Of a DNA stretch of 64,000 nucleotides, positions 1 through 64,000 are shown piece after piece. The number at the start of each line of letters is the position of its first letter. Position 1 is the stretch's first letter. The notes under the pieces were generated by a model. It did no database searches. It saw nothing but the letters and a program-made list of their open reading frames with translations, and was not told where the DNA came from. Location: contig NZ_JABEND010000001.1 of the NCBI RefSeq assembly GCF_013002705.1, positions 496,001 through 560,000 of the forward strand, given 5' to 3'. Origin of the DNA: Nakamurella aerolata. Its GTDB lineage: Bacteria > Actinomycetota > Actinomycetes > Mycobacteriales > Nakamurellaceae. Both the position numbers and the translations under genes were made by a program.

Positions 1-2186
1 TGGTGCACCTCGCGAGCCTCGCCGGTCTCCACCACCAGACCGACCCTTGTGCGGGTCTTGGTGCGCACCAGGTGCTGGTGGATCGCCGACGTCAACAGCA
101 GCGAAGGAATCGGTGCCCTGGTGGCGTCGCCGTCGCGGTCGGACAGGATCAGGATCCTGGCGCCGGCGGCGATCGCGGCGTCGGCTTCGCGGCGACATCG
201 CTCCAGCGCCGTGGCCAGTCCGGCGCCGCCGTCGGCCACGTCGTACAGCCCGGAGATCACCGCGGAGGCGAACCCCGGCTTGTCGCCGTCGGCGTTGATG
301 CCGACCAGCTTCGCCAACTCGTCGTTGTCGATCGCCGGGTACGGCAACAGCACCTGACGGCAGTGCGCCGGCGTCGGGATCAGCAGGTTGAGCTCCGGCC
401 CGACGACACCGGCCAGCGAGGTGACAACGGCCTCCCTGATGGCGTCCAGCGGCGGGTTGGTGACCTGCGCGAACTGCTGGCTGAAGTAGTCGAACAGCAG
501 CCGCGGGCGCGCGGACAACACCGCCTCGGGGGTGTCGGTGCCCATCGAACCGTTGCCCTCGGCGGCGGTGGCCGCCAGCGGCGTGATCAGGATCCGCAGC
601 TCTTCGTCGGTGTAGCCGAACATCTGCTGCCGACGCCGCACCGCGTCGGGCGCGGCCACCACGTGCTCGCGGGTCGGCAGGTCCGACAGGGTCAGCTGCC
701 CGGCGTGCACCCACTCGTCGTAGGGATGCTCGGCGGCCAGCGCGGATTTCACGTCGGTGTCGTTGAGGATGCGGCCGGCGACGGTGTCGATCAGGAACAT
801 CCGGCCGGGCTGCAGCCGCCCGCGCTCCACCACCTTCTCCGGCGGAATCGGCAGTACCCCGGATTCGCTGGCCAGCACCACGGTGCCGTCGTCGGTGCGC
901 CACCAGCGCCCCGGCCGCAGACCGTTGCGGTCCAGCACCGCGCCGAGCAGCCTGCCGTCGGTGAAGGTGACACACGCCGGGCCGTCCCACGGCTCCATCA
1001 GGCTGGCATGGAACTCGGCGAAACCCTTGATGTCCCTTGGCAAATCGGGGTTGTTCTCCCACGCCTCCGGCACCATCATCAGCACCGCGTGCGGCAGCGA
1101 ACGGCCGGCCAGGTGCAGCAGTTCCAGCACCTCGTCGAAGCTGCCGGAGTCGGAGCTCTCCGGCGTGACGATCGGGAAGGCCCGGCTGAGATCGCCCGGA
1201 ATGGCGTCGGTTTCCAGCAGTGCCTCGCGGGCCCGCATCCAGTTCCGGTTGCCGCGGACGGTGTTGATCTCGCCGTTGTGCGCGATGAACCGGTAAGGGT
1301 GGGCCAGCGGCCAGGCCGGGAAGGTGTTGGTGGAGAACCGCGAGTGCACAACGGCGATCGCGCTCTCCAGCCGCGGATCGGTGAGATCGGCGAAGAACGC
1401 CGGCAGCTGCGCCGTGGTCAGCATGCCCTTGTAGACCAGGGTGCGGCTGGACAGCGACGGGAAGTAGACGGCCACCCCGGCGGCCGCGGTGTCGTGCTCG
1501 ATCCGCTTTCGCGCCGGGAACAGCAGCCGATCGAGGGCCAGTCCGTACTCCCCCGCCGGGCCGGAGACGAACAGCTGCGCGAAGGACGGCATCACGTCGA
1601 GGGCCATCTGCCCGACGCCCGACCCGATGGGGTCGACCGGCAGCTCACGCCAGCCGAGCAACCGGAGGTTTTCGTCGGCCAGCACCTGCTCGATGATCGC
1701 GACCGCTGTGGCGCGCTGGTCCGGGTCAGCTGGCAGGAAGGCGTTGCCGACCGCGAAGGCCTCACCGTCCGGCTCGACGCCGGGCTCGGCCGGCCGTGCG
1801 GTGGGCAGCTCGAAGTCGCAGACCTGCCGGAGAAACTCTGTTGGCACCTGGATCAGGATCCCGGCGCCGTCACCGACCGCTGGGTCGGCACCAGCGGCGC
1901 CGCGGTGGTCGAGATTGATCAGCGCGGTGATGCCGTCGCTGACGATCTTGTGACTGCGTCGTCCCTCGATGTCGGCGACCGCCGCGACACCGCAGGCATC
2001 CCGCTCCAGTTCCGGCCGGTACAGCCCGGTGGCTGCGGGAATCGCTGAGAACGGCACCGCCGATCGAGCGGTCGACGAGGCCGCAGCCCGCGCGGTTGCC
2101 GGGGTGGTCGACGGGGCGGTCGGCCCGGGGCTGGTCGATGGCAGCGCCGGGACGCCTGGCTGCTGGGAATGCTGGCTGGATGGCAC
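1..2186 (-). CDS. gltB: Glutamate synthase large subunit, N-terminal part (runs off the window)
   Basis: Catalyses formation of two glutamates from glutamine and 2-oxoglutarate in the cytoplasm; this chain carries the glutaminase site. Only the first 728 codons are here. The class II amidotransferase Cys is residue 65 in ERDACGV, preceded by an unusually long Ser/Thr/Pro/Ala-rich propeptide that would be removed. [26 protein letters not shown] and [10 protein letters not shown] follow, then the central domain with [15 protein letters not shown] is chosen as start because GGAGG lies 8 nt upstream and an in-frame TGA lies just before it. The FMN/2-oxoglutarate domain and the small subunit, if adjacent, are outside. 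Family assignment is secure. Confidence 0.95.
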
Positions 2187-2745
2187 CGATAGGTCCTCCG
2201 CTGTAGGTCACCGTCCAGCGACGCTGCTGGCCGGACCGATGCGCTGATTCGCCGGCCGTCGTCTGGGCGCGGACCGGGTGCTGGCCGATCTGGGATCGAC
2301 GGGCAGCACACGGCGCCGCTGCGGCCCGTGCGGACCCGAGTGAGCGGCGGAGAATCAACACCTGCCGTGCAGTGGCCGCGAGGTCAGCCGGGTACGGACG
2401 GGTGCTGGTGCTGGTATCCGGTGATCCGTTCCGAAGTCCGCCGGCGGTGCGCCGTTGGAGTCGTCTGCTCGCGAAGCCTGGAGGTAGGGCTGACCGTCGC
2501 GGGGTCTCCGCGCTGAAGGTGAATCCCTACATGTGGTGTCCAGGACGACGGTGGCCTGATGACCAGCAGGTTACCGGACGATGCCCGCGACGTGACCGGT
2601 CAATTTTCCGCCGATCGGTGGCCGCCTCCGGATTGTTATCAACGCAGCGTTGATCGGCCGCCGGTGGGGCGTCGCTCGGCCGACAGCGAGCGCGCGGGTA
2701 GCGACCGCGTCGTTCGGCAGCTACGGGCGGCTGGGACCTGGGGTT
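2187..2745. other. 559-bp intergenic region between lgt and gltB
   Basis: No convincing gene. Short open frames on both strands lack start signals and family features. It holds the gltB Shine-Dalgarno sequence (GGAGG at 2195-2199, minus strand) and two palindromes described separately. No clear intrinsic terminator follows lgt and no convincing -35/-10 pair was found for gltB. Confidence 0.6.
2593..2654. promoter_or_regulatory. Two palindromes upstream of gltB, possible operators
   Basis: TGACCGGTCA at 2593-2602 is a perfect 10-bp palindrome. ATCAACG-CAG-CGTTGAT at 2638-2654 is a perfect 7-bp inverted repeat with a 3-nt spacer. They lie 36 bp apart and about 410-470 bp before the gltB start. 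Size and symmetry suit dimeric repressor sites, but the binding protein is unknown and the role is inferred. Confidence 0.3.
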
Positions 2746-3927
2746 TCAGCTCCGCGGGGTGGACGGCGGGTCGGGGGTGGTATCACCGGCAGCCGGGGTA
2801 TCCGGGGCCGAACCGTCGGCGGCAGGCCCGGTGGCGGCGCCCGCGGTCGGGTGTTCGGGGTCGCGGTGCTGGGTGTCGGGGCGATCGGGGTCGGGACTGC
2901 CGGCGTCGGCTGCGCCGGCGTCCTTGCGATCGGCGTCGGCACCGCCAGCGTCAGCACCGGCGTCAGGGTGATCGGCGTCGGGACCACCGGCGCCCGGCTC
3001 GGCAGCGGCGGCCGGCCCGGCAACCACCGCGGGGTCCTCCCTTCCTACGTTCCGGCGCCAGATCAGGAAGATCACGGCCAACACGAAGATCACGATCGAC
3101 ACCACGATGTTCACCCGCAGCCCGAACACCTGGGTCCGGGCCGGGTCGATCCGCATCGCTTCGATCCAGGCCCGGCCGGCGGTGTAGCCCGCGACGTAGA
3201 GGGCGAACACCCTGGCGCCGCCCATCCGGAACCGCCGGTCCGCCCACACGATCAGCGCGGCGACCGCGAGGTTCCACAGCAGCTCGTACAGGAAGGTGGG
3301 CTGGTAGGTGCCGCACAACACGGTCGGGTCCGCCTTGACCCAGGTGGTCGGGAACTCGGGGGCGTCGTTGGGGCCGCCGAACTGCGCGCACCAGTTCGCC
3401 GGGGCCGGCGCGCCGTCCGGGGTGCGGGCGAACACCTCGAGCGCCCACGGGACGGTGGTGGGGCCGCCGAACAGCTCCTGGTTGAAGTAGTTGCCCAACC
3501 GGCCGATCGCCTGGGCCACCACGATGCCGGGCGCCACCGCGTCGGCCACCGGAGCCATCGGGATCTTGTAGTACCGGCAGCCGATCCAGATGCCGACGGC
3601 ACCCAGCATGATCGCGCCCCAGATACCGAGGCCGCCGTCCCAGATGGCGAACGCCTTCCACGGGTTGCGGCCGGGCCCGAAGTACAGCTCGCGATCGGTG
3701 AGCACGTGGTAGATGCGCCCACCGACCAGCCCGAACGGCACCGCGAACACCGCGAGGTCGGCGATCCGGCCCGGCGCGCCGCCGCGGGCGACGTACCGGC
3801 GGCCGCCCCAGACCACCGCGACCACGATGCCGAGGATGATGAACGCCGCGTAGGCGCGCAGCGGAATCGGCCCGATGTCCCACACCCCGCGCGGCGGGGA
3901 CGGGATGTAGTTGAGCATCGGCGTCAC
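2746..3927 (-). CDS. lgt: Prolipoprotein diacylglyceryl transferase
   Basis: Membrane enzyme that moves diacylglyceryl from phosphatidylglycerol to the lipobox cysteine of prolipoproteins. The 393-residue product has the family order: an N-terminal membrane helix, GRIYHV, WDGGLGIWGA (counterpart of the HGGL motif), GRLGNYFNQE with its conserved Arg, and the final GRAWIEAMRID. After about residue 275 comes a roughly 115-residue Asp/Ala/Pro-rich tail, probably a disordered cytoplasmic extension. GTG at 3927 is preferred over ATG at 3918: it overlaps the trpA stop as GTGA and has AGGAG 8 nt upstream, implying coupling to trpA. Confidence 0.93.
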   Translation of the reverse strand: MTPMLNYIPSPPRGVWDIGPIPLRAYAAFIILGIVVAVVWGGRRYVARGGAPGRIADLAVFAVPFGLVGGRIYHVLTDRELYFGPGRNPWKAFAIWDGGLGIWGAIMLGAVGIWIGCRYYKIPMAPVADAVAPGIVVAQAIGRLGNYFNQELFGGPTTVPWALEVFARTPDGAPAPANWCAQFGGPNDAPEFPTTWVKADPTVLCGTYQPTFLYELLWNLAVAALIVWADRRFRMGGARVFALYVAGYTAGRAWIEAMRIDPARTQVFGLRVNIVVSIVIFVLAVIFLIWRRNVGREDPAVVAGPAAAAEPGAGGPDADHPDAGADAGGADADRKDAGAADAGSPDPDRPDTQHRDPEHPTAGAATGPAADGSAPDTPAAGDTTPDPPSTPRS

Positions 3928-4820
3928 GCGGGGGTCTCCTGATCGTCGGAAGCCGCACCGGCGATGCCGTCGGCAAGTTCGGTCGCCAACTCGGCGATGG
4001 CGGCTTCGGCGGCCGCCCGGTCTTCGAGCCCGGCCCTGGCGACGAATGCCGAGCCGACGATCACCGCGTCGGCGAAGGCTGCGATCTCGGCGGCCTGCGC
4101 TCCGTTCCGGACGCCGAGGCCGACCCCGATCGGCAGCGTGGTGACCTGCCGGCACCTGGCCACCAGCTCGGGTGCGACGCTGGAGACCGAGTCACGGGCG
4201 CCGGTCACGCCCATCACCGCCGCGGCGTACAGGAACCCGCGGCCGGCCCCCGCGGTCAGCGCGATGCGTTCCGCCGGGCTGGACGGGGCTACCAGAAAGA
4301 TCGGATCGATGTCCGCCGATTCCGTTGCCGCCAGCCAGGTTTCGGCCTCGTCAACGATCAGATCGGGGGTGATCACACCGCTGCCGCCGGCGGCGGCGAG
4401 ATCGCGGGCGAACGCGTCCTGCCCGTAGGCGATGATGGGGTTGAAGTAGCTCATCACCACCGCCCGGCCACCGGCGGACGTCACCGCCTCGACGGTGCGC
4501 AGCACCTCAGGCAGGCGGGTTCCGCCACGCAGCGCCTGGTGCTGCGCCCGCGCCACCACGGGGCCGTCCAGCACCGGGTCGGAGAACGAGGCCCCGACCT
4601 CAACCAGGTCGCAACCGGACTCGATCATGGTGCGCAGCAGCCGTTGTGACCGCGGCAGGTCCGGGTACCCGGCAGGTAGGTAGCCGACCAGACCGGCGCG
4701 GCCGGCGGCACGCAACTCGCTGAACATGCCGCCGAGGCGACCGGCGGTGCCAGGAACCGGAACGCCGGCGGTACCGGCGGACGCGCTGCTGGTCGTGGGG
4801 GCAGAGGCGTTGCCGCTCAT
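3924..4820 (-). CDS. trpA: Tryptophan synthase alpha chain
   Basis: Cleaves indole-3-glycerol phosphate to indole and glyceraldehyde 3-phosphate within the alpha2-beta2 complex. The 298-residue TIM barrel shows the catalytic pair Glu74 ([12 protein letters not shown]) and Asp85 (VLDGP). The phosphate-binding part near GLGVRNG and VIVGSAFV is present. About 30 Ser/Ala/Gly-rich residues precede the usual start. Its ATG overlaps the trpB stop as ATGA, so it is read with trpB, and it is followed by lgt in the same way. Confidence 0.95.
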
Positions 4821-6193
4821 CGGTTCTCGCCGTTCCCGGCCGCCGCCGCTGTTGGTGCCGACGTTTCCGGTGGGCGCTCTGGGCTCTCCGGACGCTCCGG
4901 CTTGGCCGGCTGGTCCGGCTCGGCCGGATCATCCAAGTGGAACCACTTCATGGCGGTTTCGGTGTCCTTGTCGCCGCGGCCGGACAGGTTGATCAGCACG
5001 ATCCCGTCCGGCCCGAGTTCTTTGGCCAGCGGCAGCGCCGCCGCCACCGCGTGCGCCGACTCGATGGCGGGAATGATCCCCTCAGTGCGGGCCAGCAGCG
5101 CCAGCGCGTCCATCGCCTCGGCGTCGGTGATCGGCACGTACTCGGCGCGGCCGATGTCGGCAAGGTGCGAATGCTCGGGCCCGACGCCCGGGTAGTCGAG
5201 GCCGGCGGAGATCGAGTGCGACTCCAGCACCTGACCGTCCTTGTCCTGCAACAGGAATGAGCGGGCGCCGTGCAGCACCCCGACGCTGCCGCCGGTGATG
5301 GTTGCGGCATGCCGTCCGGTGTCGACCCCGTCGCCGGCGGCTTCGGCGCCGACCAGGCGCACCGCCGGATCGTCGATGAAGGCGTGGAAGGCGCCGATGG
5401 CGTTGGAGCCGCCGCCGACGCAGGCGACAACGGCGTCGGGCAGCCGGCCGGTGAGCGCAGGCACCTGCACCCTGGCCTCGGCGCCGATGATCCGCTGCAG
5501 GTCGCGCACCAGCAGCGGGAACGGGTGCGGCCCTGCGGCGGTCCCGAAGATGTATGCGGTGTTCTCGACGTTGGCGACCCAGTCGCGGAAGGCCTCGTTG
5601 ATGGCGTCCTTGAGGGTGGCCGACCCGGTGTCGACCGGGACGACGGTGGCACCGAGCAGCCGCATCCTCGCCACGTTCAGCGCCTGCCGGTCGGTGTCCA
5701 CCCGGCCCATGTAGATGGTGCAGTCCAGCCCGAGCAGCGCCGCCGCGGTGGCGGTGGCGACCCCGTGCTGGCCGGCGCCGGTCTCGGCGATCACCCTCGG
5801 CTTGCCCATCTTCTTGGTGAGCAGCGCCTGGCCCAGCACGTTATTGATCTTGTGGCTGCCGGTGTGGTTCAGGTCTTCCCGCTTCAGCAGGATGCGGGCG
5901 CCGCCGACGTGCTCGGTCAGCCTGGCAGCGTCGCTGATCGGCGAGGGCCGTCCGGCGTAGGTCTCGGCGAGCCGGTCCAGCTCGCGCAGGAACTCGGGGT
6001 CGGTGCGGGCCTTGGCGTAGGCGTCGGAGATCTCGTCGAGCGCGGCCACCAGGGCCTCCGGCAACCAGCGGCCCCCCATCTGGCCGTAGTAGCCACGGCG
6101 ATCGGGATCGTGCGGAGTACCGGTGAGCGCATCGGACGGCCGGGGCAGCCCGTCCGGGCGCGGTCTGCCGCCGGCGGCGGCTGGAGCTGACAT
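4817..6193 (-). CDS. trpB: Tryptophan synthase beta chain
   Basis: PLP enzyme that condenses indole with serine to make tryptophan. The PLP lysine is Lys115 in [11 protein letters not shown]; the phosphate loop GGGSNAIG and the [12 protein letters not shown] segment are intact. The catalytic core ends at MKWFHLDD. A 45-residue Pro/Glu-rich tail follows, which is unusual and probably disordered. No strong ribosome site is seen before the ATG. It lies 98 bp downstream of trpC and overlaps trpA by 4 nt. Confidence 0.96.
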
Positions 6194-6291
6194 GGGTTTC
6201 AGTCTGCCTTAGCGGAAAACGGTGCTGACGGGGTGCGGCGCCGGGCGCCGACGGTACGAGAGCACGGCATCGGTGTGCTGCTGACGCCGGG

Positions 6292-7101
6292 TCAGTGGGC
6301 CGGGCGCGGGCAGGCCGGGTGCGACCCCGCGGTGACCAGATCAGCGACCGCAAGGCCGGGGTCGCCGGCCGTCACCAGGCCCTCGCCGACCAGCACCGCG
6401 TCGGCACCGGCGCCGGCGTAGGCCAACAGATCGGCTGGACCACGGACGCCGGATTCGGCGATGGTGACCACGTCGCTGGGCAGCCCTGGTGCGATCCGCG
6501 CGAACACGTCACGGTCGACGTCCAGGGTGGTCAGGTCGCGGGCGTTGATGCCGATCACCTTGGCTCCGGCCTGCAGCGCGCGGTCCGCCTCGGCTTCGGT
6601 GTGCACCTCGACCAGCGCCGTCATGCCCAGCGATTCGACCCGCTCCAACAGACCGTGCAGCACCGGCTGCTCCAGCGCCGCCACGATCAGCAGCACGATG
6701 TCCGCGCCGTGCGCTCTGGCCTCGTGCACCTGGTAGGGAGTGACCACAAAGTCCTTGCGCAGCACCGGGATCTGCACCGTGGCGCGGACCGCATCAAGAT
6801 CGGCGAGGCTGCCGCCGAAGCGGCGTTGTTCGGTGAGCACCGAGATGGCCCGCGCTCCACCGTCGGCGTAGATGCCGGCCAGCTCGGCCGGGTCGGCGAT
6901 GTCGGCAAGCGCGCCGCGGCTCGGGCTGGCCCGCTTGACCTCGGCGATGACGCCAACCCCCGGCGCCCGCAGGATGTCGAACACCGGCAGCGCCGGGGCG
7001 GCGTCCCTGGCCTTGGCCTTGATGTCGGCGAGCGGCAGCGCGGCCTCCCGGGCGGCGAGGTCTTCCCGCACGCCGGAGATGATCGACTCGAGTACGTTCA
7101 C
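6292..7101 (-). CDS. trpC: Indole-3-glycerol phosphate synthase
   Basis: Converts carboxyphenylaminodeoxyribulose phosphate to indole-3-glycerol phosphate. The 269-residue barrel has the signature [19 protein letters not shown], the EVH segment, GINARDL, and ESGVRG near the phosphate site. GTG start with no clear ribosome site; the protein begins MNVLESI as in the family. It is a single-domain enzyme without a fused TrpF; the isomerase step is probably done by PriA, encoded at 12.4-13.1 kb. Confidence 0.95.
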
Positions 7102-7145
7102 CGACTCGTCTACCCGCCCATCTGCCTTGTCGCTGTAGTTCGATT

Positions 7146-7151
7146 ATCGTA
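7146..7151 (-). promoter_or_regulatory. Possible internal promoter before trpC
   Basis: In the 136-bp gap before trpC the minus strand reads TACGATAAT, containing TACGAT, a TANNNT-type -10, about 45 nt before the GTG start. The -35 is unclear (GTCAAC 18 nt upstream). It would let trpC-trpB-trpA-lgt be transcribed apart from trpE. Confidence 0.3.
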
Positions 7152-7237
7152 GCCGCCCGCGCTGCCCTGGTTGACCGCGCTGCTGCCCGCCCTGACCGGC
7201 CGGTTTGTCGCTGCGGTCGGCACCGGATGGCCGCTCG

Positions 7238-7825
7238 CTACGCGGTCGGGTCCTCCCCGGCGTCGAGGCGTTTCCACAGATCCGCGTCCTGCACCGGGCC
7301 GGATCCGGCGGCGCCCGGTTCCGGTTGGTGCCGGCTGAACCGGCTGCCCATCCCCCGCCCGGCGAACAGCCCGGCCAGCACCGCGGCGCCGGCCAGCAGC
7401 ACCAGCGCGGCACCCGTCAGCGACAGCGCCGGGCCGATCAGGTTGCGGCTGCCGGACAGCACTTGTTGGGCCTGGGGTTGGGCGTCTCGCAGGGCGCTGA
7501 CCGGCCGGTCGCTGATCCCGCTGACGGCGGCCCACCCGCTCAGCACCCCGACCAGCATCAGCAGTGCGCCGAGCAGCCGGCGGGCCACACCCCGGCTGGC
7601 GGCCACCGCCGCGAGGCCGGCGACCGCTGCCAGCGCCAGCGGCAGCAGCGCCGGTGCCGATTGCCGCCCGGTCAGCGAGGTCAGCTGGGCGGCGGTGACG
7701 GCGCCCTGCCACTGCAGCGTCCACCAGGTGGGGAGGGCGCCACCGGCGACCAACGCCGCTCCCAGCACCACCCCGGCCACCACCACGACGGTTCCGCGGC
7801 TGCGGCTGCCGGCGCGAGCCGTCAC
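7238..7825 (-). CDS. Tryptophan-operon membrane protein (TIGR02234-like)
   Basis: A 195-residue protein with four predicted membrane helices (about residues 12-35, 58-78, 82-100 and 130-155) and a soluble C-terminus ending in [13 protein letters not shown], typical of the actinobacterial Trp-biosynthesis-associated membrane family found between trpE and trpC. Biochemical role unknown. GTG overlaps the trpE stop as GTGA, so it is coupled to trpE; a part in tryptophan synthesis or transport is inferred only from position. Confidence 0.85.
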
Positions 7826-9435
7826 CGTTGCACCGCGGTCGATGCACCGGGCTCGTCCGCCTGCACCGCGCGACCGGGCTCGTCCGCCTGCACCGCGCGC
7901 ATGCCGTTGGCCGCAGCCACCGCCCGCAGCACCGCCGCTGCCTTGTTCCTGGACTCGGCGTCCTCGTCGGCCGGTACCGAATCGGCGACGATGCCGCCGC
8001 CGGCCTGCACATAGACCGTGTCGCCGACAGCCACCCCGGTGCGGATCGCGATGGCGACGTCGGCGTCGCCGGCGAAATCCAGATAGCCGACCACCCCGCC
8101 GTAGACGCCGCGCCGGGTCGGTTCCAGCTCGTCGATGAGCTGCATCGCCCGCGGTTTCGGGGCGCCGGACAGGGTGCCGGCCGGGAAACAGCTGAGCAGA
8201 GCGTCCAGCGCTGTGCGATTCTCGGCGAGCTCGCCGACCACCGTCGAGACGATGTGCATCACGTGGCTGTATCGCTCGATCGAGAAGAAGTCGGTGACCC
8301 GCACCGTGCCGGGGCGGCTGACCCTGCCGAGATCGTTGCGGCCGAGGTCCACCAGCATCACGTGCTCGCTGCGTTCCTTCTCGTCGGCGAGCAGGTCCTT
8401 GCCGAGCTGCGCATCTTCCTCGTCGTCGGCGCCGCGCGGCCGGGTGCCGGCGATCGGGTGCATGGTGACGGTGCCGTCGCGGACGGTGACCAACGCCTCG
8501 GGGGAGGAACCGACAACGCTGATCGGTTCGCCGGACGGGGTCGGCAGCGTCAGCAGGTACATGTAGGGGCTCGGGTTGGTGACCCGCAGCACCCGGTAGA
8601 TGTCCAGCGGGTCGGCCTGGTTGGGCGCGTCGAACCGTTGCGACACAACGATTTGGAAGGCGTCGCCGGCGCGGATGTGCTCCTTGGCGCGTTCCACCGC
8701 TGCGTAGTGGTCGGCCTGCGCCACCCGCCGGGTGTACCGCGGTTCCGTCGGGCTGAACACCGCGGCCGGCAGCGTGGCCGGGCTGGCCAGCGCCCGCTGC
8801 ATGGCATCCAACCGTGCCAGGGCGTCGGCGTAGGCCTGATCTTCCCGCTGCGGGCTGGCATCCCAGTTGACGGCGTTGGCGATCAGCGTGACGGTGCCGG
8901 AGTGATGGTCAAGGGCCGCAACATCTTTGGCGAGTACTTGCACCAGCTCGGGGACGGGCACCTCGGTGACGGCGTGCTCGCCAATGCGTTCCAGCCTTCG
9001 CACGATGTCGTACCCGAGGTAGCCGACCATGCCGGAGGTGAACGGCGGCAGACCGGGCAACGCCGCGGTGTGCAGGGCGCGCAGCGTCTGCGCCAGCACC
9101 TGCAGCGGATTGCCGTCGGTGGGCAGCCCGGCCGGCGGCTGCCCGATCCAGGTGGCGTTGCCGTCCTGCTCGCTCAGCGCAACACAATCCGGCCCTGCCG
9201 TCCCGACAAAGCTCCACCGCGACCATGAGCGGCCGTGCTCGGCCGATTCCAGCAGAAAAGTTCCCGGCCGGCCGTCGGCCAAGGTGCGGTACAGCCCGAT
9301 CGGGGTGAGCGCGTCGGCCAACAGCCGTCTGGTCACCGGGATCACCCGGTTGCCGGCCGCGGCCAGCTCCGCGAACTCAGCCCTGGACGGGTACGTCTCG
9401 CCCAGGCCGGCGACAGGGGTGGTGCTGGCGGTCAT
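7822..9435 (-). CDS. trpE: Anthranilate synthase component I
   Basis: Makes anthranilate from chorismate, using ammonia from the TrpG subunit (not in this window). The 537-residue chain has the LLES element that in TrpE enzymes binds feedback tryptophan, and the catalytic core [53 protein letters not shown] and [11 protein letters not shown] lies 6 nt after the hisI stop, without a ribosome site, so trpE is a direct continuation of the his genes. The C-terminus carries a duplicated 9-residue segment (AVQADEPGR) from a 27-bp tandem repeat. Confidence 0.95.
7846..7899. repeat. 27-bp tandem duplication in the 3' end of trpE
   Basis: Two identical 27-bp copies (7846-7872 and 7873-7899) encode two 9-residue repeats in the dispensable-looking TrpE tail. 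Identity at every base suggests a recent slippage or duplication event. Confidence 0.85.
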
Positions 9436-9441
9436 GGTGCT

Positions 9442-9825
9442 TCATTGTGCCGGGCCGGAGACGGGCTGCTCCGCGCCGGCCCCGGCGATCCGGCGGCCGG
9501 GGTCGAAACAGCTGCGAGTGCCGGTGTGGCAGGCCGGGCCGGTCTGGTCGACCAGGGCAAGCAGCGCGTCGCCGTCGCAGTCGTGCCGGAGCTCCACCAG
9601 CCGCTGGGTGTTGCCGGAGGTGGCACCCTTGCGCCAGTACTCGGCGCGGGACCGCGACCAGTAGGTGACCTCGCCGGATGCCAGGGTGCGGCGTACCGCC
9701 TCGGCGTCCATCCAGGCGACCATCAGCACCTCGCCGGTGTCGTACTGCTGGGCGACCACCGCCACCAGGCCATCTGTGTTGTAGCGCAACGATTCCGGGG
9801 TGAGCGCACGCTCCGGCTCAGCCAT
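9442..9825 (-). CDS. hisI: Phosphoribosyl-AMP cyclohydrolase
   Basis: Opens the adenine ring of phosphoribosyl-AMP in histidine synthesis. The product has [35 protein letters not shown], the metal-binding HDCDGDALL and the zinc cysteines of [12 protein letters not shown] at 9825 is preferred over an in-frame start at 9855: it has GAGG 6 nt upstream, overlaps the hisF stop by 8 nt and gives the usual length (127 residues). It is a stand-alone cyclohydrolase without the HisE domain. Confidence 0.93.
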
Positions 9826-10606
9826 CGGTGGCCTCGGCGTTTCGGACGACGACACCGTTGGCGGCGAGTTCGTCCTTCACCTCGGCGATGGACAGCTCGC
9901 CGAAGTGGAACACCGAGGCGGCCAGCACGGCGTCGGCTCCGGCCTGCACCGCCGCGGTGAAGTCCGCCGCGCGGCCGGCACCGCCGGAGGCGACCACCGG
10001 GACGTGCACGCGCTCGCGCACCGCCCGCAGCAGCGGGAGATCGAAACCGTGCTTGGTGCCGTCGGCGTCCATCGAGGTGAGCAGGATCTCTCCGGCGCCG
10101 GCCTCGGCGCCCTGCTGCGCCCACGCGACCGCGTCAATACCGGTGCCCTGCCGGCCGCCGTGCGTGGTGACCTCGAACCTGGACGCGACGCCAGGGTCGT
10201 CGGTCCGCCTGGCATCGACGGCGAGCACCACACACTGCGCGCCGAACCGCTGCGCGGCCTCCGCCACGAACTCCGGCCGGGCCACCGCGGCCGAGTTGAT
10301 CGCGACCTTGTCGGCACCGGCCCGCAGCAACGCGTTGATGTCGTCGACGGTGCGGACCCCGCCGCCAACGGTGAGCGGGATGAACACCTGCTCGGCGGTC
10401 CTGGTGATCATCTGGTAGGCGCTTGACCGGTTGTCGCTGGTGGCGGTGATGTCCAGGAAGCACATCTCGTCCGCGCCCTGGGCCTCGTAGGCGCGGGCCA
10501 GCTCCACCGGGTCGCCGGCATCGCGCAGGTCGACGAAGTTGACGCCCTTCACCACCCTGCCGTCGGCGACGTCGAGACAGGGAATGATCCGAGTGGCAAC
10601 ACTCAC
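9818..10606 (-). CDS. hisF: Imidazole glycerol phosphate synthase cyclase subunit
   Basis: Uses ammonia delivered by HisH to form imidazole glycerol phosphate and AICAR. The 262-residue barrel has both catalytic aspartates, in [15 protein letters not shown] and VVLAVDAR, and the phosphate sites GGGVRT and ASGGAG. GTG start without a Shine-Dalgarno sequence; it overlaps the stop of a 9-codon leaderless mini-ORF (GTGA), which may deliver ribosomes to it. hisH is not in the window. Confidence 0.95.
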
Positions 10607-10632
10607 GCCGGATCCCGCTCAACCACGCTCAT
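10603..10632 (-). CDS. Nine-codon leader mini-ORF coupled to hisF
   Basis: Reads MSVVERDPA then TGA. Its ATG lies exactly 6 nt after a TACCCT -10-like hexamer (10644-10639), so the transcript would start at or next to the ATG and be leaderless. Its stop overlaps the hisF GTG as GTGA. It contains no histidine, so it is not a classical histidine attenuator. Coupling of hisF translation is an inference; the reading frame and spacings are seen directly. Confidence 0.45.
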
Positions 10633-10638
10633 GGCTCC

Positions 10639-10644
10639 AGGGTA
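10639..10644 (-). promoter_or_regulatory. -10 element of the hisF leaderless promoter
   Basis: TACCCT on the minus strand, 6 nt before the mini-ORF ATG, fits the TANNNT -10 of actinobacterial leaderless promoters. No clear -35 is present. It would start a hisF-hisI-trpE transcript independent of priA. Confidence 0.4.
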
Positions 10645-10694
10645 CGAGCGCACGACCCGGCGCAACGGCCCCGGCGCACCGGCTACCGGTGGCC

Positions 10695-12419
10695 TCACAG
10701 CTCGGCCAGCGTGTCGGTCAGCTCGTCCAGCCGGACCGCGCCGAGCGAGAGCGCGTCGCGGTGCCAGCGTTTCAGGTCGAAGTCCTCACCGCGTTCGGCA
10801 TGTGCCCGGCGCGCGGCCGCCCGGCCGGCCAGCCAGGCCCGCTCACCGAGCTTGTAGCTGATGGCCTGCCCCGGCCAGCCCAGGTACCTGATGATTTCGG
10901 AGTCGATGTATTCCTCCGGCTCACCGGAGTGCGCCCGGAAGAACTCGACGGCCAGCTCCGGCGTCCAGGTCTGGCCCGGAGCGATCGGTGAGTCATCGGG
11001 GATCGGCAACTGCAGGTGCATGCCGATGTCGACGATCACCCGCATCGCCCGGAACAGCTGGCCGTCCAGATAGCCGATCCTGGCCTCGGTGTCGAGGAAA
11101 CCCAGCTCGTCCGCCAGCCGCTCGGCGTACAGCGCCCACCCTTCGGTGATGCCGCTGGACGATCCGATGGTGGTCTGGAACACCGACAGCTCCGGCGCCT
11201 GGTAGGTCCATTGCGCCAGCTGCAGGTGGTGCCCCGGCACGCCCTCGTGGTACCAGGTGGAGATCAGGTTGTAGAGCGGAAACCTGGTGCGCCCCAACGT
11301 CGGCAGCCAGGTGCGGCCGGGCCTGCTGAAGTCCAGCGACGGCCGCGAGTAGTACGGGGCGGCGGCACTGCCGGGCGGCGCGATGCGCGCCTCGACGGTC
11401 TTGATCGGCTCCGCGATGTCGAAGTGGGTGCCGTCCAGCTTCGCGATCGCGGTGTCCATCATCTGCTGCAGCCACTGCTGCACCTGTTCGACGCCCTCCA
11501 CCGCGGCGCCGGCGGTGTCCAGGTGCCGCATGGCGGCGACCGGGTCGGCGCCCGGCAGGATCTGCTCGGCCAGCTCGCGCATCTGCGCCCAGATCCGCTG
11601 GTACTCCTGCCAACCCCAGGCATACGCCTCCGCCGGGTCGACCGATCCGCCGACCGCGGTGGCCGCGCAGACCCGATACCGCTGCTCCCCCACCGCATCC
11701 GGGGTGCCGGCCGCGGCGGGCAGGTATTCGTCGGCCAGGTAGCTGCGCAGCTCAGCCACAGCGCCGGCGGCCGCGTCGGCCGCCGCCGCCAGCTGGGCGG
11801 TCACGGTGGCATCAAGATCTGCCGGGGCGCCGTCGACAAAGGTGTGGAACCACGAGCGGTCACCGGCCAGCCAGTCGTCCAGCTGTCCGATCATGGTGCT
11901 GACCTGGCGAGGTGCAGCGAACAACTGACGCCGCCGGCCCTCGTCGAGCGCCTGCCGGTAGCTGCGCAGACTTTCCGGGGTGCCGGCCATCCGCCGGGCG
12001 ATGGTCGCCCAGTCTTCGGCGGTGCCGGTCGGCATCATCAGCAGCAGGGTGCGGATCCGGTCGGCCGGTCCGAAGATGTTGCGTACCAAGCGGAGATGCT
12101 CGCCGGCCTCGGACATCGCCAGGTCTGCGGTGAGCCGGCCGCGGAGCAGGTCGGCGCAGCGCCGCTCGGTCGGCGCCAGCTCACCGGCACCCGACTCGGT
12201 CCGGTCGAGCGCCGCCAGCACTTGCCGGCTCAGCTCGTCCTTGTCGGTCTGCGCCCGCGGCGAGAAGTCCGGAACCCTGTCGTCGTGCGGGCGCAGGCCG
12301 AGGCTGGACGAGACCATGGTGTCGTGGTCGGCCAGCGCGTAGACGTAGCCGTCGGCCAGTTCGCGCGGTGTTGTCGCACTCTCGACGGTGGGCCTGGCCG
12401 CCGACTCGGCGGCGCTCAT
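10695..12419 (-). CDS. DUF885 family metallopeptidase-like protein
   Basis: A 574-residue soluble protein without a signal peptide. The family hallmark HEGVPGHH starts at His391 (His391, Glu392 and the two later histidines are the probable zinc-site residues), followed by the EGWALYAE segment that supplies a glutamate in gluzincin-like peptidases. DUF885 members are annotated as peptidases or hydrolases but few substrates are known. ATG overlaps the priA stop (ATGA), so it is translated with histidine/tryptophan synthesis. In mycobacteria an inositol-phosphatase-like gene sits in this slot. A role in histidine metabolism is unproven. Confidence 0.85.
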
Positions 12420-13147
12420 CCGGCCACCGCCCGCAGCGCCTGCGGCAAGGTGAAAGCCCCTGCGTACAAAGCCTTTCCCACAATGGCTCCTTCTACTCCA
12501 CGGTCGGACAGCGCGGCCAGGGCGCGCAGGTCGTCCAGTGACGACACCCCGCCGGAGGCCACCACCGGCGCATCGGTGGCCGCGCACACCCGCTCCAAGA
12601 GGTCTAGGTTCGGCCCGCGCAGGGTGCCGTCCTTGGTCACGTCGGTCACCACGTAACGGCGGCACCCCTGCGCATTGAGCCGGTCGAGAACCTCCCACAG
12701 GTCACCGCCGTCGCGGGTCCAGCCGCGGGCGGCGAGGGTGTCGCCGCGCACGTCAAGACCGATCGCGACCTGCTCGCCGAACCTGGCAATGGCACCGGCC
12801 GACCATTGCGGGTCCTCCAGCGCCGCGGTGCCGATGTTGACCCGTTCACAGCCGGTGTCCAGCGCCGCCCGAAGCGAGGCATCGTCCCGGATGCCGCCCG
12901 ACAGCTCGACTTTCACCCCGGCGTCGGTCATCGCCGCCACCACGTCAGCGAGGATCGCGGTGTTGTTGCCGCGCCCGAAAGCGGCGTCCAGATCAACCAG
13001 ATGGATCCACTCGGCGCCGTCCCGCTGCCAGGCCTGCGCCGCCTGCAGCGGCGGCCCGTAGTCGGTTTCGGTGCCGGCCTTGCCCTGCACCAGCCGGACG
13101 GCCTTGCCGTCGGCGACGTCCACCGCCGGGAGTAGTTCGAAACTCAC
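12416..13147 (-). CDS. priA: Bifunctional HisA/TrpF isomerase
   Basis: In actinobacteria PriA performs both the HisA (ProFAR) and TrpF (PRA) Amadori rearrangements. The 243-residue barrel has the catalytic aspartates in [10 protein letters not shown] (Asp10) and [15 protein letters not shown], the Arg in GKAVRLVQG, and [12 protein letters not shown], which matches the PriA loop carrying the switch tryptophan. Lack of trpF beside the trp genes supports the dual role. The GTG start has no ribosome site; TAGGGT lies 7 nt upstream, suggesting a leaderless mRNA beginning the his-trp transcript. Confidence 0.92.
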
Positions 13148-13181
13148 CCGGTCAACCCTACGGGCCGCGCTGCGCGGCGAT

Positions 13182-15113
13182 TCAGCCGGTGATCTGCAGC
13201 GGGGTGCCCCCGGCCGTCAGCTCCCAATCCTTGCTGGCGAACGCGGGCGGGTCGATCTGCTTGTTCTCGGTGACCCAGTCGATGAGCAGCTGACGGATTT
13301 CGATCTGCCGGTTGTACACCACCTCGGCGGTGGTGACACCGGGGAACCCGCCGCCGCCGGACTGCCGATAGTTGTTGATGGCAATGACGAATCGCGCGTC
13401 GTCGGCGACCGGTGTGCCGTCGTAGGCGAGATCGGTGATGCGTCCGCCGACCGGCACGGAGATGTCGATCCGGTAGCTGAGCGGGGCGTCGAGCCCGCCC
13501 ATGATGTCGTAGTTGTAGTCGGGGGTGCCGTTCGGCGCCGTCGGGGTGACGGCGTTGGTCACGGCGTCTGCCGGGTAGCTTCCCGGCCCAGGCACCTGCT
13601 TGAAGTACTCGGCCGACTTCTCCAGGTAGGCCTTGATCTGCGCGCCGGTGAAGATGATGCCGACCAGGGTGTTGTCGTAGATGTACAACCCGGCGACGTC
13701 GCGGACGGTCACCTCACCGGCAGGGATCGCGGCGGCCTTGTTGAACGGTGCCGCGATCGACAACACCGGCAGGCCTTCGCCAGCGGTGCCGGCCAAGCCG
13801 GCCTTCACCTCCTGGGCCTGCACCAGGTTGATGAAGTCCATGGCCGCGGTGTCCTGGTACCGCGAGGTGGCGGCACTCATCGCCTCGGTGCAGGTGCCGA
13901 TGACGCCGTTGACGTACTCCAGCACCTTGCCGTGCTGGTTGCGGATCAGCGCGGCGATGGTGCGGTCCTCCGGCACCGTGTTGGCGTTCAGCAGCGTCGC
14001 CGACGACGCCGCCACCTTCCAGCCGGTGTCGGTGCGGGCCAGGTCGAGGTCCATCACGGTGACCCGCATACCCCAGTAGTACGGCTCGGACAGCAGCACC
14101 TGGCGGCCGGTGCTCTTGTTGGTGACGAACCGCTGCGGCACCTCGAGGTGGGCGTGCCCCACCAGGATGGCGTCGATGTCCGGCACCTCCTCGGCCAGCT
14201 GGGTCGCGGCATTCTCGGGGTACGGCAACGCATCTCCGTACGACGACCCCGGATTGGGGCCGGTATGTGCCGACACCACGACGATGTCGGCACCGGCCGC
14301 CTTGACCTGCGGCACCACGATCTTGGCCTGCTCGACGACGCCGTTGAACTTGACCTTGCCCTCGACGTTGGCCTTGTCCCAGATGGCGACGCCCGGGGTC
14401 ACCAGCCCGACGATGCCGACGGTGACCGGGCGGCCGCCGGGAACCGGGATGCGTTTGAGCACATACGGTTTGAAGACCGGCTGGCCGGTGTTCCAGTCGA
14501 GCGCGTTGGCACCGAGCAGCGGGTGCCGCAGCTGCTTTTCGAACGTGCGGAGCAGGTCGAGGCCGTAGTTGAACTCGTGGTTGCCCAGCGCCGCCGCGTC
14601 GTACTGCAGGGCGTTCATGGCGGCGGCCATCGGGTGCCGCACCGGCCCGCCGATCGGATCGATCTTGGCGTAGTAGTAGGCCAGCGGGGTGCCTTGGATG
14701 GTGTCACCGGCATCGAGCGTCAGGCAGTTGCGGGCGCCGCGCTCGGCGCGGACGGCGCGAATCAGGGTTGCGGCCTTGGCGATGCCGATGTCGTTGTGCT
14801 TGGCGTCGTCGTACTCCGCGTTCTTGAAGTAATCCCAGTTGTAGACGTTGCCGTGCAGGTCGCTGGTGCCGAGCACGGTGATCCTGGTGGTGTCGGACGG
14901 TCCGCGGCCGGCACCCTTGCCGTTGGCTGCCTGCGCTGTGCCGGTGCCGGCGAACAGGCCAGCCCCGCCGACCATCGCGAGGGTGAGCATGCGCCGACGG
15001 GACAGGGCGCCGGCGGCCTGCGGCTGCTCACCGCCGGCTGCGGTGCTGGACGCGTCGACGCTGGAGAGGTCGACACCGGAGTATTCGGGGCGATCGGCCC
15101 GGGAGAAGGTCAT
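13182..15113 (-). CDS. Secreted 5'-nucleotidase / 2',3'-cyclic phosphodiesterase family protein
   Basis: A 643-residue calcineurin-like phosphoesterase. The metal-binding motifs are in order: [33 protein letters not shown] and VGHAHLEV. The C-terminal substrate domain has [13 protein letters not shown], as in CpdB-type nucleotidases. A twin-arginine-like signal ([16 protein letters not shown], ending AQAA) follows a 45-residue polar leader, suggesting Tat export. It probably recovers phosphate and nucleosides from extracellular nucleotides; whether 5', 3' or cyclic nucleotides are preferred cannot be told. Start chosen at the ATG giving [10 protein letters not shown]. Confidence 0.88.
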
Positions 15114-15229
15114 GACTGCCGTGTCTATGGCAGCCGGGGCATCCGGCGCAAGTGCCAGCAGGTAACCGATTGCCGAACAATGAGCCGCGGGCGGCGAGCC
15201 GGACAAGCCGGGCGGATCACAGCTGGGCA

Positions 15230-16453
15230 TCACGCCTCGGCGCGGCACCAGAATGCGACCTGCCGCTTGCCGAGCCGGGTGACGACGAGCGTCCCGGCAA
15301 CGGTGGTGTTTCCGGACAGGGCGCCGCGGAGCTTGCGGCGCAGCACGTCGGGCACCACCGGGGTGCCGCGCTGCAGAATCTCAAGGGTGCCGACACCGTC
15401 CCGGCGGATCCAGTCTGACACCGTCCGCTCGGCGTACGGCGCGGCGTCGAGCACCCGGAACCCTCTGGTGCCCTGCGGTTTTGCCGGACCGTACAGATAG
15501 GCAATGTGCTCGTCCACCTGGTTCAGCCGATGCCCGGCCGCGTACTGGCGGACCAGCTGCGCGCGGATCACGGCCGGGTCGGGCTCGACGATCCACTGGC
15601 CGATCAGGCTGCCCACCCGGTCGGCCGGAAGGCCGGCCGGTTCGATCTGTGGGTCGGCGTCGGTGAGTTCCCACGCGGTCGGCTCGCTCGCGGCGCCGGC
15701 CGGGCCACGGCTGCGCAGCACGGTGGCCCGGCGCCGGACGCCGGACGCCGCGAGTTCGGCCGGCCACAGCACAGCCTCCCGCACGGTGCCGTCCAGCGAG
15801 ACCAGCTCGACCTCGCCCGGCCGGGCCAGCGCCTGGTAGTCGATGCCTGGCGGCGCCCGCAGTACCGGCGGCCGGGCGGCGTAGACCTCGTCCAGCGCCG
15901 GGATGGCCGGAATGGTGTCGGTACCGGTGATGCGCCGGCCGGTGCCGTCCCGCCGTGCCGGATCGGCATAGCCGAGCAGTCCCCTGCTCGCCGGACGCAG
16001 GGCGTCGGCGCGCACCAGCAGTAGTTCCGGGTGGTTGTGTGCTGCCATCGCCAGCCGCACCGGGTCGAGGTCGGAGCCAAGCACCAGCGGGCTGCCTGCG
16101 GCGGCCAGCGCCGCGGTGTCGGTGCCGATCGAACAGGTCAGGTCGTGTACCGCCGACCCGGCCAGCCTGGTGGCCCGGTGCCGCGCCACCTGCGGCGGCG
16201 TGCTCTGTTGCAGGGCCTCGGCGGTGAACAACCAGCGCGCTGCGGCCGGCCCGAACTTGGTGGCGGCGGCGCGCCGCAGCCTGACCGTCTCGACCGCGGC
16301 GGCGGCGCGCTCCCCCGCCACTCGCCTTGCGGTTGTCAGATCGGCCAGCAGCGAGGCGTCCGTCAGCGGCAGGTCGGCGACGGCGGCCAGCGTGTCGGCG
16401 CCGGCCGCACTGCTCAGGTACCGGACGTCGTCCAGCGAGAAGCGGTAGGCCAC
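15230..16453 (-). CDS. Class I SAM methyltransferase with THUMP-like domain
   Basis: A 407-residue protein. The SAM-binding part is around residues 95-150 (VHDLTCSIGTDTAALAAAG, then VLGSDLDPVRLAMAAHN). The C-terminal portion (about 290-400), with GTRGFRVLDAAPYAERTV and LRRKLRGALSGN, matches the THUMP-like C-terminal domain of an actinobacterial methyltransferase family. The target is probably RNA, by analogy with THUMP proteins; no substrate is known. GTG start without a ribosome site. It lies 36 bp from the ABC ATPase gene, same strand. Confidence 0.8.
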   Translation of the reverse strand: MAYRFSLDDVRYLSSAAGADTLAAVADLPLTDASLLADLTTARRVAGERAAAAVETVRLRRAAATKFGPAAARWLFTAEALQQSTPPQVARHRATRLAGSAVHDLTCSIGTDTAALAAAGSPLVLGSDLDPVRLAMAAHNHPELLLVRADALRPASRGLLGYADPARRDGTGRRITGTDTIPAIPALDEVYAARPPVLRAPPGIDYQALARPGEVELVSLDGTVREAVLWPAELAASGVRRRATVLRSRGPAGAASEPTAWELTDADPQIEPAGLPADRVGSLIGQWIVEPDPAVIRAQLVRQYAAGHRLNQVDEHIAYLYGPAKPQGTRGFRVLDAAPYAERTVSDWIRRDGVGTLEILQRGTPVVPDVLRRKLRGALSGNTTVAGTLVVTRLGKRQVAFWCRAEA

Positions 16454-16489
16454 AACGGATTCCGGTTCACTCGCGATTCCGGTGGGAGC

Positions 16490-17308
16490 TCAGTCGGTGG
16501 CGTGCGCGAAGTAGCGGCCGTCCCGCTGCTCCAGGTGCAGCGGCATGGCGAAGGTGTCGGACAATGCCGCCTCGGTGAGGGTCTGCTCGATCGGGCCGGC
16601 CGCAACGATGCGTCCCTCGCGCAGCAACAGCACGTGCGAGAAGGCCGTCGGGATCTCTTCGACGTGGTGGGTGACCAGCACGGTGGCCGGCGCCGCCGGG
16701 TGTTCGGCGAGCACCGACAACCGCCGCAGCAGGTCTTCCCGACCGCCGAGGTCAAGCCCGGCCGCCGGCTCGTCCAGCAACAGCAGCTCGGGGTCGGTCA
16801 TCAGGGCGCGGGCGGCGAGCACCCGCTTGCGCTCACCCTCCGACAAGGTTCCGTACCGGCGGTCGGCCAGCTGCGCCACCCCCATGGCATCGAGCAGCTC
16901 GTCGGCGCGGCCGAAGTCCAGCTCGTCGTACTGCTCCCGCCAGCGGCCGAGCACCCCGTAGCCGGCCGACACCACCACGTTGCGGGCGGTTTCCTGCGGC
17001 GGCACCCGGGCCGCCAGCGCCGCCGACGACAACCCGATCAGCGGCCGGATCTCGGCCAGCGCCACCGCGCCCAGCCGCGAGCCGAGCACATGCGCCCGCC
17101 CGGACGTCGGGTGCAGCTGTGCCGCGGCGATCTGCAGCAGCGTGGTCTTGCCCGCCCCGTTCGGGCCGAGGATCACCCAACGCTCGTCGGCGTCGACGTT
17201 CCACCGGATCGCATCCAGCAGAACCGCAGGCCCCCGGCGAACCGTGACGTCGAACAGGTGCACGACGGAATCCGGGCCGGGGGCAATCGACAGGTTCGGA
17301 GCGCTCAT
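16490..17308 (-). CDS. Orphan ABC transporter ATP-binding protein
   Basis: A single 272-residue nucleotide-binding domain: Walker A GPNGAGKTT, signature LSEGERKR (a variant of LSGGQ), Walker B LLLLDEPAAGLD and a switch His in VTHHVEE. No membrane partner is adjacent, so it either serves a permease elsewhere or has another role. ATG at 17308 gives the normal N-terminus; it has no ribosome site, but CACAAT lies 6 nt upstream, suggesting a leaderless transcript divergent from glgX. Confidence 0.85.
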   Translation of the reverse strand: MSAPNLSIAPGPDSVVHLFDVTVRRGPAVLLDAIRWNVDADERWVILGPNGAGKTTLLQIAAAQLHPTSGRAHVLGSRLGAVALAEIRPLIGLSSAALAARVPPQETARNVVVSAGYGVLGRWREQYDELDFGRADELLDAMGVAQLADRRYGTLSEGERKRVLAARALMTDPELLLLDEPAAGLDLGGREDLLRRLSVLAEHPAAPATVLVTHHVEEIPTAFSHVLLLREGRIVAAGPIEQTLTEAALSDTFAMPLHLEQRDGRYFAHATD

Positions 17309-17409
17309 CCCGCCATTGTGTCGCACCCCCGATCCGCGGGTGGGGCGGACCGCCCGGTTGCCGGTGTGGGGTGCGGCGCCCGGCGTGGCGGGTCGGTGAC
17401 AATCGGCGG
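17309..17409. promoter_or_regulatory. Divergent leaderless promoters of the ABC ATPase gene and glgX
   Basis: Both starts have an A-at-2, T-at-6 hexamer exactly 6 nt upstream: CACAAT (17320-17315, minus) before the ABC ATPase ATG and GACAAT (17398-17403, plus) before the glgX ATG. Neither matches TANNNT perfectly, and no -35 stands out. Confidence 0.35.
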
Positions 17410-19635
17410 ATGCTCCGCTCCTCCGCAACAGAACCGGCACCGGAACCGGCCAACGATCCAGCCGACGATCCAGCCAGCCGCGCCGGCCGCACCGGTGTCG
17501 ACGGCGGTGCGGACGGGCCTGCCGGTGCACTACCTGCGGTCTCGGCCTTTCCCGGCCGGCCGTATCCGCTGGGGGCCACCGTGCAGGACGGCGGCACCAA
17601 TTTCGCGGTGGTCGCCGACTCCACCGGCCGGGCCGGGGCCGCGGACGCCGCGGGTTCCGGCGTGCAGCTGTGCCTGATCGACGCGGACGGCACCGAACGC
17701 CGCTGGGCGATGACCGACAACACCCGCGGCATCTGGCATGCCTTCGTCCCCGGCGTCGGACCGGGCCAGCGCTACGGCTACCGGGTGGCCGCGCACGACC
17801 CGGCCAAGCTGCTGCTGGATCCGTACGCCCGCCGGGTGGACAGCACCGAGTACGACCTGCTCGCCGCCTCCCAGCCGGGAGCCGATACCGGCGGCAAGGC
17901 CCCGCTGGGGATCGTCACCGCCCCGGTTACCGAACTGACCATGCGGCCTGATCGCCCGCCGCGCCCGGAAATCCCTTGGGAACACACGGTTGTCTACGAG
18001 GCGCACGTCAAGGGCATGACGGCGACGCACCCGGGAATACCGGCGCAGCTGCGCGGCACCTTCGCCGGGTTGGCACATCCGGCGACCATCGACTACCTGC
18101 GTGAGCTGGGCGTCACCGCGGTGGAACTGTTGCCCGTCCAGGCCGCTGCCAGCGAGCCTGGGCTGGTGGCCACCGGCCGCCGGAACTACTGGGGCTACTC
18201 CACTCTCGCTTTCTTCGCACCGGACCCGCGGTTCGCCAGCCGTCCAGGCGCCGAACTCGCCGAGTTCGTTGCGATGGTCGATGCGCTGCATGCCGCCGGG
18301 ATCGAAGTGCTGCTGGACGTGGTCTACAACCACACCGCCGAAGGTGGGCCGGAGGTACCGATCACCCTGTCGGAGCGCGGTTTCGCCCCCGGCGAGTACT
18401 ACCTTCCGCCCGGTACGGATCTAACCGGGTGCGGCAACACCCTGAACGCCGGCACCTTGACGACGGTGCGGTTGGTGACCGATTCACTGCGCTACTGGGC
18501 CGATGTGGGCGTCGACGGTTTTCGCTTCGACCTGGCTTCGGTGCTGGGGCGCCCTGGCGGCGGTGGCTTCGAGGCCGGTTCGGCGCTGCTCACCGCGATC
18601 GCCGCCGACCCGGTGTTGGCCGGGCGCAAGCTGATCGCCGAACCGTGGGACGCCACCGCCGAGGGGTACGCGGTCGGCCGGTTCGGTCAGGACTGGGCCG
18701 AGTGGAACGACAAGTTCCGCGACGACGTCCGCGATTTCTGGCGAGGCCAGGGCAGCATCGCCGCGCTGGCCCGCCGGCTGACCGGTTCCCAAGACCTGTT
18801 CGGTGACGGCCGCCGACCGTTCGCGTCGGTCAACTTTGTCACCGCCCACGACGGCTTCACGTTGCGAGACCTGGTGTCGTACAACAACAAACACAACGAC
18901 GCCAACGGCGAGAACAACCGCGACGGCACCGACAACAATCGCAGCGACAACAACGGCGTCGAGGGCGACACCGACGACCCGGCGGTGCTCCAGCGCCGGC
19001 TGCAGCAGGCGCGCAACCTGATGGCAACCCTGCTGCTGGCCACCGGCACCCCGATGGTCACCATGGGCGACGAGCGCTGGCGCACCCAGCGGGGCAACAA
19101 CAACCCGTACTGCCTCGACACCGACGTCAGCTGGATGGACTGGGCCGGCAGCGCCGAACAACACCAGCTGCAGGCGTTCTTCACCCGCACGCTCGGGTTG
19201 CGCAAGAACGCAGCGGCGTTGCACCAGGGACGGTTCTTCTCCGGCGCGCCTGGCGGCCCGTCGCTGCCGGATCCGATGTTGCCCGACCTGATGTGGTTCG
19301 GTCCCGACGGACGGCCGATGGCCGAGTCCGACTGGCTCGACCCGCAGCGGCGCACCCTTGGCATGTGGGTCAACGGAGCGACGATCGCCGGGCACGGCCC
19401 GCACGGCGAGCCGCTGTCGGACGATTCCTGGCTGCTGATTATCAACGGCGCCGAGCAGCCGACGTCCGTCACGCTGCCCGACAGTGCCTACGGCGCAAGC
19501 TATCTGCCGGTACTGGACACCACCGCGGACGACGGCGCACCCGGCGATCCGCAACCGCTGCCCGCCGGGCAGCAGCTCACGGTCGCCGGCCGCACCGTGC
19601 TGCTGCTTAGGGTCGCCGCCGCTGCGACGGCGTGA
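17410..19635 (+). CDS. glgX: Glycogen debranching enzyme (isoamylase type)
   Basis: Hydrolyses alpha-1,6 branches of glycogen, usually after GlgP has shortened the outer chains. 741 residues: an N-terminal CBM48-like domain (GTNFAVVA), then a GH13 barrel with VVYNHTAEG, nucleophile Asp374 (FRFDLASVLG), acid/base Glu411 (LIAEPWD) and Asp481 (TAHDGFTLRDL). ATG at 17410 is used; about 50 low-complexity residues precede the conserved part, so a downstream start is possible. Convergent with glgP across a hairpin, so the two degradation genes are adjacent but not an operon. Confidence 0.93.
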   Translation: MLRSSATEPAPEPANDPADDPASRAGRTGVDGGADGPAGALPAVSAFPGRPYPLGATVQDGGTNFAVVADSTGRAGAADAAGSGVQLCLIDADGTERRWAMTDNTRGIWHAFVPGVGPGQRYGYRVAAHDPAKLLLDPYARRVDSTEYDLLAASQPGADTGGKAPLGIVTAPVTELTMRPDRPPRPEIPWEHTVVYEAHVKGMTATHPGIPAQLRGTFAGLAHPATIDYLRELGVTAVELLPVQAAASEPGLVATGRRNYWGYSTLAFFAPDPRFASRPGAELAEFVAMVDALHAAGIEVLLDVVYNHTAEGGPEVPITLSERGFAPGEYYLPPGTDLTGCGNTLNAGTLTTVRLVTDSLRYWADVGVDGFRFDLASVLGRPGGGGFEAGSALLTAIAADPVLAGRKLIAEPWDATAEGYAVGRFGQDWAEWNDKFRDDVRDFWRGQGSIAALARRLTGSQDLFGDGRRPFASVNFVTAHDGFTLRDLVSYNNKHNDANGENNRDGTDNNRSDNNGVEGDTDDPAVLQRRLQQARNLMATLLLATGTPMVTMGDERWRTQRGNNNPYCLDTDVSWMDWAGSAEQHQLQAFFTRTLGLRKNAAALHQGRFFSGAPGGPSLPDPMLPDLMWFGPDGRPMAESDWLDPQRRTLGMWVNGATIAGHGPHGEPLSDDSWLLIINGAEQPTSVTLPDSAYGASYLPVLDTTADDGAPGDPQPLPAGQQLTVAGRTVLLLRVAAAATA

Positions 19636-19654
19636 TTTAGCGCCGGCGCCGGCG

Positions 19655-19679
19655 CTGCTGCGAGCCGGCGCCGCAGCAG
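19655..19679. terminator. Hairpin between convergent glgX and glgP
   Basis: CTGCTGCG at 19655-19662 and CGCAGCAG at 19672-19679 form a perfect 8-bp stem with a 9-nt loop in the 45-bp convergent gap. No T-run follows on either side, as is common in GC-rich actinobacteria. A two-way terminator is inferred. Confidence 0.5.
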
Positions 19680-19680
19680 G

Positions 19681-22281
19681 TCAGCGCGGTTGCGCGTCGG
19701 CGCTCGCGGTGGTGACCAGACCCATCTCGGCCACCGATGCCAGGTGCGGATTGGCCGGCACCACCCGCACCGTGTAGCCGATCGGACCGGAACGCTCCAA
19801 CGGCACATCTGCCTGGAACCGGTGCCCGTCGCCGTTGCCGACGTAGGTCATGTCGACCAGCGCGGTGTCGGACAGCTCCTCGTTGCCGTCGACGGTGCCG
19901 GTCACCACCTGCACCAGCACATCCTTTTCGGTGAGACCGGCCAGATCGAGGTAGGCGCGCACCGTCATCACGTTGCCGAGCGACGGATCCTGACCGACGC
20001 CCGAGGTGTCGACGTGCATCACCCGCACCTGCGGCCAGGCCGCCCTGACCGCGTGCTGCCAGGCCGCGAACTCCTTGGTACCGGCCAGATCTGGACCGAA
20101 CGCGTGCACCGCCCGCGCCGCCGGGCCGTAGTAGCCCTGCACGTAGTCGCGCACCATTCGAGTGGCCTGCACCCGCGGCCCCAGGTACGACAGCGTGTGC
20201 CGGATCATGTCGAGCCAACCGTCCGGCCGGCCGTCCTGGCGGTCGTAGAACAGCGGTACCACCCTGGACTCCACCAGGTCGTAGAGCGCGGCGGCCTCCA
20301 GGTCGTCGCGGCGGTTCTCGTCGGCGACGCCCGAGGTGGGAATGGTCCACCCGTCGCGGCCGTCGTACAGCTCGTCCCACCACCCGTCCGAGATGGACAG
20401 GTTCAGCACACCGTTCAGCGCGGCCTTCATCCCCGAGGTGCCGGAGGCCTCCTGCGGCCGGATCGGGTTGTTCAACCAGACGTCGGCGCCGGCACACAGC
20501 ACCGAGGCCATGCCCATGTCGTAGTCGGGCAGGAACAAGATGCGGTGTCTGATCTCCGGATCGTCGGCGAACCGCACCATCTCCTGCATGAACCGCTTGC
20601 CGCCGTCGTCGGCCGGGTGCGCCTTTCCGGCGATCACCATCTGCACCGGCCGCTCGGGGTCGAGCAGGATCCGCTTCAACCGCTCAGGGTCACGCAGCAT
20701 CAGCGTCAACCGCTTGTAGGTGGACACCCTGCGGGCGAAACCGATGGTGAGGATCTCGGGATCGAGCACCGTGTCCGTCCAGCCCAGCTCCACCTCGGTG
20801 GCGCCGCGTTGCAGCCACGACTTCTTCACCACCCTGCGGGCCATCTGCACCAACCGCGACCGCAGCGTGTTCCGCAGCGTCCAGATGCGCTCGTTGTCGA
20901 CCCGGTCGGCGTACGGCCACTCGTCGGCCGAGGCCAGGTCTTGCCAGCCGGACATGTCGCCGGCCACCTGGTACATCTCCCTGGCGGCCCAGGTCGGCAG
21001 GTGCACGCCGTTGGTCACCGAACCGATCGGCACCTCTGCGGTGTCGAAGCCCGGGTACAGGTCGGCGAACATCTCCCGGCTCACCGCGCCGTGCAACTTG
21101 GCGACCCCGTTGGCCCGCTGCGCGGTGCGAAAACCCATGTGCGCCATGTTGAATCGGTCAGGGTCGTCCTCGGCACCGAGCGCCAGCATGTCGGCAACCG
21201 GCAGCCCGGGCAGCAGCCGCGAGTTGCCCTGCTCGTCCGGGTCGAAGTAGTGCCGCACCAGGTCGGTCGGGAATCGGTCGATGCCGGCCGGCACCGGGGT
21301 GTGGGTGGTGAACACCGTTCCGGCGCGGACCGCGGCCAGCGCCTCGCCCCAGCTCAGGCCGCGCTCGGCGTGCAGCTCCCGCATCCTGGTCAGCCCGAGG
21401 AAACCGGCGTGGCCCTCGTTCATGTGGAAGACCTCGGCCGGCGCCCGGCCGTTCAGCTCGTTGAAGGCCTGCACGGCGCGCACGCCGCCGATGCCCAGCA
21501 GCAGCTCCTGCTTGATCCGGTGGTTCTGGTCGCCGCCGTAGAGCTTGTCCGTGGTATGCCGCAGCTCGTCGTCGTTGGCCTCGATATCGGTGTCCAGCAA
21601 CAACAACGGCACCCGGCCGACATCGGCGCGCCAGATCCTGGCCGTCATCTCCCGACCACCGGGCATCGGCACCGACACGGTCAGCTCGCTGCCGTCGGCG
21701 GCACGCACCAGCTCGAGCGGCAAACCCTGCGGGTCGTGCGCCGGGTAGTGCTCGGTCTGCCAGCCGTCAGCCGACAACGACTGCCAGAAGTAACCGAAGC
21801 GGTACAGCAGGCCGACGCCGACCAGCGGCAGGCCGAGGTCGGAGGCCGACTTCAGGTGGTCGCCGGCCAGGATGCCGAGGCCGCCCGAGTAGTTGGGCAG
21901 CACCTCGGTGATGCCGAACTCCATCGAGAAGTAGGCGATCCCGGCGGGCAGCTCGCCGGCGCCCTGCGCGCCGGCCAGCTGAGTCTGCTGCTGGTACCAG
22001 CGCGGCGCCGTCAGGTAGGCCTGCAGATCCGCGTCCAGCGCGTGCATCCGCTCAAGAAAGGCCGGGTCGGCGGCAAGCTGTTCGAGCCGGTCCTTGCTCA
22101 CCGCACCCAGCAACTTGACCGGGTCGCCCTCGAGGCGTTGCCACAGCTCGGGGTCGATGTCGGTGAACAAATCCTGGCTCGGGCTGTGCCACGACCAGCG
22201 CAGGTTGCGGATCAACCCGCCGAGCGGGGCCAGCTGGTCCGGCAACTGCGGACGCACGATGAATCGACGAAGTGCTTTCAC
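19681..22281 (-). CDS. glgP: Alpha-glucan (glycogen) phosphorylase
   Basis: Releases glucose 1-phosphate from alpha-1,4-glucan ends. 866 residues of the GT35 subfamily with an N-terminal DUF3417-like segment (RNLRWSWH), YFSMEFGITEVLPNYSGGLGILAGDH, VFHMNEGHAGF, and the PLP lysine Lys619 in EASGTSGMKAALNG. The GTG start lacks a ribosome site; TAGCGT lies 8 nt upstream. Divergent from glgE across 157 bp, placing degradation and GlgE synthesis back to back. In mycobacteria glgP and glgE are also neighbours. Confidence 0.95.
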   Translation of the reverse strand: MKALRRFIVRPQLPDQLAPLGGLIRNLRWSWHSPSQDLFTDIDPELWQRLEGDPVKLLGAVSKDRLEQLAADPAFLERMHALDADLQAYLTAPRWYQQQTQLAGAQGAGELPAGIAYFSMEFGITEVLPNYSGGLGILAGDHLKSASDLGLPLVGVGLLYRFGYFWQSLSADGWQTEHYPAHDPQGLPLELVRAADGSELTVSVPMPGGREMTARIWRADVGRVPLLLLDTDIEANDDELRHTTDKLYGGDQNHRIKQELLLGIGGVRAVQAFNELNGRAPAEVFHMNEGHAGFLGLTRMRELHAERGLSWGEALAAVRAGTVFTTHTPVPAGIDRFPTDLVRHYFDPDEQGNSRLLPGLPVADMLALGAEDDPDRFNMAHMGFRTAQRANGVAKLHGAVSREMFADLYPGFDTAEVPIGSVTNGVHLPTWAAREMYQVAGDMSGWQDLASADEWPYADRVDNERIWTLRNTLRSRLVQMARRVVKKSWLQRGATEVELGWTDTVLDPEILTIGFARRVSTYKRLTLMLRDPERLKRILLDPERPVQMVIAGKAHPADDGGKRFMQEMVRFADDPEIRHRILFLPDYDMGMASVLCAGADVWLNNPIRPQEASGTSGMKAALNGVLNLSISDGWWDELYDGRDGWTIPTSGVADENRRDDLEAAALYDLVESRVVPLFYDRQDGRPDGWLDMIRHTLSYLGPRVQATRMVRDYVQGYYGPAARAVHAFGPDLAGTKEFAAWQHAVRAAWPQVRVMHVDTSGVGQDPSLGNVMTVRAYLDLAGLTEKDVLVQVVTGTVDGNEELSDTALVDMTYVGNGDGHRFQADVPLERSGPIGYTVRVVPANPHLASVAEMGLVTTASADAQPR

Positions 22282-22426
22282 GCAGCGACACGCTACCGGC
22301 GTTCAGTATCGATTCAGCACGCCTTCGCCGCATCGACGGGTGAATTGTCACCTGAGCGGGCGAGTTCGCTCTCTTGGATGACGAGGGTTCACCCCCGCGC
22401 CACCGTCAGGTGCCCGGCCGCCGTTA

Positions 22427-22432
22427 TAGGTT
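22427..22432 (+). promoter_or_regulatory. -10 element of a probable leaderless glgE promoter
   Basis: TAGGTT matches TANNNT and ends 6 nt before the GTG start, so transcription should begin at the start codon. There is no Shine-Dalgarno sequence. A weak -35 at best. This would drive glgE and possibly the whole glgE-treS-mak-glgB group. Confidence 0.45.
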
Positions 22433-22438
22433 GGCGGC

Positions 22439-24430
22439 GTGGCCGGACGCATCGGATTGACCGACATCACCCCGACCGTCGCCGGTGGGCGCTATCCCGC
22501 CAAGGCCGTGGTCGGGCGACCTATCGACGTGGGCGCGACCGTCTTCCGAGAAGGACACGACGCCGTCGCCGCCAACGTGGTGTTCCAGCCGGCTCCGGTG
22601 GCCGGTCGGCCGCGGGCGCGCGCCCAGCGCAGCAGCCTCAACATCATGACTCCGGGCGTCCCCGGCACCGATCATTTCTCCGCGACGGTGACACCGGACG
22701 CGCCCGGCATGTGGAACCTCGTCATCGAGGCCTGGAGCGACCCGCTGGAAACCTGGCGGCATGCGGTCGAGGTGAAGATCGCCGCCGGCCAGAACGCCGA
22801 CGAGCTGGCCAACGACCTCGAGGTCGGGGCCCGGCTGCTGGAAAAGATCGCGCGCCGGCCGCGCAACCCGCTGGCACCGACCTTGAAGACCGCCATCGCG
22901 GCGTTGCGGAACACCGGCTACTCCGTCGCCGACCGGGTGGCGCCGGCGCTGGAACCCTCCACCTGGCAAGCCCTGCGCGCCGACCCGATCCGCGAACTGG
23001 TCACCAGGTCGGCGCCGCAGCAGATATGGGTGGACCGCCCGCTGGCCGAGTTCGCGTCCTGGTACGAGTTTTTCCCCCGCTCGGTCGGGGCCATCGTCGA
23101 CGACGCCGGCCGCCCGGTGCGGCACGGCACCTTCGCCGACGCCGTCACCGCGCTGCCCCGCATCGCCGCGATGGATTTCGACGTGGTGTACCTGCCGCCG
23201 ATCCACCCGATCGGCGAGGTGAACCGCAAGGGCCGCAACAACTCTGTCGACTGTGAACCCGGCGATGTCGGGTCACCGTGGGCGATCGGGTCGGCGGCGG
23301 GCGGGCACGACGCCATTCACCCGGAACTCGGGACGATCGACGACTTCGACGCGTTCGTCACCGCCGCGCGGGAGCAGGGCCTCGAGGTGGCGCTCGACCT
23401 GGCGCTGCAGTGCGCACCCGACCACCCATGGGTGCGGGAGCACCCCGAGTGGTTCACCACCCGACCCGACGGCAGCATCGCCTACGCAGAGAACCCGCCG
23501 AAGAAGTACCAGGACATCTACCCGCTGAACTTCGACAACGACCCTGCCGGTCTGTACGCCGAGGTGCTGCGGGTGGTGCAGTACTGGATCTCCCACGGGG
23601 TCACGATCTTCCGTGTCGACAACCCGCACACCAAGCCGATCAACTTCTGGGAATGGCTGATCGCCAAGGTGCACACCGAGAATCCCGAGGTGATCTTCCT
23701 CGCCGAGGCTTTCACCAAGCCGGCGATGATGCACGAGCTCGGCCGGGTCGGATTCACCCAGAGCTACACCTACTTCACCTGGCGCACCGGCAAGGACGAG
23801 ATCGCCGACTACGGTGTCGAGCTGGTGGAGGCGGCCGACTACATGCGGCCGAACTTCTTCGTCAACACGCCGGACATCTTGCACGCCTCGCTGCAGTACG
23901 GCGGGCCGGCGATGTTCGCCATCAGGGCCGTGCTGGCCTCGACGCTGTCGCCGCTGTGGGGGGTGTACTCCGGGTACGAGCTGTTCGAGCACGTCGCGGT
24001 GCGGCCGGGCAGCGAGGAGTACCTGGACTCGGAGAAGTATCAGCTCCGCCCGCGCGATTTCGATCACCCGGCCGGGGGGACGTTGGAGCCCTTCATCGGC
24101 CAGCTGAACCGGATCCGCCGTGAGCACCCTGCGCTGCAGCAGATGAAAGGCCTGTGGTTCCACGAGATCTCGTCGCCCAACCTGCTGTGTTACTCGCGGC
24201 GGGATCAGCAGACCGGCGACACCATTCTGGTGGTGGTCTCGCTGGTGAGCGAGGGCACGCAGTGGGGCGAGACCAACCTCTTCCTGCCGGCGCTCGGCTA
24301 CGACTGGGGTGAGACGTTCATCGTTCACGACCTGGTCGGCGGCGGGCTGTACGTCTGGGGGGAACGCAACACGGTGATCCTCGACCCGAGCAAGCAGGCC
24401 GCGCACATCTTCGCCGTGCGCCGTCCGTGA
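22439..24430 (+). CDS. glgE: Alpha-1,4-glucan:maltose-1-phosphate maltosyltransferase
   Basis: Extends alpha-1,4-glucans by transferring maltose from maltose 1-phosphate; the key enzyme of the GlgE pathway. 663 residues of GH13_3: an N-terminal beta-sandwich domain, a helical insert, then the barrel. The catalytic residues are Asp394 in FRVDNPHTKP and Glu423 in LAEAF, the same numbers known for Streptomyces coelicolor GlgE. NPPKKYQDIYP is typical of the family. GTG start, probably leaderless. Followed by treS, mak and glgB on the same strand, which supply maltose 1-phosphate and branch the product. Confidence 0.96.
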   Translation: MAGRIGLTDITPTVAGGRYPAKAVVGRPIDVGATVFREGHDAVAANVVFQPAPVAGRPRARAQRSSLNIMTPGVPGTDHFSATVTPDAPGMWNLVIEAWSDPLETWRHAVEVKIAAGQNADELANDLEVGARLLEKIARRPRNPLAPTLKTAIAALRNTGYSVADRVAPALEPSTWQALRADPIRELVTRSAPQQIWVDRPLAEFASWYEFFPRSVGAIVDDAGRPVRHGTFADAVTALPRIAAMDFDVVYLPPIHPIGEVNRKGRNNSVDCEPGDVGSPWAIGSAAGGHDAIHPELGTIDDFDAFVTAAREQGLEVALDLALQCAPDHPWVREHPEWFTTRPDGSIAYAENPPKKYQDIYPLNFDNDPAGLYAEVLRVVQYWISHGVTIFRVDNPHTKPINFWEWLIAKVHTENPEVIFLAEAFTKPAMMHELGRVGFTQSYTYFTWRTGKDEIADYGVELVEAADYMRPNFFVNTPDILHASLQYGGPAMFAIRAVLASTLSPLWGVYSGYELFEHVAVRPGSEEYLDSEKYQLRPRDFDHPAGGTLEPFIGQLNRIRREHPALQQMKGLWFHEISSPNLLCYSRRDQQTGDTILVVVSLVSEGTQWGETNLFLPALGYDWGETFIVHDLVGGGLYVWGERNTVILDPSKQAAHIFAVRRP

Positions 24431-24558
24431 CTCCGGCGCACCGCGCAGCGCCCTTTCCGGCCGGAGCCGCCGCCACCGCCAGGGCCGGAACCCTGCCGGG
24501 GTTTTCCCCAATGATCCGATCTACCAACTGATTCGCACACCCGAACAGAGAGGTGAGC

Positions 24559-26313
24559 ATGCCCAACCAGATCGCCATCGCCGAGCCGACCTCAGGCGAT
24601 TTCCCGCATGCCCGGCCGATAACGGCCGAGCCGGAGTGGTACAAGCGCGCGGTCTTCTACGAGGTGCTGGTGCGCGCCTTCTACGACTCCAGCGGTGACG
24701 GCACCGGCGATCTTCGCGGTCTGATCGAGAAGCTCGACTATCTGCAGTGGCTCGGCGTCGATTGCCTGTGGCTGCCGCCGTTCTACGACTCACCGCTGCG
24801 CGACGGCGGTTACGACATCTCCGACTACCGCAAGGTGCTCCCCGAGTTCGGCAGCGTCGAGGATTTCGTCGCGCTGATCGACGCGGCGCACGAGCGCGGT
24901 ATCAGGGTGATCACCGACCTGGTGATGAACCACACCTCGGACCAGCACGCCTGGTTCCAGGCGTCACGGGCCGACCCGGAGGGGCCGTACGGCGACTTCT
25001 ACGTCTGGGCGGACGACGACACCGGGTACCCCGACGCGCGCATCATCTTCGTCGACACCGAGCCGTCCAACTGGACCTTCGACCCGGTGCGCAAACAGTA
25101 CTTCTGGCACCGGTTCTTCTCGCACCAGCCCGACCTGAACTACGAGAACCCCGCGGTGCGGGACGCCATGATCGATGTGATGCGGTTCTGGCTCGACCTC
25201 GGCATCGACGGATTCCGGCTGGACGCGGTCCCGTACCTGTACGTCCGCGAGGGCACCAACGGCGAGAACCTGCCGCAGACGCACGAGTTCCTCAAGCGCT
25301 GCCGTGCGGTGATCGACGAGGAGTACCCGGACGCCGTGCTGCTGGCCGAGGCCAACCAGTGGCCGGCCGATGTTGTCGAGTACTTCGGCGACCCAGCTGT
25401 CGGCGGGGACGAATGTCACATGTGCTTCCACTTCCCTTTGATGCCACGCATTTTCATGGCGGCGCGACGGGAGAACAGATTCCCGATCTCGGAAATTCTG
25501 GCCCAGACACCGGCGATTCCCGAGACCGGCCAATGGGGCATCTTCCTGCGGAACCACGACGAGCTCACCCTCGAAATGGTCTCGGACGAAGACCGCGACT
25601 ACATGTGGAACGAATACGCCAAGGACCCGCGGATGAAGGCCAACATCGGCATCCGCCGGCGGCTGGCACCGCTGCTGGACGGCGACCGCGGGCGGATCCA
25701 GCTGTTCACCGCGCTGCTGCTGTCGCTGCCGGGCTCACCGTGCCTGTACTACGGCGACGAGATCGGGATGGGCGACAACATCTGGTTGGGCGACCGCGAC
25801 GGGGTGCGCACCCCGATGCAGTGGTCCCCCGACCGCAACGCCGGCTTCTCCCGGTCCGACCCGGCCCGGCTGTACCTGCCGGCCATCATGGACCCGAATT
25901 ACGGGTACCAGACCGTCAATGTCGAAGCGCAGATGAACACCACTTCGTCGCTTTTGCACTGGACGCGCCGAATGATCGAGATCCGCAAGACTTTCGCCGC
26001 ATTCTCGGTCGGCGAGTTCCATGATCTTGGCGGGTCGAATCCCTCGGTATTGTCGTACGTGCTGCACTACCCAGGCAGCGAGGACGGCACCGAGGCCGAG
26101 CACACCGTGTTGTGCGTCAACAACCTGTCCCGTTTCCCGCAACCGGTCGAGCTGGACCTGCGGCGCTGGGAGGGCAGTGTGCCGGTCGAGTTGACCGGTG
26201 GCCAGCTGTTCCCCGCCGTTGGCGAGCTGCCGTACCTGCTCACGCTGGCCGGCCACGGGTTCTACTGGTTCGAGATGCAGCAACCCGATACGCCTACGGA
26301 GGTGGGCCAGTGA
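24559..26313 (+). CDS. treS: Trehalose synthase
   Basis: Interconverts trehalose and maltose, feeding maltose to Mak. 584 residues of GH13_16, not fused to a maltokinase: YEVLVRAFYDSSGDGTGD, VMNHTSDQH, nucleophile Asp222 (FRLDAVPYLY), Glu264 (LLAEANQWP) and Asp334 (RNHDELTLEM). ATG at 24559 is chosen over GTG at 24553 because AGAGAGG lies 5 nt upstream. It sits 128 bp after glgE and overlaps mak by GTGA, so TreS and Mak, which form a complex in mycobacteria, are translationally coupled. Confidence 0.96.
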   Translation: MPNQIAIAEPTSGDFPHARPITAEPEWYKRAVFYEVLVRAFYDSSGDGTGDLRGLIEKLDYLQWLGVDCLWLPPFYDSPLRDGGYDISDYRKVLPEFGSVEDFVALIDAAHERGIRVITDLVMNHTSDQHAWFQASRADPEGPYGDFYVWADDDTGYPDARIIFVDTEPSNWTFDPVRKQYFWHRFFSHQPDLNYENPAVRDAMIDVMRFWLDLGIDGFRLDAVPYLYVREGTNGENLPQTHEFLKRCRAVIDEEYPDAVLLAEANQWPADVVEYFGDPAVGGDECHMCFHFPLMPRIFMAARRENRFPISEILAQTPAIPETGQWGIFLRNHDELTLEMVSDEDRDYMWNEYAKDPRMKANIGIRRRLAPLLDGDRGRIQLFTALLLSLPGSPCLYYGDEIGMGDNIWLGDRDGVRTPMQWSPDRNAGFSRSDPARLYLPAIMDPNYGYQTVNVEAQMNTTSSLLHWTRRMIEIRKTFAAFSVGEFHDLGGSNPSVLSYVLHYPGSEDGTEAEHTVLCVNNLSRFPQPVELDLRRWEGSVPVELTGGQLFPAVGELPYLLTLAGHGFYWFEMQQPDTPTEVGQ

Positions 26314-27824
26314 CCGACCCCGAACAGCAGACACCCGAACAGCCATCAGCCCAGCAGCACCCGTCCGACGGTGGCGCCGCCGCCCGACCGGCGGCCGACG
26401 GCGACGCCGAGATCGCCGGCATGTTGGCCTCTTGGCTCCCGCAGCAGCGCTGGTTCGCCGGCCGCACCGAACTCGCCGGTGTCGACATCGTCAGCCGGCA
26501 CCGGCTGGCAGCCGAGCCGGCCGCCGCCGACAGTGCGGCGCCCGACGCCGACCGCGCCGAGTTCGAACACCTCATCGTCGAGGTGCCGGCGGCCGACGGG
26601 GTCCGCCGCTACCAGCTGTGGATCGGCCGAAGGCCGGTGCTGCCCGAGCGGCTGACGCACGCCGAGATCGGCGCGGCGGCATCGCCAGGCGGTTCGGCAG
26701 TTGTGCTGTACGACGCCCTGCACGACCCCGAGCTGTCGGCCCTGCTGCTGCGGGCGATCGCCGAGAACCGCACACTCGGCGACGTCACCGCGGTGCATCG
26801 CGAAGGCGTGATGCTCGATCCGAGTGCGCATGGCTTTGTGGTGACCGGAGAGCAGTCCAACACTTCGATCATCTATGGGGACAGCGGCATCCTCAAGGTG
26901 TTCCGCAGGCTGGAGCCGGGGCCCAACCCCGACGCCGAGGTGCATGCCGCTCTGGCCGAGCGGGGTTCGGCGCACAGCGCCGACCTTTTCGGTGAGATGA
27001 CCGGCCCGGTGGCCGGGGAGCCCACCACACTGGCGGTACTCACCCAGTTCTTCGCCAACAGCGCCGACGGCTGGCAGATGGCCACCGCCAGCGTCCGCGA
27101 CCTGATGGCCGAGGGCGATCTGCGCGCCGACGAGGTCGGCGGCGACTTCGCGGCCGAGTCCTACCGGCTCGGGCAGGCGGTCGCGTCGGTGCATCACGAT
27201 CTGGCCGAGGCATTCGGCACCGGCCCGGCGGACGAGGCGCAGTTGCGCACCGATGTCGAGGCGATGGCCGCGCTCGCGGCGAGCACCATCGACGAGGTTC
27301 CCGAGTTGGCGCCGTACCGCGACGCCGTGCTGGCGGTGTTCGCTCAGGCCACCGATTTCGCTCGGGCCGGCAACACTGTTCCGCTGCAACGCATTCACGG
27401 CGATCTGCACCTCGGCCAGACCCTCCGCACGCTGACCGGCTGGGCGGTGATCGACTTCGAGGGCGAACCGAGCAAGTCGCTGCAGTACCGCAGGGCCCTG
27501 CATTCGCCGCTGCGGGACGTCGCCGGGATGTTGCGCTCGCTCGACTACGCCGGCCACCACATGCTGGCGGGCACCGGGCAGCCGGACGCTCAGCACCAAT
27601 TCCGCGCCGACGAGTGGGCGAGCCGGAACCGCACGGCGTTCTGCGACGGTTACGCCGCCGAGGCGGGTACCGATCCACGTGCCGCCGACGCGCTGCTGCG
27701 CGCCTTCGAGCTGGACCGCGCCGTCTACGAGGCCGGGTACGAACACAACTATCGGCCGTCCTGGCTGCCGATCCCGCTGCAAGCCGTCGCCACGCTCACC
27801 TCTCTAGGAGGCCACCATGACTGA
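26310..27824 (+). CDS. mak: Maltokinase
   Basis: Phosphorylates maltose to maltose 1-phosphate with ATP, the donor for GlgE. 504 residues with an aminoglycoside-kinase-like fold: an N-terminal cap with [11 protein letters not shown], then catalytic [11 protein letters not shown] and the metal-binding [14 protein letters not shown] at 26310 overlaps the treS stop (GTGA) and has GGAGG 7 nt upstream, a strong case for this start and for coupling. About 30 polar residues precede the conserved domain. Overlaps glgB by 8 nt. Confidence 0.95.
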
Positions 27825-30351
27825 CCGCAACTCAGGAGACGACCGCGGGCGCACCCGGCCCGGGCCCGAGAATCCCACTGCCGGCACAGCGGCGACCGAT
27901 CCGGCTCAGCAGAACCCCGCTACCGAACGGCCGAGTACCCCGAAACACCGTGCTGCCGGAGACGTCTCACCGGCCGGACCGGGGCCGGCACCGGCGTCGG
28001 CGGCGGAGTCGTCGTCAGCGGCGTCGGCTTCGGCGGCGGAGTCGTCAGCGGCGTCGGCGTCATCGGAGGGAATGCCACCGACCCCGGCGGAACCACAGCG
28101 CAGCCCCACACCGCGGGAACCGAGCCAGGACGAGCTCGAGCAGGTGATCGGCGGCGACACCCACGACCCGCACGCCATTCTCGGCGCGCACCCGCAGCCG
28201 GACGGCAGCACGACCGTCCGCACCCTGCGACACCACGCGAAATCGGTGTCGCTGCTGACCGACGGCTCCGAGATCGACATGCCGCACCTGCACGGCGGAA
28301 TCTTCGCGGTCACCGTCCCCGGTCCCGTCGGCGACTATCGGCTGCGGGTGACCTACGGCCCTTCCGATGGCGGCACCGATGCCGATGCCCCTGGTGCTTC
28401 CGAGAGCGAAACCGAGAGCCGCACCGGCACCGACACGGTGTACGACGTCGACGATCCGTACCGCTGGCTGCCCACCCTCGGCGAGATCGATCTGCACCTG
28501 ATCGGCGAGGGCCGGCACGAGCAGCTGTGGGAAGTCCTCGGCGCCCACGTGCGCAGCTACCCCACCCCCGGTGGCGAGGTGACCGGCACCTCGTTCGCGG
28601 TCTGGGCGCCCAACGCCCGCGGGGTGCGGGTGACCGGCGATTTCGACCACTGGACCGGGGCCGGCACCCCGATGCGCTCGCTGGGCAGCAGTGGGGTGTG
28701 GGAGCTGTTCGTCCCCGGCGTCGGCGCCGGAACCCGTTACAAATTCCAGATTCTCGGGCAGGACAGGGTGTGGCGGACCAAGGCCGACCCGATGGCGTTC
28801 GGTTCCGAGGTGCCACCGGCGACCGCGTCTGTCGTCACCGAGAGCGGCTACACCTGGGGTGACGATGCCTGGCTGCAGCGCCGCGCCGAGTCCGAACCGC
28901 TGGCCGAGCCGATGTCGATCTACGAGGTGCACGCCGGATCGTGGAAGCCGGGGCTCGGTTATCGCGAAATGGCCGACGCACTGTTGGACGACCTGGCTGA
29001 CACCCAGTTCACGCACGTCGAGTTTTTGCCGCTGGCCGCGCACCCGTTCTCCGGTTCGTGGGGCTACCAGGTCACCTCGTACTACGCCGCCGACCCCAGG
29101 TTCGGTTCGGCCGACGACTTCAAGTATCTGATCGACCGGCTGCACCAGGCCGGTTACGGGGTGATCCTCGACTGGGTGCCCGCCCACTTCCCCAAGGACG
29201 AATGGGCGCTTGCCCGCTTCGACGGCACCCCGCTGTACGAGCATGCCGACCCCCGCCGCGGTGAGCAGAAAGACTGGGGCACACTGGTTTTCGACTTCGG
29301 TCGGCGTGAGGTTCGTAACTTCCTGGTGGCCAATGCGCTGTACTGGCTTGAACAGTTCCACCTCGACGGGCTGCGGGTGGACGCGGTGGCGTCCATGCTG
29401 TACCTGGACTACAGCCGCAACCCGGGCGAGTGGACGCCGAACGTCTACGGCGGCAACGAGAACCTTGAGGCGGTGTCGCTGATCCAGGAGGTGAACGCGA
29501 CCGTCGGCAAACGGGTGCCCGGCGCGGTGATGATCGCCGAGGAGTCGACGGCGTGGCCCGGCGTCACCCGCCCGACCCACCTCGGCGGCCTCGGCTTCGA
29601 CCTGAAGTGGAACATGGGCTGGATGCACGACACCCTGTCGTACATCGAGCGCGATCCGGTGCACCGGTCCTGGCACCACAACGAGATGACGTTCTCGTTG
29701 ATGTATGCCTTCTCGGAACACTTCGTGCTGCCGCTGAGCCACGACGAGGTGGTGCACGGCAAGGGCTCACTGTGGGGCAAGATCCCCGGCGACGACTGGC
29801 GCAAGGCGGCAACGCTGCGCGCCTACTTCGCGCACATGTGGGCGCACCCCGGCAAGCAGTTGCTGTTCATGGGCGGGGAGCTCGGCAACCCCTGGGAGTG
29901 GAACGCCGACGCCTCGGTGCCGTGGGACCTGTTGCAGGTGCCGCTGCATGCCGGTATCCGCCGGCTGATCGGCGACCTGAACCGGGTGTACCGCGCAACG
30001 CCGGCGCTCTACACCCAAGACTTCACCCCGGACGGGTTCGCCTGGATCGACGCCAACGACCGCGACGGCAACGTCTTCTCGTACCTGCGCTGGGGTGCGG
30101 ACGGCACCCCACTGGTGTGCGTGCTGAACTTCTCGGCCAGCCCGCACCAGCAGTACCAGCTCGGGCTGCCGTTCGCCGGGAGCTGGCGGGAGGCTCTGAA
30201 CACCGACGCCGACGTGTACGGCGGCTCCGGCGTCGGCAATCTCGGTGCGGTGCAAGCGATCGAGGAGTCCTGGCACGGGCAGCCGGCGGTGGCCACCGTT
30301 GCGCTGCCGCCGTTGGGTGCGCTGTGGCTGGTCCCGGACGTGTTGGCCTGA
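27817..30351 (+). CDS. glgB: 1,4-alpha-glucan branching enzyme
   Basis: Introduces alpha-1,6 branches into the glucan made by GlgE. 844 residues: a roughly 100-residue Ser/Ala/Pro-rich N-terminal extension with a repeated [10 protein letters not shown] block, two beta-sandwich modules, then a GH13_9 barrel with nucleophile Asp522 ([12 protein letters not shown]), Glu575 (MIAEEST) and Asp643 (SHDEVVHGK). [14 protein letters not shown] marks the start of the conserved region. ATG has TAGGAGG 5 nt upstream and overlaps the mak stop. Usual branching enzymes have about 730-760 residues; the extra length is the linker. Confidence 0.96.
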
Positions 30352-30352
30352 G

Positions 30353-30378
30353 CTCCGGCGCGCGGCGACTCGCCGGAG
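30353..30378. terminator. Hairpin after glgB
   Basis: CTCCGGCG at 30353-30360 pairs with CGCCGGAG at 30371-30378 (perfect 8-bp stem, 10-nt loop) directly after the glgB stop, without a T-run. It could end or attenuate the glgE-treS-mak-glgB transcript before the peptidase gene. Confidence 0.35.
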
Positions 30379-30416
30379 GCCGCCGCAGCCGGCGCCGGCC
30401 GCGCGGGCGGGCAACG

Positions 30417-31691
30417 GTGATCGCCCGCGCCGTGATCACCGGCGCCGTGCTCACTGTGTTGACTGTGTGCACCGGGCTCCCCCGGCCCATCGCAGCGCTG
30501 CCGGCTCGGGCCGCGGCCGCTCCGCCGACAGCTGCAGCCACCCTCGTGAGCGCGGCCGGACATGCTCCGCTGGCCGGGTCCGCCGCAACGGCTGGGCGGG
30601 CCGCGCCGGTTCGTGAGGTGCCCGACGCTGTCGATCCGGCAGCGACCGGTAAGGTCGGCGCCGTCACGGCTGCGCTCGAACAGTTCTGGGCCGCTGATCT
30701 GGGTGCCGCCTGGTCGCCGCCGCGCGGCGATTACCTGTTGGTCGACACCGACAATCGTCCGAGTACCGCGCAGCTGATGTGCGCGGCGTCGGCGGATGCG
30801 TTGCGGGGCAACGCGTTCTACTGCCCAGGGCAGGACGGCATCGTGATCGACGCGTCGGCCCTGTTGCCGGTGCTGCGCTACTCGTACGGCGGCGGCGCGG
30901 TGACGGCGTCGCTGGCTCACGAGTTCGGGCACCTGGTGCAGGCCAGGGTGGGCCCGACGGCGGAGCAGCGCCGCTCCGACCCGAAGCGCTATCCGAACCT
31001 GCTGCTGGAACAGCAGGCGGACTGCATGGCCGGCGCGTTCCTGCAGGCCGTCGGCGGCGGTGGCACCGGGTTGCCGCAGAACCAGTTCGCCGCGGGCACC
31101 GCGATGCAAACCCTCGGCCCGCTACTGGACTTTCACGACGATGCCGCTGCTCTCCCGGCCGGCGACGACAGGCACGGCACCGCGCTGCAGCGTGCCAGGG
31201 CGGTCAGCACCGGCGTCACCGACGGGGCGCGATCGTGCCGGGCGATGACGGTGGCTTCCGCTCGCCTCGACACCCCGGCGACGCCGGCGCCGGTCGGCTC
31301 CGCCGACGCCGCCCCCCGGTTCGCCGGCGATGCCGAACTGCGATCGGCCGCCGCTCGGTCGCTTGCCGCCTTCGGTTCGCGACCGGTTGGCGCCGGCGAT
31401 GCCGAGCCGGCCGGCTGGCAGGCGGCCGGCCGGTACGGCCAGTTCGCCAAGGCCACGGTGCTGGCGCTGGCCGCCGGGGCCGAGCAGAACCGTTCCAGCG
31501 CAGGCTGTTTCGCCGGCGCTTGGGCTGCCGACACCATCGCCTCGGCGGGGCCCGGTCAGCTCGGCAGCCAGCCGGGCGACCCCGACGAGGCGATCGCAGC
31601 GGTTCAGCACTGGCCGGGCGCCACCATGGCCGATCTCACCGGCTTCGTCACCGGCTACGACGGCGGCCTCACCCGGTGCCAGCAGGGCTGA
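30417..31691 (+). CDS. Secreted neutral zinc metallopeptidase
   Basis: A 424-residue exported protein. An N-terminal signal (MIARAVITGAVLTVLTVCTG, Ala-rich cleavage zone) is followed by a catalytic domain with the HEFGH zinc motif (His168, Glu169, His172) and a downstream LLEQQADCMAGAF, whose Glu198 fits the third ligand of the YpfJ-like neutral zinc peptidase family. Six or more cysteines suggest disulfides outside the cell. GTG start 65 bp after glgB, same strand, so it may be co-transcribed with the glucan genes; a link to glucan metabolism is not established. Confidence 0.8.
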   Translation: MIARAVITGAVLTVLTVCTGLPRPIAALPARAAAAPPTAAATLVSAAGHAPLAGSAATAGRAAPVREVPDAVDPAATGKVGAVTAALEQFWAADLGAAWSPPRGDYLLVDTDNRPSTAQLMCAASADALRGNAFYCPGQDGIVIDASALLPVLRYSYGGGAVTASLAHEFGHLVQARVGPTAEQRRSDPKRYPNLLLEQQADCMAGAFLQAVGGGGTGLPQNQFAAGTAMQTLGPLLDFHDDAAALPAGDDRHGTALQRARAVSTGVTDGARSCRAMTVASARLDTPATPAPVGSADAAPRFAGDAELRSAAARSLAAFGSRPVGAGDAEPAGWQAAGRYGQFAKATVLALAAGAEQNRSSAGCFAGAWAADTIASAGPGQLGSQPGDPDEAIAAVQHWPGATMADLTGFVTGYDGGLTRCQQG

Positions 31692-31698
31692 CCAGGCC

Positions 31699-31762
31699 GG
31701 GCCACCGTGTCGCCGGGCCACGGTGGCGCCAGGGCACCGTGACGCCGGGGCACCGTGACGCA
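31699..31762. repeat. Four tandem 16-bp repeats between convergent genes
   Basis: Four head-to-tail imperfect copies of GGGSCACCGTGNCGCC occupy 31699-31714, 31715-31730, 31731-31746 and 31747-31762, filling most of the 91-bp gap between the peptidase gene and the thioredoxin gene. Copies differ at a few positions each. Confidence 0.75.
31701..31727. terminator. Bidirectional hairpin inside the 16-bp repeats
   Basis: GCCACCGTG at 31701-31709 and CACGGTGGC at 31719-31727 form a perfect 9-bp stem with a 9-nt loop, created by the first two repeat copies. Its position between convergent genes suggests a shared terminator. No T-run. Confidence 0.5.
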
Positions 31763-31782
31763 GCCGGCTGGAACAAGCGCGG

Positions 31783-32799
31783 CTAGTACAGCGCGGCGGC
31801 CAGCGCTCTGCGCGCGGCGATCACCTGCGGGTCGTCGGCCGGGTACAGCCCGAACAGCGATACCAGGTGCTCACGCAGCTGGGTGCGCTCGTCGCCCGAG
31901 GTGCGCCTGATGCCGTTGATCAACCGGTCGAACGCCGCCTTCGGGTTACCGGCGGCCGCCTCGGCGTCGGCTGCCAGCAATTGCGCCGGAACGTCGTCTG
32001 GCGCGGCGTCGGCCTTGGCCACGGCGTCATCGGGGAGATCGGCGGTGCGGCCGAAGAACTCGGCCTGCGCCAGCGCCGCGGCGGCCTGGGCGTTGCCGGG
32101 CTCGGCGTCAAGGATGGCCTGGTAGGCCGCTGCGGCCTCGGCGAATTTTGCGTCGGCCAGCAATTCCTCGGCGGCGGTGAAGCGCGGATCCTCCGGCTCC
32201 GGCACCGGGCCGCCCATCGCGTCCTCGGCGGCCTTGATGCCAGGCAGTTTGTCCCGCAGCGCGCTCAGCAGCCCGGAAACCCACTGCCGCAGTTGCGGTT
32301 CCGGTTGGACGCCGGCGAAGGCGTCGACGGGTTGGCCGGCCGCCAGCGCCACCACCGTCGGTACCGACTGCACGCCGAAGGCCTGCGCGATGCGCGGGTT
32401 GGCGTCGATGTCGACCTTCGCCAGAATCCATGCGCCGCCACCCTCGGCCGCCAGCTTCTCCAACACCGGCGAGAGCTGCTTGCACGGCTCACACCACGTC
32501 GCCCACAGGTCGATGACGACCAGCACCTCGGACGAGGCCTCCACCACCGACTGGAACGAGGCCTCGTCGACGTCGATGACGAACGGCGAACGCGGGCCGG
32601 CTCCGGCCGAGCCGTCGCCGGCGGGGCCGTTACCGCTCGGCGCGCCGGATCCGCCGGGCGCAGGGGCAGCTGTGGGTTGTTGGGCCTGGCGGGCCAGCCC
32701 GGAGAGATCGACAGCGCCGGCGAACGCCGAGCTCAGCGCGGCCTGCTGGGCCCGCGCGGTCTCGGCGGACTGCCGCGACGGCATGTTGGAGCGAGTCAT
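31783..32799 (-). CDS. Thioredoxin-domain/TPR protein (CnoX/YbbN type)
   Basis: A 338-residue cytoplasmic protein: a polar N-terminal segment ([12 protein letters not shown]), a thioredoxin domain (about 70-180) with active site WCEPC (Cys103, Cys106), and helical TPR-like repeats with an [27 protein letters not shown] pattern. YbbN/CnoX proteins are holdases protecting chaperonin substrates under oxidative stress. Glu in place of the usual Gly between the cysteines is uncommon. ATG at 32799 is preferred over 32808: TACCAT lies 7 nt upstream and the mycobacterial orthologue also begins MTR. Confidence 0.85.
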
Positions 32800-32860
32800 G
32801 CAGCCCATGGTAGGTGCGCACCTCGGCGCCGGCCGCGCGCGGCCCGTTTGTTAGCCCCGC

Positions 32861-32866
32861 TAAATT
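32861..32866 (+). promoter_or_regulatory. -10 element upstream of the MFS gene
   Basis: TAAATT matches TANNNT and ends 8 nt before the MFS ATG, so the mRNA would be leaderless or nearly so. It lies in a 75-bp gap divergent from the thioredoxin gene, whose own TACCAT element is on the other strand at 32812-32807. Confidence 0.4.
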
Positions 32867-32874
32867 GACAGCTG

Positions 32875-34137
32875 ATGCAGACCCCCAGCCCGCCCGAGCC
32901 GCCGGGAACGTCCGTCGCGTTCCGGTGGCGGCCGATCCTGCTGCCCGCATACGGGCCGACGGCACTGGCCTCGTTGGGTTACGGCGCGGTGACGCCGATG
33001 ATCGCGCTGGCGGCGATCGCGCTGGGCGCGAGTGCGGCGACCGCCGCTGTGGTCGTGACGCTGCTGGCCTGCGGTCAACTGGTCGGCGATCTCCCCGCCG
33101 GTGCGCTGGCGGCGAAGTTCGGCGAGCGGCGGGCACTGTTGGCGGCCGCCGCGGTTGATGTCGCCGCCATGACAACGGCGTACCTGGCGCAGTCGCTGTG
33201 GCTGCTGGCGCTGGCGGTGTTCGTTGACGGGATGTCGGCGTCGGTGTTCAACCTGGCCAGACATGCATGGATGACGGTCGCCATCCCGCTGCGGTACCGG
33301 GCCAGGGCGCTGTCCAGCCTTGGCGGCACCTTCCGGGTAGGGCTGTTCATCGGCCCGTTCGTCGCGGCCTGGCTGGTCAGCGCCTTCTCGCTGCAGGCGG
33401 TGTTCCTGTTCGCGGCGGGGACCGGGCTGGCGGCCGGGCTGCTCACGCTGACCATGCCAGATCTGACGGCGGACGAACGCACCGCGGGCAAGCGCGAGCA
33501 CCGGGCGCCGCGCGTCACGATCGCCGCGGTGGTCCGGCAGCACTGGTCGGTGCTGGCAACGGTGGGTGTCGGGGTGCTGTTGATCTCGGCCGCCCGGCAG
33601 TCGCGGCAGACCATCCTGCCGCTGTGGTCGGAGGCGCAGCAGCTGCATCCGAGCACCATCAGCGTCATTTTCGGTATCGCCGCAGGCATCGAGCTGCTGC
33701 TGGTCTACCCGGGCGGTGCGGTGATGGACCGGTTCGGCCGGGTGTTCGTCGCCGTCCCGGCCGTGCTGCTGATGGGGCTGGGTTTGCTGCTGCTGCCGTT
33801 GACGCATACCGCGATCGCCATCGCCGTGGTGGCCGGCGTGATGGCGGTCGGCAACGGGCTGTCGTCCGGCATCGTCCTCACCATGGGGAGCGACGCCGCG
33901 CCGACCGTCGGCCGCGCCCAGTTCCTCGGCGCCTGGCGCTTCCTCGCCGACACCGGCGGGCTGGCCGGTCCCGGCCTGATCGCGGCGGTGACGGCGCTGG
34001 CCGCGCTGGGCCCGGCGGCGGTGGCGATGGCCGCGGTCTGCGGGCTCGGCGCCGGCTGGCTGGCGGTGTTCGCGCCCGGCGGCCGGCGGTCCCGCCGTGC
34101 GGTGGCCACCGCCGGGAGCCGGCGCCGGCCCGGCTGA
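32875..34137 (+). CDS. MFS transporter
   Basis: A 420-residue integral membrane protein with about 12 hydrophobic helices in two halves. Major-facilitator loop motifs appear as GDLPAGALAAKFGERRAL after helix 2 and GGAVMDRFGRVFV in the second half. It resembles drug/metabolite efflux members; the substrate cannot be inferred. No ribosome site; a -10-like TAAATT lies just upstream. It is followed by an operator-like palindrome, so it is probably a separate unit from the acyl-CoA dehydrogenase genes. Confidence 0.85.
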   Translation: MQTPSPPEPPGTSVAFRWRPILLPAYGPTALASLGYGAVTPMIALAAIALGASAATAAVVVTLLACGQLVGDLPAGALAAKFGERRALLAAAAVDVAAMTTAYLAQSLWLLALAVFVDGMSASVFNLARHAWMTVAIPLRYRARALSSLGGTFRVGLFIGPFVAAWLVSAFSLQAVFLFAAGTGLAAGLLTLTMPDLTADERTAGKREHRAPRVTIAAVVRQHWSVLATVGVGVLLISAARQSRQTILPLWSEAQQLHPSTISVIFGIAAGIELLLVYPGGAVMDRFGRVFVAVPAVLLMGLGLLLLPLTHTAIAIAVVAGVMAVGNGLSSGIVLTMGSDAAPTVGRAQFLGAWRFLADTGGLAGPGLIAAVTALAALGPAAVAMAAVCGLGAGWLAVFAPGGRRSRRAVATAGSRRRPG

Positions 34138-34170
34138 CCGCCCATACACCGCAATTCGGTCGGGGATCCG

Positions 34171-34190
34171 ATACTAGGAATTCCTAGTAT
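34171..34190. promoter_or_regulatory. Perfect 20-bp palindrome overlapping a -10 element
   Basis: ATACTAGGAATTCCTAGTAT is a perfect palindrome. Its right end, TAGTAT (34185-34190), is an ideal TANNNT -10 for the acyl-CoA dehydrogenase gene, putting a start site near 34197 and a leader of about 98 nt. A dimeric repressor bound here would block the promoter. The MarR protein encoded two genes downstream is a candidate, but this is inference. Confidence 0.6.
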
Positions 34191-34294
34191 TCTGGGGGCT
34201 GGTGAGCCGGCCGGTGTTCGGGACGCTCGCTCCCCGGCCACCCCGCCGGTCCCACTCGAACCCGCACAACTCCCCCACACCCGGAGGACCGTTC

Positions 34295-35446
34295 ATGTCC
34301 CAGCTCTTCCAGCTCCCGCAGGACATCGCCGACATCGCGGGTGTGTCCAAGGAGTTCGCCGACGAGTTCCTCGCCCCGAACGCCGTCGCCTGGGACCGGG
34401 ACAAACACTTCCCCGTCGATGTGCTGCGCAAGGCGGCCGAGTTGGGCATGGGTGGCATGTACGTCTCCGAAGATGTTGGCGGCTCCGGCCTTTCCCGACT
34501 GGCGGCCGCTGCCATCATCGAGAGCCTTGCGACCGGCGACCCGTCGATCGCCAGCTACCTGTCCATCCACAACATGACGGCGTGGATGCTCGATGCGTTC
34601 GGCAGCGACGAGCTGCGGCAGCGCTACCTGCCGCAGATGTGCGCCATGGAGTACCTCGGTTCGTACTGCCTGACCGAGCCGGGGGCAGGCTCCGACGCTG
34701 CCGCACTGACCACCAAGGCCGTGCGCTCCGACGACGGCTCGCACTATCTGCTGAGCGGGGTCAAGCAGTTCATCTCCGGCGCCGGTGCCTCCAGGGTGTA
34801 CATCGTGATGGCCCGGACCGGCGGGCCCGGCCCGAAGAACATCTCGGCGTTCGTGGTCGATGGTGAATCCGAAGGATTGTCGTTCGGGCCCAACGAGATC
34901 AAGATGGGTTGGAATGCCCAGCCGACAAGGCAGGTGATCCTCGACCGGGTCAGGGTGCCTGCGTCGAACCTGCTCGGCAACGAAGGTGACGGCTTCACCA
35001 TCGCCATGAAGGGCCTCAACGGCGGCCGGCTCAACATTGCCGCCAGCTCGCTCGGCGGAGCACAAGCCGCCCTGGACAAGGCGATCGGCTATCTGGGCGA
35101 GCGGCAGGCGTTCGGCGCGCCGCTGAAGTCGTTACAGGCATTGCAGTTCGACATCGCAGAAATGGCCACCTCGCTGGAGGCGGCGCGGCTGTTGTTGTGG
35201 CGCGCCGCCGATGCCCTCGACAACGGCGATCCGCGGGCGGTGCCGCTGTGCGCGATGGCGAAGAAGCTGTGTACCGACACCGGTTTCGAGGTGGCCAACC
35301 GGGCGCTGCAGTTGCACGGTGGCTACGGCTACCTCGCCGAGTACGGCATCGAGAAGATCGTCCGCGATCTGCGGGTGCACCAGATTCTGGAGGGCACCAA
35401 CGAGATCATGAACCTGATCATCTCCCGGTCGGTACTGCCGGGCTGA
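34295..35446 (+). CDS. Acyl-CoA dehydrogenase
   Basis: FAD enzyme making enoyl-CoA from acyl-CoA. 383 residues with YCLTEPGAGSDA, the flavin region FISGAGASRVYIVMARTG, RQAFGAPLKSLQALQF, LHGGYGYLAEYGIEKIVRDLR and catalytic base Glu366 in LEGTNEI. The short length and sequence style resemble isobutyryl-/short-chain dehydrogenases of valine or branched-chain degradation, but specificity is not certain. ATG at 34295 has GGAGG 7 nt upstream; an upstream in-frame GTG (34202) would add an unconserved Pro/Arg-rich leader. First gene of a unit with the hydratase and MarR genes. Confidence 0.9.
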   Translation: MSQLFQLPQDIADIAGVSKEFADEFLAPNAVAWDRDKHFPVDVLRKAAELGMGGMYVSEDVGGSGLSRLAAAAIIESLATGDPSIASYLSIHNMTAWMLDAFGSDELRQRYLPQMCAMEYLGSYCLTEPGAGSDAAALTTKAVRSDDGSHYLLSGVKQFISGAGASRVYIVMARTGGPGPKNISAFVVDGESEGLSFGPNEIKMGWNAQPTRQVILDRVRVPASNLLGNEGDGFTIAMKGLNGGRLNIAASSLGGAQAALDKAIGYLGERQAFGAPLKSLQALQFDIAEMATSLEAARLLLWRAADALDNGDPRAVPLCAMAKKLCTDTGFEVANRALQLHGGYGYLAEYGIEKIVRDLRVHQILEGTNEIMNLIISRSVLPG

Positions 35447-35524
35447 GCCCTGCCCCGCCACCAGCGCGGCAACCGCGGACGCCGGCCCGGTGCCGTCCGC
35501 CCGCGTGCGGGAGATACTCGACGG

Positions 35525-36316
35525 ATGACCGAGTCCAGCCAGTACCAGACCATCACCGTCGACCGGGCCACCGCCCCGCGGGTCGCCCTGATCACCCTGA
35601 ACCGACCGGAGGCCCTGAACGCCCTCAACGCCGAGCTGATCAGCGAGTTGGTCGACGCCGCAACCACTCTCGACCTTGACCCCGATGTCGGCGCTATCGT
35701 GCTCACCGGCTCGGACAAGGCGTTCGCCGCCGGCGCCGACATCAAGCAGATGCAGGACATGGGCTATCCGCAGACCTACACGGACAACCTGTTCGCCGAG
35801 GCCGACCGGCTCGCCAATCTGCGTACACCGTTGATCGCCGCGGTGGCCGGCTACGCCCTCGGCGGCGGCTGCGAACTGGCGATGCTCTGCGACATCCTGA
35901 TCGCCGCCGACACGGCGGTGTTCGGTCAGCCGGAGATCAAGCTCGGCGTGATTCCCGGCATCGGCGGTTCCCAACGGCTGGCCCGCGCGGTGGGCAAAGC
36001 CGTTGCCATGGACCTGATTCTGACCGGTCGCACCATGAAGGCGGACGAGGCCAAACAGACCGGCCTCGCTTCCAGGGTGGTGCCGGCCGACCAGCTGCTG
36101 CCCACCGCCCTCGAGGTGGCGCAGACCATCGGCGGGTACTCCAAGCCGGCCACCTGGATGGCCAAGGAGGCCGTCAACCGCGCCTTCGAAACCAGCCTCA
36201 CCGAGGGCATCCGCTTCGAGCGCAGGGTGTTCCAGGCCGGCTTCGCCACCGCCGACCAGTCCGAAGGCATGGCGGCATTCGCCGAGAAGCGGCCGCCGAA
36301 CTTCACCCACAGCTGA
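35525..36316 (+). CDS. Enoyl-CoA hydratase
   Basis: Crotonase-fold enzyme hydrating trans-2-enoyl-CoA. 263 residues with the oxyanion segments [10 protein letters not shown] and [12 protein letters not shown] and both catalytic glutamates, Glu117 (GCELAMLCD) and Glu137 ([12 protein letters not shown]), so it is a true hydratase rather than a divergent crotonase. It lies 78 bp after the acyl-CoA dehydrogenase and would act on its product. GATACT lies 6 nt before the ATG, so it may also have its own leaderless promoter. Confidence 0.92.
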
Positions 36317-36440
36317 GCATCGCCGCCGGCCCGGCACCGGTTCCAGCGGCACGTTGATCGCGGTGGCGCGCTCGTCCCAGCAGCCGGGACACCCGGCCCG
36401 CGCACGCGGCTCGGCGGCGGCCGGTTGCTAACGTCGCGGT

Positions 36441-36971
36441 ATGACTCATGGTGTGCGCGGGCAGCGTCCGCAACTCGGTTCGGCGCTGCCGTTCGACCCC
36501 ATCGAGAAGGCGGCGCAGACCTGGTCGGAACGCATCGGCCCGAACACCGCCATGGCCGCCGTCACCAACGTGATGCGGGTGCAGCAAATTCTGCAGGCCA
36601 CCGTCGACGAGGCGCTCAAGCCGCACGGACTTACCTTCGCCCGCTATGAAGCGCTGGTGCTGTTGTCGTTCAGCAAACGCGGCAGTCTGCCGATGCGGCT
36701 GATGGGCGAGCGGTTGCAGCTGCACCCGACCTCGATCACCAACATCGTCGACCGGCTGGAGGCGGACGGCCTGGCCAAGCGGCTGCCGCACCCCTCGGAC
36801 CGGCGCACCACCTTGGTTGAGCTCACCGATGCCGGTGCGGAGCGGCTACAGGCGGCCACCGCGGCCGTCACCGACGCCGAGTTCGGTTGGGTGGGTCTGG
36901 ACGACTCCGAGCTGTCCGAGCTGAGCCGGCTGCTCACCAAGGTCCGCAAGGCGGTCGGCGACTTCAGCTGA
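36441..36971 (+). CDS. MarR family transcriptional regulator
   Basis: A 176-residue winged-helix protein: dimerisation helices at both ends, recognition region LHPTSITNIVDRLEADGLAKR and wing DRRTTLVELTDAG. MarR proteins usually bind short palindromes and release them with small ligands such as aromatic acids or acyl-CoAs. It sits after the acyl-CoA dehydrogenase and hydratase genes and may control them through the 20-bp palindrome. ATG lies exactly 6 nt after TAACGT, a good TANNNT, with no ribosome site: probably leaderless. Confidence 0.88.
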   Translation: MTHGVRGQRPQLGSALPFDPIEKAAQTWSERIGPNTAMAAVTNVMRVQQILQATVDEALKPHGLTFARYEALVLLSFSKRGSLPMRLMGERLQLHPTSITNIVDRLEADGLAKRLPHPSDRRTTLVELTDAGAERLQAATAAVTDAEFGWVGLDDSELSELSRLLTKVRKAVGDFS

Positions 36972-37000
36972 GCCGGATTGGCCCGCCGGTTTCGACCTTT

Positions 37001-37060
37001 GCTGCCTCCAGCGCGCGAAAAAGCCCTGATTTCCACACTTTTCCGCGCACTGGAGGCAGC
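37001..37060. terminator. 22-bp-stem hairpin between convergent marR and lrp genes
   Basis: Arms 37001-37022 and 37039-37060 are complementary at 20 of 22 positions with a 16-nt loop. The two exceptions are G-U wobbles in minus-strand RNA but A-C mismatches in plus-strand RNA, so the fold is favoured in the lrp transcript, whose stop lies 24 bp away. It begins GCTGCCTCCAG and ends CTGGAGGCAGC. Very likely a terminator for lrp, possibly for marR as well. Confidence 0.65.
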
Positions 37061-37084
37061 TCGGGTACAACTGTCCGGTGCCGC

Positions 37085-37582
37085 CTATGCCCGCGGGGGC
37101 CAATGCTCCAGCGGCAGCGGCGCCCTGGCGCTGACCGTCCGGATCGCGAACATGCTGCGCGCGTCGGTGACCGGCCCGATCAGCAGCAGCTCGTCGAGCA
37201 ACACCGCTTCGTAGGCCGTCAGGTCCGGGACAACGACCTCGACAAGGAAATCGGCCTCACCCGACACCACATAGCAGGCCACAACGGCCGGAATAGCGGT
37301 CAGCGCCTGCTCGATCATCCGCGAGGTGTCGCGGGAGTGCTGCGTCACCCGCAGCGAGACGAACACCGTCAACCCCAGCCCGAGCGCGAGCCGGTCCAGC
37401 TCGGCCCGGTAGCCACCGATCAGGCCGGCGGCTTCCAGCGCCTTGGTGCGGCGCAAGCACGCGGACGGCGACAGCCCGACCCGTTCGGCGAGCTCGACGT
37501 TCGGGATCCTGCCTTCGCTCTGCAGCGTCGCCAGGATGGCACGGTCGGTCTTGTCGAAGAGCTGCTGCGGCATGATCCGCAT
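37085..37582 (-). CDS. Lrp/AsnC family transcriptional regulator
   Basis: A 165-residue protein: N-terminal helix-turn-helix (VELAERVGLSPSACLRRTKALEAAG, a typical AsnC-class signature) and a C-terminal RAM ligand-binding domain (VVACYVVSGEADFLVEVVV). Such proteins sense amino acids and often control a divergent transporter, here the permease at 37680. ATG at 37582 is favoured by AAGG 7 nt upstream. A 13-bp palindrome lies 18 bp upstream of its start. Confidence 0.9.
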   Translation of the reverse strand: MRIMPQQLFDKTDRAILATLQSEGRIPNVELAERVGLSPSACLRRTKALEAAGLIGGYRAELDRLALGLGLTVFVSLRVTQHSRDTSRMIEQALTAIPAVVACYVVSGEADFLVEVVVPDLTAYEAVLLDELLLIGPVTDARSMFAIRTVSARAPLPLEHWPPRA

Positions 37583-37600
37583 CGTACGGCCTTCATGCCG

Positions 37601-37613
37601 CGCAATAGTTGCG
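37601..37613. promoter_or_regulatory. Likely Lrp/AsnC operator
   Basis: CGCAA-TAG-TTGCG is a perfect 13-bp palindrome in the 97-bp divergent region between lrp and the permease gene. Its length, AT-rich centre and position fit Lrp/AsnC sites, consistent with autoregulation and control of the permease. Binding is inferred. Confidence 0.45.
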
Positions 37614-37679
37614 TCAGACCGGCGTTGAGTCACCTACTTTGCCATCGCGTGTCGCCGGTACTGCCGCAGAGTCGTCGGT

Positions 37680-38981
37680 ATGGAAACCACGCCGGCTGCC
37701 GTCGGTACCCGAGCCGCACCCACGCCGTCGCGGCCGCCGCTCAATACCGCGGCGGCGGTGGCGCTGTATGTGGGCGCGCTGCTCGGACCCAGCGTGCTGC
37801 TGGTACCGGGCCTTGCGGCCGAGATCGCCGGTCCCGCTTCGATTGTCGTCTGGTTGGGCATGTTGCTGGTGTCGGGATTGCTGGCGATCGTCTTCACCGC
37901 GCTCGGCATTCGTTTCCCCGACGGCGGCATGGTGGCCTACGTGCGGGCCGGGCTGCACCGCCGGCTCGGCCCGGCCGCCGGGTGGATGTTCGTCGCCGGG
38001 GTGGTGGTCGGTGCTCCGGTGGTCAGCCTGATCGGTGCCGGCTACCTGACCGGGCTGCTGGGCCTGCGTCCCGGCGCAACACCGTTGGTCGCGGCCGTCC
38101 TGCTTGCCCTGGTCGTCGCGGTGAATCTGTTCGGCCGACGCGCCGGAACCAGGGTGCAGCAGCTGCTGGTGGCGGTGCTGCTGGTACTGGTGCTGGTGGC
38201 GGTGGCCGCGGCGCTGCCCCGCATGCGAGCCGACGCGTGGCAGCCGCTGGCCCCGCACGGTTGGTCGGCGCTGGGCCCGGCGGCGCTGGCGGTGATGCTG
38301 TCGTTCGTCGGCTGGGAGGCGATCACCCCGCTGGTCTCGAGGCTGCCCGATCCCGGCCGGCAACTGCCGAAGATCACCGGCACCGCGTTCGGCGTCACCG
38401 CGGTGGTGTACCTGGCACTGGCGACCGTCACCATCGGGGTGCTCGGCGGCCGGGCCGGTGTGGCGCCGGTCGCCGCGTTGCTCGATGCCGGGCTGGGGCG
38501 CGCCGGTGCGGTGGTCGGTTCCGTCGTCGCCATCGCGGTGACGCTGGCCGGCACCAACGCCTACCTGTCCGGTGCTACCGAGCTCACCCGAGAGTTGTTG
38601 CGTCCCAGCGATTCCACTCAGCGTGGCCGCCGTCCCGCCGCCGCCCGGGCTCCCGAACGAGCGCTGCCACCGGCCATCGCTGGGCTGGGGACGGCGGTGT
38701 TCGTCGCCACCGGCGCCGGTTGGTTGTCGGTGGCCCAGTTGGTGGCCATCCCGTCGACCCTTTTCGTGTCGGTGTACCTGCTGTGCACGGTCGCGGCGAC
38801 GCGGCTGCTCAACGGCAGGATGCGGCTGGTTGCCGGCGCGGCCGCCGGCGCCGTGACGGTGCCGCTGTTGTTCGCCGGGTGGAACCTGGTGGTGCCGACG
38901 GCGATCGGGGTGGGCAGCCTGGTGATCGGGGCTCGCCGCCGCCCGCCGGTCAGCGGATCTGGGTCTCCTGGACAGCGATGA
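37680..38981 (+). CDS. APC-family amino acid permease
   Basis: A 433-residue membrane protein with 11-12 hydrophobic helices. The first helix contains ALYVGALLGPSVLLVPG, corresponding to the unwound Gly-rich helix of APC transporters. It is divergent from an Lrp/AsnC regulator, a common arrangement for amino acid uptake or export genes; direction and substrate are unknown. The last 32 bp overlap the 3' end of the next gene on the opposite strand. Confidence 0.82.
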   Translation: METTPAAVGTRAAPTPSRPPLNTAAAVALYVGALLGPSVLLVPGLAAEIAGPASIVVWLGMLLVSGLLAIVFTALGIRFPDGGMVAYVRAGLHRRLGPAAGWMFVAGVVVGAPVVSLIGAGYLTGLLGLRPGATPLVAAVLLALVVAVNLFGRRAGTRVQQLLVAVLLVLVLVAVAAALPRMRADAWQPLAPHGWSALGPAALAVMLSFVGWEAITPLVSRLPDPGRQLPKITGTAFGVTAVVYLALATVTIGVLGGRAGVAPVAALLDAGLGRAGAVVGSVVAIAVTLAGTNAYLSGATELTRELLRPSDSTQRGRRPAAARAPERALPPAIAGLGTAVFVATGAGWLSVAQLVAIPSTLFVSVYLLCTVAATRLLNGRMRLVAGAAAGAVTVPLLFAGWNLVVPTAIGVGSLVIGARRRPPVSGSGSPGQR

Positions 38982-39336
38982 CTTTGCCGTCGGTGAGCAC
39001 CATGGTGGTCCACCGACGCTGCTGGCCGCCGGAGTCTGGATCGGAGTGGGAATCGGGATCGGAGGCGGGGTGGTGGTGAGACTCCATGAAGGCCACCACG
39101 TTTGCTGCCGGGCGGTGAACGTCGTCGATCGTGATGTGGAGCCCAGGTCGGCTGCCGCCCGACGCCGCCAGCGCCCGGGCCAGATCGTCAAAGCAGTGCC
39201 GGCGCCCGGAGGTGTCGATCAGCCGCATCGCGGGGTGGTGGGCGTTCAGAAACCGTTGCAGCGCAGCCTGATCCGCGTCGGCCAGCCACCGCTGCAGGTC
39301 GTCGTGCAGCGCAACGACAAGATCCTCCGGCGGCAT
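38950..39336 (-). CDS. Small NTF2-like (SnoaL/DUF4440-type) protein
   Basis: A 128-residue protein. The helical N-terminus (DLVVALHDDLQRWLADADQAALQRFLNAHH) followed by strands (HITIDDVHR, WTTMVLTDGKVIAVQETQI) resembles a cone-shaped NTF2-like fold; a His/Asp/Ser-rich loop interrupts it. Function unknown. The ATG overlaps the thiolase stop (TGATG), so it is coupled to the thiolase, and its 3' end overlaps the permease gene by 32 bp. The family call is tentative. Confidence 0.5.
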   Translation of the reverse strand: MPPEDLVVALHDDLQRWLADADQAALQRFLNAHHPAMRLIDTSGRRHCFDDLARALAASGGSRPGLHITIDDVHRPAANVVAFMESHHHPASDPDSHSDPDSGGQQRRWTTMVLTDGKVIAVQETQIR

Positions 39337-40595
39337 CAGGGCCGGGCTGGGACGGTCAGCAACAGTGCGTCGCCCTGTCCCCCGCCGCCGCACAGTGCGG
39401 CGGCCCCGGTCCCGCCGCCCCGGCGTTTGAGCTCAAGGGCAAGGGTGAGCACCAGCCGGGCCCCGGACATGCCGATCGGGTGACCGAGCGCGATCGCCCC
39501 GCCGTTGACGTTCACGATCTCCTCGCTGACGCCCAACTCCCGGGTCGACGCAATGCCGACGGCGGCGAACGCCTCGTTGATCTCGATCAGATCCAGATCT
39601 TTCGGGTCGATCCCGGCCTTGGCGCAGGCCGCCTTGATGGCGTTCGCCGGTTGGGACTGCAGCGACGAGTCGGGGCCGGCCACCACGCCGTGCGGGCCGA
39701 TCTCGGCCAGCCAGTCGAGCCCACGCTCGATCGCAAGCTCCTTGTCCATCACCACAACGGCGCAGGCGCCGTCCGAGATCGGCGACGCCGACCCTGCGGT
39801 GATGGTGCCGTCCGGGCTGAACGCCGGGCGCAGTTTCGCCAGGGTCTGCACGGTGGTGTCGGGGCGGATGCCCTCGTCGCTGTCCACCACCACGTCACCC
39901 TTGCGCCCTGGCACCGTGACATCGACGATCTCGTCGGCGAACCGGCCGGCCTGCTGCGCCGCCGCCGCCCTTTGGTGCGAGCGAGCGGCGAAGGCATCCT
40001 GCTGCTCTCTGGTCAGCACCCCGCCGCCGTGACTGCCCTCGGTGTTGGTCTTCTCGGTGAGCAGACCCATCGCGGCATCGGTGAACGCGTCCTGCAGCCC
40101 GTCGACGGCCATGTGATCCAGCAGCGTCACCTCGCCGTACTTGTAGCCGGCGCGGGAGTGCGGCAGCAGGTGCGGGGCGTTCGTCATCGACTCCATGCCG
40201 CCGGCGACGACGGTGCGGAACTCGCCGGCCCTGATCAGCTGGTCGGCCAGCGCAATGGCGTCCAACCCTGACAGGCAGACCTTGCTGATGCCGAGCGAGG
40301 GCACGTCCATTCCAATACCGGCGGCGGCGGCCGCCTGGCGGGGCGGCAGCTGCCCGGCACCGGCCGGCAGCACCTGCCCGAGAATCACGTAGTCGACCTG
40401 GTCGGGAGCCACCCCGGCCCTCGACAGCGCCCCGCGGATGGCGGCGGCGCCCAGTTCCGACGCCGGCAGGCTGCCGAGCGAGCCCGACATCCGCCCCATC
40501 GGGGTGCGCGCCCCCGCGACGATCACCGTGCTGCGCCCGGCCGGGCTGCCGCCGGCGGGATTCTGGGGGATGTGCTGGCCGCGCTGCTGCTCCAT
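39336..40595 (-). CDS. Acetyl-CoA acetyltransferase (thiolase)
   Basis: Condenses or cleaves acyl-CoAs. 419 residues: nucleophile Cys107 in [35 protein letters not shown], general-base His in [10 protein letters not shown] and the second Cys in [11 protein letters not shown]. Orthologous by context to mycobacterial fadA4, which also lies beside methylmalonyl-CoA epimerase. It probably acts in fatty-acid or branched-chain degradation. No ribosome site; TACCTT lies 7 nt before the ATG. Confidence 0.93.
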
Positions 40596-40666
40596 GTGAT
40601 GGAAGGTACCGCCTGCGGCCGCTGCGCGTCCCCGGCAACCGTGCCGCCGAGCGTTACGGTGATCAG
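40596..40666. promoter_or_regulatory. Divergent leaderless promoters of thiolase and epimerase genes
   Basis: TACCTT (40608-40603, minus) ends 7 nt before the thiolase ATG and TACGGT (40655-40660, plus) ends 6 nt before the epimerase ATG. Both fit TANNNT and neither gene has a Shine-Dalgarno sequence, so both transcripts are probably leaderless from a 71-bp shared region. Confidence 0.5.
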
Positions 40667-41182
40667 ATGACGGTGAGCCAGACTCTGCGCGCGCTCGAGG
40701 TAGCGGCGGTGGACCATGTCGGCCTCGCGGTACCCGAGTTGGATGCCGCCATCGCCTTCCACACCGACGTACTCGGCGGGCGGCTGACCCACCGCGAGAC
40801 CAACCCGGAGCAGCAGGTCGAGGAGGCCATGATCGCGTTCGGCCCGGCCGACAGCCCGCATTCCACCCAGCTGCAGCTGCTGGCGCCCACCGGGCCGGAC
40901 TCGACCATCGCGAAGTTCATCGACCGGCAGGGGCCGGGGCTGCAGCAACTGGCGGTGCGGGTACCCGACGTCGCCGCCGCGGCCGCCGCGCTGCGGGCCA
41001 GGGGCCTGCGGCTGCTGTACGACCAGCCGCGGGGCGGGACAGCGGGGTCGCTGATCAACTTCGTGCACCCCAAGGATGCCGGCGGAGTGTTGCTCGAACT
41101 CGTCCAGCCGGCGGCAGAAGATGGACAGCACGCGGCCGATCAGGGCCGGCAGACCGATACGCAGCGGGAAGGAGCGCGATGA
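40667..41182 (+). CDS. mce: Methylmalonyl-CoA epimerase
   Basis: Interconverts (R)- and (S)-methylmalonyl-CoA in propionate and branched-chain metabolism. 171 residues of the vicinal-oxygen-chelate fold with [11 protein letters not shown] (His17), a Gln in TQLQLLAP, and [20 protein letters not shown], whose Glu is a metal ligand. The usual HH pair reads QQ ([11 protein letters not shown]), which I recall is also so in mycobacterial homologues. A 30-residue polar tail follows. Overlaps the coiled-coil gene as ATGA. Confidence 0.92.
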
Positions 41183-42888
41183 CCAACCCAGGAGACTGGC
41201 TGCCAACTCAAGTCCCGTTCGACCTGGTACGGCGGGGCTACGCCCCCGAGCAGGTCACCGCGCACCTGGAACAGCTCGAGTACGACCTGCGGATCGCCAC
41301 CGCCAACCGGGACGCCACCAACCAGCGGATCAGCGAACTGACCGCGCAGTTGTCCAGCGCCCAGGCCGAGGCTGACGCGCTGCGCGCCCAACTAGACCGG
41401 AACGCCCTTGAACCGCTCGCCGTCGGCAACCTCTCCGACCGCATGCAGCGGCTGATCAGGTTGGCCGAGGAAGAGGCCGCCGAGATCCGGTCGTCGGCAC
41501 GACAGGAGGCCGACCAGCTCCGCGCTGACGCCAGCGCCGAGGCCGAGCGGCTCACCAGCACCGCCAAGACCGAGACCGACGCGCTGCGGTCGACCACCGA
41601 CGAAGACGTCGCACGGCTCCGCGAGGCGGTGACGGCCGAGCTCGCCGCCAACACCGCCGCCGCTGACGCCGAGCACACCGAGCGGATGACGGCACTGGAG
41701 TCCGACCGGGCGACGCTGGAGCAGGACAGGCACCTGTTCGACGACGAGCGCGCCACCGTCAGGGCGGAGCTGGCCGCGCAGGCCCAGCAGCTGATCGGCC
41801 AGGGCACCGCGCATGCCGAGCGCATCGTCGCCACCGCCCAGCAGCAGGCCGACCAGCTGCGCAGCAAGGTCACCCAGGAGACCGACGAGCAGCGCCGTCA
41901 GGCGCTCGCCGCCGCGGAGTCGGCGCTGACCTCGGCGAAGACCGAGGCCGAGCAGTTGTTGGGTGAGGCACGGGCGTCCGCCGACCGGTTGACCCGCACC
42001 GCCTCCGCCCAGGCCGAGCGCACCATCGCCGATGCCGACGCCGCCGCCACCGAGATGGTGGACGAGGCGAAGGCCGAGGCGGCCCGGCTCACCGATGAGT
42101 CGAACCGGCACCGTGCCCAGGTGGAGGAAGACTTCGAGATCACCATGGCGTCGCGGCGCAGTGAGGCGTACCGGACGCTCGCCGACCGCGAGCGCACCTC
42201 GGTGGCCGACGCCAAACGCCGGATCGAGGAAGCGACCGCGGCAGCCGCCGAGCTGCGGCAGCAGGCCGACGCCGACACCACACAGCAGCGCGCCGACGCC
42301 ACCGCAGAGGTGACCAAGCTGCGTTCCGACACCGCCGCCGAGATCCAGCGTCAGCTGTCGGCCGCCGACGCCGACGCGCGGCGGCGGCGGGAGCTGGCCC
42401 AACGGCAGGCGCACGAGCGGGTGGCCGAGGCGGACGCCGCGGTGCGCCGGTTGACCCAGCTGCGCTCCAGGGTGCACGAGCAGCTCGGCGAGCTGGATGC
42501 CCAGCTCGGCCGGGTGCGCTCGCTGGTGACCTCGGCCCCTGAGCTGATCAACCCGCCGGACGAGGAAGCCACCAGGCCGCTGCTCGACGAATTCCCGGCC
42601 GAGCTGCCGGACGAGGCGGCCGGGCTCCCCCGGCAGAGCGGTGGGGCCACCCCGGCGCCGGACCGGAACGGCGCAGTTGCCGATACTGCTGACCCAGCCG
42701 CCACTATTGACGCTGCCGCCACTGTTGACCCAGCCGACACCGTTGACGCCGCTGGCACCGGTGACGCTGCTGGCACTGGTGGTACCGGTGACGATGGTGA
42801 CGCCGATGCCACCCGGCGGCACCAGCGTTCGGACTGGGCGGACTGGGCGCCCGAGCAGACGCCGGCTACACCCGGTCGCCGGCGCTGA
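41179..42888 (+). CDS. DivIVA-domain-like long coiled-coil protein
   Basis: A 569-residue protein. The N-terminal 35 residues (PFDLVRRGYAPEQVTAHLEQLEYDL) resemble the membrane-curvature-sensing head of DivIVA/Wag31 proteins. Residues of about 35-450 are an almost unbroken Ala/Glu/Arg-rich coiled coil, and the last 110 are Pro/Asp/Ala-rich with repeated VDPADTVDAAGTGDAAG-like units. Such proteins organise polar growth or cytoskeleton in actinobacteria, as FilP/Scy-type proteins do in Streptomyces; this one is not the short canonical DivIVA. ATG overlaps the epimerase stop and has GGAAGGAG upstream. Its 3' end overlaps the ABC permease gene by 23 bp. Confidence 0.75.
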   Translation: MTNPGDWLPTQVPFDLVRRGYAPEQVTAHLEQLEYDLRIATANRDATNQRISELTAQLSSAQAEADALRAQLDRNALEPLAVGNLSDRMQRLIRLAEEEAAEIRSSARQEADQLRADASAEAERLTSTAKTETDALRSTTDEDVARLREAVTAELAANTAAADAEHTERMTALESDRATLEQDRHLFDDERATVRAELAAQAQQLIGQGTAHAERIVATAQQQADQLRSKVTQETDEQRRQALAAAESALTSAKTEAEQLLGEARASADRLTRTASAQAERTIADADAAATEMVDEAKAEAARLTDESNRHRAQVEEDFEITMASRRSEAYRTLADRERTSVADAKRRIEEATAAAAELRQQADADTTQQRADATAEVTKLRSDTAAEIQRQLSAADADARRRRELAQRQAHERVAEADAAVRRLTQLRSRVHEQLGELDAQLGRVRSLVTSAPELINPPDEEATRPLLDEFPAELPDEAAGLPRQSGGATPAPDRNGAVADTADPAATIDAAATVDPADTVDAAGTGDAAGTGGTGDDGDADATRRHQRSDWADWAPEQTPATPGRRR

Positions 42889-44503
42889 CCAACTGCAGGA
42901 TCTCCGGGGCGGAGTTCAGGTACTTCGCCGCGGCGATCCGGCTGCTCAGCACCAGTACGATCGGCGCCGACACCACAGCTACCGCCAGCGCCGCCCAACC
43001 GAACACCGGCGACACCGCGATCGCCAGGATCACCAGCACAACGGTGGGCAGTGCCAGCACCACCCCGCCGAGCATGGTGCCGATGGTGGCCCGCGCGGTG
43101 CGGCCCTTCTGCCCCGGCACGCTGGAGACGAACATGGACTTGCGGCTCTGCGGCATCGCGTACGGCAGGTAGGCGGAGGCCACCGCCGCCGCCCCCGCCG
43201 CGCCGAACAGCAACCCGAGGCAAAGCCCAAGGGCGCCGGGCACATTCGCCCAGTCGTCCCTGATCGCCGCGACCACGCCGACCGACAGCATCAACAGCAG
43301 CACCGCAGGCAGCGTCACCACCAGCAGGTTGCCCAACACCTCAGCCCTTGCCCTTGTCCGATCGCCGAAGGCCACCATGTGCAGCCAGAGCCCTGAGCCC
43401 TCCCAGGCGTACATGCCGCCGGCCTGGGTGCCGAACAGCAGCGCTCCCAGCGCACAGCCGTAGACCGCGCCGGAGAACCGGAATACCAGCAGCGGCCAGA
43501 CGATCGCCATCAGCAGCGACAACAGCCACGGCATCCGGCGCATCGGATCGCGCCACATCAGGGTGAGCACCCGGCCGGCCACCAAACGCGTTGTGCCGGA
43601 GAGGCTGCCGCCGACAGCGTCGGCGTTCAGCAGACCCCTGGACGGCGCAGATCCTTCGGTCTCCGATGTTCCTCTGGTCAGCGAGGTGACCAGGGCGCGG
43701 CGCCACCACCACCAACCGACGGCCAGGAACGCCACCGCGATCACCGCGGCGACGACGACCCTGGCCCACTGCCCCGTCGTCACCAGATACGGCAGCGATG
43801 CCAGCGATCCAGGCGGCGTCCAGGACAGCACCTGGGCCACCTTCGCGGCGCCGCCGGCGAGGCCGGAACCCGAGTTCAGCACCACGTTCAGCACCAGGTA
43901 GAGCGCCAGCACCGCGAAGCCGATCAGCATGCCGAGATCGCGGCCGCGGCGGGACGACATCAGCGACGCCATCGCGGTGGAAGCGGCGCGGGAGAACACC
44001 ACACAGGTCATCAGTTGCAGCGCCGAGCACAGCAGCGCCAGCGGCAGCACCGCCCAGTTGCTCGACATCCCGATCGCGGCGCCGACCAGGACAACAGCAT
44101 TGGCGATCGGCAGGTAGCCGACCAGCGAACTCACCAGCAGCCCGCGCTGCAGATTCGAGGTTCGCAGCGGGAGCAACGCAAACCGTTGCGGGTCAACGGT
44201 TTCGTCCACGCCGAAGGCGATCATCGGACCGAGCACCCAGGCCACCAGCAGGGTGGCGAACACACCGGAGATGGCCAGCGGGGCGACGTCGGGTATCCGC
44301 CGCAGCAGGCAAAGTCCCAGCACCGCAGCGGCAAGCACCAGCGCGACCACCACCAGCAGCACGATCATGCCGGCCCGGCTGGCGCCGTTGGCGGCGCGCC
44401 AGCGGCTCACCAGCAGGTGCCACTTGAGCCCGGCGAACAACGACAGCGGCGCCGGCCGCACCTGGCCGGCGGCCGCGGATTCGGTCAGCGGGACTGCAGC
44501 CAC
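42866..44503 (-). CDS. ABC transporter permease
   Basis: A 545-residue membrane protein with about 12 hydrophobic segments and a central cytoplasmic loop (RALVTSLTRGTSETEGSAPS). It partners the ATPase encoded just upstream, with which it overlaps by 19 bp. The pair has the look of an ABC-2-type exporter; substrate unknown. GTG at 44503 is supported by AAGGA 5 nt upstream. The gene ends inside the last 23 bp of the convergent coiled-coil gene. Confidence 0.8.
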   Translation of the reverse strand: MAAVPLTESAAAGQVRPAPLSLFAGLKWHLLVSRWRAANGASRAGMIVLLVVVALVLAAAVLGLCLLRRIPDVAPLAISGVFATLLVAWVLGPMIAFGVDETVDPQRFALLPLRTSNLQRGLLVSSLVGYLPIANAVVLVGAAIGMSSNWAVLPLALLCSALQLMTCVVFSRAASTAMASLMSSRRGRDLGMLIGFAVLALYLVLNVVLNSGSGLAGGAAKVAQVLSWTPPGSLASLPYLVTTGQWARVVVAAVIAVAFLAVGWWWWRRALVTSLTRGTSETEGSAPSRGLLNADAVGGSLSGTTRLVAGRVLTLMWRDPMRRMPWLLSLLMAIVWPLLVFRFSGAVYGCALGALLFGTQAGGMYAWEGSGLWLHMVAFGDRTRARAEVLGNLLVVTLPAVLLLMLSVGVVAAIRDDWANVPGALGLCLGLLFGAAGAAAVASAYLPYAMPQSRKSMFVSSVPGQKGRTARATIGTMLGGVVLALPTVVLVILAIAVSPVFGWAALAVAVVSAPIVLVLSSRIAAAKYLNSAPEILQLVSAGDRV

Positions 44504-45381
44504 GACAGTCCTTCGGTGTGCCGTTCCTGACCGCCGACAAGGTGGAAGAAGGCGTCGTCGAGGCTGGCCGCACTGCCGCGCACGGTCGCCAGCTCACCGG
44601 CGGCCACGATGCGGCCGGCCGCCATCACCGCGACGTGCGTGCACAGCTCCTCCACCAACGCCATCACGTGCGAGGAGAAGATGACGGTGCCGCCGGCCTG
44701 CCGGTACTGGGTGAGCACGGTGCGGATGGTGCGGGCGGACACCGGGTCCACCGCTTCCAGCGGCTCGTCCAGCAGCAGTAGCGGCGGCGAGTGCAGCAGC
44801 GCTGCGGCCAGGGTGATCTTCTTGCGCATGCCGGTGGAGTAGTCGGCGACCAGCTTGTCGCCGGCATCGCTCAGGTCGAGCACGTCCAACAGCGACGTGG
44901 CCCGCTGGTTGACGACATCGGCGGGCAGCCCGCGCAGCCGCCCGAGGTAGCTGAGCAGTTCGGCGCCGGACAGCCGCTCGAACAGCCGCAGGCCCTCCGG
45001 CAGCACGCCCATCCGCGCCTTCGCGGCGGCGGGGTCGGCCCAGACGTCGACACCGTCCACGAAGATGCGCCCCGCGGTGGGCACCAGCAGGCCGCTGACC
45101 ATCGACAGGGTGGTGGTCTTCCCGGCACCGTTCGGGCCGACCAGCCCGAAGAAGGAGCCGGCAGGGACGTCGAGGTTGACGTGGTCGACGGCGACCTTGT
45201 CGCCGAAGGTCTTGGTCAGATCGCGCAACGCCAATGCCTGTTGCGCGGTCCGCGGGTCGGACGGCGCCGCCGCTGGATAGGCCGGCAATGAACCGGCGGA
45301 CGGCTCGGCACCCTGGGGCGCAGAAGTGGCGGAAGGTGGCTGGCTGCCCGGTGCGGGCGCGCCGAAGTCAGGTCCCGACAT
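44485..45381 (-). CDS. ABC transporter ATP-binding protein
   Basis: A 298-residue nucleotide-binding subunit of the ABC-2 exporter type: Walker A GPNGAGKTTT, variant signature YSTGMRKKITLAAALL, Walker B LLLLDEPLEAVDP and switch His in FSSHVMALVEEL. About 55 Pro/Ala-rich residues precede the domain. ATG at 45381 has AAGG about 8 nt upstream. It overlaps the permease gene, so the two are co-translated. Confidence 0.87.
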   Translation of the reverse strand: MSGPDFGAPAPGSQPPSATSAPQGAEPSAGSLPAYPAAAPSDPRTAQQALALRDLTKTFGDKVAVDHVNLDVPAGSFFGLVGPNGAGKTTTLSMVSGLLVPTAGRIFVDGVDVWADPAAAKARMGVLPEGLRLFERLSGAELLSYLGRLRGLPADVVNQRATSLLDVLDLSDAGDKLVADYSTGMRKKITLAAALLHSPPLLLLDEPLEAVDPVSARTIRTVLTQYRQAGGTVIFSSHVMALVEELCTHVAVMAAGRIVAAGELATVRGSAASLDDAFFHLVGGQERHTEGLSWLQSR

Positions 45382-45420
45382 GGCGCCTACCTTGCCACAC
45401 TCCGGGTGGGCCACCAGCAT

Positions 45421-45440
45421 CGGGTTGTCCGCACAACCCG
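45421..45440. terminator. 20-bp perfect hairpin between cdsA and the ABC ATPase gene
   Basis: CGGGTTGT-CCGC-ACAACCCG forms a perfect 8-bp stem with a 4-nt loop, about 54 bp after the cdsA stop and 40 bp before the ABC ATPase start (all minus strand). It could be a terminator for rpsB/pyrH-side transcription or an operator for the exporter. Confidence 0.4.
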
Positions 45441-45493
45441 GCAGGCCCGGGCCGGCCGGTACAGGCTGCCGACAGCGCGGCGGCCGGTGCGGC

Positions 45494-46456
45494 TCAGTGC
45501 CCGACGAAGGCGTTCAGCAATGCCCAGGCAATGACGGCGCTGGGCAACAGCGAGTCGAGCCGGTCCATGATCCCGCCGTGCCCCGGCAGCAGCGTGCCCA
45601 TGTCTTTGACGCCGAGGTCGCGTTTGATTAGTGACTCGGCAAGGTCGCCGATGACGGCGACGACGGTGAGCACCGCGCCGATCACCACGCCCTGCCACCA
45701 CGGGTGGTCGAGCAACAGCCATACCGACAGCGCCCCGCCGATCATCGCGGTGAGCAGTGAACCGCCGAAGCCCTCCCACGACTTCTTCGGCGAGATGCTC
45801 GGCGCCATCGGGTGTTTGCCCAGCACCACACCGGAGGCGTAACCGCCGGTGTCCGAGCACACCACGACGATCAGGAACACCAGCACCCGCTTGGCGCCGT
45901 CTTCCGGTTGCACCAGCAGCGTGGCGAACGAGGCGAAAAGGCCCAGGTACACCAGCAGGAAGACGCTGGCCGACACGTCCTGCAGATAACCGGCGGCGCC
46001 CCGCCGGAACCGCCACAGCAGGCACACCAACGCCGCCACCGCGATGCCGAGGGCCTGCGCCTGGTGCCCGAACCACCACGGCAGCACCACCAGCGCGACG
46101 CAGCCCAAACCCACCGGCAGCCATTCGATCTCGATGCCGCGGGCCCGGCGCAACGTCTGGCTCATCTCCCAGACGGAGGCGAGCACGGCGGCCGCGATGA
46201 TCACCATGAACGCCGGCCGGTACAGCAGCAGCGACAGCACGATGACGATGCCGAGGCCGACACCGACACCGATGGCCATCGGCAGGTCGCGGCCGGCCCG
46301 CGACCCCCGGGACGGTGCGTCAGGGGCCGGCCCAGCTTGAGTGGGTCCAGCGGGGGTCGGCTCAGCGGGAGTCGACCGAGCGGCCGACGGCGGGTCCGCC
46401 GGTGAACCGGGGCCGTCCGGCGGCGGGGGCGCACCCGCTGCGTCGCTTGGGGTCAT
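45494..46456 (-). CDS. cdsA: Phosphatidate cytidylyltransferase
   Basis: Makes CDP-diacylglycerol from phosphatidate and CTP in the membrane. 320 residues: about 55 Pro/Ala-rich N-terminal residues, then roughly 8 membrane helices, SDTGGYASG, and the C-terminal signature SLIKRDLGVKDMGTLLPGHGG followed by MDRLDS. Its ATG overlaps the frr stop (TGATG). Order pyrH-frr-cdsA is conserved in many bacteria. Confidence 0.93.
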   Translation of the reverse strand: MTPSDAAGAPPPPDGPGSPADPPSAARSTPAEPTPAGPTQAGPAPDAPSRGSRAGRDLPMAIGVGVGLGIVIVLSLLLYRPAFMVIIAAAVLASVWEMSQTLRRARGIEIEWLPVGLGCVALVVLPWWFGHQAQALGIAVAALVCLLWRFRRGAAGYLQDVSASVFLLVYLGLFASFATLLVQPEDGAKRVLVFLIVVVCSDTGGYASGVVLGKHPMAPSISPKKSWEGFGGSLLTAMIGGALSVWLLLDHPWWQGVVIGAVLTVVAVIGDLAESLIKRDLGVKDMGTLLPGHGGIMDRLDSLLPSAVIAWALLNAFVGH

Positions 46457-47013
46457 CAGACCTCGAGCAGCTCGGCTTCCTTGTGCTTGACGATCTCGTC
46501 GATGGCAGCCACGTACTTGTCGGTGGTGGTCTGCAGATCCTTCTCGGCGCGGGCGCCTTCGTCCTCGCCGGCTTCGCCGTCCTTGACGATGCGGTCGATC
46601 TCTTCTTTCGCGCGGCGCCTGATGTTGCGGATGGACACCTTGGCGTCCTCGCCCTTGCCGCGGGCCTGCTTGCCGAGATCGCGCCGGCGCTCCTCGGTGA
46701 GCTGCGGGAACACCACCCGCAGCACGGTGCCGTCGCTGGTCGGGTTGACCCCGAGATCGGAGTCCCTGATCGCCTTCTCGATGGTGGCGAGCTGGCTGGC
46801 GTCGTACGGCTTGATGACGGCCATCCTGGCCTCGGGAACGGTGATGGTGGCCATCTGGCTCAGCGGGGTGGGCGCACCGTAATAGTCGATGACGACCTTG
46901 TTGAAGGCGTTCGGGTTGGCCCGGCCGGTGCGGATGGTGGTGAGGTCTTCCTTCGCCACGCTCACCGCCTTCTCCATCTTCTCCTCGGCGTCGAGCAGGG
47001 TGTCGTCAATCAT
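46456..47013 (-). CDS. frr: Ribosome recycling factor
   Basis: Splits post-termination ribosomes with EF-G. The 185-residue protein has the full RRF pattern: [79 protein letters not shown] lies 7 nt before the ATG. It follows pyrH after 127 bp and overlaps cdsA by 1 nt. Confidence 0.97.
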
Positions 47014-47140
47014 CGGGGTGCCTTCCTTCCGGTTGCGGCGGCCGCCGGCGCACTGGCCGTGCGGTGAAGCGATGCGGGCGTTGGCTGATTTCGGTGTCTG
47101 GCTGCGTGCTGTGGCCTGCGCGCTCGGCGCCGGCCGGCGC

Positions 47141-47863
47141 TCAGGACGGGCTGGCCACCAGGGTGCCGATCTGTTCGCCGGCGACGGCCTTGGCGATGTT
47201 GCCCTGCTCGAGCAGGTTGAACACGATCATCGGCATCCCGTTGTCCATGCACAGGCTGAACGCGGTCGCGTCGGCGACCTTCAGGTTGCGGTTCAGCGCT
47301 TCCCGATGGGTGATCTCGGTGAACATCTTGGCGTCAGGGTTGGTGCGCGGGTCGTCGTCGTAGACCCCGTCGACGGCCTTGGCCATCAGCACCACCTCGG
47401 CGCCGATCTCAAGAGCGCGCTGCGCCGCTGTGGTGTCGGTGGAGAAGTACGGCATGCCGACGCCGGCGCCGAAGATCACCACCCGGCCCTTCTCCAGGTG
47501 CCTGATGGCACGCCTGGGGATGTACGGCTCGGCCACCTGGCCCATCTGGATGGCGGTCTGCACCCTGGTGTCCAGGTGCTGTTCGCGTTCCAGGAAGTCT
47601 TGCAGCGCAAGGCAATTCATGACGGTGCCGAGCATGCCCATGTAGTCGCTGCGGGCCCTGTCCATGCCGAGCACCTGCAGTTCGGCGCCACGGAAGAAGT
47701 TGCCGCCACCGATGACGACGCCCACCTGCGTGCCGTCGCGGACGACGTCGGCGATCTGCGCGGCCACCGCAGAGACCACCTCGGGATCAACCCCGACCTG
47801 TCCCCCGCCGAACATCTCGCCGCCGAGCTTGAGCAGGACCCGTCGATATGGCTGTCGCGTCAT
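47141..47863 (-). CDS. pyrH: UMP kinase
   Basis: Phosphorylates UMP to UDP; a hexameric amino-acid-kinase-fold enzyme. The 240 residues contain [59 protein letters not shown] and [16 protein letters not shown] at 47863 has GAGG only 3 nt upstream, a short spacing. It is followed directly by the 14-bp palindrome GCGCCGGCCGGCGC (47127-47140). Confidence 0.96.
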
Positions 47864-47994
47864 CGGCCTCAGTTGCCCCTTCTGCGTCGTGGCTGGGTTG
47901 ATCTCGCTGGTGCGGTGCCCTGGCCGGGCCCGGGTGCTGTGCCGTGGTGCTCTGGATCTGGTTCATCCTGCCCGATGCCGGGCCGATAGACCGC

Positions 47995-48025
47995 GGCGGG
48001 CCGCGTCGCGATGACGCGGCCCGCC
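47995..48025 (-). terminator. Strong hairpin after tsf
   Basis: Arms 47995-48007 and 48013-48025 are a perfect 13-bp GC-rich stem (GGCGGGCCGCGTC and its complement) with a 5-nt loop, 19 bp after the tsf stop. It probably ends the rpsB-tsf transcript before pyrH. No T-run follows. Confidence 0.65.
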
Positions 48026-48044
48026 GTCGGTGGCCGTGCTTGGG

Positions 48045-48878
48045 TCAGGCGGTGCCGACCTCGAAGCGGACGAAGGCGTTGATCTTCACGCCGGCCTCGT
48101 CCAGCTGGGCGGCGACGGTCTTCTTGCTGTCCAGCACGCTGGGCTGCTCCAGCAGCACGGCGTCCTTGAAGAAGCCGTTGACCCGGCCCTCGACGATCTT
48201 GGGCAGCGCGGCCTCCGGCTTGCCCTCCTCGCGGGCGGTGGCCTCGGCGATGCGGCGTTCGCTCTCCAGCACGTCGGCCGGCACGTCGTCGCGGCTGACG
48301 AACCGAGCCCGCAGCGAGGCGATCTGCAGCGCGGCCTGGCGGGCCGCCTCGGCGGCGTCGTCGCCGTCGCCGGTGTACGAGACCAGCACGCCGATGGACG
48401 GCGGCAGATCCTGCGAACGCTTGTGCAGGTAGACGGCGGTCGGGGCGTCGAGCTTCGCGACGCGGTTCAGCACCAGCTTCTCGCCGATCTTGGCCGACAG
48501 CGCGTCGATCGCCTGCTGCACGGTGCCGTCACCGAGGCCGGCGGCGGCGGTGCCATCGACGGTGCCGTCACCGTTCGCGGCGACCTCGGCGATCTGGTTG
48601 GCCAGATCGGAGAACTCGGAGTTCTTGGCGACGAAGTCGGTCTCGCAGTTCAGCTCGATGAGCGCGGTGCTGCCGGTGCCGGCGGCGCTGGCGACCATGC
48701 CCTCGGCGGTGGTGCGCTCGGCGCGCTTGCCGACGTCCTTGGCGCCCTTGATGCGCAGGATCTCGACGGCCTTGTCGAAGTCGCCGTCGGCCTCCTCCAT
48801 CGCTTTCTTGCAGTCCATGAAGCCGGCGCCGGTGAGCTCGCGAAGGCGCTTGACGTCGGCGGCGCTGTAGTTGGCCAT
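48045..48878 (-). CDS. tsf: Elongation factor Ts
   Basis: Nucleotide-exchange factor for EF-Tu. 277 residues with the N-terminal UBA-like domain ([30 protein letters not shown]) and the core motif [17 protein letters not shown] at 48878 has GGAAGGAA 7 nt upstream. It is downstream of rpsB, separated by 173 bp containing a long hairpin. Confidence 0.97.
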
Positions 48879-48972
48879 CTGTTGATTCCTTCCCTGGAGA
48901 AGTTCCGGTGGTTCGGGGTGTTGCCGGGTGAACGCGGGGTGACAGCGTCGATTCCGGCGGTCACACACCACC

Positions 48973-49027
48973 GCCGCACCCGGAGCTCAGCCACCCGATG
49001 TGGTGCGGTCAGAGCTCCGGATGCGGC
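48973..49027 (-). ncRNA. rpsB-tsf intergenic RNA hairpin
   Basis: In the minus-strand RNA, arms 49027-49012 and 48988-48973 form an uninterrupted 16-bp stem (15 Watson-Crick pairs, one U-G) with a 23-nt loop that itself can form a CCAC/GTGG hairpin. It starts 25 nt after the rpsB stop. It may be a partial terminator or processing site that adjusts Ts relative to S2, an inference from its position. Confidence 0.5.
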
Positions 49028-49051
49028 AGCAGTGCGATCGGTTGGTCCGGC

Positions 49052-49930
49052 TCAGGAGTTGTCGGCCGGAGCGGTACCGGTGGCCTCGGCCACCTCGGTG
49101 ACGGTGCGATCCGCGCCCTCGACCGCGGCGGCGGCGTCATCGGTGGCGGTCGCGGCGGCCTGCTCGGCCTCGCTCTGGGCGAGCAGCTCGCGCTCCCACT
49201 CGGCCAGCGGCTCTTCGCCTCCGGCGCTGGCGGCGGCGTTGCCGGAGCGGGCCAGCAGGCCCTCGGCGACGGCGTCGGCGACAACGCGGGTGAGCAGCTG
49301 GGCGGAACGGATCGCGTCGTCGTTACCCGGGATCGGGTAGTCGACCTCGTCCGGGTCGCAGTTGGTGTCGAGCACTGCGACGACCGGGATACCGAGCTTG
49401 CGCGCCTCGCCGACGGCGATGTGCTCCTTCTTGGTGTCGACCACCCAGATGGCGCTTGGCACCTTGGCCATGTCGCGGATGCCGCCGAGGGTCTTGGCCA
49501 GCTTGTCCTTCTCGCGGGTCAGCAGCAGCACCTCTTTCTTGGTGCGGCCGTCGAACTCGCCGGACTGCTCCATGGCCTCGAGGTCCTTGAGGCGCTGCAG
49601 CCGCTTGTGCACCGTGGAGAAGTTGGTGAGCATGCCGCCCAGCCAGCGATGGTTGACGTAGGGCATGTTGACCCTGGTGGCCTGCTCGGCGATGGCGCCC
49701 TGCGCCTGGCGCTTGGTGCCGACGAACAGGATGCTGCCGCCGGTGGCGACGGTCTGGCTGACGAACTCGTGAGCCTTGTCGATGTACGACAGAGTCTGCT
49801 GGAGATCGATGATGTAGTTGCCGCTGCGCTCGGTGAGGATGAATCGCTTCATCTTCGGGTTCCACTTGCGGGTCTGGTGCCCGAAGTGAACGCCGGCATC
49901 GAGCAGCTGGCGCATGGTGACGACAGCCAT
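49052..49930 (-). CDS. rpsB: Small ribosomal subunit protein uS2
   Basis: Component of the 30S head/body junction. 292 residues with [62 protein letters not shown] and [24 protein letters not shown] roughly 55-residue acidic Ala-rich tail extends the core. ATG at 49930 has AAAGGA 5 nt upstream. Confidence 0.97.
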
Positions 49931-50187
49931 TGCTGTCCTTTCATCAGGGCGCGGCCGACCGCCGCCTGCTTGGCAGGCTCCGTCTTCAACGACGGACGGC
50001 GGCGCGGATCGCGCGGTTTCGGTTGCTGCCGGATCGGTTGTCGAGAGCCGGCCCTGACGCCCCCGGCGTGCCCACCCCGATCGCAAGATTCACGATGCGG
50101 GGACCTTGGGCGCGCGCTCGTCCGGCTTGGTGACCGGAATTGGGCGTGCGTAGTCACCCCTGATCTCAGAGGTGCCCCTTCATGCTA
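49931..50187 (-). promoter_or_regulatory. rpsB promoter and long leader
   Basis: TAGCAT (50187-50182, minus) is a good TANNNT -10; the -35 is unclear. The leader would be about 245 nt. It includes a perfect small hairpin, GCCTGC-CAA-GCAGGC in the RNA (49978-49964), about 34 nt before the start codon. Such a leader could mediate autoregulation by S2; no known motif was recognised. The rest of the 416-bp gap to the M23 gene holds no gene. Confidence 0.4.
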
Positions 50188-50346
50188 CGGGATCGGGCGT
50201 GTCGAGCACGAATCGCGGTGCCGCGTCGGTGCCGACCAAGCCGGCACAGTTGATGACTGGGGATGGTTTTTCCACACCGCCGTTCGGCATCCACATTCTC
50301 GGCCGAGCGGGCGACAAGGGCGGGCCGCTCGACGCACGCTGTCCGG

Positions 50347-51033
50347 ATGTCCGCCCAGATACCGGCCCAGATGCCTGTGTTCGCTCGGGGTTTGCGGCGT
50401 CGTTCGATTCCGGCGCTGGTGGCCGTGCTGTGCGCGCTGGGCCTGCCCTGGCCCGCCGGCGCGTCGCCGGCGCCCCGCGCGGTGGTCGCTGCGGGTGCTG
50501 TGCCGGGCTTGCCACAACAGGGCTTGCCACAGCGGGACTGGGCACAGCGGGACTTGGCACAGCGGGACCTGCCAGCGCGCGGGCCGACTGCCGGCCAGGG
50601 GCCGCGCGCCGGTTTTGTGCTGCCGGTTCCGCCGCCGGCGGTGGTGCTGACGCCGTTCCGGCCACCGGCGGTGAAGTGGGGCGCCGGACACCGCGGCGTC
50701 GACCTGGCCGCGGCCGCGGCGCGGCCGATCGTGGCAGCGGCGGACGGGGTGGTGGCCTTCGCCGGGACGGTCGTCGACCGTGGCGTGGTGTCGGTCAGTC
50801 ACTCCCCCGCGCTGCGCACCACCTACGAGCCGGTCACGCCGAAGGTGCGGGCCGGGCAACGGGTGCGAGCCGGTGAGGTGATCGGCCTGTTGGTGGCCGG
50901 CCATCCGAGCTGCGCCCCGCGCGACTGCCTGCATTGGGGCGCCAGGATCGGCGCCGACAGCTACATCGACCCGATGGCGCTGATCACCGGGCTGCGCATC
51001 CGGCTCAAGCCATGGGACGGCGAACCGGGATGA
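50347..51033 (+). CDS. Secreted M23 family peptidase-like protein
   Basis: A 228-residue exported protein. Signal: RGLRRRSIPALVAVLCALGLPWPAGASPA. A Gln/Arg/Asp-rich repeat region (residues about 54-80) precedes a LytM-type domain with zinc ligands His115 and Asp119 (HRGVDLA) and His196 in CLHWG. The first His of the usual HxH pair is Cys194, so catalysis may be altered; similar proteins sit next to rpsB in mycobacteria. Probably acts on, or regulates hydrolysis of, peptidoglycan. CACGCT lies 6 nt before the ATG; no ribosome site. Confidence 0.8.
   Translation: MSAQIPAQMPVFARGLRRRSIPALVAVLCALGLPWPAGASPAPRAVVAAGAVPGLPQQGLPQRDWAQRDLAQRDLPARGPTAGQGPRAGFVLPVPPPAVVLTPFRPPAVKWGAGHRGVDLAAAAARPIVAAADGVVAFAGTVVDRGVVSVSHSPALRTTYEPVTPKVRAGQRVRAGEVIGLLVAGHPSCAPRDCLHWGARIGADSYIDPMALITGLRIRLKPWDGEPG
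50508..50567. repeat. 15-bp tandem repeats in the M23 gene
   Basis: Four imperfect 15-bp copies (50508-50522, 50523-50537, 50538-50552, 50553-50567), best copy CTTGGCACAGCGGGA, encode a 5-residue repeat (DLAQR-like) between signal peptide and catalytic domain. A degenerate fifth unit follows. Confidence 0.7.
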
Positions 51034-51061
51034 GCGGTGCGGGTTGGCGCCGGCCGCACCG

Positions 51062-52180
51062 TCACGCCCGCGGGTGCGCCTGCCGGAAGACCGCGGCCAG
51101 CCGCTCCGCGGAGACGTGGGTGTAGCCCTGGGTGGTGCCGATACTGGCGTGCCCCAACAATTCTTGGACGCTGCGCAGGTCGGCGCCGCCGGCGAGCAGA
51201 TGGGTGGCAGCGGTGTGCCGCAGTCCGTGCGGCGCCAGTTCGGCCGTCGGGTCGGCGGCCGCGGTGGCCCGGTGCACCACCGTGCGCACCGTGCGCGGGT
51301 CGATGCGGCGGCCCCGACGGCCGAGAAACAGTGCGGCGCCGGACGATGCGGTGCGCAGCCGTCCCCTGCCGTTCTCCAGCCAGGCGCCCAGCGCCCTGTC
51401 GGCGGGCAGTCCGAACGGCACCGTGCGTTGCTTGTTGCCCTTGCCCGTCACGGTGAGGACGCGGCGGTGCCGGTCGATGTCGCCCAAGTCGAGATCGGTC
51501 AGCTCGGACACCCGTAATGCGCTGGCGTACAACAACTCCAGCATCGCCCTGTCCCGCATCGCCATCGCGCGCCCGACCGCGTCCTGCCCCGCCGTCGGGT
51601 CAGCCGGGTCAGCCGGGTCAGCCGAGTCAGCCGGGTCAGCATGGCGGGCAGCACCAGGATCGGCATCAACCGCCGCTTGGGGACCAGGGCCCCTGGCCGA
51701 ACCAGAGCCGACTGCCGGGTCCGGACCGGACTCACGTGACGCCGTAGGCTCCTCGGCTCGGCGCCCTGCGGCGTCCAGCACGGCCGCGGCCTGGTCGCCG
51801 CGCAGCACCTGCGGCAGGGTCTTGGCCAGTTTCGGTGAGCGCAGCCGAGCGCCGGCGTCGGTGGGCGTGCGGCCGGTGCGGTTGGCCCAGCCGGTGAATG
51901 CTCTGGCCGCGGCCGCTCGCCGTGCGGTGGATGCGGACGCCGAACCCGCGGTGCGCAGCCGCGCCAGCCACGACCGCAGCGTCGCCAGCGTCAGGTCGCC
52001 GGCGTCGGTGGCGCCCATCCTGGTCGCGTGGTCCAGCAGCGACACCACGTCGCCCAGATATCCGGTGACGGTGGCAGCGGACAGCCCACGCTCGTGCCGC
52101 AGGTACCGCTCGAACTCATCGACCGCTGTTCGCAGCGCAGCCGGCAGCTCCGTCCGGCGCTGCTCGGTCGACGAAGGCAT
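51062..52180 (-). CDS. xerC: Tyrosine recombinase XerC
   Basis: Chromosome-dimer resolution recombinase. 372 residues: N-terminal SAM-like domain (ERYLRHERGLSAATVTGYLGDV), then catalytic domain with Arg223 (SALRVSEL), Lys247 (GKGNKQR), His318/Arg321 (HGLRHTAATHL), His344 (LGHASIGTTQ) and nucleophile Tyr353. An insert of about 60 residues (about 140-200), rich in Ala/Asp/Pro and coded partly by 9-bp repeats, separates the first catalytic helices; normal XerC is about 300 residues. Core location between rpsB and dprA argues for the housekeeping enzyme rather than a phage integrase. Confidence 0.92.
   Translation of the reverse strand: MPSSTEQRRTELPAALRTAVDEFERYLRHERGLSAATVTGYLGDVVSLLDHATRMGATDAGDLTLATLRSWLARLRTAGSASASTARRAAAARAFTGWANRTGRTPTDAGARLRSPKLAKTLPQVLRGDQAAAVLDAAGRRAEEPTASRESGPDPAVGSGSARGPGPQAAVDADPGAARHADPADSADPADPADPTAGQDAVGRAMAMRDRAMLELLYASALRVSELTDLDLGDIDRHRRVLTVTGKGNKQRTVPFGLPADRALGAWLENGRGRLRTASSGAALFLGRRGRRIDPRTVRTVVHRATAAADPTAELAPHGLRHTAATHLLAGGADLRSVQELLGHASIGTTQGYTHVSAERLAAVFRQAHPRA
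51597..51641. repeat. 9-bp tandem repeats in xerC
   Basis: Five consecutive 9-bp units, consensus GGGTCAGCC, with two single-base changes, encode Asp-Pro-Ala-type triplets in the linker insert. A length-variable microsatellite inside a core gene. Confidence 0.8.
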
Positions 52181-52281
52181 GAGCACCAATCTGCGGCGCC
52201 GGGTTCGACCGGTCAAGCTGCCACGCAGTGTCGGGAGCGCCCGCAGGCTCGCACCGAACGGGCGGGCGCGAGAATGCAGGC

Positions 52282-53121
52282 GTGCCCACCTTCGCGTTCT
52301 CTCAAGTTGACGTGTTCGCCCCGGCTCCGCTGACCGGTAACCCGGTCGCGGTGGTGCACGACGCGGTCGGCCTCACCGACGAGCAGCTGGCGGCGTTCGC
52401 CCGCTGGACCAACCTGTCAGAGACCACGTTCCTGCTACCGCCGACAGAGCCAGGCGCCGACTACCGGTTACGGATCTTCACCCCGGGCGGGGAGTTGCCG
52501 TTCGCCGGGCATCCGACACTCGGCAGTGCCCACGCCTTCCTGGAGCAGGGCGGCCGGCCCACCGACCCCGAGATGATCGTGCAGCAGTGCCAACTCGGCT
52601 TGATCCGGTTGCGCCGCAACGGAAATCACCTGGCCTTCGCCGCTCCGGAGCTGCTCCGATCCGGACCGGTCGACGCGGACACGATTGCCATGGCGGAACG
52701 TGCTCTGGGGATCGGCCCAGACCAACTGGTGCGGGCGAACTGGATCGACAACGGACCGGGCTGGCTGGGCATTCAGTTGACCTCCGCCGACGATGTACTC
52801 GCGCTGCGGCCGGACTTCGCCGCGATGGGCGAGCTGAACATCGGCGTCATCGGCGCCCATCAGCAGGGCGGTCCGGCCGACTTCGAGGTCAGAGCCTTCT
52901 GTCCCGATCTCGCGGTACCGGAAGATCCGGTCACCGGCAGCCTCAATGCCGGCTTCGCGCTGTGGCTGATCCGCAGCGGCGCGGCACCGGCGAACTACAC
53001 GGTCCGGCAGGGAACCGCGCTGCGGCGCCATGGCCAGGTCGAGATCAGCTCGGAAGCGGACGGCACCATCTGGGTCGGAGGCGCCAGCCGCACCCTGATC
53101 TCGGGCACCCTCACCCTGTAA
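52282..53121 (+). CDS. PhzF family isomerase/epimerase
   Basis: A 279-residue protein of the diaminopimelate-epimerase-like PhzF fold: QVDVFAPAPLTGNPVAVV, catalytic Glu47 in NLSETTFLLPP, RIFTPGGELPFAGHPTLGSAH and VPEDPVTGSLNAGFALWL. PhzF enzymes isomerise small acids; outside phenazine clusters the substrate is usually unknown, as here. GTG at 52282 lies 6 nt after GAGAAT and lacks a ribosome site. It is divergent from xerC and convergent with dprA. Confidence 0.87.
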   Translation: MPTFAFSQVDVFAPAPLTGNPVAVVHDAVGLTDEQLAAFARWTNLSETTFLLPPTEPGADYRLRIFTPGGELPFAGHPTLGSAHAFLEQGGRPTDPEMIVQQCQLGLIRLRRNGNHLAFAAPELLRSGPVDADTIAMAERALGIGPDQLVRANWIDNGPGWLGIQLTSADDVLALRPDFAAMGELNIGVIGAHQQGGPADFEVRAFCPDLAVPEDPVTGSLNAGFALWLIRSGAAPANYTVRQGTALRRHGQVEISSEADGTIWVGGASRTLISGTLTL

Positions 53122-53140
53122 CAACGGCGGCAACACTATT

Positions 53141-54331
53141 TCACGCTTGTCGGTGCCACTCACCTCCTTCGCGGCGCGCAAGGCCGACGAGTTCCAGCTC
53201 GGCCAACGCGCCCAATGCCGCGTCCGGGTCGATGCCGGCGTCCTGGCACAACTGCCAGGTGGTGCGTCGCCCGCGAGCGGGCAACGCGTCGTACAGGGCT
53301 GCCGCAGTCGGATCGAGCCCGTCAGTCGGGCGCACCGGCGGGGGCGGCTGTTCGGCGCCGAGATGCGCGCAGCCCAGCTCCAGCAGCACATCGGCGGCGG
53401 TGGCGGCGAGGCGATTGTCCTTGTTGCGCAACAGTTCATGGCAGCCCAGCGACATCGCGGAGGTGACCGGGCCCGGCACCGCCATCACCCTGCGCCCGAG
53501 TTGGCTTGCCTCGTTCGCGGTGGACAAGGTGCCGGACCGGCGGCCGGCTTCCACCACAACGATGACCGCGCCGAGTGCCGCGATGAGCCGGTTGCGGATC
53601 AGAAAGCGGTGCCGTGCCGGGGTGGTGCCTGGTGGGTACTCGGACAGCACGGTGCCGCCGCCGGTGGCGATCTCGTCAAGCAGATTCTGGTGCGAGAGCG
53701 GATAGGCCCTGTCGATGCCGCAGGCCAACACGGCGACCGTCGAGGCCGGCGACGCGGCCACCATCGCCGCGCGGTGGGCCGCCACGTCGATGCCGAAAGC
53801 GGCTCCGGAGACAACCCGGAATCCGGCCTCGGCCAACTCGGCAGCGAACTCGCCGGCGACCCGACGGCCGTACGGCGTGCAGGACCGGCTGCCGACGATG
53901 GTCACGCTGCCCTGCTCGTCGACGGGCAGCGGCGCGCCCCGCAGGTAGAGCCCCAGCGGTTCCGGCTTGTCGGCGTCGCCGGTCTGGTTGAGCGCGGCCA
54001 ACGACGCGGCCGGCCACTCGTCGTCCTCGGGGATCACCAGCCGCGCCCCCGCGGCCGTCGCGGCGCGCAGGTCGGCCAGCGCTCGATGCTGCAACCGCTC
54101 AGGGGTGAGGTCGGCCACCCGGGCGGTGGTGGAGCGCCGGACGGCGGAGTCGACCTGCCGACGGCGGATCCGATCCCAGGCTCCGACCGGACCCATTGCC
54201 TGCACCAACCGCCGGACCGCCGGCGCCGGCGCTTCGGCCGCTCGGAGCAGCCCGGCTCTGGCGATCCGCTCGTGCCGATGCTCGGGTACCGGCGGTGCCG
54301 GCGCCCGGCCGGCGGCGGATTCGGTACTCAC
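53141..54331 (-). CDS. dprA: DNA-processing protein A
   Basis: Binds incoming single-stranded DNA and loads RecA during transformation; widely kept in bacteria not known to be competent. 396 residues: an N-terminal helical part, then the Rossmann-like core with VGSRSCTPYGRR, SGAAFGIDVAAHRAAM, GGGTVLSEYPPG, FLIRNRLIAALG and SGTLSTANEASQLGR, and a C-terminal winged-helix-like end. GTG overlaps the comM stop (GTGA), with GGAGG 4 nt upstream. Confidence 0.93.
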   Translation of the reverse strand: MSTESAAGRAPAPPVPEHRHERIARAGLLRAAEAPAPAVRRLVQAMGPVGAWDRIRRRQVDSAVRRSTTARVADLTPERLQHRALADLRAATAAGARLVIPEDDEWPAASLAALNQTGDADKPEPLGLYLRGAPLPVDEQGSVTIVGSRSCTPYGRRVAGEFAAELAEAGFRVVSGAAFGIDVAAHRAAMVAASPASTVAVLACGIDRAYPLSHQNLLDEIATGGGTVLSEYPPGTTPARHRFLIRNRLIAALGAVIVVVEAGRRSGTLSTANEASQLGRRVMAVPGPVTSAMSLGCHELLRNKDNRLAATAADVLLELGCAHLGAEQPPPPVRPTDGLDPTAAALYDALPARGRRTTWQLCQDAGIDPDAALGALAELELVGLARREGGEWHRQA

Positions 54332-55842
54332 AGTTCCTCCGGGCAGCGCAGGACGAGTGCTCTGGTGACGTCGCCCCGGTCGGGGACGTCGCGGCCGGCC
54401 AGGTCGGCGCTGGTCAGTGCCAGTCGCAGCACCCTGTCGTAGCCGCGGCCGGTGAGCCTGCCGGCGCGCACCGCCCGGTCGACCAGGTCGGTGTGCGAGC
54501 GTTTGCCACCCCAGCAGCGCCGGATCACCGGCCCGGGAACATCGGCATTGACCCGCCACGGCGTCCCTTTCCAACGCTGCGCGGCGCGGTGCCGGGCAGC
54601 CAGTACCCGCTGGGCGACCGTCGCGGTGTCTTCGGGTCGACCGGTGGCCCCGGTCAGTGCGATCGGGTCAAGCGGCGGCAGGTCGATGCGAATGTCGATG
54701 CGATCGAGCAGCGGCCCTGAGATCCGGCTCAGGTAACGGCGCCGCACCCCGGACGCGCAGGTGCAATCGACATCGCGGGCCGCCGCGCACGGGCACGGGT
54801 TCGCCGCCACCACGAGTTGGAATCGCGCCGGATACCGCACCACCCCCGAGGCTCTGGCCAGCAGCACCCCGCCGGATTCCAGCGGTTGGCGCAGCCCGTC
54901 GAGCACGGTGGGGCGGAACTCCGGCGCCTCGTCGAGAAACAGCACTCCGCGGTGCGCGAGGCTCACGCTGCCCGGTCGGATCCAGCCGCTGCCGCCGCCG
55001 ATAACGGCTGCCAGCGAAGCGGAATGGTGCGGGTCGACGAACGGCGGCCTGGTAATCAGCGGGGTCTGCTCGGCCAGGGTGCCTGCCACCGAATGCACCG
55101 CGGTGACCTCGAGGGACGATTCGCCGTCGAGCCCCGGCAGCAGGCCGGGCAGCCGGGTGGCCAGCATGGTCTTGCCAGCGCCCGGCGGCCCGATCATCGC
55201 CAGATGGTGGCCGCCGGCCGCCGCCAGCTCCAGCGCGGCCCTGGCCTCTGGCTGACCCAGCACATCGGCCAGGTCGGCGATCGCCGGCTCCGGCGCGGGG
55301 ATCACCTCGGGGTCGGTGACCAGCCGGCCGCGCTCGCCGGCGAAGTGCGCGAGCAGATCGTCCAACGTGCGCACTCCACGGACCTGCAGCCCGGACAACG
55401 CGGCCTCCGGCAGGTTGGCCACCGGTACCAGCGCGTGGGTGCGCCCGGCGGCGCGGGCCGCCAACAGCAGCGGCAGTACCCCGCGGATCGGGCGCACCGC
55501 ACCGTCCAACCCGAGCTCCCCGAGCAGCACGGCCGTACCTGTTGCGGCACAGGAGGTGTCGGAGTCGGCCTCCAACACGGCTACGGCGAGCGCGAGATCG
55601 AACCCGGCACCCTTCTTGGGCAGCGCCGCCGGCGACAACGCCAGCGTGATGCGTTTGTCCGGCCACTTGCGGCCGGAGTTGAGGACGGCGGCGCGCACCC
55701 TGTCCCTGGCCTGGCTGACCGCGGCGTCACCCATACCGATGACGCTGGTGCCCGGCAGGCCACCGGCCAGGTGCGCCTCCACCCGCACCAAGTGACCGCC
55801 GACCCCGTCCAGCGCGGCCGACCAGGTGGTGGCCAGCGTCAT
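54328..55842 (-). CDS. comM: Magnesium-chelatase-like AAA+ ATPase ComM
   Basis: A hexameric helicase that in naturally transformable bacteria extends recombination of imported DNA. 504 residues: N-terminal ChlI-like domain (GTSVIGMGDAAVSQARDRVRAA), Walker A GPPGAGKTMLATRLPGLLPG, Walker B VLFLDEAPEF, and the zinc-binding region PCPCAAARDVDCTC. Overlaps yraN (TGATG) and dprA (GTGA), forming a three-gene unit typical of actinobacteria. Confidence 0.93.
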   Translation of the reverse strand: MTLATTWSAALDGVGGHLVRVEAHLAGGLPGTSVIGMGDAAVSQARDRVRAAVLNSGRKWPDKRITLALSPAALPKKGAGFDLALAVAVLEADSDTSCAATGTAVLLGELGLDGAVRPIRGVLPLLLAARAAGRTHALVPVANLPEAALSGLQVRGVRTLDDLLAHFAGERGRLVTDPEVIPAPEPAIADLADVLGQPEARAALELAAAGGHHLAMIGPPGAGKTMLATRLPGLLPGLDGESSLEVTAVHSVAGTLAEQTPLITRPPFVDPHHSASLAAVIGGGSGWIRPGSVSLAHRGVLFLDEAPEFRPTVLDGLRQPLESGGVLLARASGVVRYPARFQLVVAANPCPCAAARDVDCTCASGVRRRYLSRISGPLLDRIDIRIDLPPLDPIALTGATGRPEDTATVAQRVLAARHRAAQRWKGTPWRVNADVPGPVIRRCWGGKRSHTDLVDRAVRAGRLTGRGYDRVLRLALTSADLAGRDVPDRGDVTRALVLRCPEEL

Positions 55843-56294
55843 CAGAACGCCTCCGGCAGGTAGGTGAGCTGCGGGCTGTCGCTTCCGGGGCGCCAGAGCA
55901 CGCTGATCACGTCGAACTGAATCTCGCACCAGCCGGTCAGCCGGGCCGCGCACCACAGCTGGGCGAGCCGCCTGATCCGCTTGCGCTTGCCCTTGGTGAC
56001 GGCCTCGGCCGGAACCCCGAACCCGGTCCCGGACCTGGTCTTCACCTCGCAGATGTAGATGCGCCCGGCGGCGTCGGTCGAGACGATGTCGAGTTCGCCC
56101 TCGCGGCAGCGCCAGTTACGGTCGAGAATCACCAACCCGCACTGCGCGGCCAGATACTCGGCGGCCGCCTGTTCACCACGAGCGCCGAGCTCGCGTCGCG
56201 GATCCACCCCCTGTTTCGGATCCACCCCCTGCCGCGGATCCACCCCCTGCTTCGGATCCACCACACGTGGTGGCGCAGCACCGTTCTCAGCCAT
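55842..56294 (-). CDS. YraN family endonuclease-like protein (UPF0102)
   Basis: A 150-residue protein of the PD-(D/E)xK-like fold: LGARGEQAAAEYLAAQCGLVILDRNWRC, then GELDIV and ICEVKTRSG, containing the Asp and E-x-K of the putative metal site. Its activity is not well defined; it accompanies comM and dprA in many genomes. The N-terminus carries three VDP(K/R)QG repeats from an 18-bp DNA repeat, so the true start could lie after them. Confidence 0.87.
   Translation of the reverse strand: MAENGAAPPRVVDPKQGVDPRQGVDPKQGVDPRRELGARGEQAAAEYLAAQCGLVILDRNWRCREGELDIVSTDAAGRIYICEVKTRSGTGFGVPAEAVTKGKRKRIRRLAQLWCAARLTGWCEIQFDVISVLWRPGSDSPQLTYLPEAF
56200..56253. repeat. 18-bp tandem repeats in the 5' end of yraN
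   Basis: Three 18-bp copies (56200-56217, 56218-56235, 56236-56253) plus a partial fourth, each beginning GGATCCACCCCCTG and differing only in the last four bases, encode VDPKQG/VDPRQG repeats at the YraN N-terminus. Confidence 0.85.
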
Positions 56295-56418
56295 GTTCCA
56301 TCACCACACCGCCCCATCGCCTTGCAGCCCGTCGTCGTCACGGGCGTCAGCGCTCAGGTTGCCGGGGCGCGGAGATGTCGACCAGCCCCACAGCAGGAAT
56401 GTGGATCGATTTTCGGGG

Positions 56419-56438
56419 TGTGGACAGCTTTGTCCACA
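56419..56438. promoter_or_regulatory. Inverted pair of DnaA-box-like sites upstream of yraN
   Basis: TGTGGACA-GCTT-TGTCCACA is a perfect inverted repeat. Read as 9-mers it gives TTGTCCACA (56430-56438, plus), the actinobacterial DnaA box, and CTGTCCACA (56427-56419, minus), one mismatch away. It lies in the 215-bp gap between the yraN start and the end of the DUF2469 gene; nothing else is seen there. DnaA binding is inferred. Confidence 0.45.
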
Positions 56439-56509
56439 TGCATGCAGGTGAGGCTGCTCGCCGAGAATGCCGAACGCAACGCCGGCCGGCGGCACCCATC
56501 CAGCAGGCG

Positions 56510-56824
56510 CTACTCGATCGCGTCGGGCAACTGCAGGTCAGGCTTGTCCAACTCTTCGACGTTGACGTCCTTGAAGGTCACCACGCGAACGTTCTTGACG
56601 AACCGCGCCGGCCGGTACATGTCCCACACCCAGGCGTCGGACATCCGCACCTCGAAGTACATGTCGCCGTCGGGATTGCGGACCTGCAGGTCCACCGCGT
56701 TGCACAGGTAGAAGCGCCGCTCGGTCTCCACCACGTAGGCGAACTGGCCAACCACGTCGCGATACTCGCGGTACAGCGAGAGCTCCATATCGGTCTCGTA
56801 CTGCTCGAGATCCTCCGCGCTCAC
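56510..56824 (-). CDS. DUF2469 family protein
   Basis: A 104-residue acidic cytoplasmic protein of the small conserved actinobacterial family next to rnhB: SAEDLEQYETDMELSLYREY, VVGQFAYVVETERRFYLCN, MYFEVRMSDAWVWDMYRPARFVK. Function unknown. GTG overlaps the rnhB stop (GTGA), so it is coupled to RNase HII. Confidence 0.9.
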   Translation of the reverse strand: MSAEDLEQYETDMELSLYREYRDVVGQFAYVVETERRFYLCNAVDLQVRNPDGDMYFEVRMSDAWVWDMYRPARFVKNVRVVTFKDVNVEELDKPDLQLPDAIE

Positions 56825-57747
56825 GATGCCCTGCCTTCCTGCGGTTGCCGTGCGGTCCCCCGCCGGGTGGTTCCCTGCTGGACGTGCCGGCGCAGCGGGG
56901 CGCCATCGGCCGGTTCTGATTCTGGGTCTGACCCATGATGGCGTACCAGCTGCCAACTCCTGCGGTGCACCACCGACGGCCCGGCGTCGCGGAGCGCGGC
57001 TCTGTGCTCTTCGGTCGCGTAGCCCTTGTTCACGTCGAAGCCGAAACCGGGAAAGTAGCGATGCAGATCGGCAAGCAATCCGTCCCGCGCGGTCTTGGCC
57101 AGCACGCTGGCGCCGGCGACGGCGGCGCACGTCAGGTCGGCCTTGATCTTCAGGTGCACCGGCGGCATCGGATCAAGCGCCGGCCCGTCGCCGGAACGGT
57201 CCCGGCCGACCGAGGGCGGAACCCCGGGTTCGACACTGTCGGCGTCCAGCTCGAAAAGGGCGGGCCCGTCCGCCGGCGCGGCGGGCGGGGGCAGCAGGTA
57301 GTTGTGGTTGCCGTCCAGCAGCACAGCGTCGACCGGCCCGGAGAGCTGGGCGAAGGCCCGCCGCACCGCGGCACGCAGCGCCGCCATGATGCCGATGCGG
57401 TCGATCTCGGTGGCGCTGGCGTGGCCGACGGCGCTCTCCACCGCCCATCGCCGGATCGGTGTCACCAGCCTGGCCCTGGCTGCCGGGGTGAGCAGCTTGG
57501 AGTCGCGCAGGCCCTGTGGTACCCGCCCGATCCGCTCGGTGACCACCACAACGCCGACCGTCACCGGCCCGGCCAGCGCGCCGCGGCCGACCTCGTCGAT
57601 CCCGGCAACCCGCTGGCATCCGGTGCGCAGCAACAACTTTTCGGTCCGCAGACTGGGTCGCACGGTGGCGCTGGGCCTGACCGCGGCGGACTGACCGCGG
57701 CGACCCGGCGTCGGCGCCGGAGGTCCGGCGGACCGCTCAGCCGCCAC
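56821..57747 (-). CDS. rnhB: Ribonuclease HII
   Basis: Removes ribonucleotides from DNA. 308 residues with the catalytic Asp51-Glu52 in AGIDEVGRG, Asp145 (LLDGNHNYL) and Asp204 (IKADLTCAAVAGASVLAKTARD). An insert of roughly 40 Pro/Ala/Asp residues (about 152-197) lies between the last two, and about 30 extra residues are at each end. GTG start overlaps the lepB end by 11 bp; no ribosome site is visible, so the start is the least certain part. Confidence 0.92.
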   Translation of the reverse strand: MAAERSAGPPAPTPGRRGQSAAVRPSATVRPSLRTEKLLLRTGCQRVAGIDEVGRGALAGPVTVGVVVVTERIGRVPQGLRDSKLLTPAARARLVTPIRRWAVESAVGHASATEIDRIGIMAALRAAVRRAFAQLSGPVDAVLLDGNHNYLLPPPAAPADGPALFELDADSVEPGVPPSVGRDRSGDGPALDPMPPVHLKIKADLTCAAVAGASVLAKTARDGLLADLHRYFPGFGFDVNKGYATEEHRAALRDAGPSVVHRRSWQLVRHHGSDPESEPADGAPLRRHVQQGTTRRGTARQPQEGRAS

Positions 57748-58855
57748 GGTGGTCGATGCCGGGATTCCCCAGGGTGTCCCAGCGGGAGAACGGCATGATG
57801 ATGAAGATGGCCTTGCCGATCACGTTGTCCACCGGAACCGGGCCCTGGCACTGGGTTTTCGACTGCGGCGAGCATCGGATGGAATCGAAGTTGGCCGCAT
57901 TGGCGGTGTCGTACGACGAGTCAGCGGAGTTCGAGCGGTGGTCGCCCATCACCCACACCTGACCGTCGGGAATCTGTACCGGCCCGAAACACCGCGGCGA
58001 GGCCGGCTCCGAGCTGCAGTCGAAGGTGTCCTTGCGGAACGGCAGCGGCTGGTAGATGTACGGCTCGTTCAGCGAAACCCCGTCCACCTGAACGTTCCCG
58101 CCGGCATCACAACACTTCACCGTCTGCCCGCCGACGGCGATCACCCGCTTGACGTAGTCGGTCTCGTTGGGGGGCTCGATCCCCACCACCGACCCAACGG
58201 CCTGCCCGAACTTGGCCAACCAGTTGGTCGGCCCCGCCACCTCCGGCCCTTCATGCGTCCAGTTCGACGGACCCTTGAACACCACGATGTCGCCCGGCGC
58301 CGGATCCCTGAAGTCGTACACCACCTTGTTCACCAGAATCCGGTCGCCACCGGACTCCACGCCGTGCAGCGTCTGCTCCATCGAACCCGACGGCACGTAG
58401 TACACCTTGAACAGGAATGTCTGGATCAAGAACGTCAACACGAACGCTGTCACCAGCAGGATCGGGATCTCGATCCACCACGGCCGCTTCTTCGCCGGTT
58501 TACGGCGCTTGCTGTTGCGACGGCGCAGTTTCGCGACGGCGGCAGAGTGCGCGTCGGCGTCACGGTCGCCCGGCTCGCCGGACGCCGGCTCCTCGACCGC
58601 TCCCGGCTGCAGCTGGGCGCCGTCTTGCCCGCTCTCGGTGACGACGGTCGGGGCGGCGTCCGCGTCGGGCGCTGGTCCGGCTGCGGTCCGGTGGGCGGCG
58701 TGGTGCGGCTCGTCGACGACCGGCGCAGGGCCGCCGGCGCCCTGGCGCGGCTCGGGGGTCGCGGCGTCGACGCCGGTCGGTGGCGTCTTGCGCAGGTGTG
58801 CCGGCTGGTGCCGGTCGAGGTTGCCGGACGCCTCCGGCGCCTCAGATTCGTTCAT
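57737..58855 (-). CDS. lepB: Signal peptidase I
   Basis: Membrane serine protease that removes signal peptides. 372 residues: a roughly 120-residue Pro/Ala/Asp-rich cytoplasmic N-terminus ending in a basic stretch (KLRRRNSKRRKPAKKRPWW), one membrane helix (EIPILLVTAFVLTFLIQTFL), then catalytic Ser158 (YVPSGSMEQTL), Lys236 (DYVKRVIAVGG) and GDHRSNSADS. Two cysteine pairs in the outer domain may form disulfides. Order rplS-lepB-rnhB is conserved in actinobacteria. Confidence 0.94.
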   Translation of the reverse strand: MNESEAPEASGNLDRHQPAHLRKTPPTGVDAATPEPRQGAGGPAPVVDEPHHAAHRTAAGPAPDADAAPTVVTESGQDGAQLQPGAVEEPASGEPGDRDADAHSAAVAKLRRRNSKRRKPAKKRPWWIEIPILLVTAFVLTFLIQTFLFKVYYVPSGSMEQTLHGVESGGDRILVNKVVYDFRDPAPGDIVVFKGPSNWTHEGPEVAGPTNWLAKFGQAVGSVVGIEPPNETDYVKRVIAVGGQTVKCCDAGGNVQVDGVSLNEPYIYQPLPFRKDTFDCSSEPASPRCFGPVQIPDGQVWVMGDHRSNSADSSYDTANAANFDSIRCSPQSKTQCQGPVPVDNVIGKAIFIIMPFSRWDTLGNPGIDHRGG

Positions 58856-58913
58856 CGCTGCACAGGCTACGTGCTCGACCTGACGGGACGGCGCTGGTCC
58901 GGCGACACGACAC

Positions 58914-59258
58914 TCAGGCGCGCTTTTCCTTGATCTTGGCGGCCTTGCCACGCAGCTCGCGCAGGTAGTAGAGCTTGGCCCGGCGGACGTCACCGCGGGT
59001 GACCAGCTCGATCTTGTCCAGGTTCGGCGAGTGCACAGGGAAGGTGCGCTCGACGCCGACGCCGAAGCTCACCTTGCGGACGGTGAAGGTCTCGCGGATG
59101 CCGCCGCCCTGACGACGGATGACGTGGCCGGCGAACACCTGGACGCGGGACCGCGAGCCCTCGATGACCTTCACATGCACCTTCACCGAATCGCCGGGGC
59201 GGAAGTCGGGAATGTCGTCGCGCAGCTGGGCAGCGTCGAGAGCGTCGAGGGTGTTCAT
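58914..59258 (-). CDS. rplS: Large ribosomal subunit protein bL19
   Basis: Ribosomal protein at the 30S-50S interface. 114 residues with [56 protein letters not shown] and [25 protein letters not shown] lies 5 nt before the ATG. trmD and rimM, its frequent partners, are not on the other side in this window. Confidence 0.97.
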
Positions 59259-59486
59259 GGCAATTCCTTACGTCAGGCCCATACGTCAGGCGTCGTACAA
59301 CTCGTTGGCGTCACGCCGACGCCCGGGATTGGGCGAAGGCGGCACAGAGCGCCGGCATCAGCACGGCGGATTCCGGTTGCGGGCGGAGATCGGGCTGCAC
59401 GGTCGGTGGGAGCCCGCGCCAGGCAACCGCTCTATTGTGCCAGCCCACCCGGCGCAAGTGAAATCCGGCGCGACGCTCCCGAACGC
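59259..59486 (-). promoter_or_regulatory. rplS upstream region with a possible promoter
   Basis: On the minus strand TTTCAC (59463-59458) and CACAAT (59439-59434), 18 nt apart, are a weak -35/-10 pair that would give a leader of about 170 nt. Apart from this and the rplS ribosome site, I see no gene or clear hairpin. Confidence 0.3.
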
Positions 59487-59660
59487 TCAGCGCCCGTCGG
59501 TCCGGGGAATCCGGGCCCGACTCAGCCCTGGGGTTCGTGCCGCGATCCGGCCGACCGCGAGCACACAGGCGATGCCACCGCTGATCAGCGAGGTTCCCAC
59601 CGAGGTCCAGCCGGCGACAAGGCCGGCGCGCAGGTTGCCGCGCAGTGGAGCGACCAGCAC
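59487..59660 (-). pseudogene. Probable C-terminal remnant of an MFS transporter gene
   Basis: A 57-codon open frame with coding-like third-position GC, following a TAA in the same frame. It encodes LRAGLVAGWTSVGTSLISGG and then IACVLAVGRIAARTPGLSR, which looks like the last membrane helix and tail of enterobactin-exporter-type MFS proteins (SGG-x-ACVL... followed by P and R residues). The rest of such a gene is absent. It is not a copy of the MFS gene at 63.6 kb. Alternatively it is a small membrane protein starting at GTG 59660. Similarity was judged by eye. Confidence 0.35.
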
Positions 59661-59670
59661 TTATATAAGT
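59659..59670. repeat. AT-rich 12-bp palindrome
   Basis: ACTTATATAAGT is a perfect palindrome in otherwise GC-rich DNA, at the 5' edge of the probable MFS remnant and about 30 bp from the GH3 stop. It may mark a rearrangement junction or a binding site. Confidence 0.4.
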
Positions 59671-59701
59671 CCTGTTACAACGTAGGCCAGGCTCGATCTG
59701 G

Positions 59702-62700
59702 TCACGAGTAGGCCAGTTGCACCGCCCTGGTGAGCTCGGCGATCGCGACGAGGTAGCGCCCGCCGGCCAACTCGTGATCGGCACCGGCCAGCGCCGTGCT
59801 CACCGGCTCGCTCGGGGTGCCGGTACTGGCCTGCACCTTGCGCTGGGTGAGATTGCGCAGTACATCAGCGATTCCGTCCCCCGCCGTGGAGTTTCCGGTG
59901 CTGTCGGCCAGCGTCGCGGCCCGGCGCAACGCGCTCAGCACCCGGCTCAGCTGGCGCGGCTCGTCACCGTTCCACAGTCCCGGCGCCGCCGCGGCCTGCA
60001 ACGCGCCGCGCAACGCCCCTGAGGAGTCGCCGGCCAGCTGCACCAGTTGATCCCGCAGCGAACCGGTGGTCATCCCCCAGCCGTAGGGGTACAGCGGCCG
60101 GTAGTCGGCATCGCCGACGTTGATCGGCACCTGAGCGGCCGAGGCCGGCCAGCTGACCGGCAGCCGGCCACCGAAAGGCCGGTCGCCGAACAACACGTCG
60201 GCAACGCCGGCGCCTTCGCTGCCCGGCAGCCACGACGCCACCAGCGCGTCGATCCGGTCCAGCTTGTCCGTCACCAGCTGCGGCCGGCCGGATACCACCA
60301 GCACCGTGCAGGACGCCGCCGCTGCACATACCTTGTCGATGCTCGCGCGGTCGGCGGCGCTGAGGCTGAGGCTGTTGCCGTTGTTGCCGACGTCGCCGAT
60401 GCCTTCCGCATAGGGCTTCTCCCCCACCACCACAACGCCGGCGGCGCCGGTGGGGACGGGCGCCGATGCGTCCGCCGAGACGGTGAGCTCGGCATTCGGC
60501 GCCACCTCGGCGATGCCCTGCGCGATGGTGGTGCCGCTGGTGGTCGCGCCGGAGCTGCCCTGCCAGCTGATCGACCAGCCGCCCATCTGGTTGCCGAGAT
60601 CGTCGGCGTTCGAGCCGGCCAGGTAGATGGCGCCGTTCTTCTTGAGCGGCAGCGTGTTTGCCACGTTCTTCAGCAACACCTGTGACTCCGCAGCGGCGGT
60701 GCGGGCGATCGTCCGGTGCTCCACCGAGCCCACCGTGTCGGCCTGCGACCGATCGGCGAACGGCCTTTCGAACAGGCCGAGCCGGAACTTCTGGGTGAGG
60801 ATCCGGCGCACCGCGTCGTCCACCCGCGACTGCTTCACCACTCCGGCGGTGACCTTGTCGGTCAGCGAGGTCTGGAAGGTGGCGAAGTCGTACGGCGCCA
60901 TCGCCATGTCGAGCCCGGAGTTGACGCTGCGGGCCACCTTGTCGGCATAGTCGCTGCCTGGCAGCTTGTTGATGCCCTCCCAATCGCTCACCAGGAATCC
61001 TGCGAACTTCATGGTGTTCTTCAGCAAACCGGTGTTCAGCGCGGTGTTCTCGTGCATCCGCACCACCGGTCCGTCACCCACCTGCACCGCGGAGTACGAC
61101 GGCATGACGGAGCCGACGCCGGCCGCGATGGCCGGCTGGTACGGGGTCACGAACAGCCGCCGGAACTCGGCCATGGTGGCGACCTTGGTGATGCCCTGAT
61201 CGATCGGATAACCGTTGCCGGCCTGCGATTCGTCGTAGCTGGTGCCGCCGTCACCCGCCCAGTGCTTTGCGGTGGCCAGCACCGCGTTCGGTCCGGTCAG
61301 CGCCGCCGCGTCGTCGCCCTGCAGCCCGGTCACGGCCGGCCGGGCGAACTGGGTGACAAGGGCTGGGTCTTCGGAGAACGACTCGTACGAGCGTCCCCAG
61401 CGTTCGTCCCTGGTCACGCAGACACACGGCGCGAACGTCCACGGCACCCCGGTGGCCCGCACCTCGGTGGCAGTGAGCTCCGCGGTCTGCTTGACGATCT
61501 CAGGGTCGCGGGTGGCGCCCAGCCCGATGTTGTGCGGGGTGATGGTCGCGCCGACCACATTGTTGTGGCCGTGCACGGCATCGACGCCGTAGATCATCGG
61601 GATCTGCAGCGGGGTGGCGAGCGCTCTTGCCTGGAACCCGTCGATCATGTCGGCCCAGCCCTTCGCCGTGTTGTCGGCGGGCACGGAGCCGCCACCGGAC
61701 AGCAGCGAGCCGAGCCGTAGGTCGGTGATCTGGGCCGGTGACGACAGGCCGAGCCGTTCCGCCTGGGTCATCTGGCCGATCTTGTCCGCCTGGCTCATCC
61801 GGCTCATCAGGTCGTCGACCCGCTGCGCGATCGGCAGGGTCTCGTCCTGGTAACGCAGGCCGTGCGCGTTGATCACCACCAGCGGGTTGTCCGCCGGCGC
61901 CGTTCCCCCGGTGACGGTGAGCGCCACCGCGATGGTGCGCGCGACGTCGGCGCCGGCGGCGGGCGTGGTGTGCACGGTGATGCGTTGCGTCGCACCGGAT
62001 TCGGTGCCGGCCGGGAAGGTCAGGGTGCCACCGAAGTCGCGGTAGGCGGAGTCGGGAGCGGTGCCGTCGCCGGGCGCGTACCGCACCGTCACCGGGGCGG
62101 GCAGCGGGGCGCCGTCCGCGCTGGTGACGCCGATGGCGATGCTCGCGGTCTCGCCGGCGTCCACCAGCGTCACCGGCGGGTCGACCGTGACGGTGGCCGC
62201 CGGGCGCGGCACCGCGGTGCCGTACAGCGCGACGTCGTCGATGGCCCATGGCACGGCGGTGGCGGTGCCGGGCGGCAGGGTGATCGCGAAACCCCATGCC
62301 TGCGTGCGGGAGAAGACGCCGTCGAGGGTGTCGCCGGTTCCTGGCTGGAAGTCGCCGCGCAGCGTGAACTGGCTGAACGGGATCTCCACCAGCTTCCACC
62401 TGGTGCCCGCTGCCGACCAGTTGTCCTTGAAGGTGGTGGTCCACAGCTCGGAGTGCTCGCCGTCCGGGCCGCCGTCCTTGATCTCGATCGGGATGTCGGC
62501 ACCGGCGGTGGGAGACGCTGGTTTGGTGGGCTGGCTGGCGTACCACCAGAACCGGATGCCGCCGTAGCTGCTCCAGTCCTGTGCCTGGCTCAGGTTGTAC
62601 GAGAACCCGCCGTATCCGCCTGCGGGAATCTGGTAGTTGCCGGACAGCACCTTGTTCTGGGCATTGCCGTTGCGCTCCAGCGGGTTCACGCCGAGCGACA

Positions 62701-63487
62701 CCACCCGCTCTGACGGGCTACCCCAGGTGAACCAGCCGACCGGCTGTTGCGCGGTGCCGATCGGCACCGCACCCTCGAAATCGGACAGCAATGCGCTGCG
62801 CCGGTACAGCGCGAACTCGTCGAAGCTCCAGGTGCCGGCGCCAAGGTCGGTGAGGGTCACCGCGAATCCGTGCGCCTGCGCCGGGTCGAAGCGCAGACTC
62901 GACTCGGGATTGCCCTTGAGTCGCAGCACCCCGAAGTCGATCCTGACCGTCCGCCAACCGGTTTGGTCGTCCACCACCGAGGTCTCGAACAGATTGGCGC
63001 TACCGGCGTTCGCACCGCCGCTCTTGACCTCGTATCGCAGGTTCTTGCCGCTGCCGGTCCCGAGAAAGGCGAACGAGAAGCCGTCGAAGGCCGACCAGTC
63101 CGCTGCTGGATCGATGTCGCGCGAGAACCCGGACCAGCCGCCGGCCGGTACCGCGTCGACCTTGGCGGTCAGAGCGCGATTGCCCGGCTCGGTGCCGGGC
63201 ACCTGAGCCGCCGCGACGGTGAGTGCCGGGGTGGCCGCAGCGTCGTTGCCCCAGGCGAAGATTCCGCCGGTGCTGCCGTCGTTGAAGTCGACCACCGGTT
63301 GGGTGTCGCCGATGGTCGCTGGCGGTGGCTCGGCGGCACTCGCGGCGGCGGCCGGCGACAGCGCGACGGCGGTGACGGTCAGCAGCGCCAGCACTCGGCG
63401 CAGCCGAAGCCGAGACCGTGCCGGCCGGTGCCGGCCGCGCCGGGCCGTGGTGCCGAGCGGAGTGGACTGCGCAAGGGCGGACAGCAT
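59702..63487 (-). CDS. Secreted multidomain GH3 glycoside hydrolase
   Basis: A 1261-residue exported enzyme, probably a beta-glucosidase or exo-glucanase. Signal: [27 protein letters not shown]. Two related beta-sandwich modules (about 65-205 and 210-400), each with GFS...DWS and a C-terminal W-x-(F/I)-D-(E/D)-(F/V)-A-L-Y strand, resemble carbohydrate-binding modules; a Calx-beta-like domain follows (about 405-520). The GH3 barrel has nucleophile Asp835 in LVSDWEGI; the second GH3 domain includes VVVGEKPYAEGIGD with the likely acid/base region. The last roughly 115 residues are an extra helical domain. ATG at 63487 has GGAGG 5 nt upstream. Confidence 0.88.
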   Translation of the reverse strand: MLSALAQSTPLGTTARRGRHRPARSRLRLRRVLALLTVTAVALSPAAAASAAEPPPATIGDTQPVVDFNDGSTGGIFAWGNDAAATPALTVAAAQVPGTEPGNRALTAKVDAVPAGGWSGFSRDIDPAADWSAFDGFSFAFLGTGSGKNLRYEVKSGGANAGSANLFETSVVDDQTGWRTVRIDFGVLRLKGNPESSLRFDPAQAHGFAVTLTDLGAGTWSFDEFALYRRSALLSDFEGAVPIGTAQQPVGWFTWGSPSERVVSLGVNPLERNGNAQNKVLSGNYQIPAGGYGGFSYNLSQAQDWSSYGGIRFWWYASQPTKPASPTAGADIPIEIKDGGPDGEHSELWTTTFKDNWSAAGTRWKLVEIPFSQFTLRGDFQPGTGDTLDGVFSRTQAWGFAITLPPGTATAVPWAIDDVALYGTAVPRPAATVTVDPPVTLVDAGETASIAIGVTSADGAPLPAPVTVRYAPGDGTAPDSAYRDFGGTLTFPAGTESGATQRITVHTTPAAGADVARTIAVALTVTGGTAPADNPLVVINAHGLRYQDETLPIAQRVDDLMSRMSQADKIGQMTQAERLGLSSPAQITDLRLGSLLSGGGSVPADNTAKGWADMIDGFQARALATPLQIPMIYGVDAVHGHNNVVGATITPHNIGLGATRDPEIVKQTAELTATEVRATGVPWTFAPCVCVTRDERWGRSYESFSEDPALVTQFARPAVTGLQGDDAAALTGPNAVLATAKHWAGDGGTSYDESQAGNGYPIDQGITKVATMAEFRRLFVTPYQPAIAAGVGSVMPSYSAVQVGDGPVVRMHENTALNTGLLKNTMKFAGFLVSDWEGINKLPGSDYADKVARSVNSGLDMAMAPYDFATFQTSLTDKVTAGVVKQSRVDDAVRRILTQKFRLGLFERPFADRSQADTVGSVEHRTIARTAAAESQVLLKNVANTLPLKKNGAIYLAGSNADDLGNQMGGWSISWQGSSGATTSGTTIAQGIAEVAPNAELTVSADASAPVPTGAAGVVVVGEKPYAEGIGDVGNNGNSLSLSAADRASIDKVCAAAASCTVLVVSGRPQLVTDKLDRIDALVASWLPGSEGAGVADVLFGDRPFGGRLPVSWPASAAQVPINVGDADYRPLYPYGWGMTTGSLRDQLVQLAGDSSGALRGALQAAAAPGLWNGDEPRQLSRVLSALRRAATLADSTGNSTAGDGIADVLRNLTQRKVQASTGTPSEPVSTALAGADHELAGGRYLVAIAELTRAVQLAYS

Positions 63488-63551
63488 CATTGCCTCCATC
63501 GGCCGCGGGAAGCGGCACACCGACAGTGCCGTCGTCCGAACGGGTTTCGGC

Positions 63552-63581
63552 GAGATTAGCCAGGTCAGCGCTGGTCGGGCA
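63552..63581 (-). promoter_or_regulatory. Promoter of the GH3 gene
   Basis: TTGCCC (63581-63576) and TAATCT (63557-63552), 18 nt apart on the minus strand, form a fair -35/-10 pair about 65 nt before the GH3 start, giving a leader of nearly 60 nt that holds the GGAGG ribosome site. Confidence 0.45.
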
Positions 63582-63626
63582 AGAGTCCGGCCGGGGGCGG
63601 AATATTGGCTGGACCCGGCGGAACTG

Positions 63627-64000
63627 TCAGTTGTCGGATTGGTCGTGTTCGGCGAAGGCCTCGGCTATCTCGCGGTGAGAGCGCTGCAGCACCCACCAGC
63701 TCGCGACCCCGGCGGCGATGCCGAGCACCCCGGCGATCACGAAGACCGCCGGAAGGCCGAGCCACGCGCCGATTCCGCCGCCGGCGAGCATGCCGAGCGG
63801 GATGCCGCCCCAGATGACGGTGCGGTAGGCGCCCTGTACCCGCCCGAACAGCTCTTCCGGGATCAGCACCTGGCGGACCGACATGATCTGCACGTTGAAG
63901 GCGGCGATGGCGCCCCCGCTGACCGCGAACAACACCGCGGCGGCAATCGGTTGCTGCCACAGTCCCATCAGTAACAGCGCAGCGGCACCCCCAATTTCGC
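63627..64000 (-). CDS. MFS transporter, C-terminal part (runs off the window)
   Basis: The last 124 codons of a membrane transporter; the frame stays open to the window edge. It shows membrane helices and the loop RQVLIPEELFGRVQGAYR followed by TVIWGGIPLGMLAGGG, characteristic of the enterobactin-exporter-like MFS subgroup. It ends in a polar tail. Same strand as and upstream of the GH3 gene, but a promoter lies between them. Substrate unknown. Confidence 0.8.
   Translation of the reverse strand, partial: EIGGAAALLLMGLWQQPIAAAVLFAVSGGAIAAFNVQIMSVRQVLIPEELFGRVQGAYRTVIWGGIPLGMLAGGGIGAWLGLPAVFVIAGVLGIAAGVASWWVLQRSHREIAEAFAEHDQSDN

Follow-up and report, generated by a model that had tools for sequence, protein, structure and literature searches.

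Judged from its conservation, the AT-rich palindrome at positions 34171-34190 of the window (the whole 64,000-nucleotide stretch of Nakamurella aerolata DNA that was analysed) is a conserved actinobacterial operator with the consensus TASTNGGANNTCCNASTA, and not a product of chance. It is very likely that a MarR-family regulator of the Sco5413 type represses valine and isobutyryl-CoA catabolism from this palindrome, and a short-chain acyl-CoA probably releases it. Computation established the site, how far it is conserved, which genes it is likely to control and that motif and MarR gene co-occur; the binding, the repression and the ligand are what we infer. The features of the window are as follows.

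34171..34190, strand ".": operator, the perfect 20-bp palindrome ATACTAGGAATTCCTAGTAT, predicted from its conservation as the site of the MarR/Sco5413-type repressor
34185..34193, + strand: candidate -10 elements overlapping the right half of the operator, TAGTAT (34185-34190) or TATTCT (34188-34193), by analogy with icmA loci
34295..35446, + strand: acyl-CoA dehydrogenase, isobutyryl-CoA dehydrogenase-like (ACAD8-like), predicted target; best match PDB 1rx0
35525..36316, + strand: enoyl-CoA hydratase (NCBIfam PRK05862, 403.3 bits against a cut-off of 396)
36425..36434, + strand: YTGCTANNGT (in the window TTGCTAACGT), an element conserved in 17/17 genus members and predicted to be the -10 region of a separate MarR promoter
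36441..36971, + strand: MarR-family regulator, orthologue of Sco5413 (PDB 4b8x), predicted operator binder from sequence, structure and co-occurrence

The sequence-only reading had claimed a perfect palindrome at this place and had judged an AT-rich one improbable by chance in GC-rich DNA, and both statements hold. The palindrome is present letter for letter, with A or T at 14 of its 20 positions in a window of 70.4% G+C. Sixty dinucleotide shuffles gave a mean of 0.4 perfect 20-bp palindromes per window (maximum 2), none of them with 12 or more A/T. The window itself has two, the second being the GC-rich GCGGTGCCGATCGGCACCGC at 62751-62770, which chance can account for here. When up to three mismatches are allowed, the 20-mer is a single copy both in the window (0.00 expected in shuffles) and in its own genome of 4.35 Mb. 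The further claim that the right end of the palindrome forms a TANNNT -10 stands in part: TAGTAT fits the pattern, but a consensus scan of 34050-34320 found no sigma-70-type promoter with a -35 element, so the -10 assignment in the window stays a guess.

The genes behind the operator point to valine breakdown. Compared with 32 solved chains, the dehydrogenase reached 451.5 bits with human ACAD8 (1rx0), its closest solved relative, and 277 with the runner-up; among NCBIfam equivalogs, none matched it above its own cut-off. ACAD8, entered in 1rx0 as 'Acyl-CoA dehydrogenase family member 8', is taken here to be isobutyryl-CoA dehydrogenase, which the window enzyme most resembles in sequence. The enoyl-CoA hydratase is likely to perform the next step of the valine pathway and to be part of the target unit; in one locus found elsewhere (L124), a HIBYL-CoA hydrolase gene stands behind the same operator and is followed by an enzyme 66% identical to the window hydratase. 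An acyl-CoA dehydrogenase operon that includes MarR had been proposed, and dehydrogenase, hydratase and MarR do follow the operator, but the place of MarR in this unit is doubtful, since its gene probably has its own conserved promoter. The YTGCTANNGT element lies just 5' of the MarR start in all 17 genus members, and its 8 plus-strand copies in the 17 loci (59,388 bases) equal the number of plus-strand MarR loci. The stretch between dehydrogenase and MarR showed neither a terminator-like site nor a consensus promoter, and transcription from the operator promoter may read through into MarR. Farther downstream, at 37085-38981, an Lrp/AsnC-type regulator is divergent from a permease related to a methionine/branched-chain amino-acid transporter; this pair is likely a second amino-acid switch adjoining the valine switch.

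The palindrome is conserved well beyond this genome. Among the own genome and 100 relatives, 12 of 101 carried a match with at most three mismatches. The 11 loci outside the own genome had downstream an IcmA-like mutase (5, at 79-87% identity to a Streptomyces one), MmsA (3), an orthologous dehydrogenase (1), IcmF (1) or no recognised target (1, L007), and in four of them a MarR 48-56% identical to that of the window is encoded upstream of the site, about 1 kb away or less. In public genomes, at least 119 stretches carry the exact pattern WTACTAGGANNTCCTAGTAW. All 80 matches with titles, among the matches listed, are actinomycetes, mostly Streptomyces, with Mycobacterium, Mycolicibacterium, Arthrobacter, Nocardioides, Pedococcus, Flexivirga, Planomonospora and others also represented. 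Among the 119 matches listed, 117 lie -60 to 200 bp from the start of a gene of one of six families: IcmA (85), IcmF (15), MmsA (10), EtfB (4), 3-hydroxybutyryl-CoA dehydrogenase (HBD, 2) and HIBYL-CoA hydrolase (HIBCH, 1), which by their sequences appear to be genes around isobutyryl-CoA or valine catabolism. This proportion is partly circular because the families were drawn from the same loci, but gene density does not explain it, as decoy positions placed every 400 bp in these loci were near target families in only 18 of 1694 cases (family matches had to begin in the first 40 residues). In the two unplaced loci, L105 and L110, the site is less than 80 bp from the locus end, so the target gene presumably lies off the locus; MarR is 208 and 638 bp away. 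The initial proposal of a repressor operator is supported by this conservation upstream of several target families, and the regulon is much wider than the window operon.

The names of the families differ in their basis. Representatives of IlvE, IcmF, MmsA, HBD and HIBYL-CoA hydrolase passed the NCBIfam cut-offs. For the 566-residue mutase only the general acyl-CoA mutase model passed, so the name IcmA is presumed from length and resemblance. The EtfB-like representative had no NCBIfam match at the threshold used, and its name is likewise presumed from the look of its sequence. The MmsA loci listed are mycobacterial by title in 9 of 10 cases; in eight of the ten, an acyl-CoA dehydrogenase 58-65% identical to that of the window lies 3' of MmsA, and in the remaining two (L052 and L055) the locus end truncates MmsA itself. 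An EtfB-like gene follows the operator in L054, L098, L118 and L157, the first three from Arthrobacter, and in L054 and L098 a dehydrogenase 65% identical to the window's is present in the same locus; an electron-transfer flavoprotein may thus be tied to the operator regulon in the EtfB loci. A tandem operator pair is found before IcmF in L044 (about 6060-6110), and half-sites overlap before a dehydrogenase in L017. In L056 and L139, icmA and a small membrane-protein-like gene diverge from either side of the operator, which lies 65 bp from the start of the small gene; this gene may be co-regulated with icmA.

Within the genus, sites were sought with a matrix whose eight training sites all came from other families of the order, and the p values, taken from 300 shuffles (floor 0.003), overstate the evidence because the genomes are related. 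A consensus search with at most two mismatches was unspecific, as the reversed control gave more matches in each of the 17 genomes, so targets were assigned instead from scans anchored on the upstream regions of genes. Conservation before orthologous dehydrogenases, on which the sequence-only reading had beforehand staked its claim, was found in full: window-type dehydrogenases (E 1e-120 or better) occur in 10 of 17 genomes as 11 genes, every one of them preceded by a site, 34-134 bp from the aligned start (p 0.003 to 0.013). IcmA is encoded in six of the 17 genomes, divergent from MarR and 75-77% identical to the Streptomyces protein, and all six IcmA-MarR intergenic regions carry a site (five with p at or below 0.007, floor 0.003, and the sixth with 0.020). 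Dehydrogenase and IcmA never occur together among the 17 genomes, and G004 has neither; this non-overlap would have a probability of 0.0006 if the genomes were independent, which those of a genus are not. The branched-chain aminotransferase IlvE is present in 17/17 genomes, and in each a site lies 17-66 bp ahead of its aligned start (p 0.003-0.007). Eleven of these 17 are fresh tests, because the choice of IlvE was prompted by sites next to it in five loci, including that of the window genome, and a sixth such locus was already available. The window genome's own site (G000:C2) is ATAGTTGGACGTCCAAGCAA, 17 bp before IlvE; near a weak site of this genome, L184, no recognised target was found. MarR itself is present in 17/17 genomes, with the 16 others 72-86% identical to that of the window. 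Autoregulation of MarR in the window genome was rejected, with no site in the 180 bp upstream (p 0.365); in ten other genus members the regions upstream of MarR scored around zero or lower (p 0.037 to 0.907), and the sites before MarR in the six members where it is divergent from IcmA may serve IcmA.

The window regulator belongs to the MarR family, whose members typically bind as dimers to inverted-repeat operators of about 16-20 bp and leave DNA when a small ligand binds. It matches Pfam PF01047 with 39.7 bits (cut-off 24.6), and its AlphaFold model (mean pLDDT 85.4) matched MarR structures at Z 15-18. Its closest solved relative is Sco5413 of Streptomyces coelicolor (4b8x), with a phmmer E of 1.7e-41 and 144.9 bits, about 100 above the next solved protein at 43 bits; the structures agree at 52% identity, Z 17.9 (tied with MftR, 8ylg) and rmsd 1.6 over 139 residues. 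The icmA neighbourhood is shared as well: homologues adjoin icmA in Streptomyces loci, the S. coelicolor sco5413 gene presumably also lies beside icmA, and in the genus MarR is divergent from IcmA in 6/17 genomes. This score gap and this neighbourhood mark the two proteins as orthologues.

The same-locus MarR had been suggested as the repressor, and two observations favour it as the predicted binder: it lies near the motif in several gene contexts, and the two co-occur. In a phylum sample of 396 genomes, 22 carried the strict motif (one mismatch allowed) and 64 carried MarR (E 1e-25 or better, with up to eight candidates scored per genome), and MarR was present in 20 of the 22 motif genomes (Fisher p 1.6e-15, a value that overstates the evidence because genomes are related); a reversed-pattern control hit 11 genomes, three of them with MarR (p 0.40). 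All 20 strict matches in MarR-positive genomes precede a target gene, and the two in MarR-negative genomes precede none (L179 and L180 are the matches without a target among the 22). The strict motif is absent from 44 of the 64 MarR-positive genomes; within the genus, degenerate sites explain such absence. Furthermore, 116 sequences from the fetched loci, some of them duplicates, share the recognition-helix stretch HPTSxTN with a conservation of at least 90%. It could be argued that the operator is genuine but bound by another conserved transcription factor, with MarR linked by ancestry or synteny only. The genomes of the phylum sample share ancestry, and the tally by genus (seven of nine motif genera MarR-positive, p 3e-5), while significant, comprises few genera. 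This explanation is nevertheless unlikely, since MarR lies near the motif in four contexts, namely before IcmA, before IcmF, in three mmsA loci of mycobacteria (3.6 kb from the motif) and behind the window dehydrogenase genes, and since neither MarR-negative genome with a strict match has an adjoining target gene. Moreover, all 119 motif loci listed come from genomes with MarR: 81 have it inside the locus (tblastn E 1e-10 or better; some are cut by the locus end) and the other 38 elsewhere in the genome (38/38, best E 8e-36 or better).

The position of the operator within icmA promoters bears on the direction of control. In the 85 icmA loci among the matches listed, the start codon mostly follows 9-11 bp after the operator, TCGACA lies directly 5' of it in 68 and a TANNNT overlaps its end in 83; the operator occupies the 18-bp spacer between these two elements. 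At the window operator the -10-like part alone is visible. This arrangement in icmA promoters is compatible with a repressor that blocks synthesis of a leaderless transcript, as far as promoter sequence can tell. Activation instead of repression by a bound MarR is quite improbable; some MarR proteins are generally known to activate, but an operator that takes up the whole spacer from the -35-like to the -10-like element, and extends into the latter, is in a blocking position. Induction by valine also speaks against activation, as L-valine raised isobutyryl-CoA mutase RNA in Streptomyces albus by log2 5.2, in the available text of PMC8176718. It is hardly credible, finally, that the palindrome arose by chance or is a non-regulatory feature such as a terminator or recombination site: it is a perfect inverted repeat 3' of the upstream MFS gene end, but the terminator scan found no terminator-like site at it, and its retention before different genes and in other families, together with the shuffles and the decoy-controlled conservation at target genes, rules these readings out.

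For the preferred reading, repression by MarR, the following mechanism is proposed. A MarR dimer would occupy the palindrome across the core promoter and block transcription of the isobutyryl-CoA dehydrogenase and enoyl-CoA hydratase genes and, in the window genome, also of ilvE. During valine breakdown one of the short-chain acyl-CoAs, with isobutyryl-CoA and butyryl-CoA the likeliest, would accumulate and bind MarR, which would then leave the operator and allow the pathway enzymes to be produced. Elsewhere among actinobacteria the same MarR-operator pair would act on IcmA, IcmF, MmsA, EtfB and HIBYL-CoA hydrolase at the same metabolic node. The ligand is probably isobutyryl-CoA or butyryl-CoA, as the targets meet at isobutyryl-CoA and S. 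albus responds to valine, with the pools of both compounds also rising on L-valine in the accessible part of PMC8176718. CouR (5cyv, 6c28), a MarR-family repressor bound by p-coumaroyl-CoA, is a precedent for an acyl-CoA ligand in the family; it has the MarR fold in common with the window protein (Z 15.3-15.4) but only 21-27% identity, and its ligand is aromatic, whereas that of the window MarR would be a short-chain acyl-CoA. Branched-chain amino-acid and short-chain acyl-CoA metabolism is likewise controlled in actinomycetes by BkaR, PccD, AccR and BkdR, as far as the passages available from PMC3920632, PMC8176718 and PMC11596240 go; BkaR, PccD and AccR are described there as TetR-type, in contrast to the MarR-type window regulator.

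The structure paper on Sco5413 calls it widespread and 'of unknown function', going by its title in the reference lists of PMC3737563 and PMC9739823, whereas the window MarR has an operator and a regulon, both predicted. A literature search, in which a motif printed inside a paper could be missed, found no account of the operator or of a role of Sco5413. SCO5413 is tabulated among NdgR ChIP-seq binding regions in the accessible portion of PMC4340878, possibly a further link to branched-chain amino acid control, and it appears in the regulator table of a carbon catabolite study (PMC4848846, in the part available).

The chances are about even that the Sco5413-type MarR is the actinobacterial sensor of isobutyryl-/butyryl-CoA, with one regulator-operator pair governing valine carbon from Streptomyces to Mycobacterium, Arthrobacter, Nocardioides and the window genus, and with the exit enzyme exchanged within the genus, where the regulator and the ilvE site are kept and dehydrogenase and mutase are swapped. 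If this is true, an operator, a regulon and a ligand open to testing could be assigned to a widespread regulator that has a high-resolution structure but for which no role was found. According to the accessible sections of PMC8176718, polyketide precursors in Streptomyces draw on isobutyryl-CoA and butyryl-CoA, and the switch would therefore offer a practical way to influence the supply of precursors for antibiotics. Mycobacterial mmsA/acyl-CoA dehydrogenase genes also have this operator code in front of them. Moreover, the exchange of dehydrogenase and mutase under one operator would be a clean case of a regulon outlasting its enzyme.
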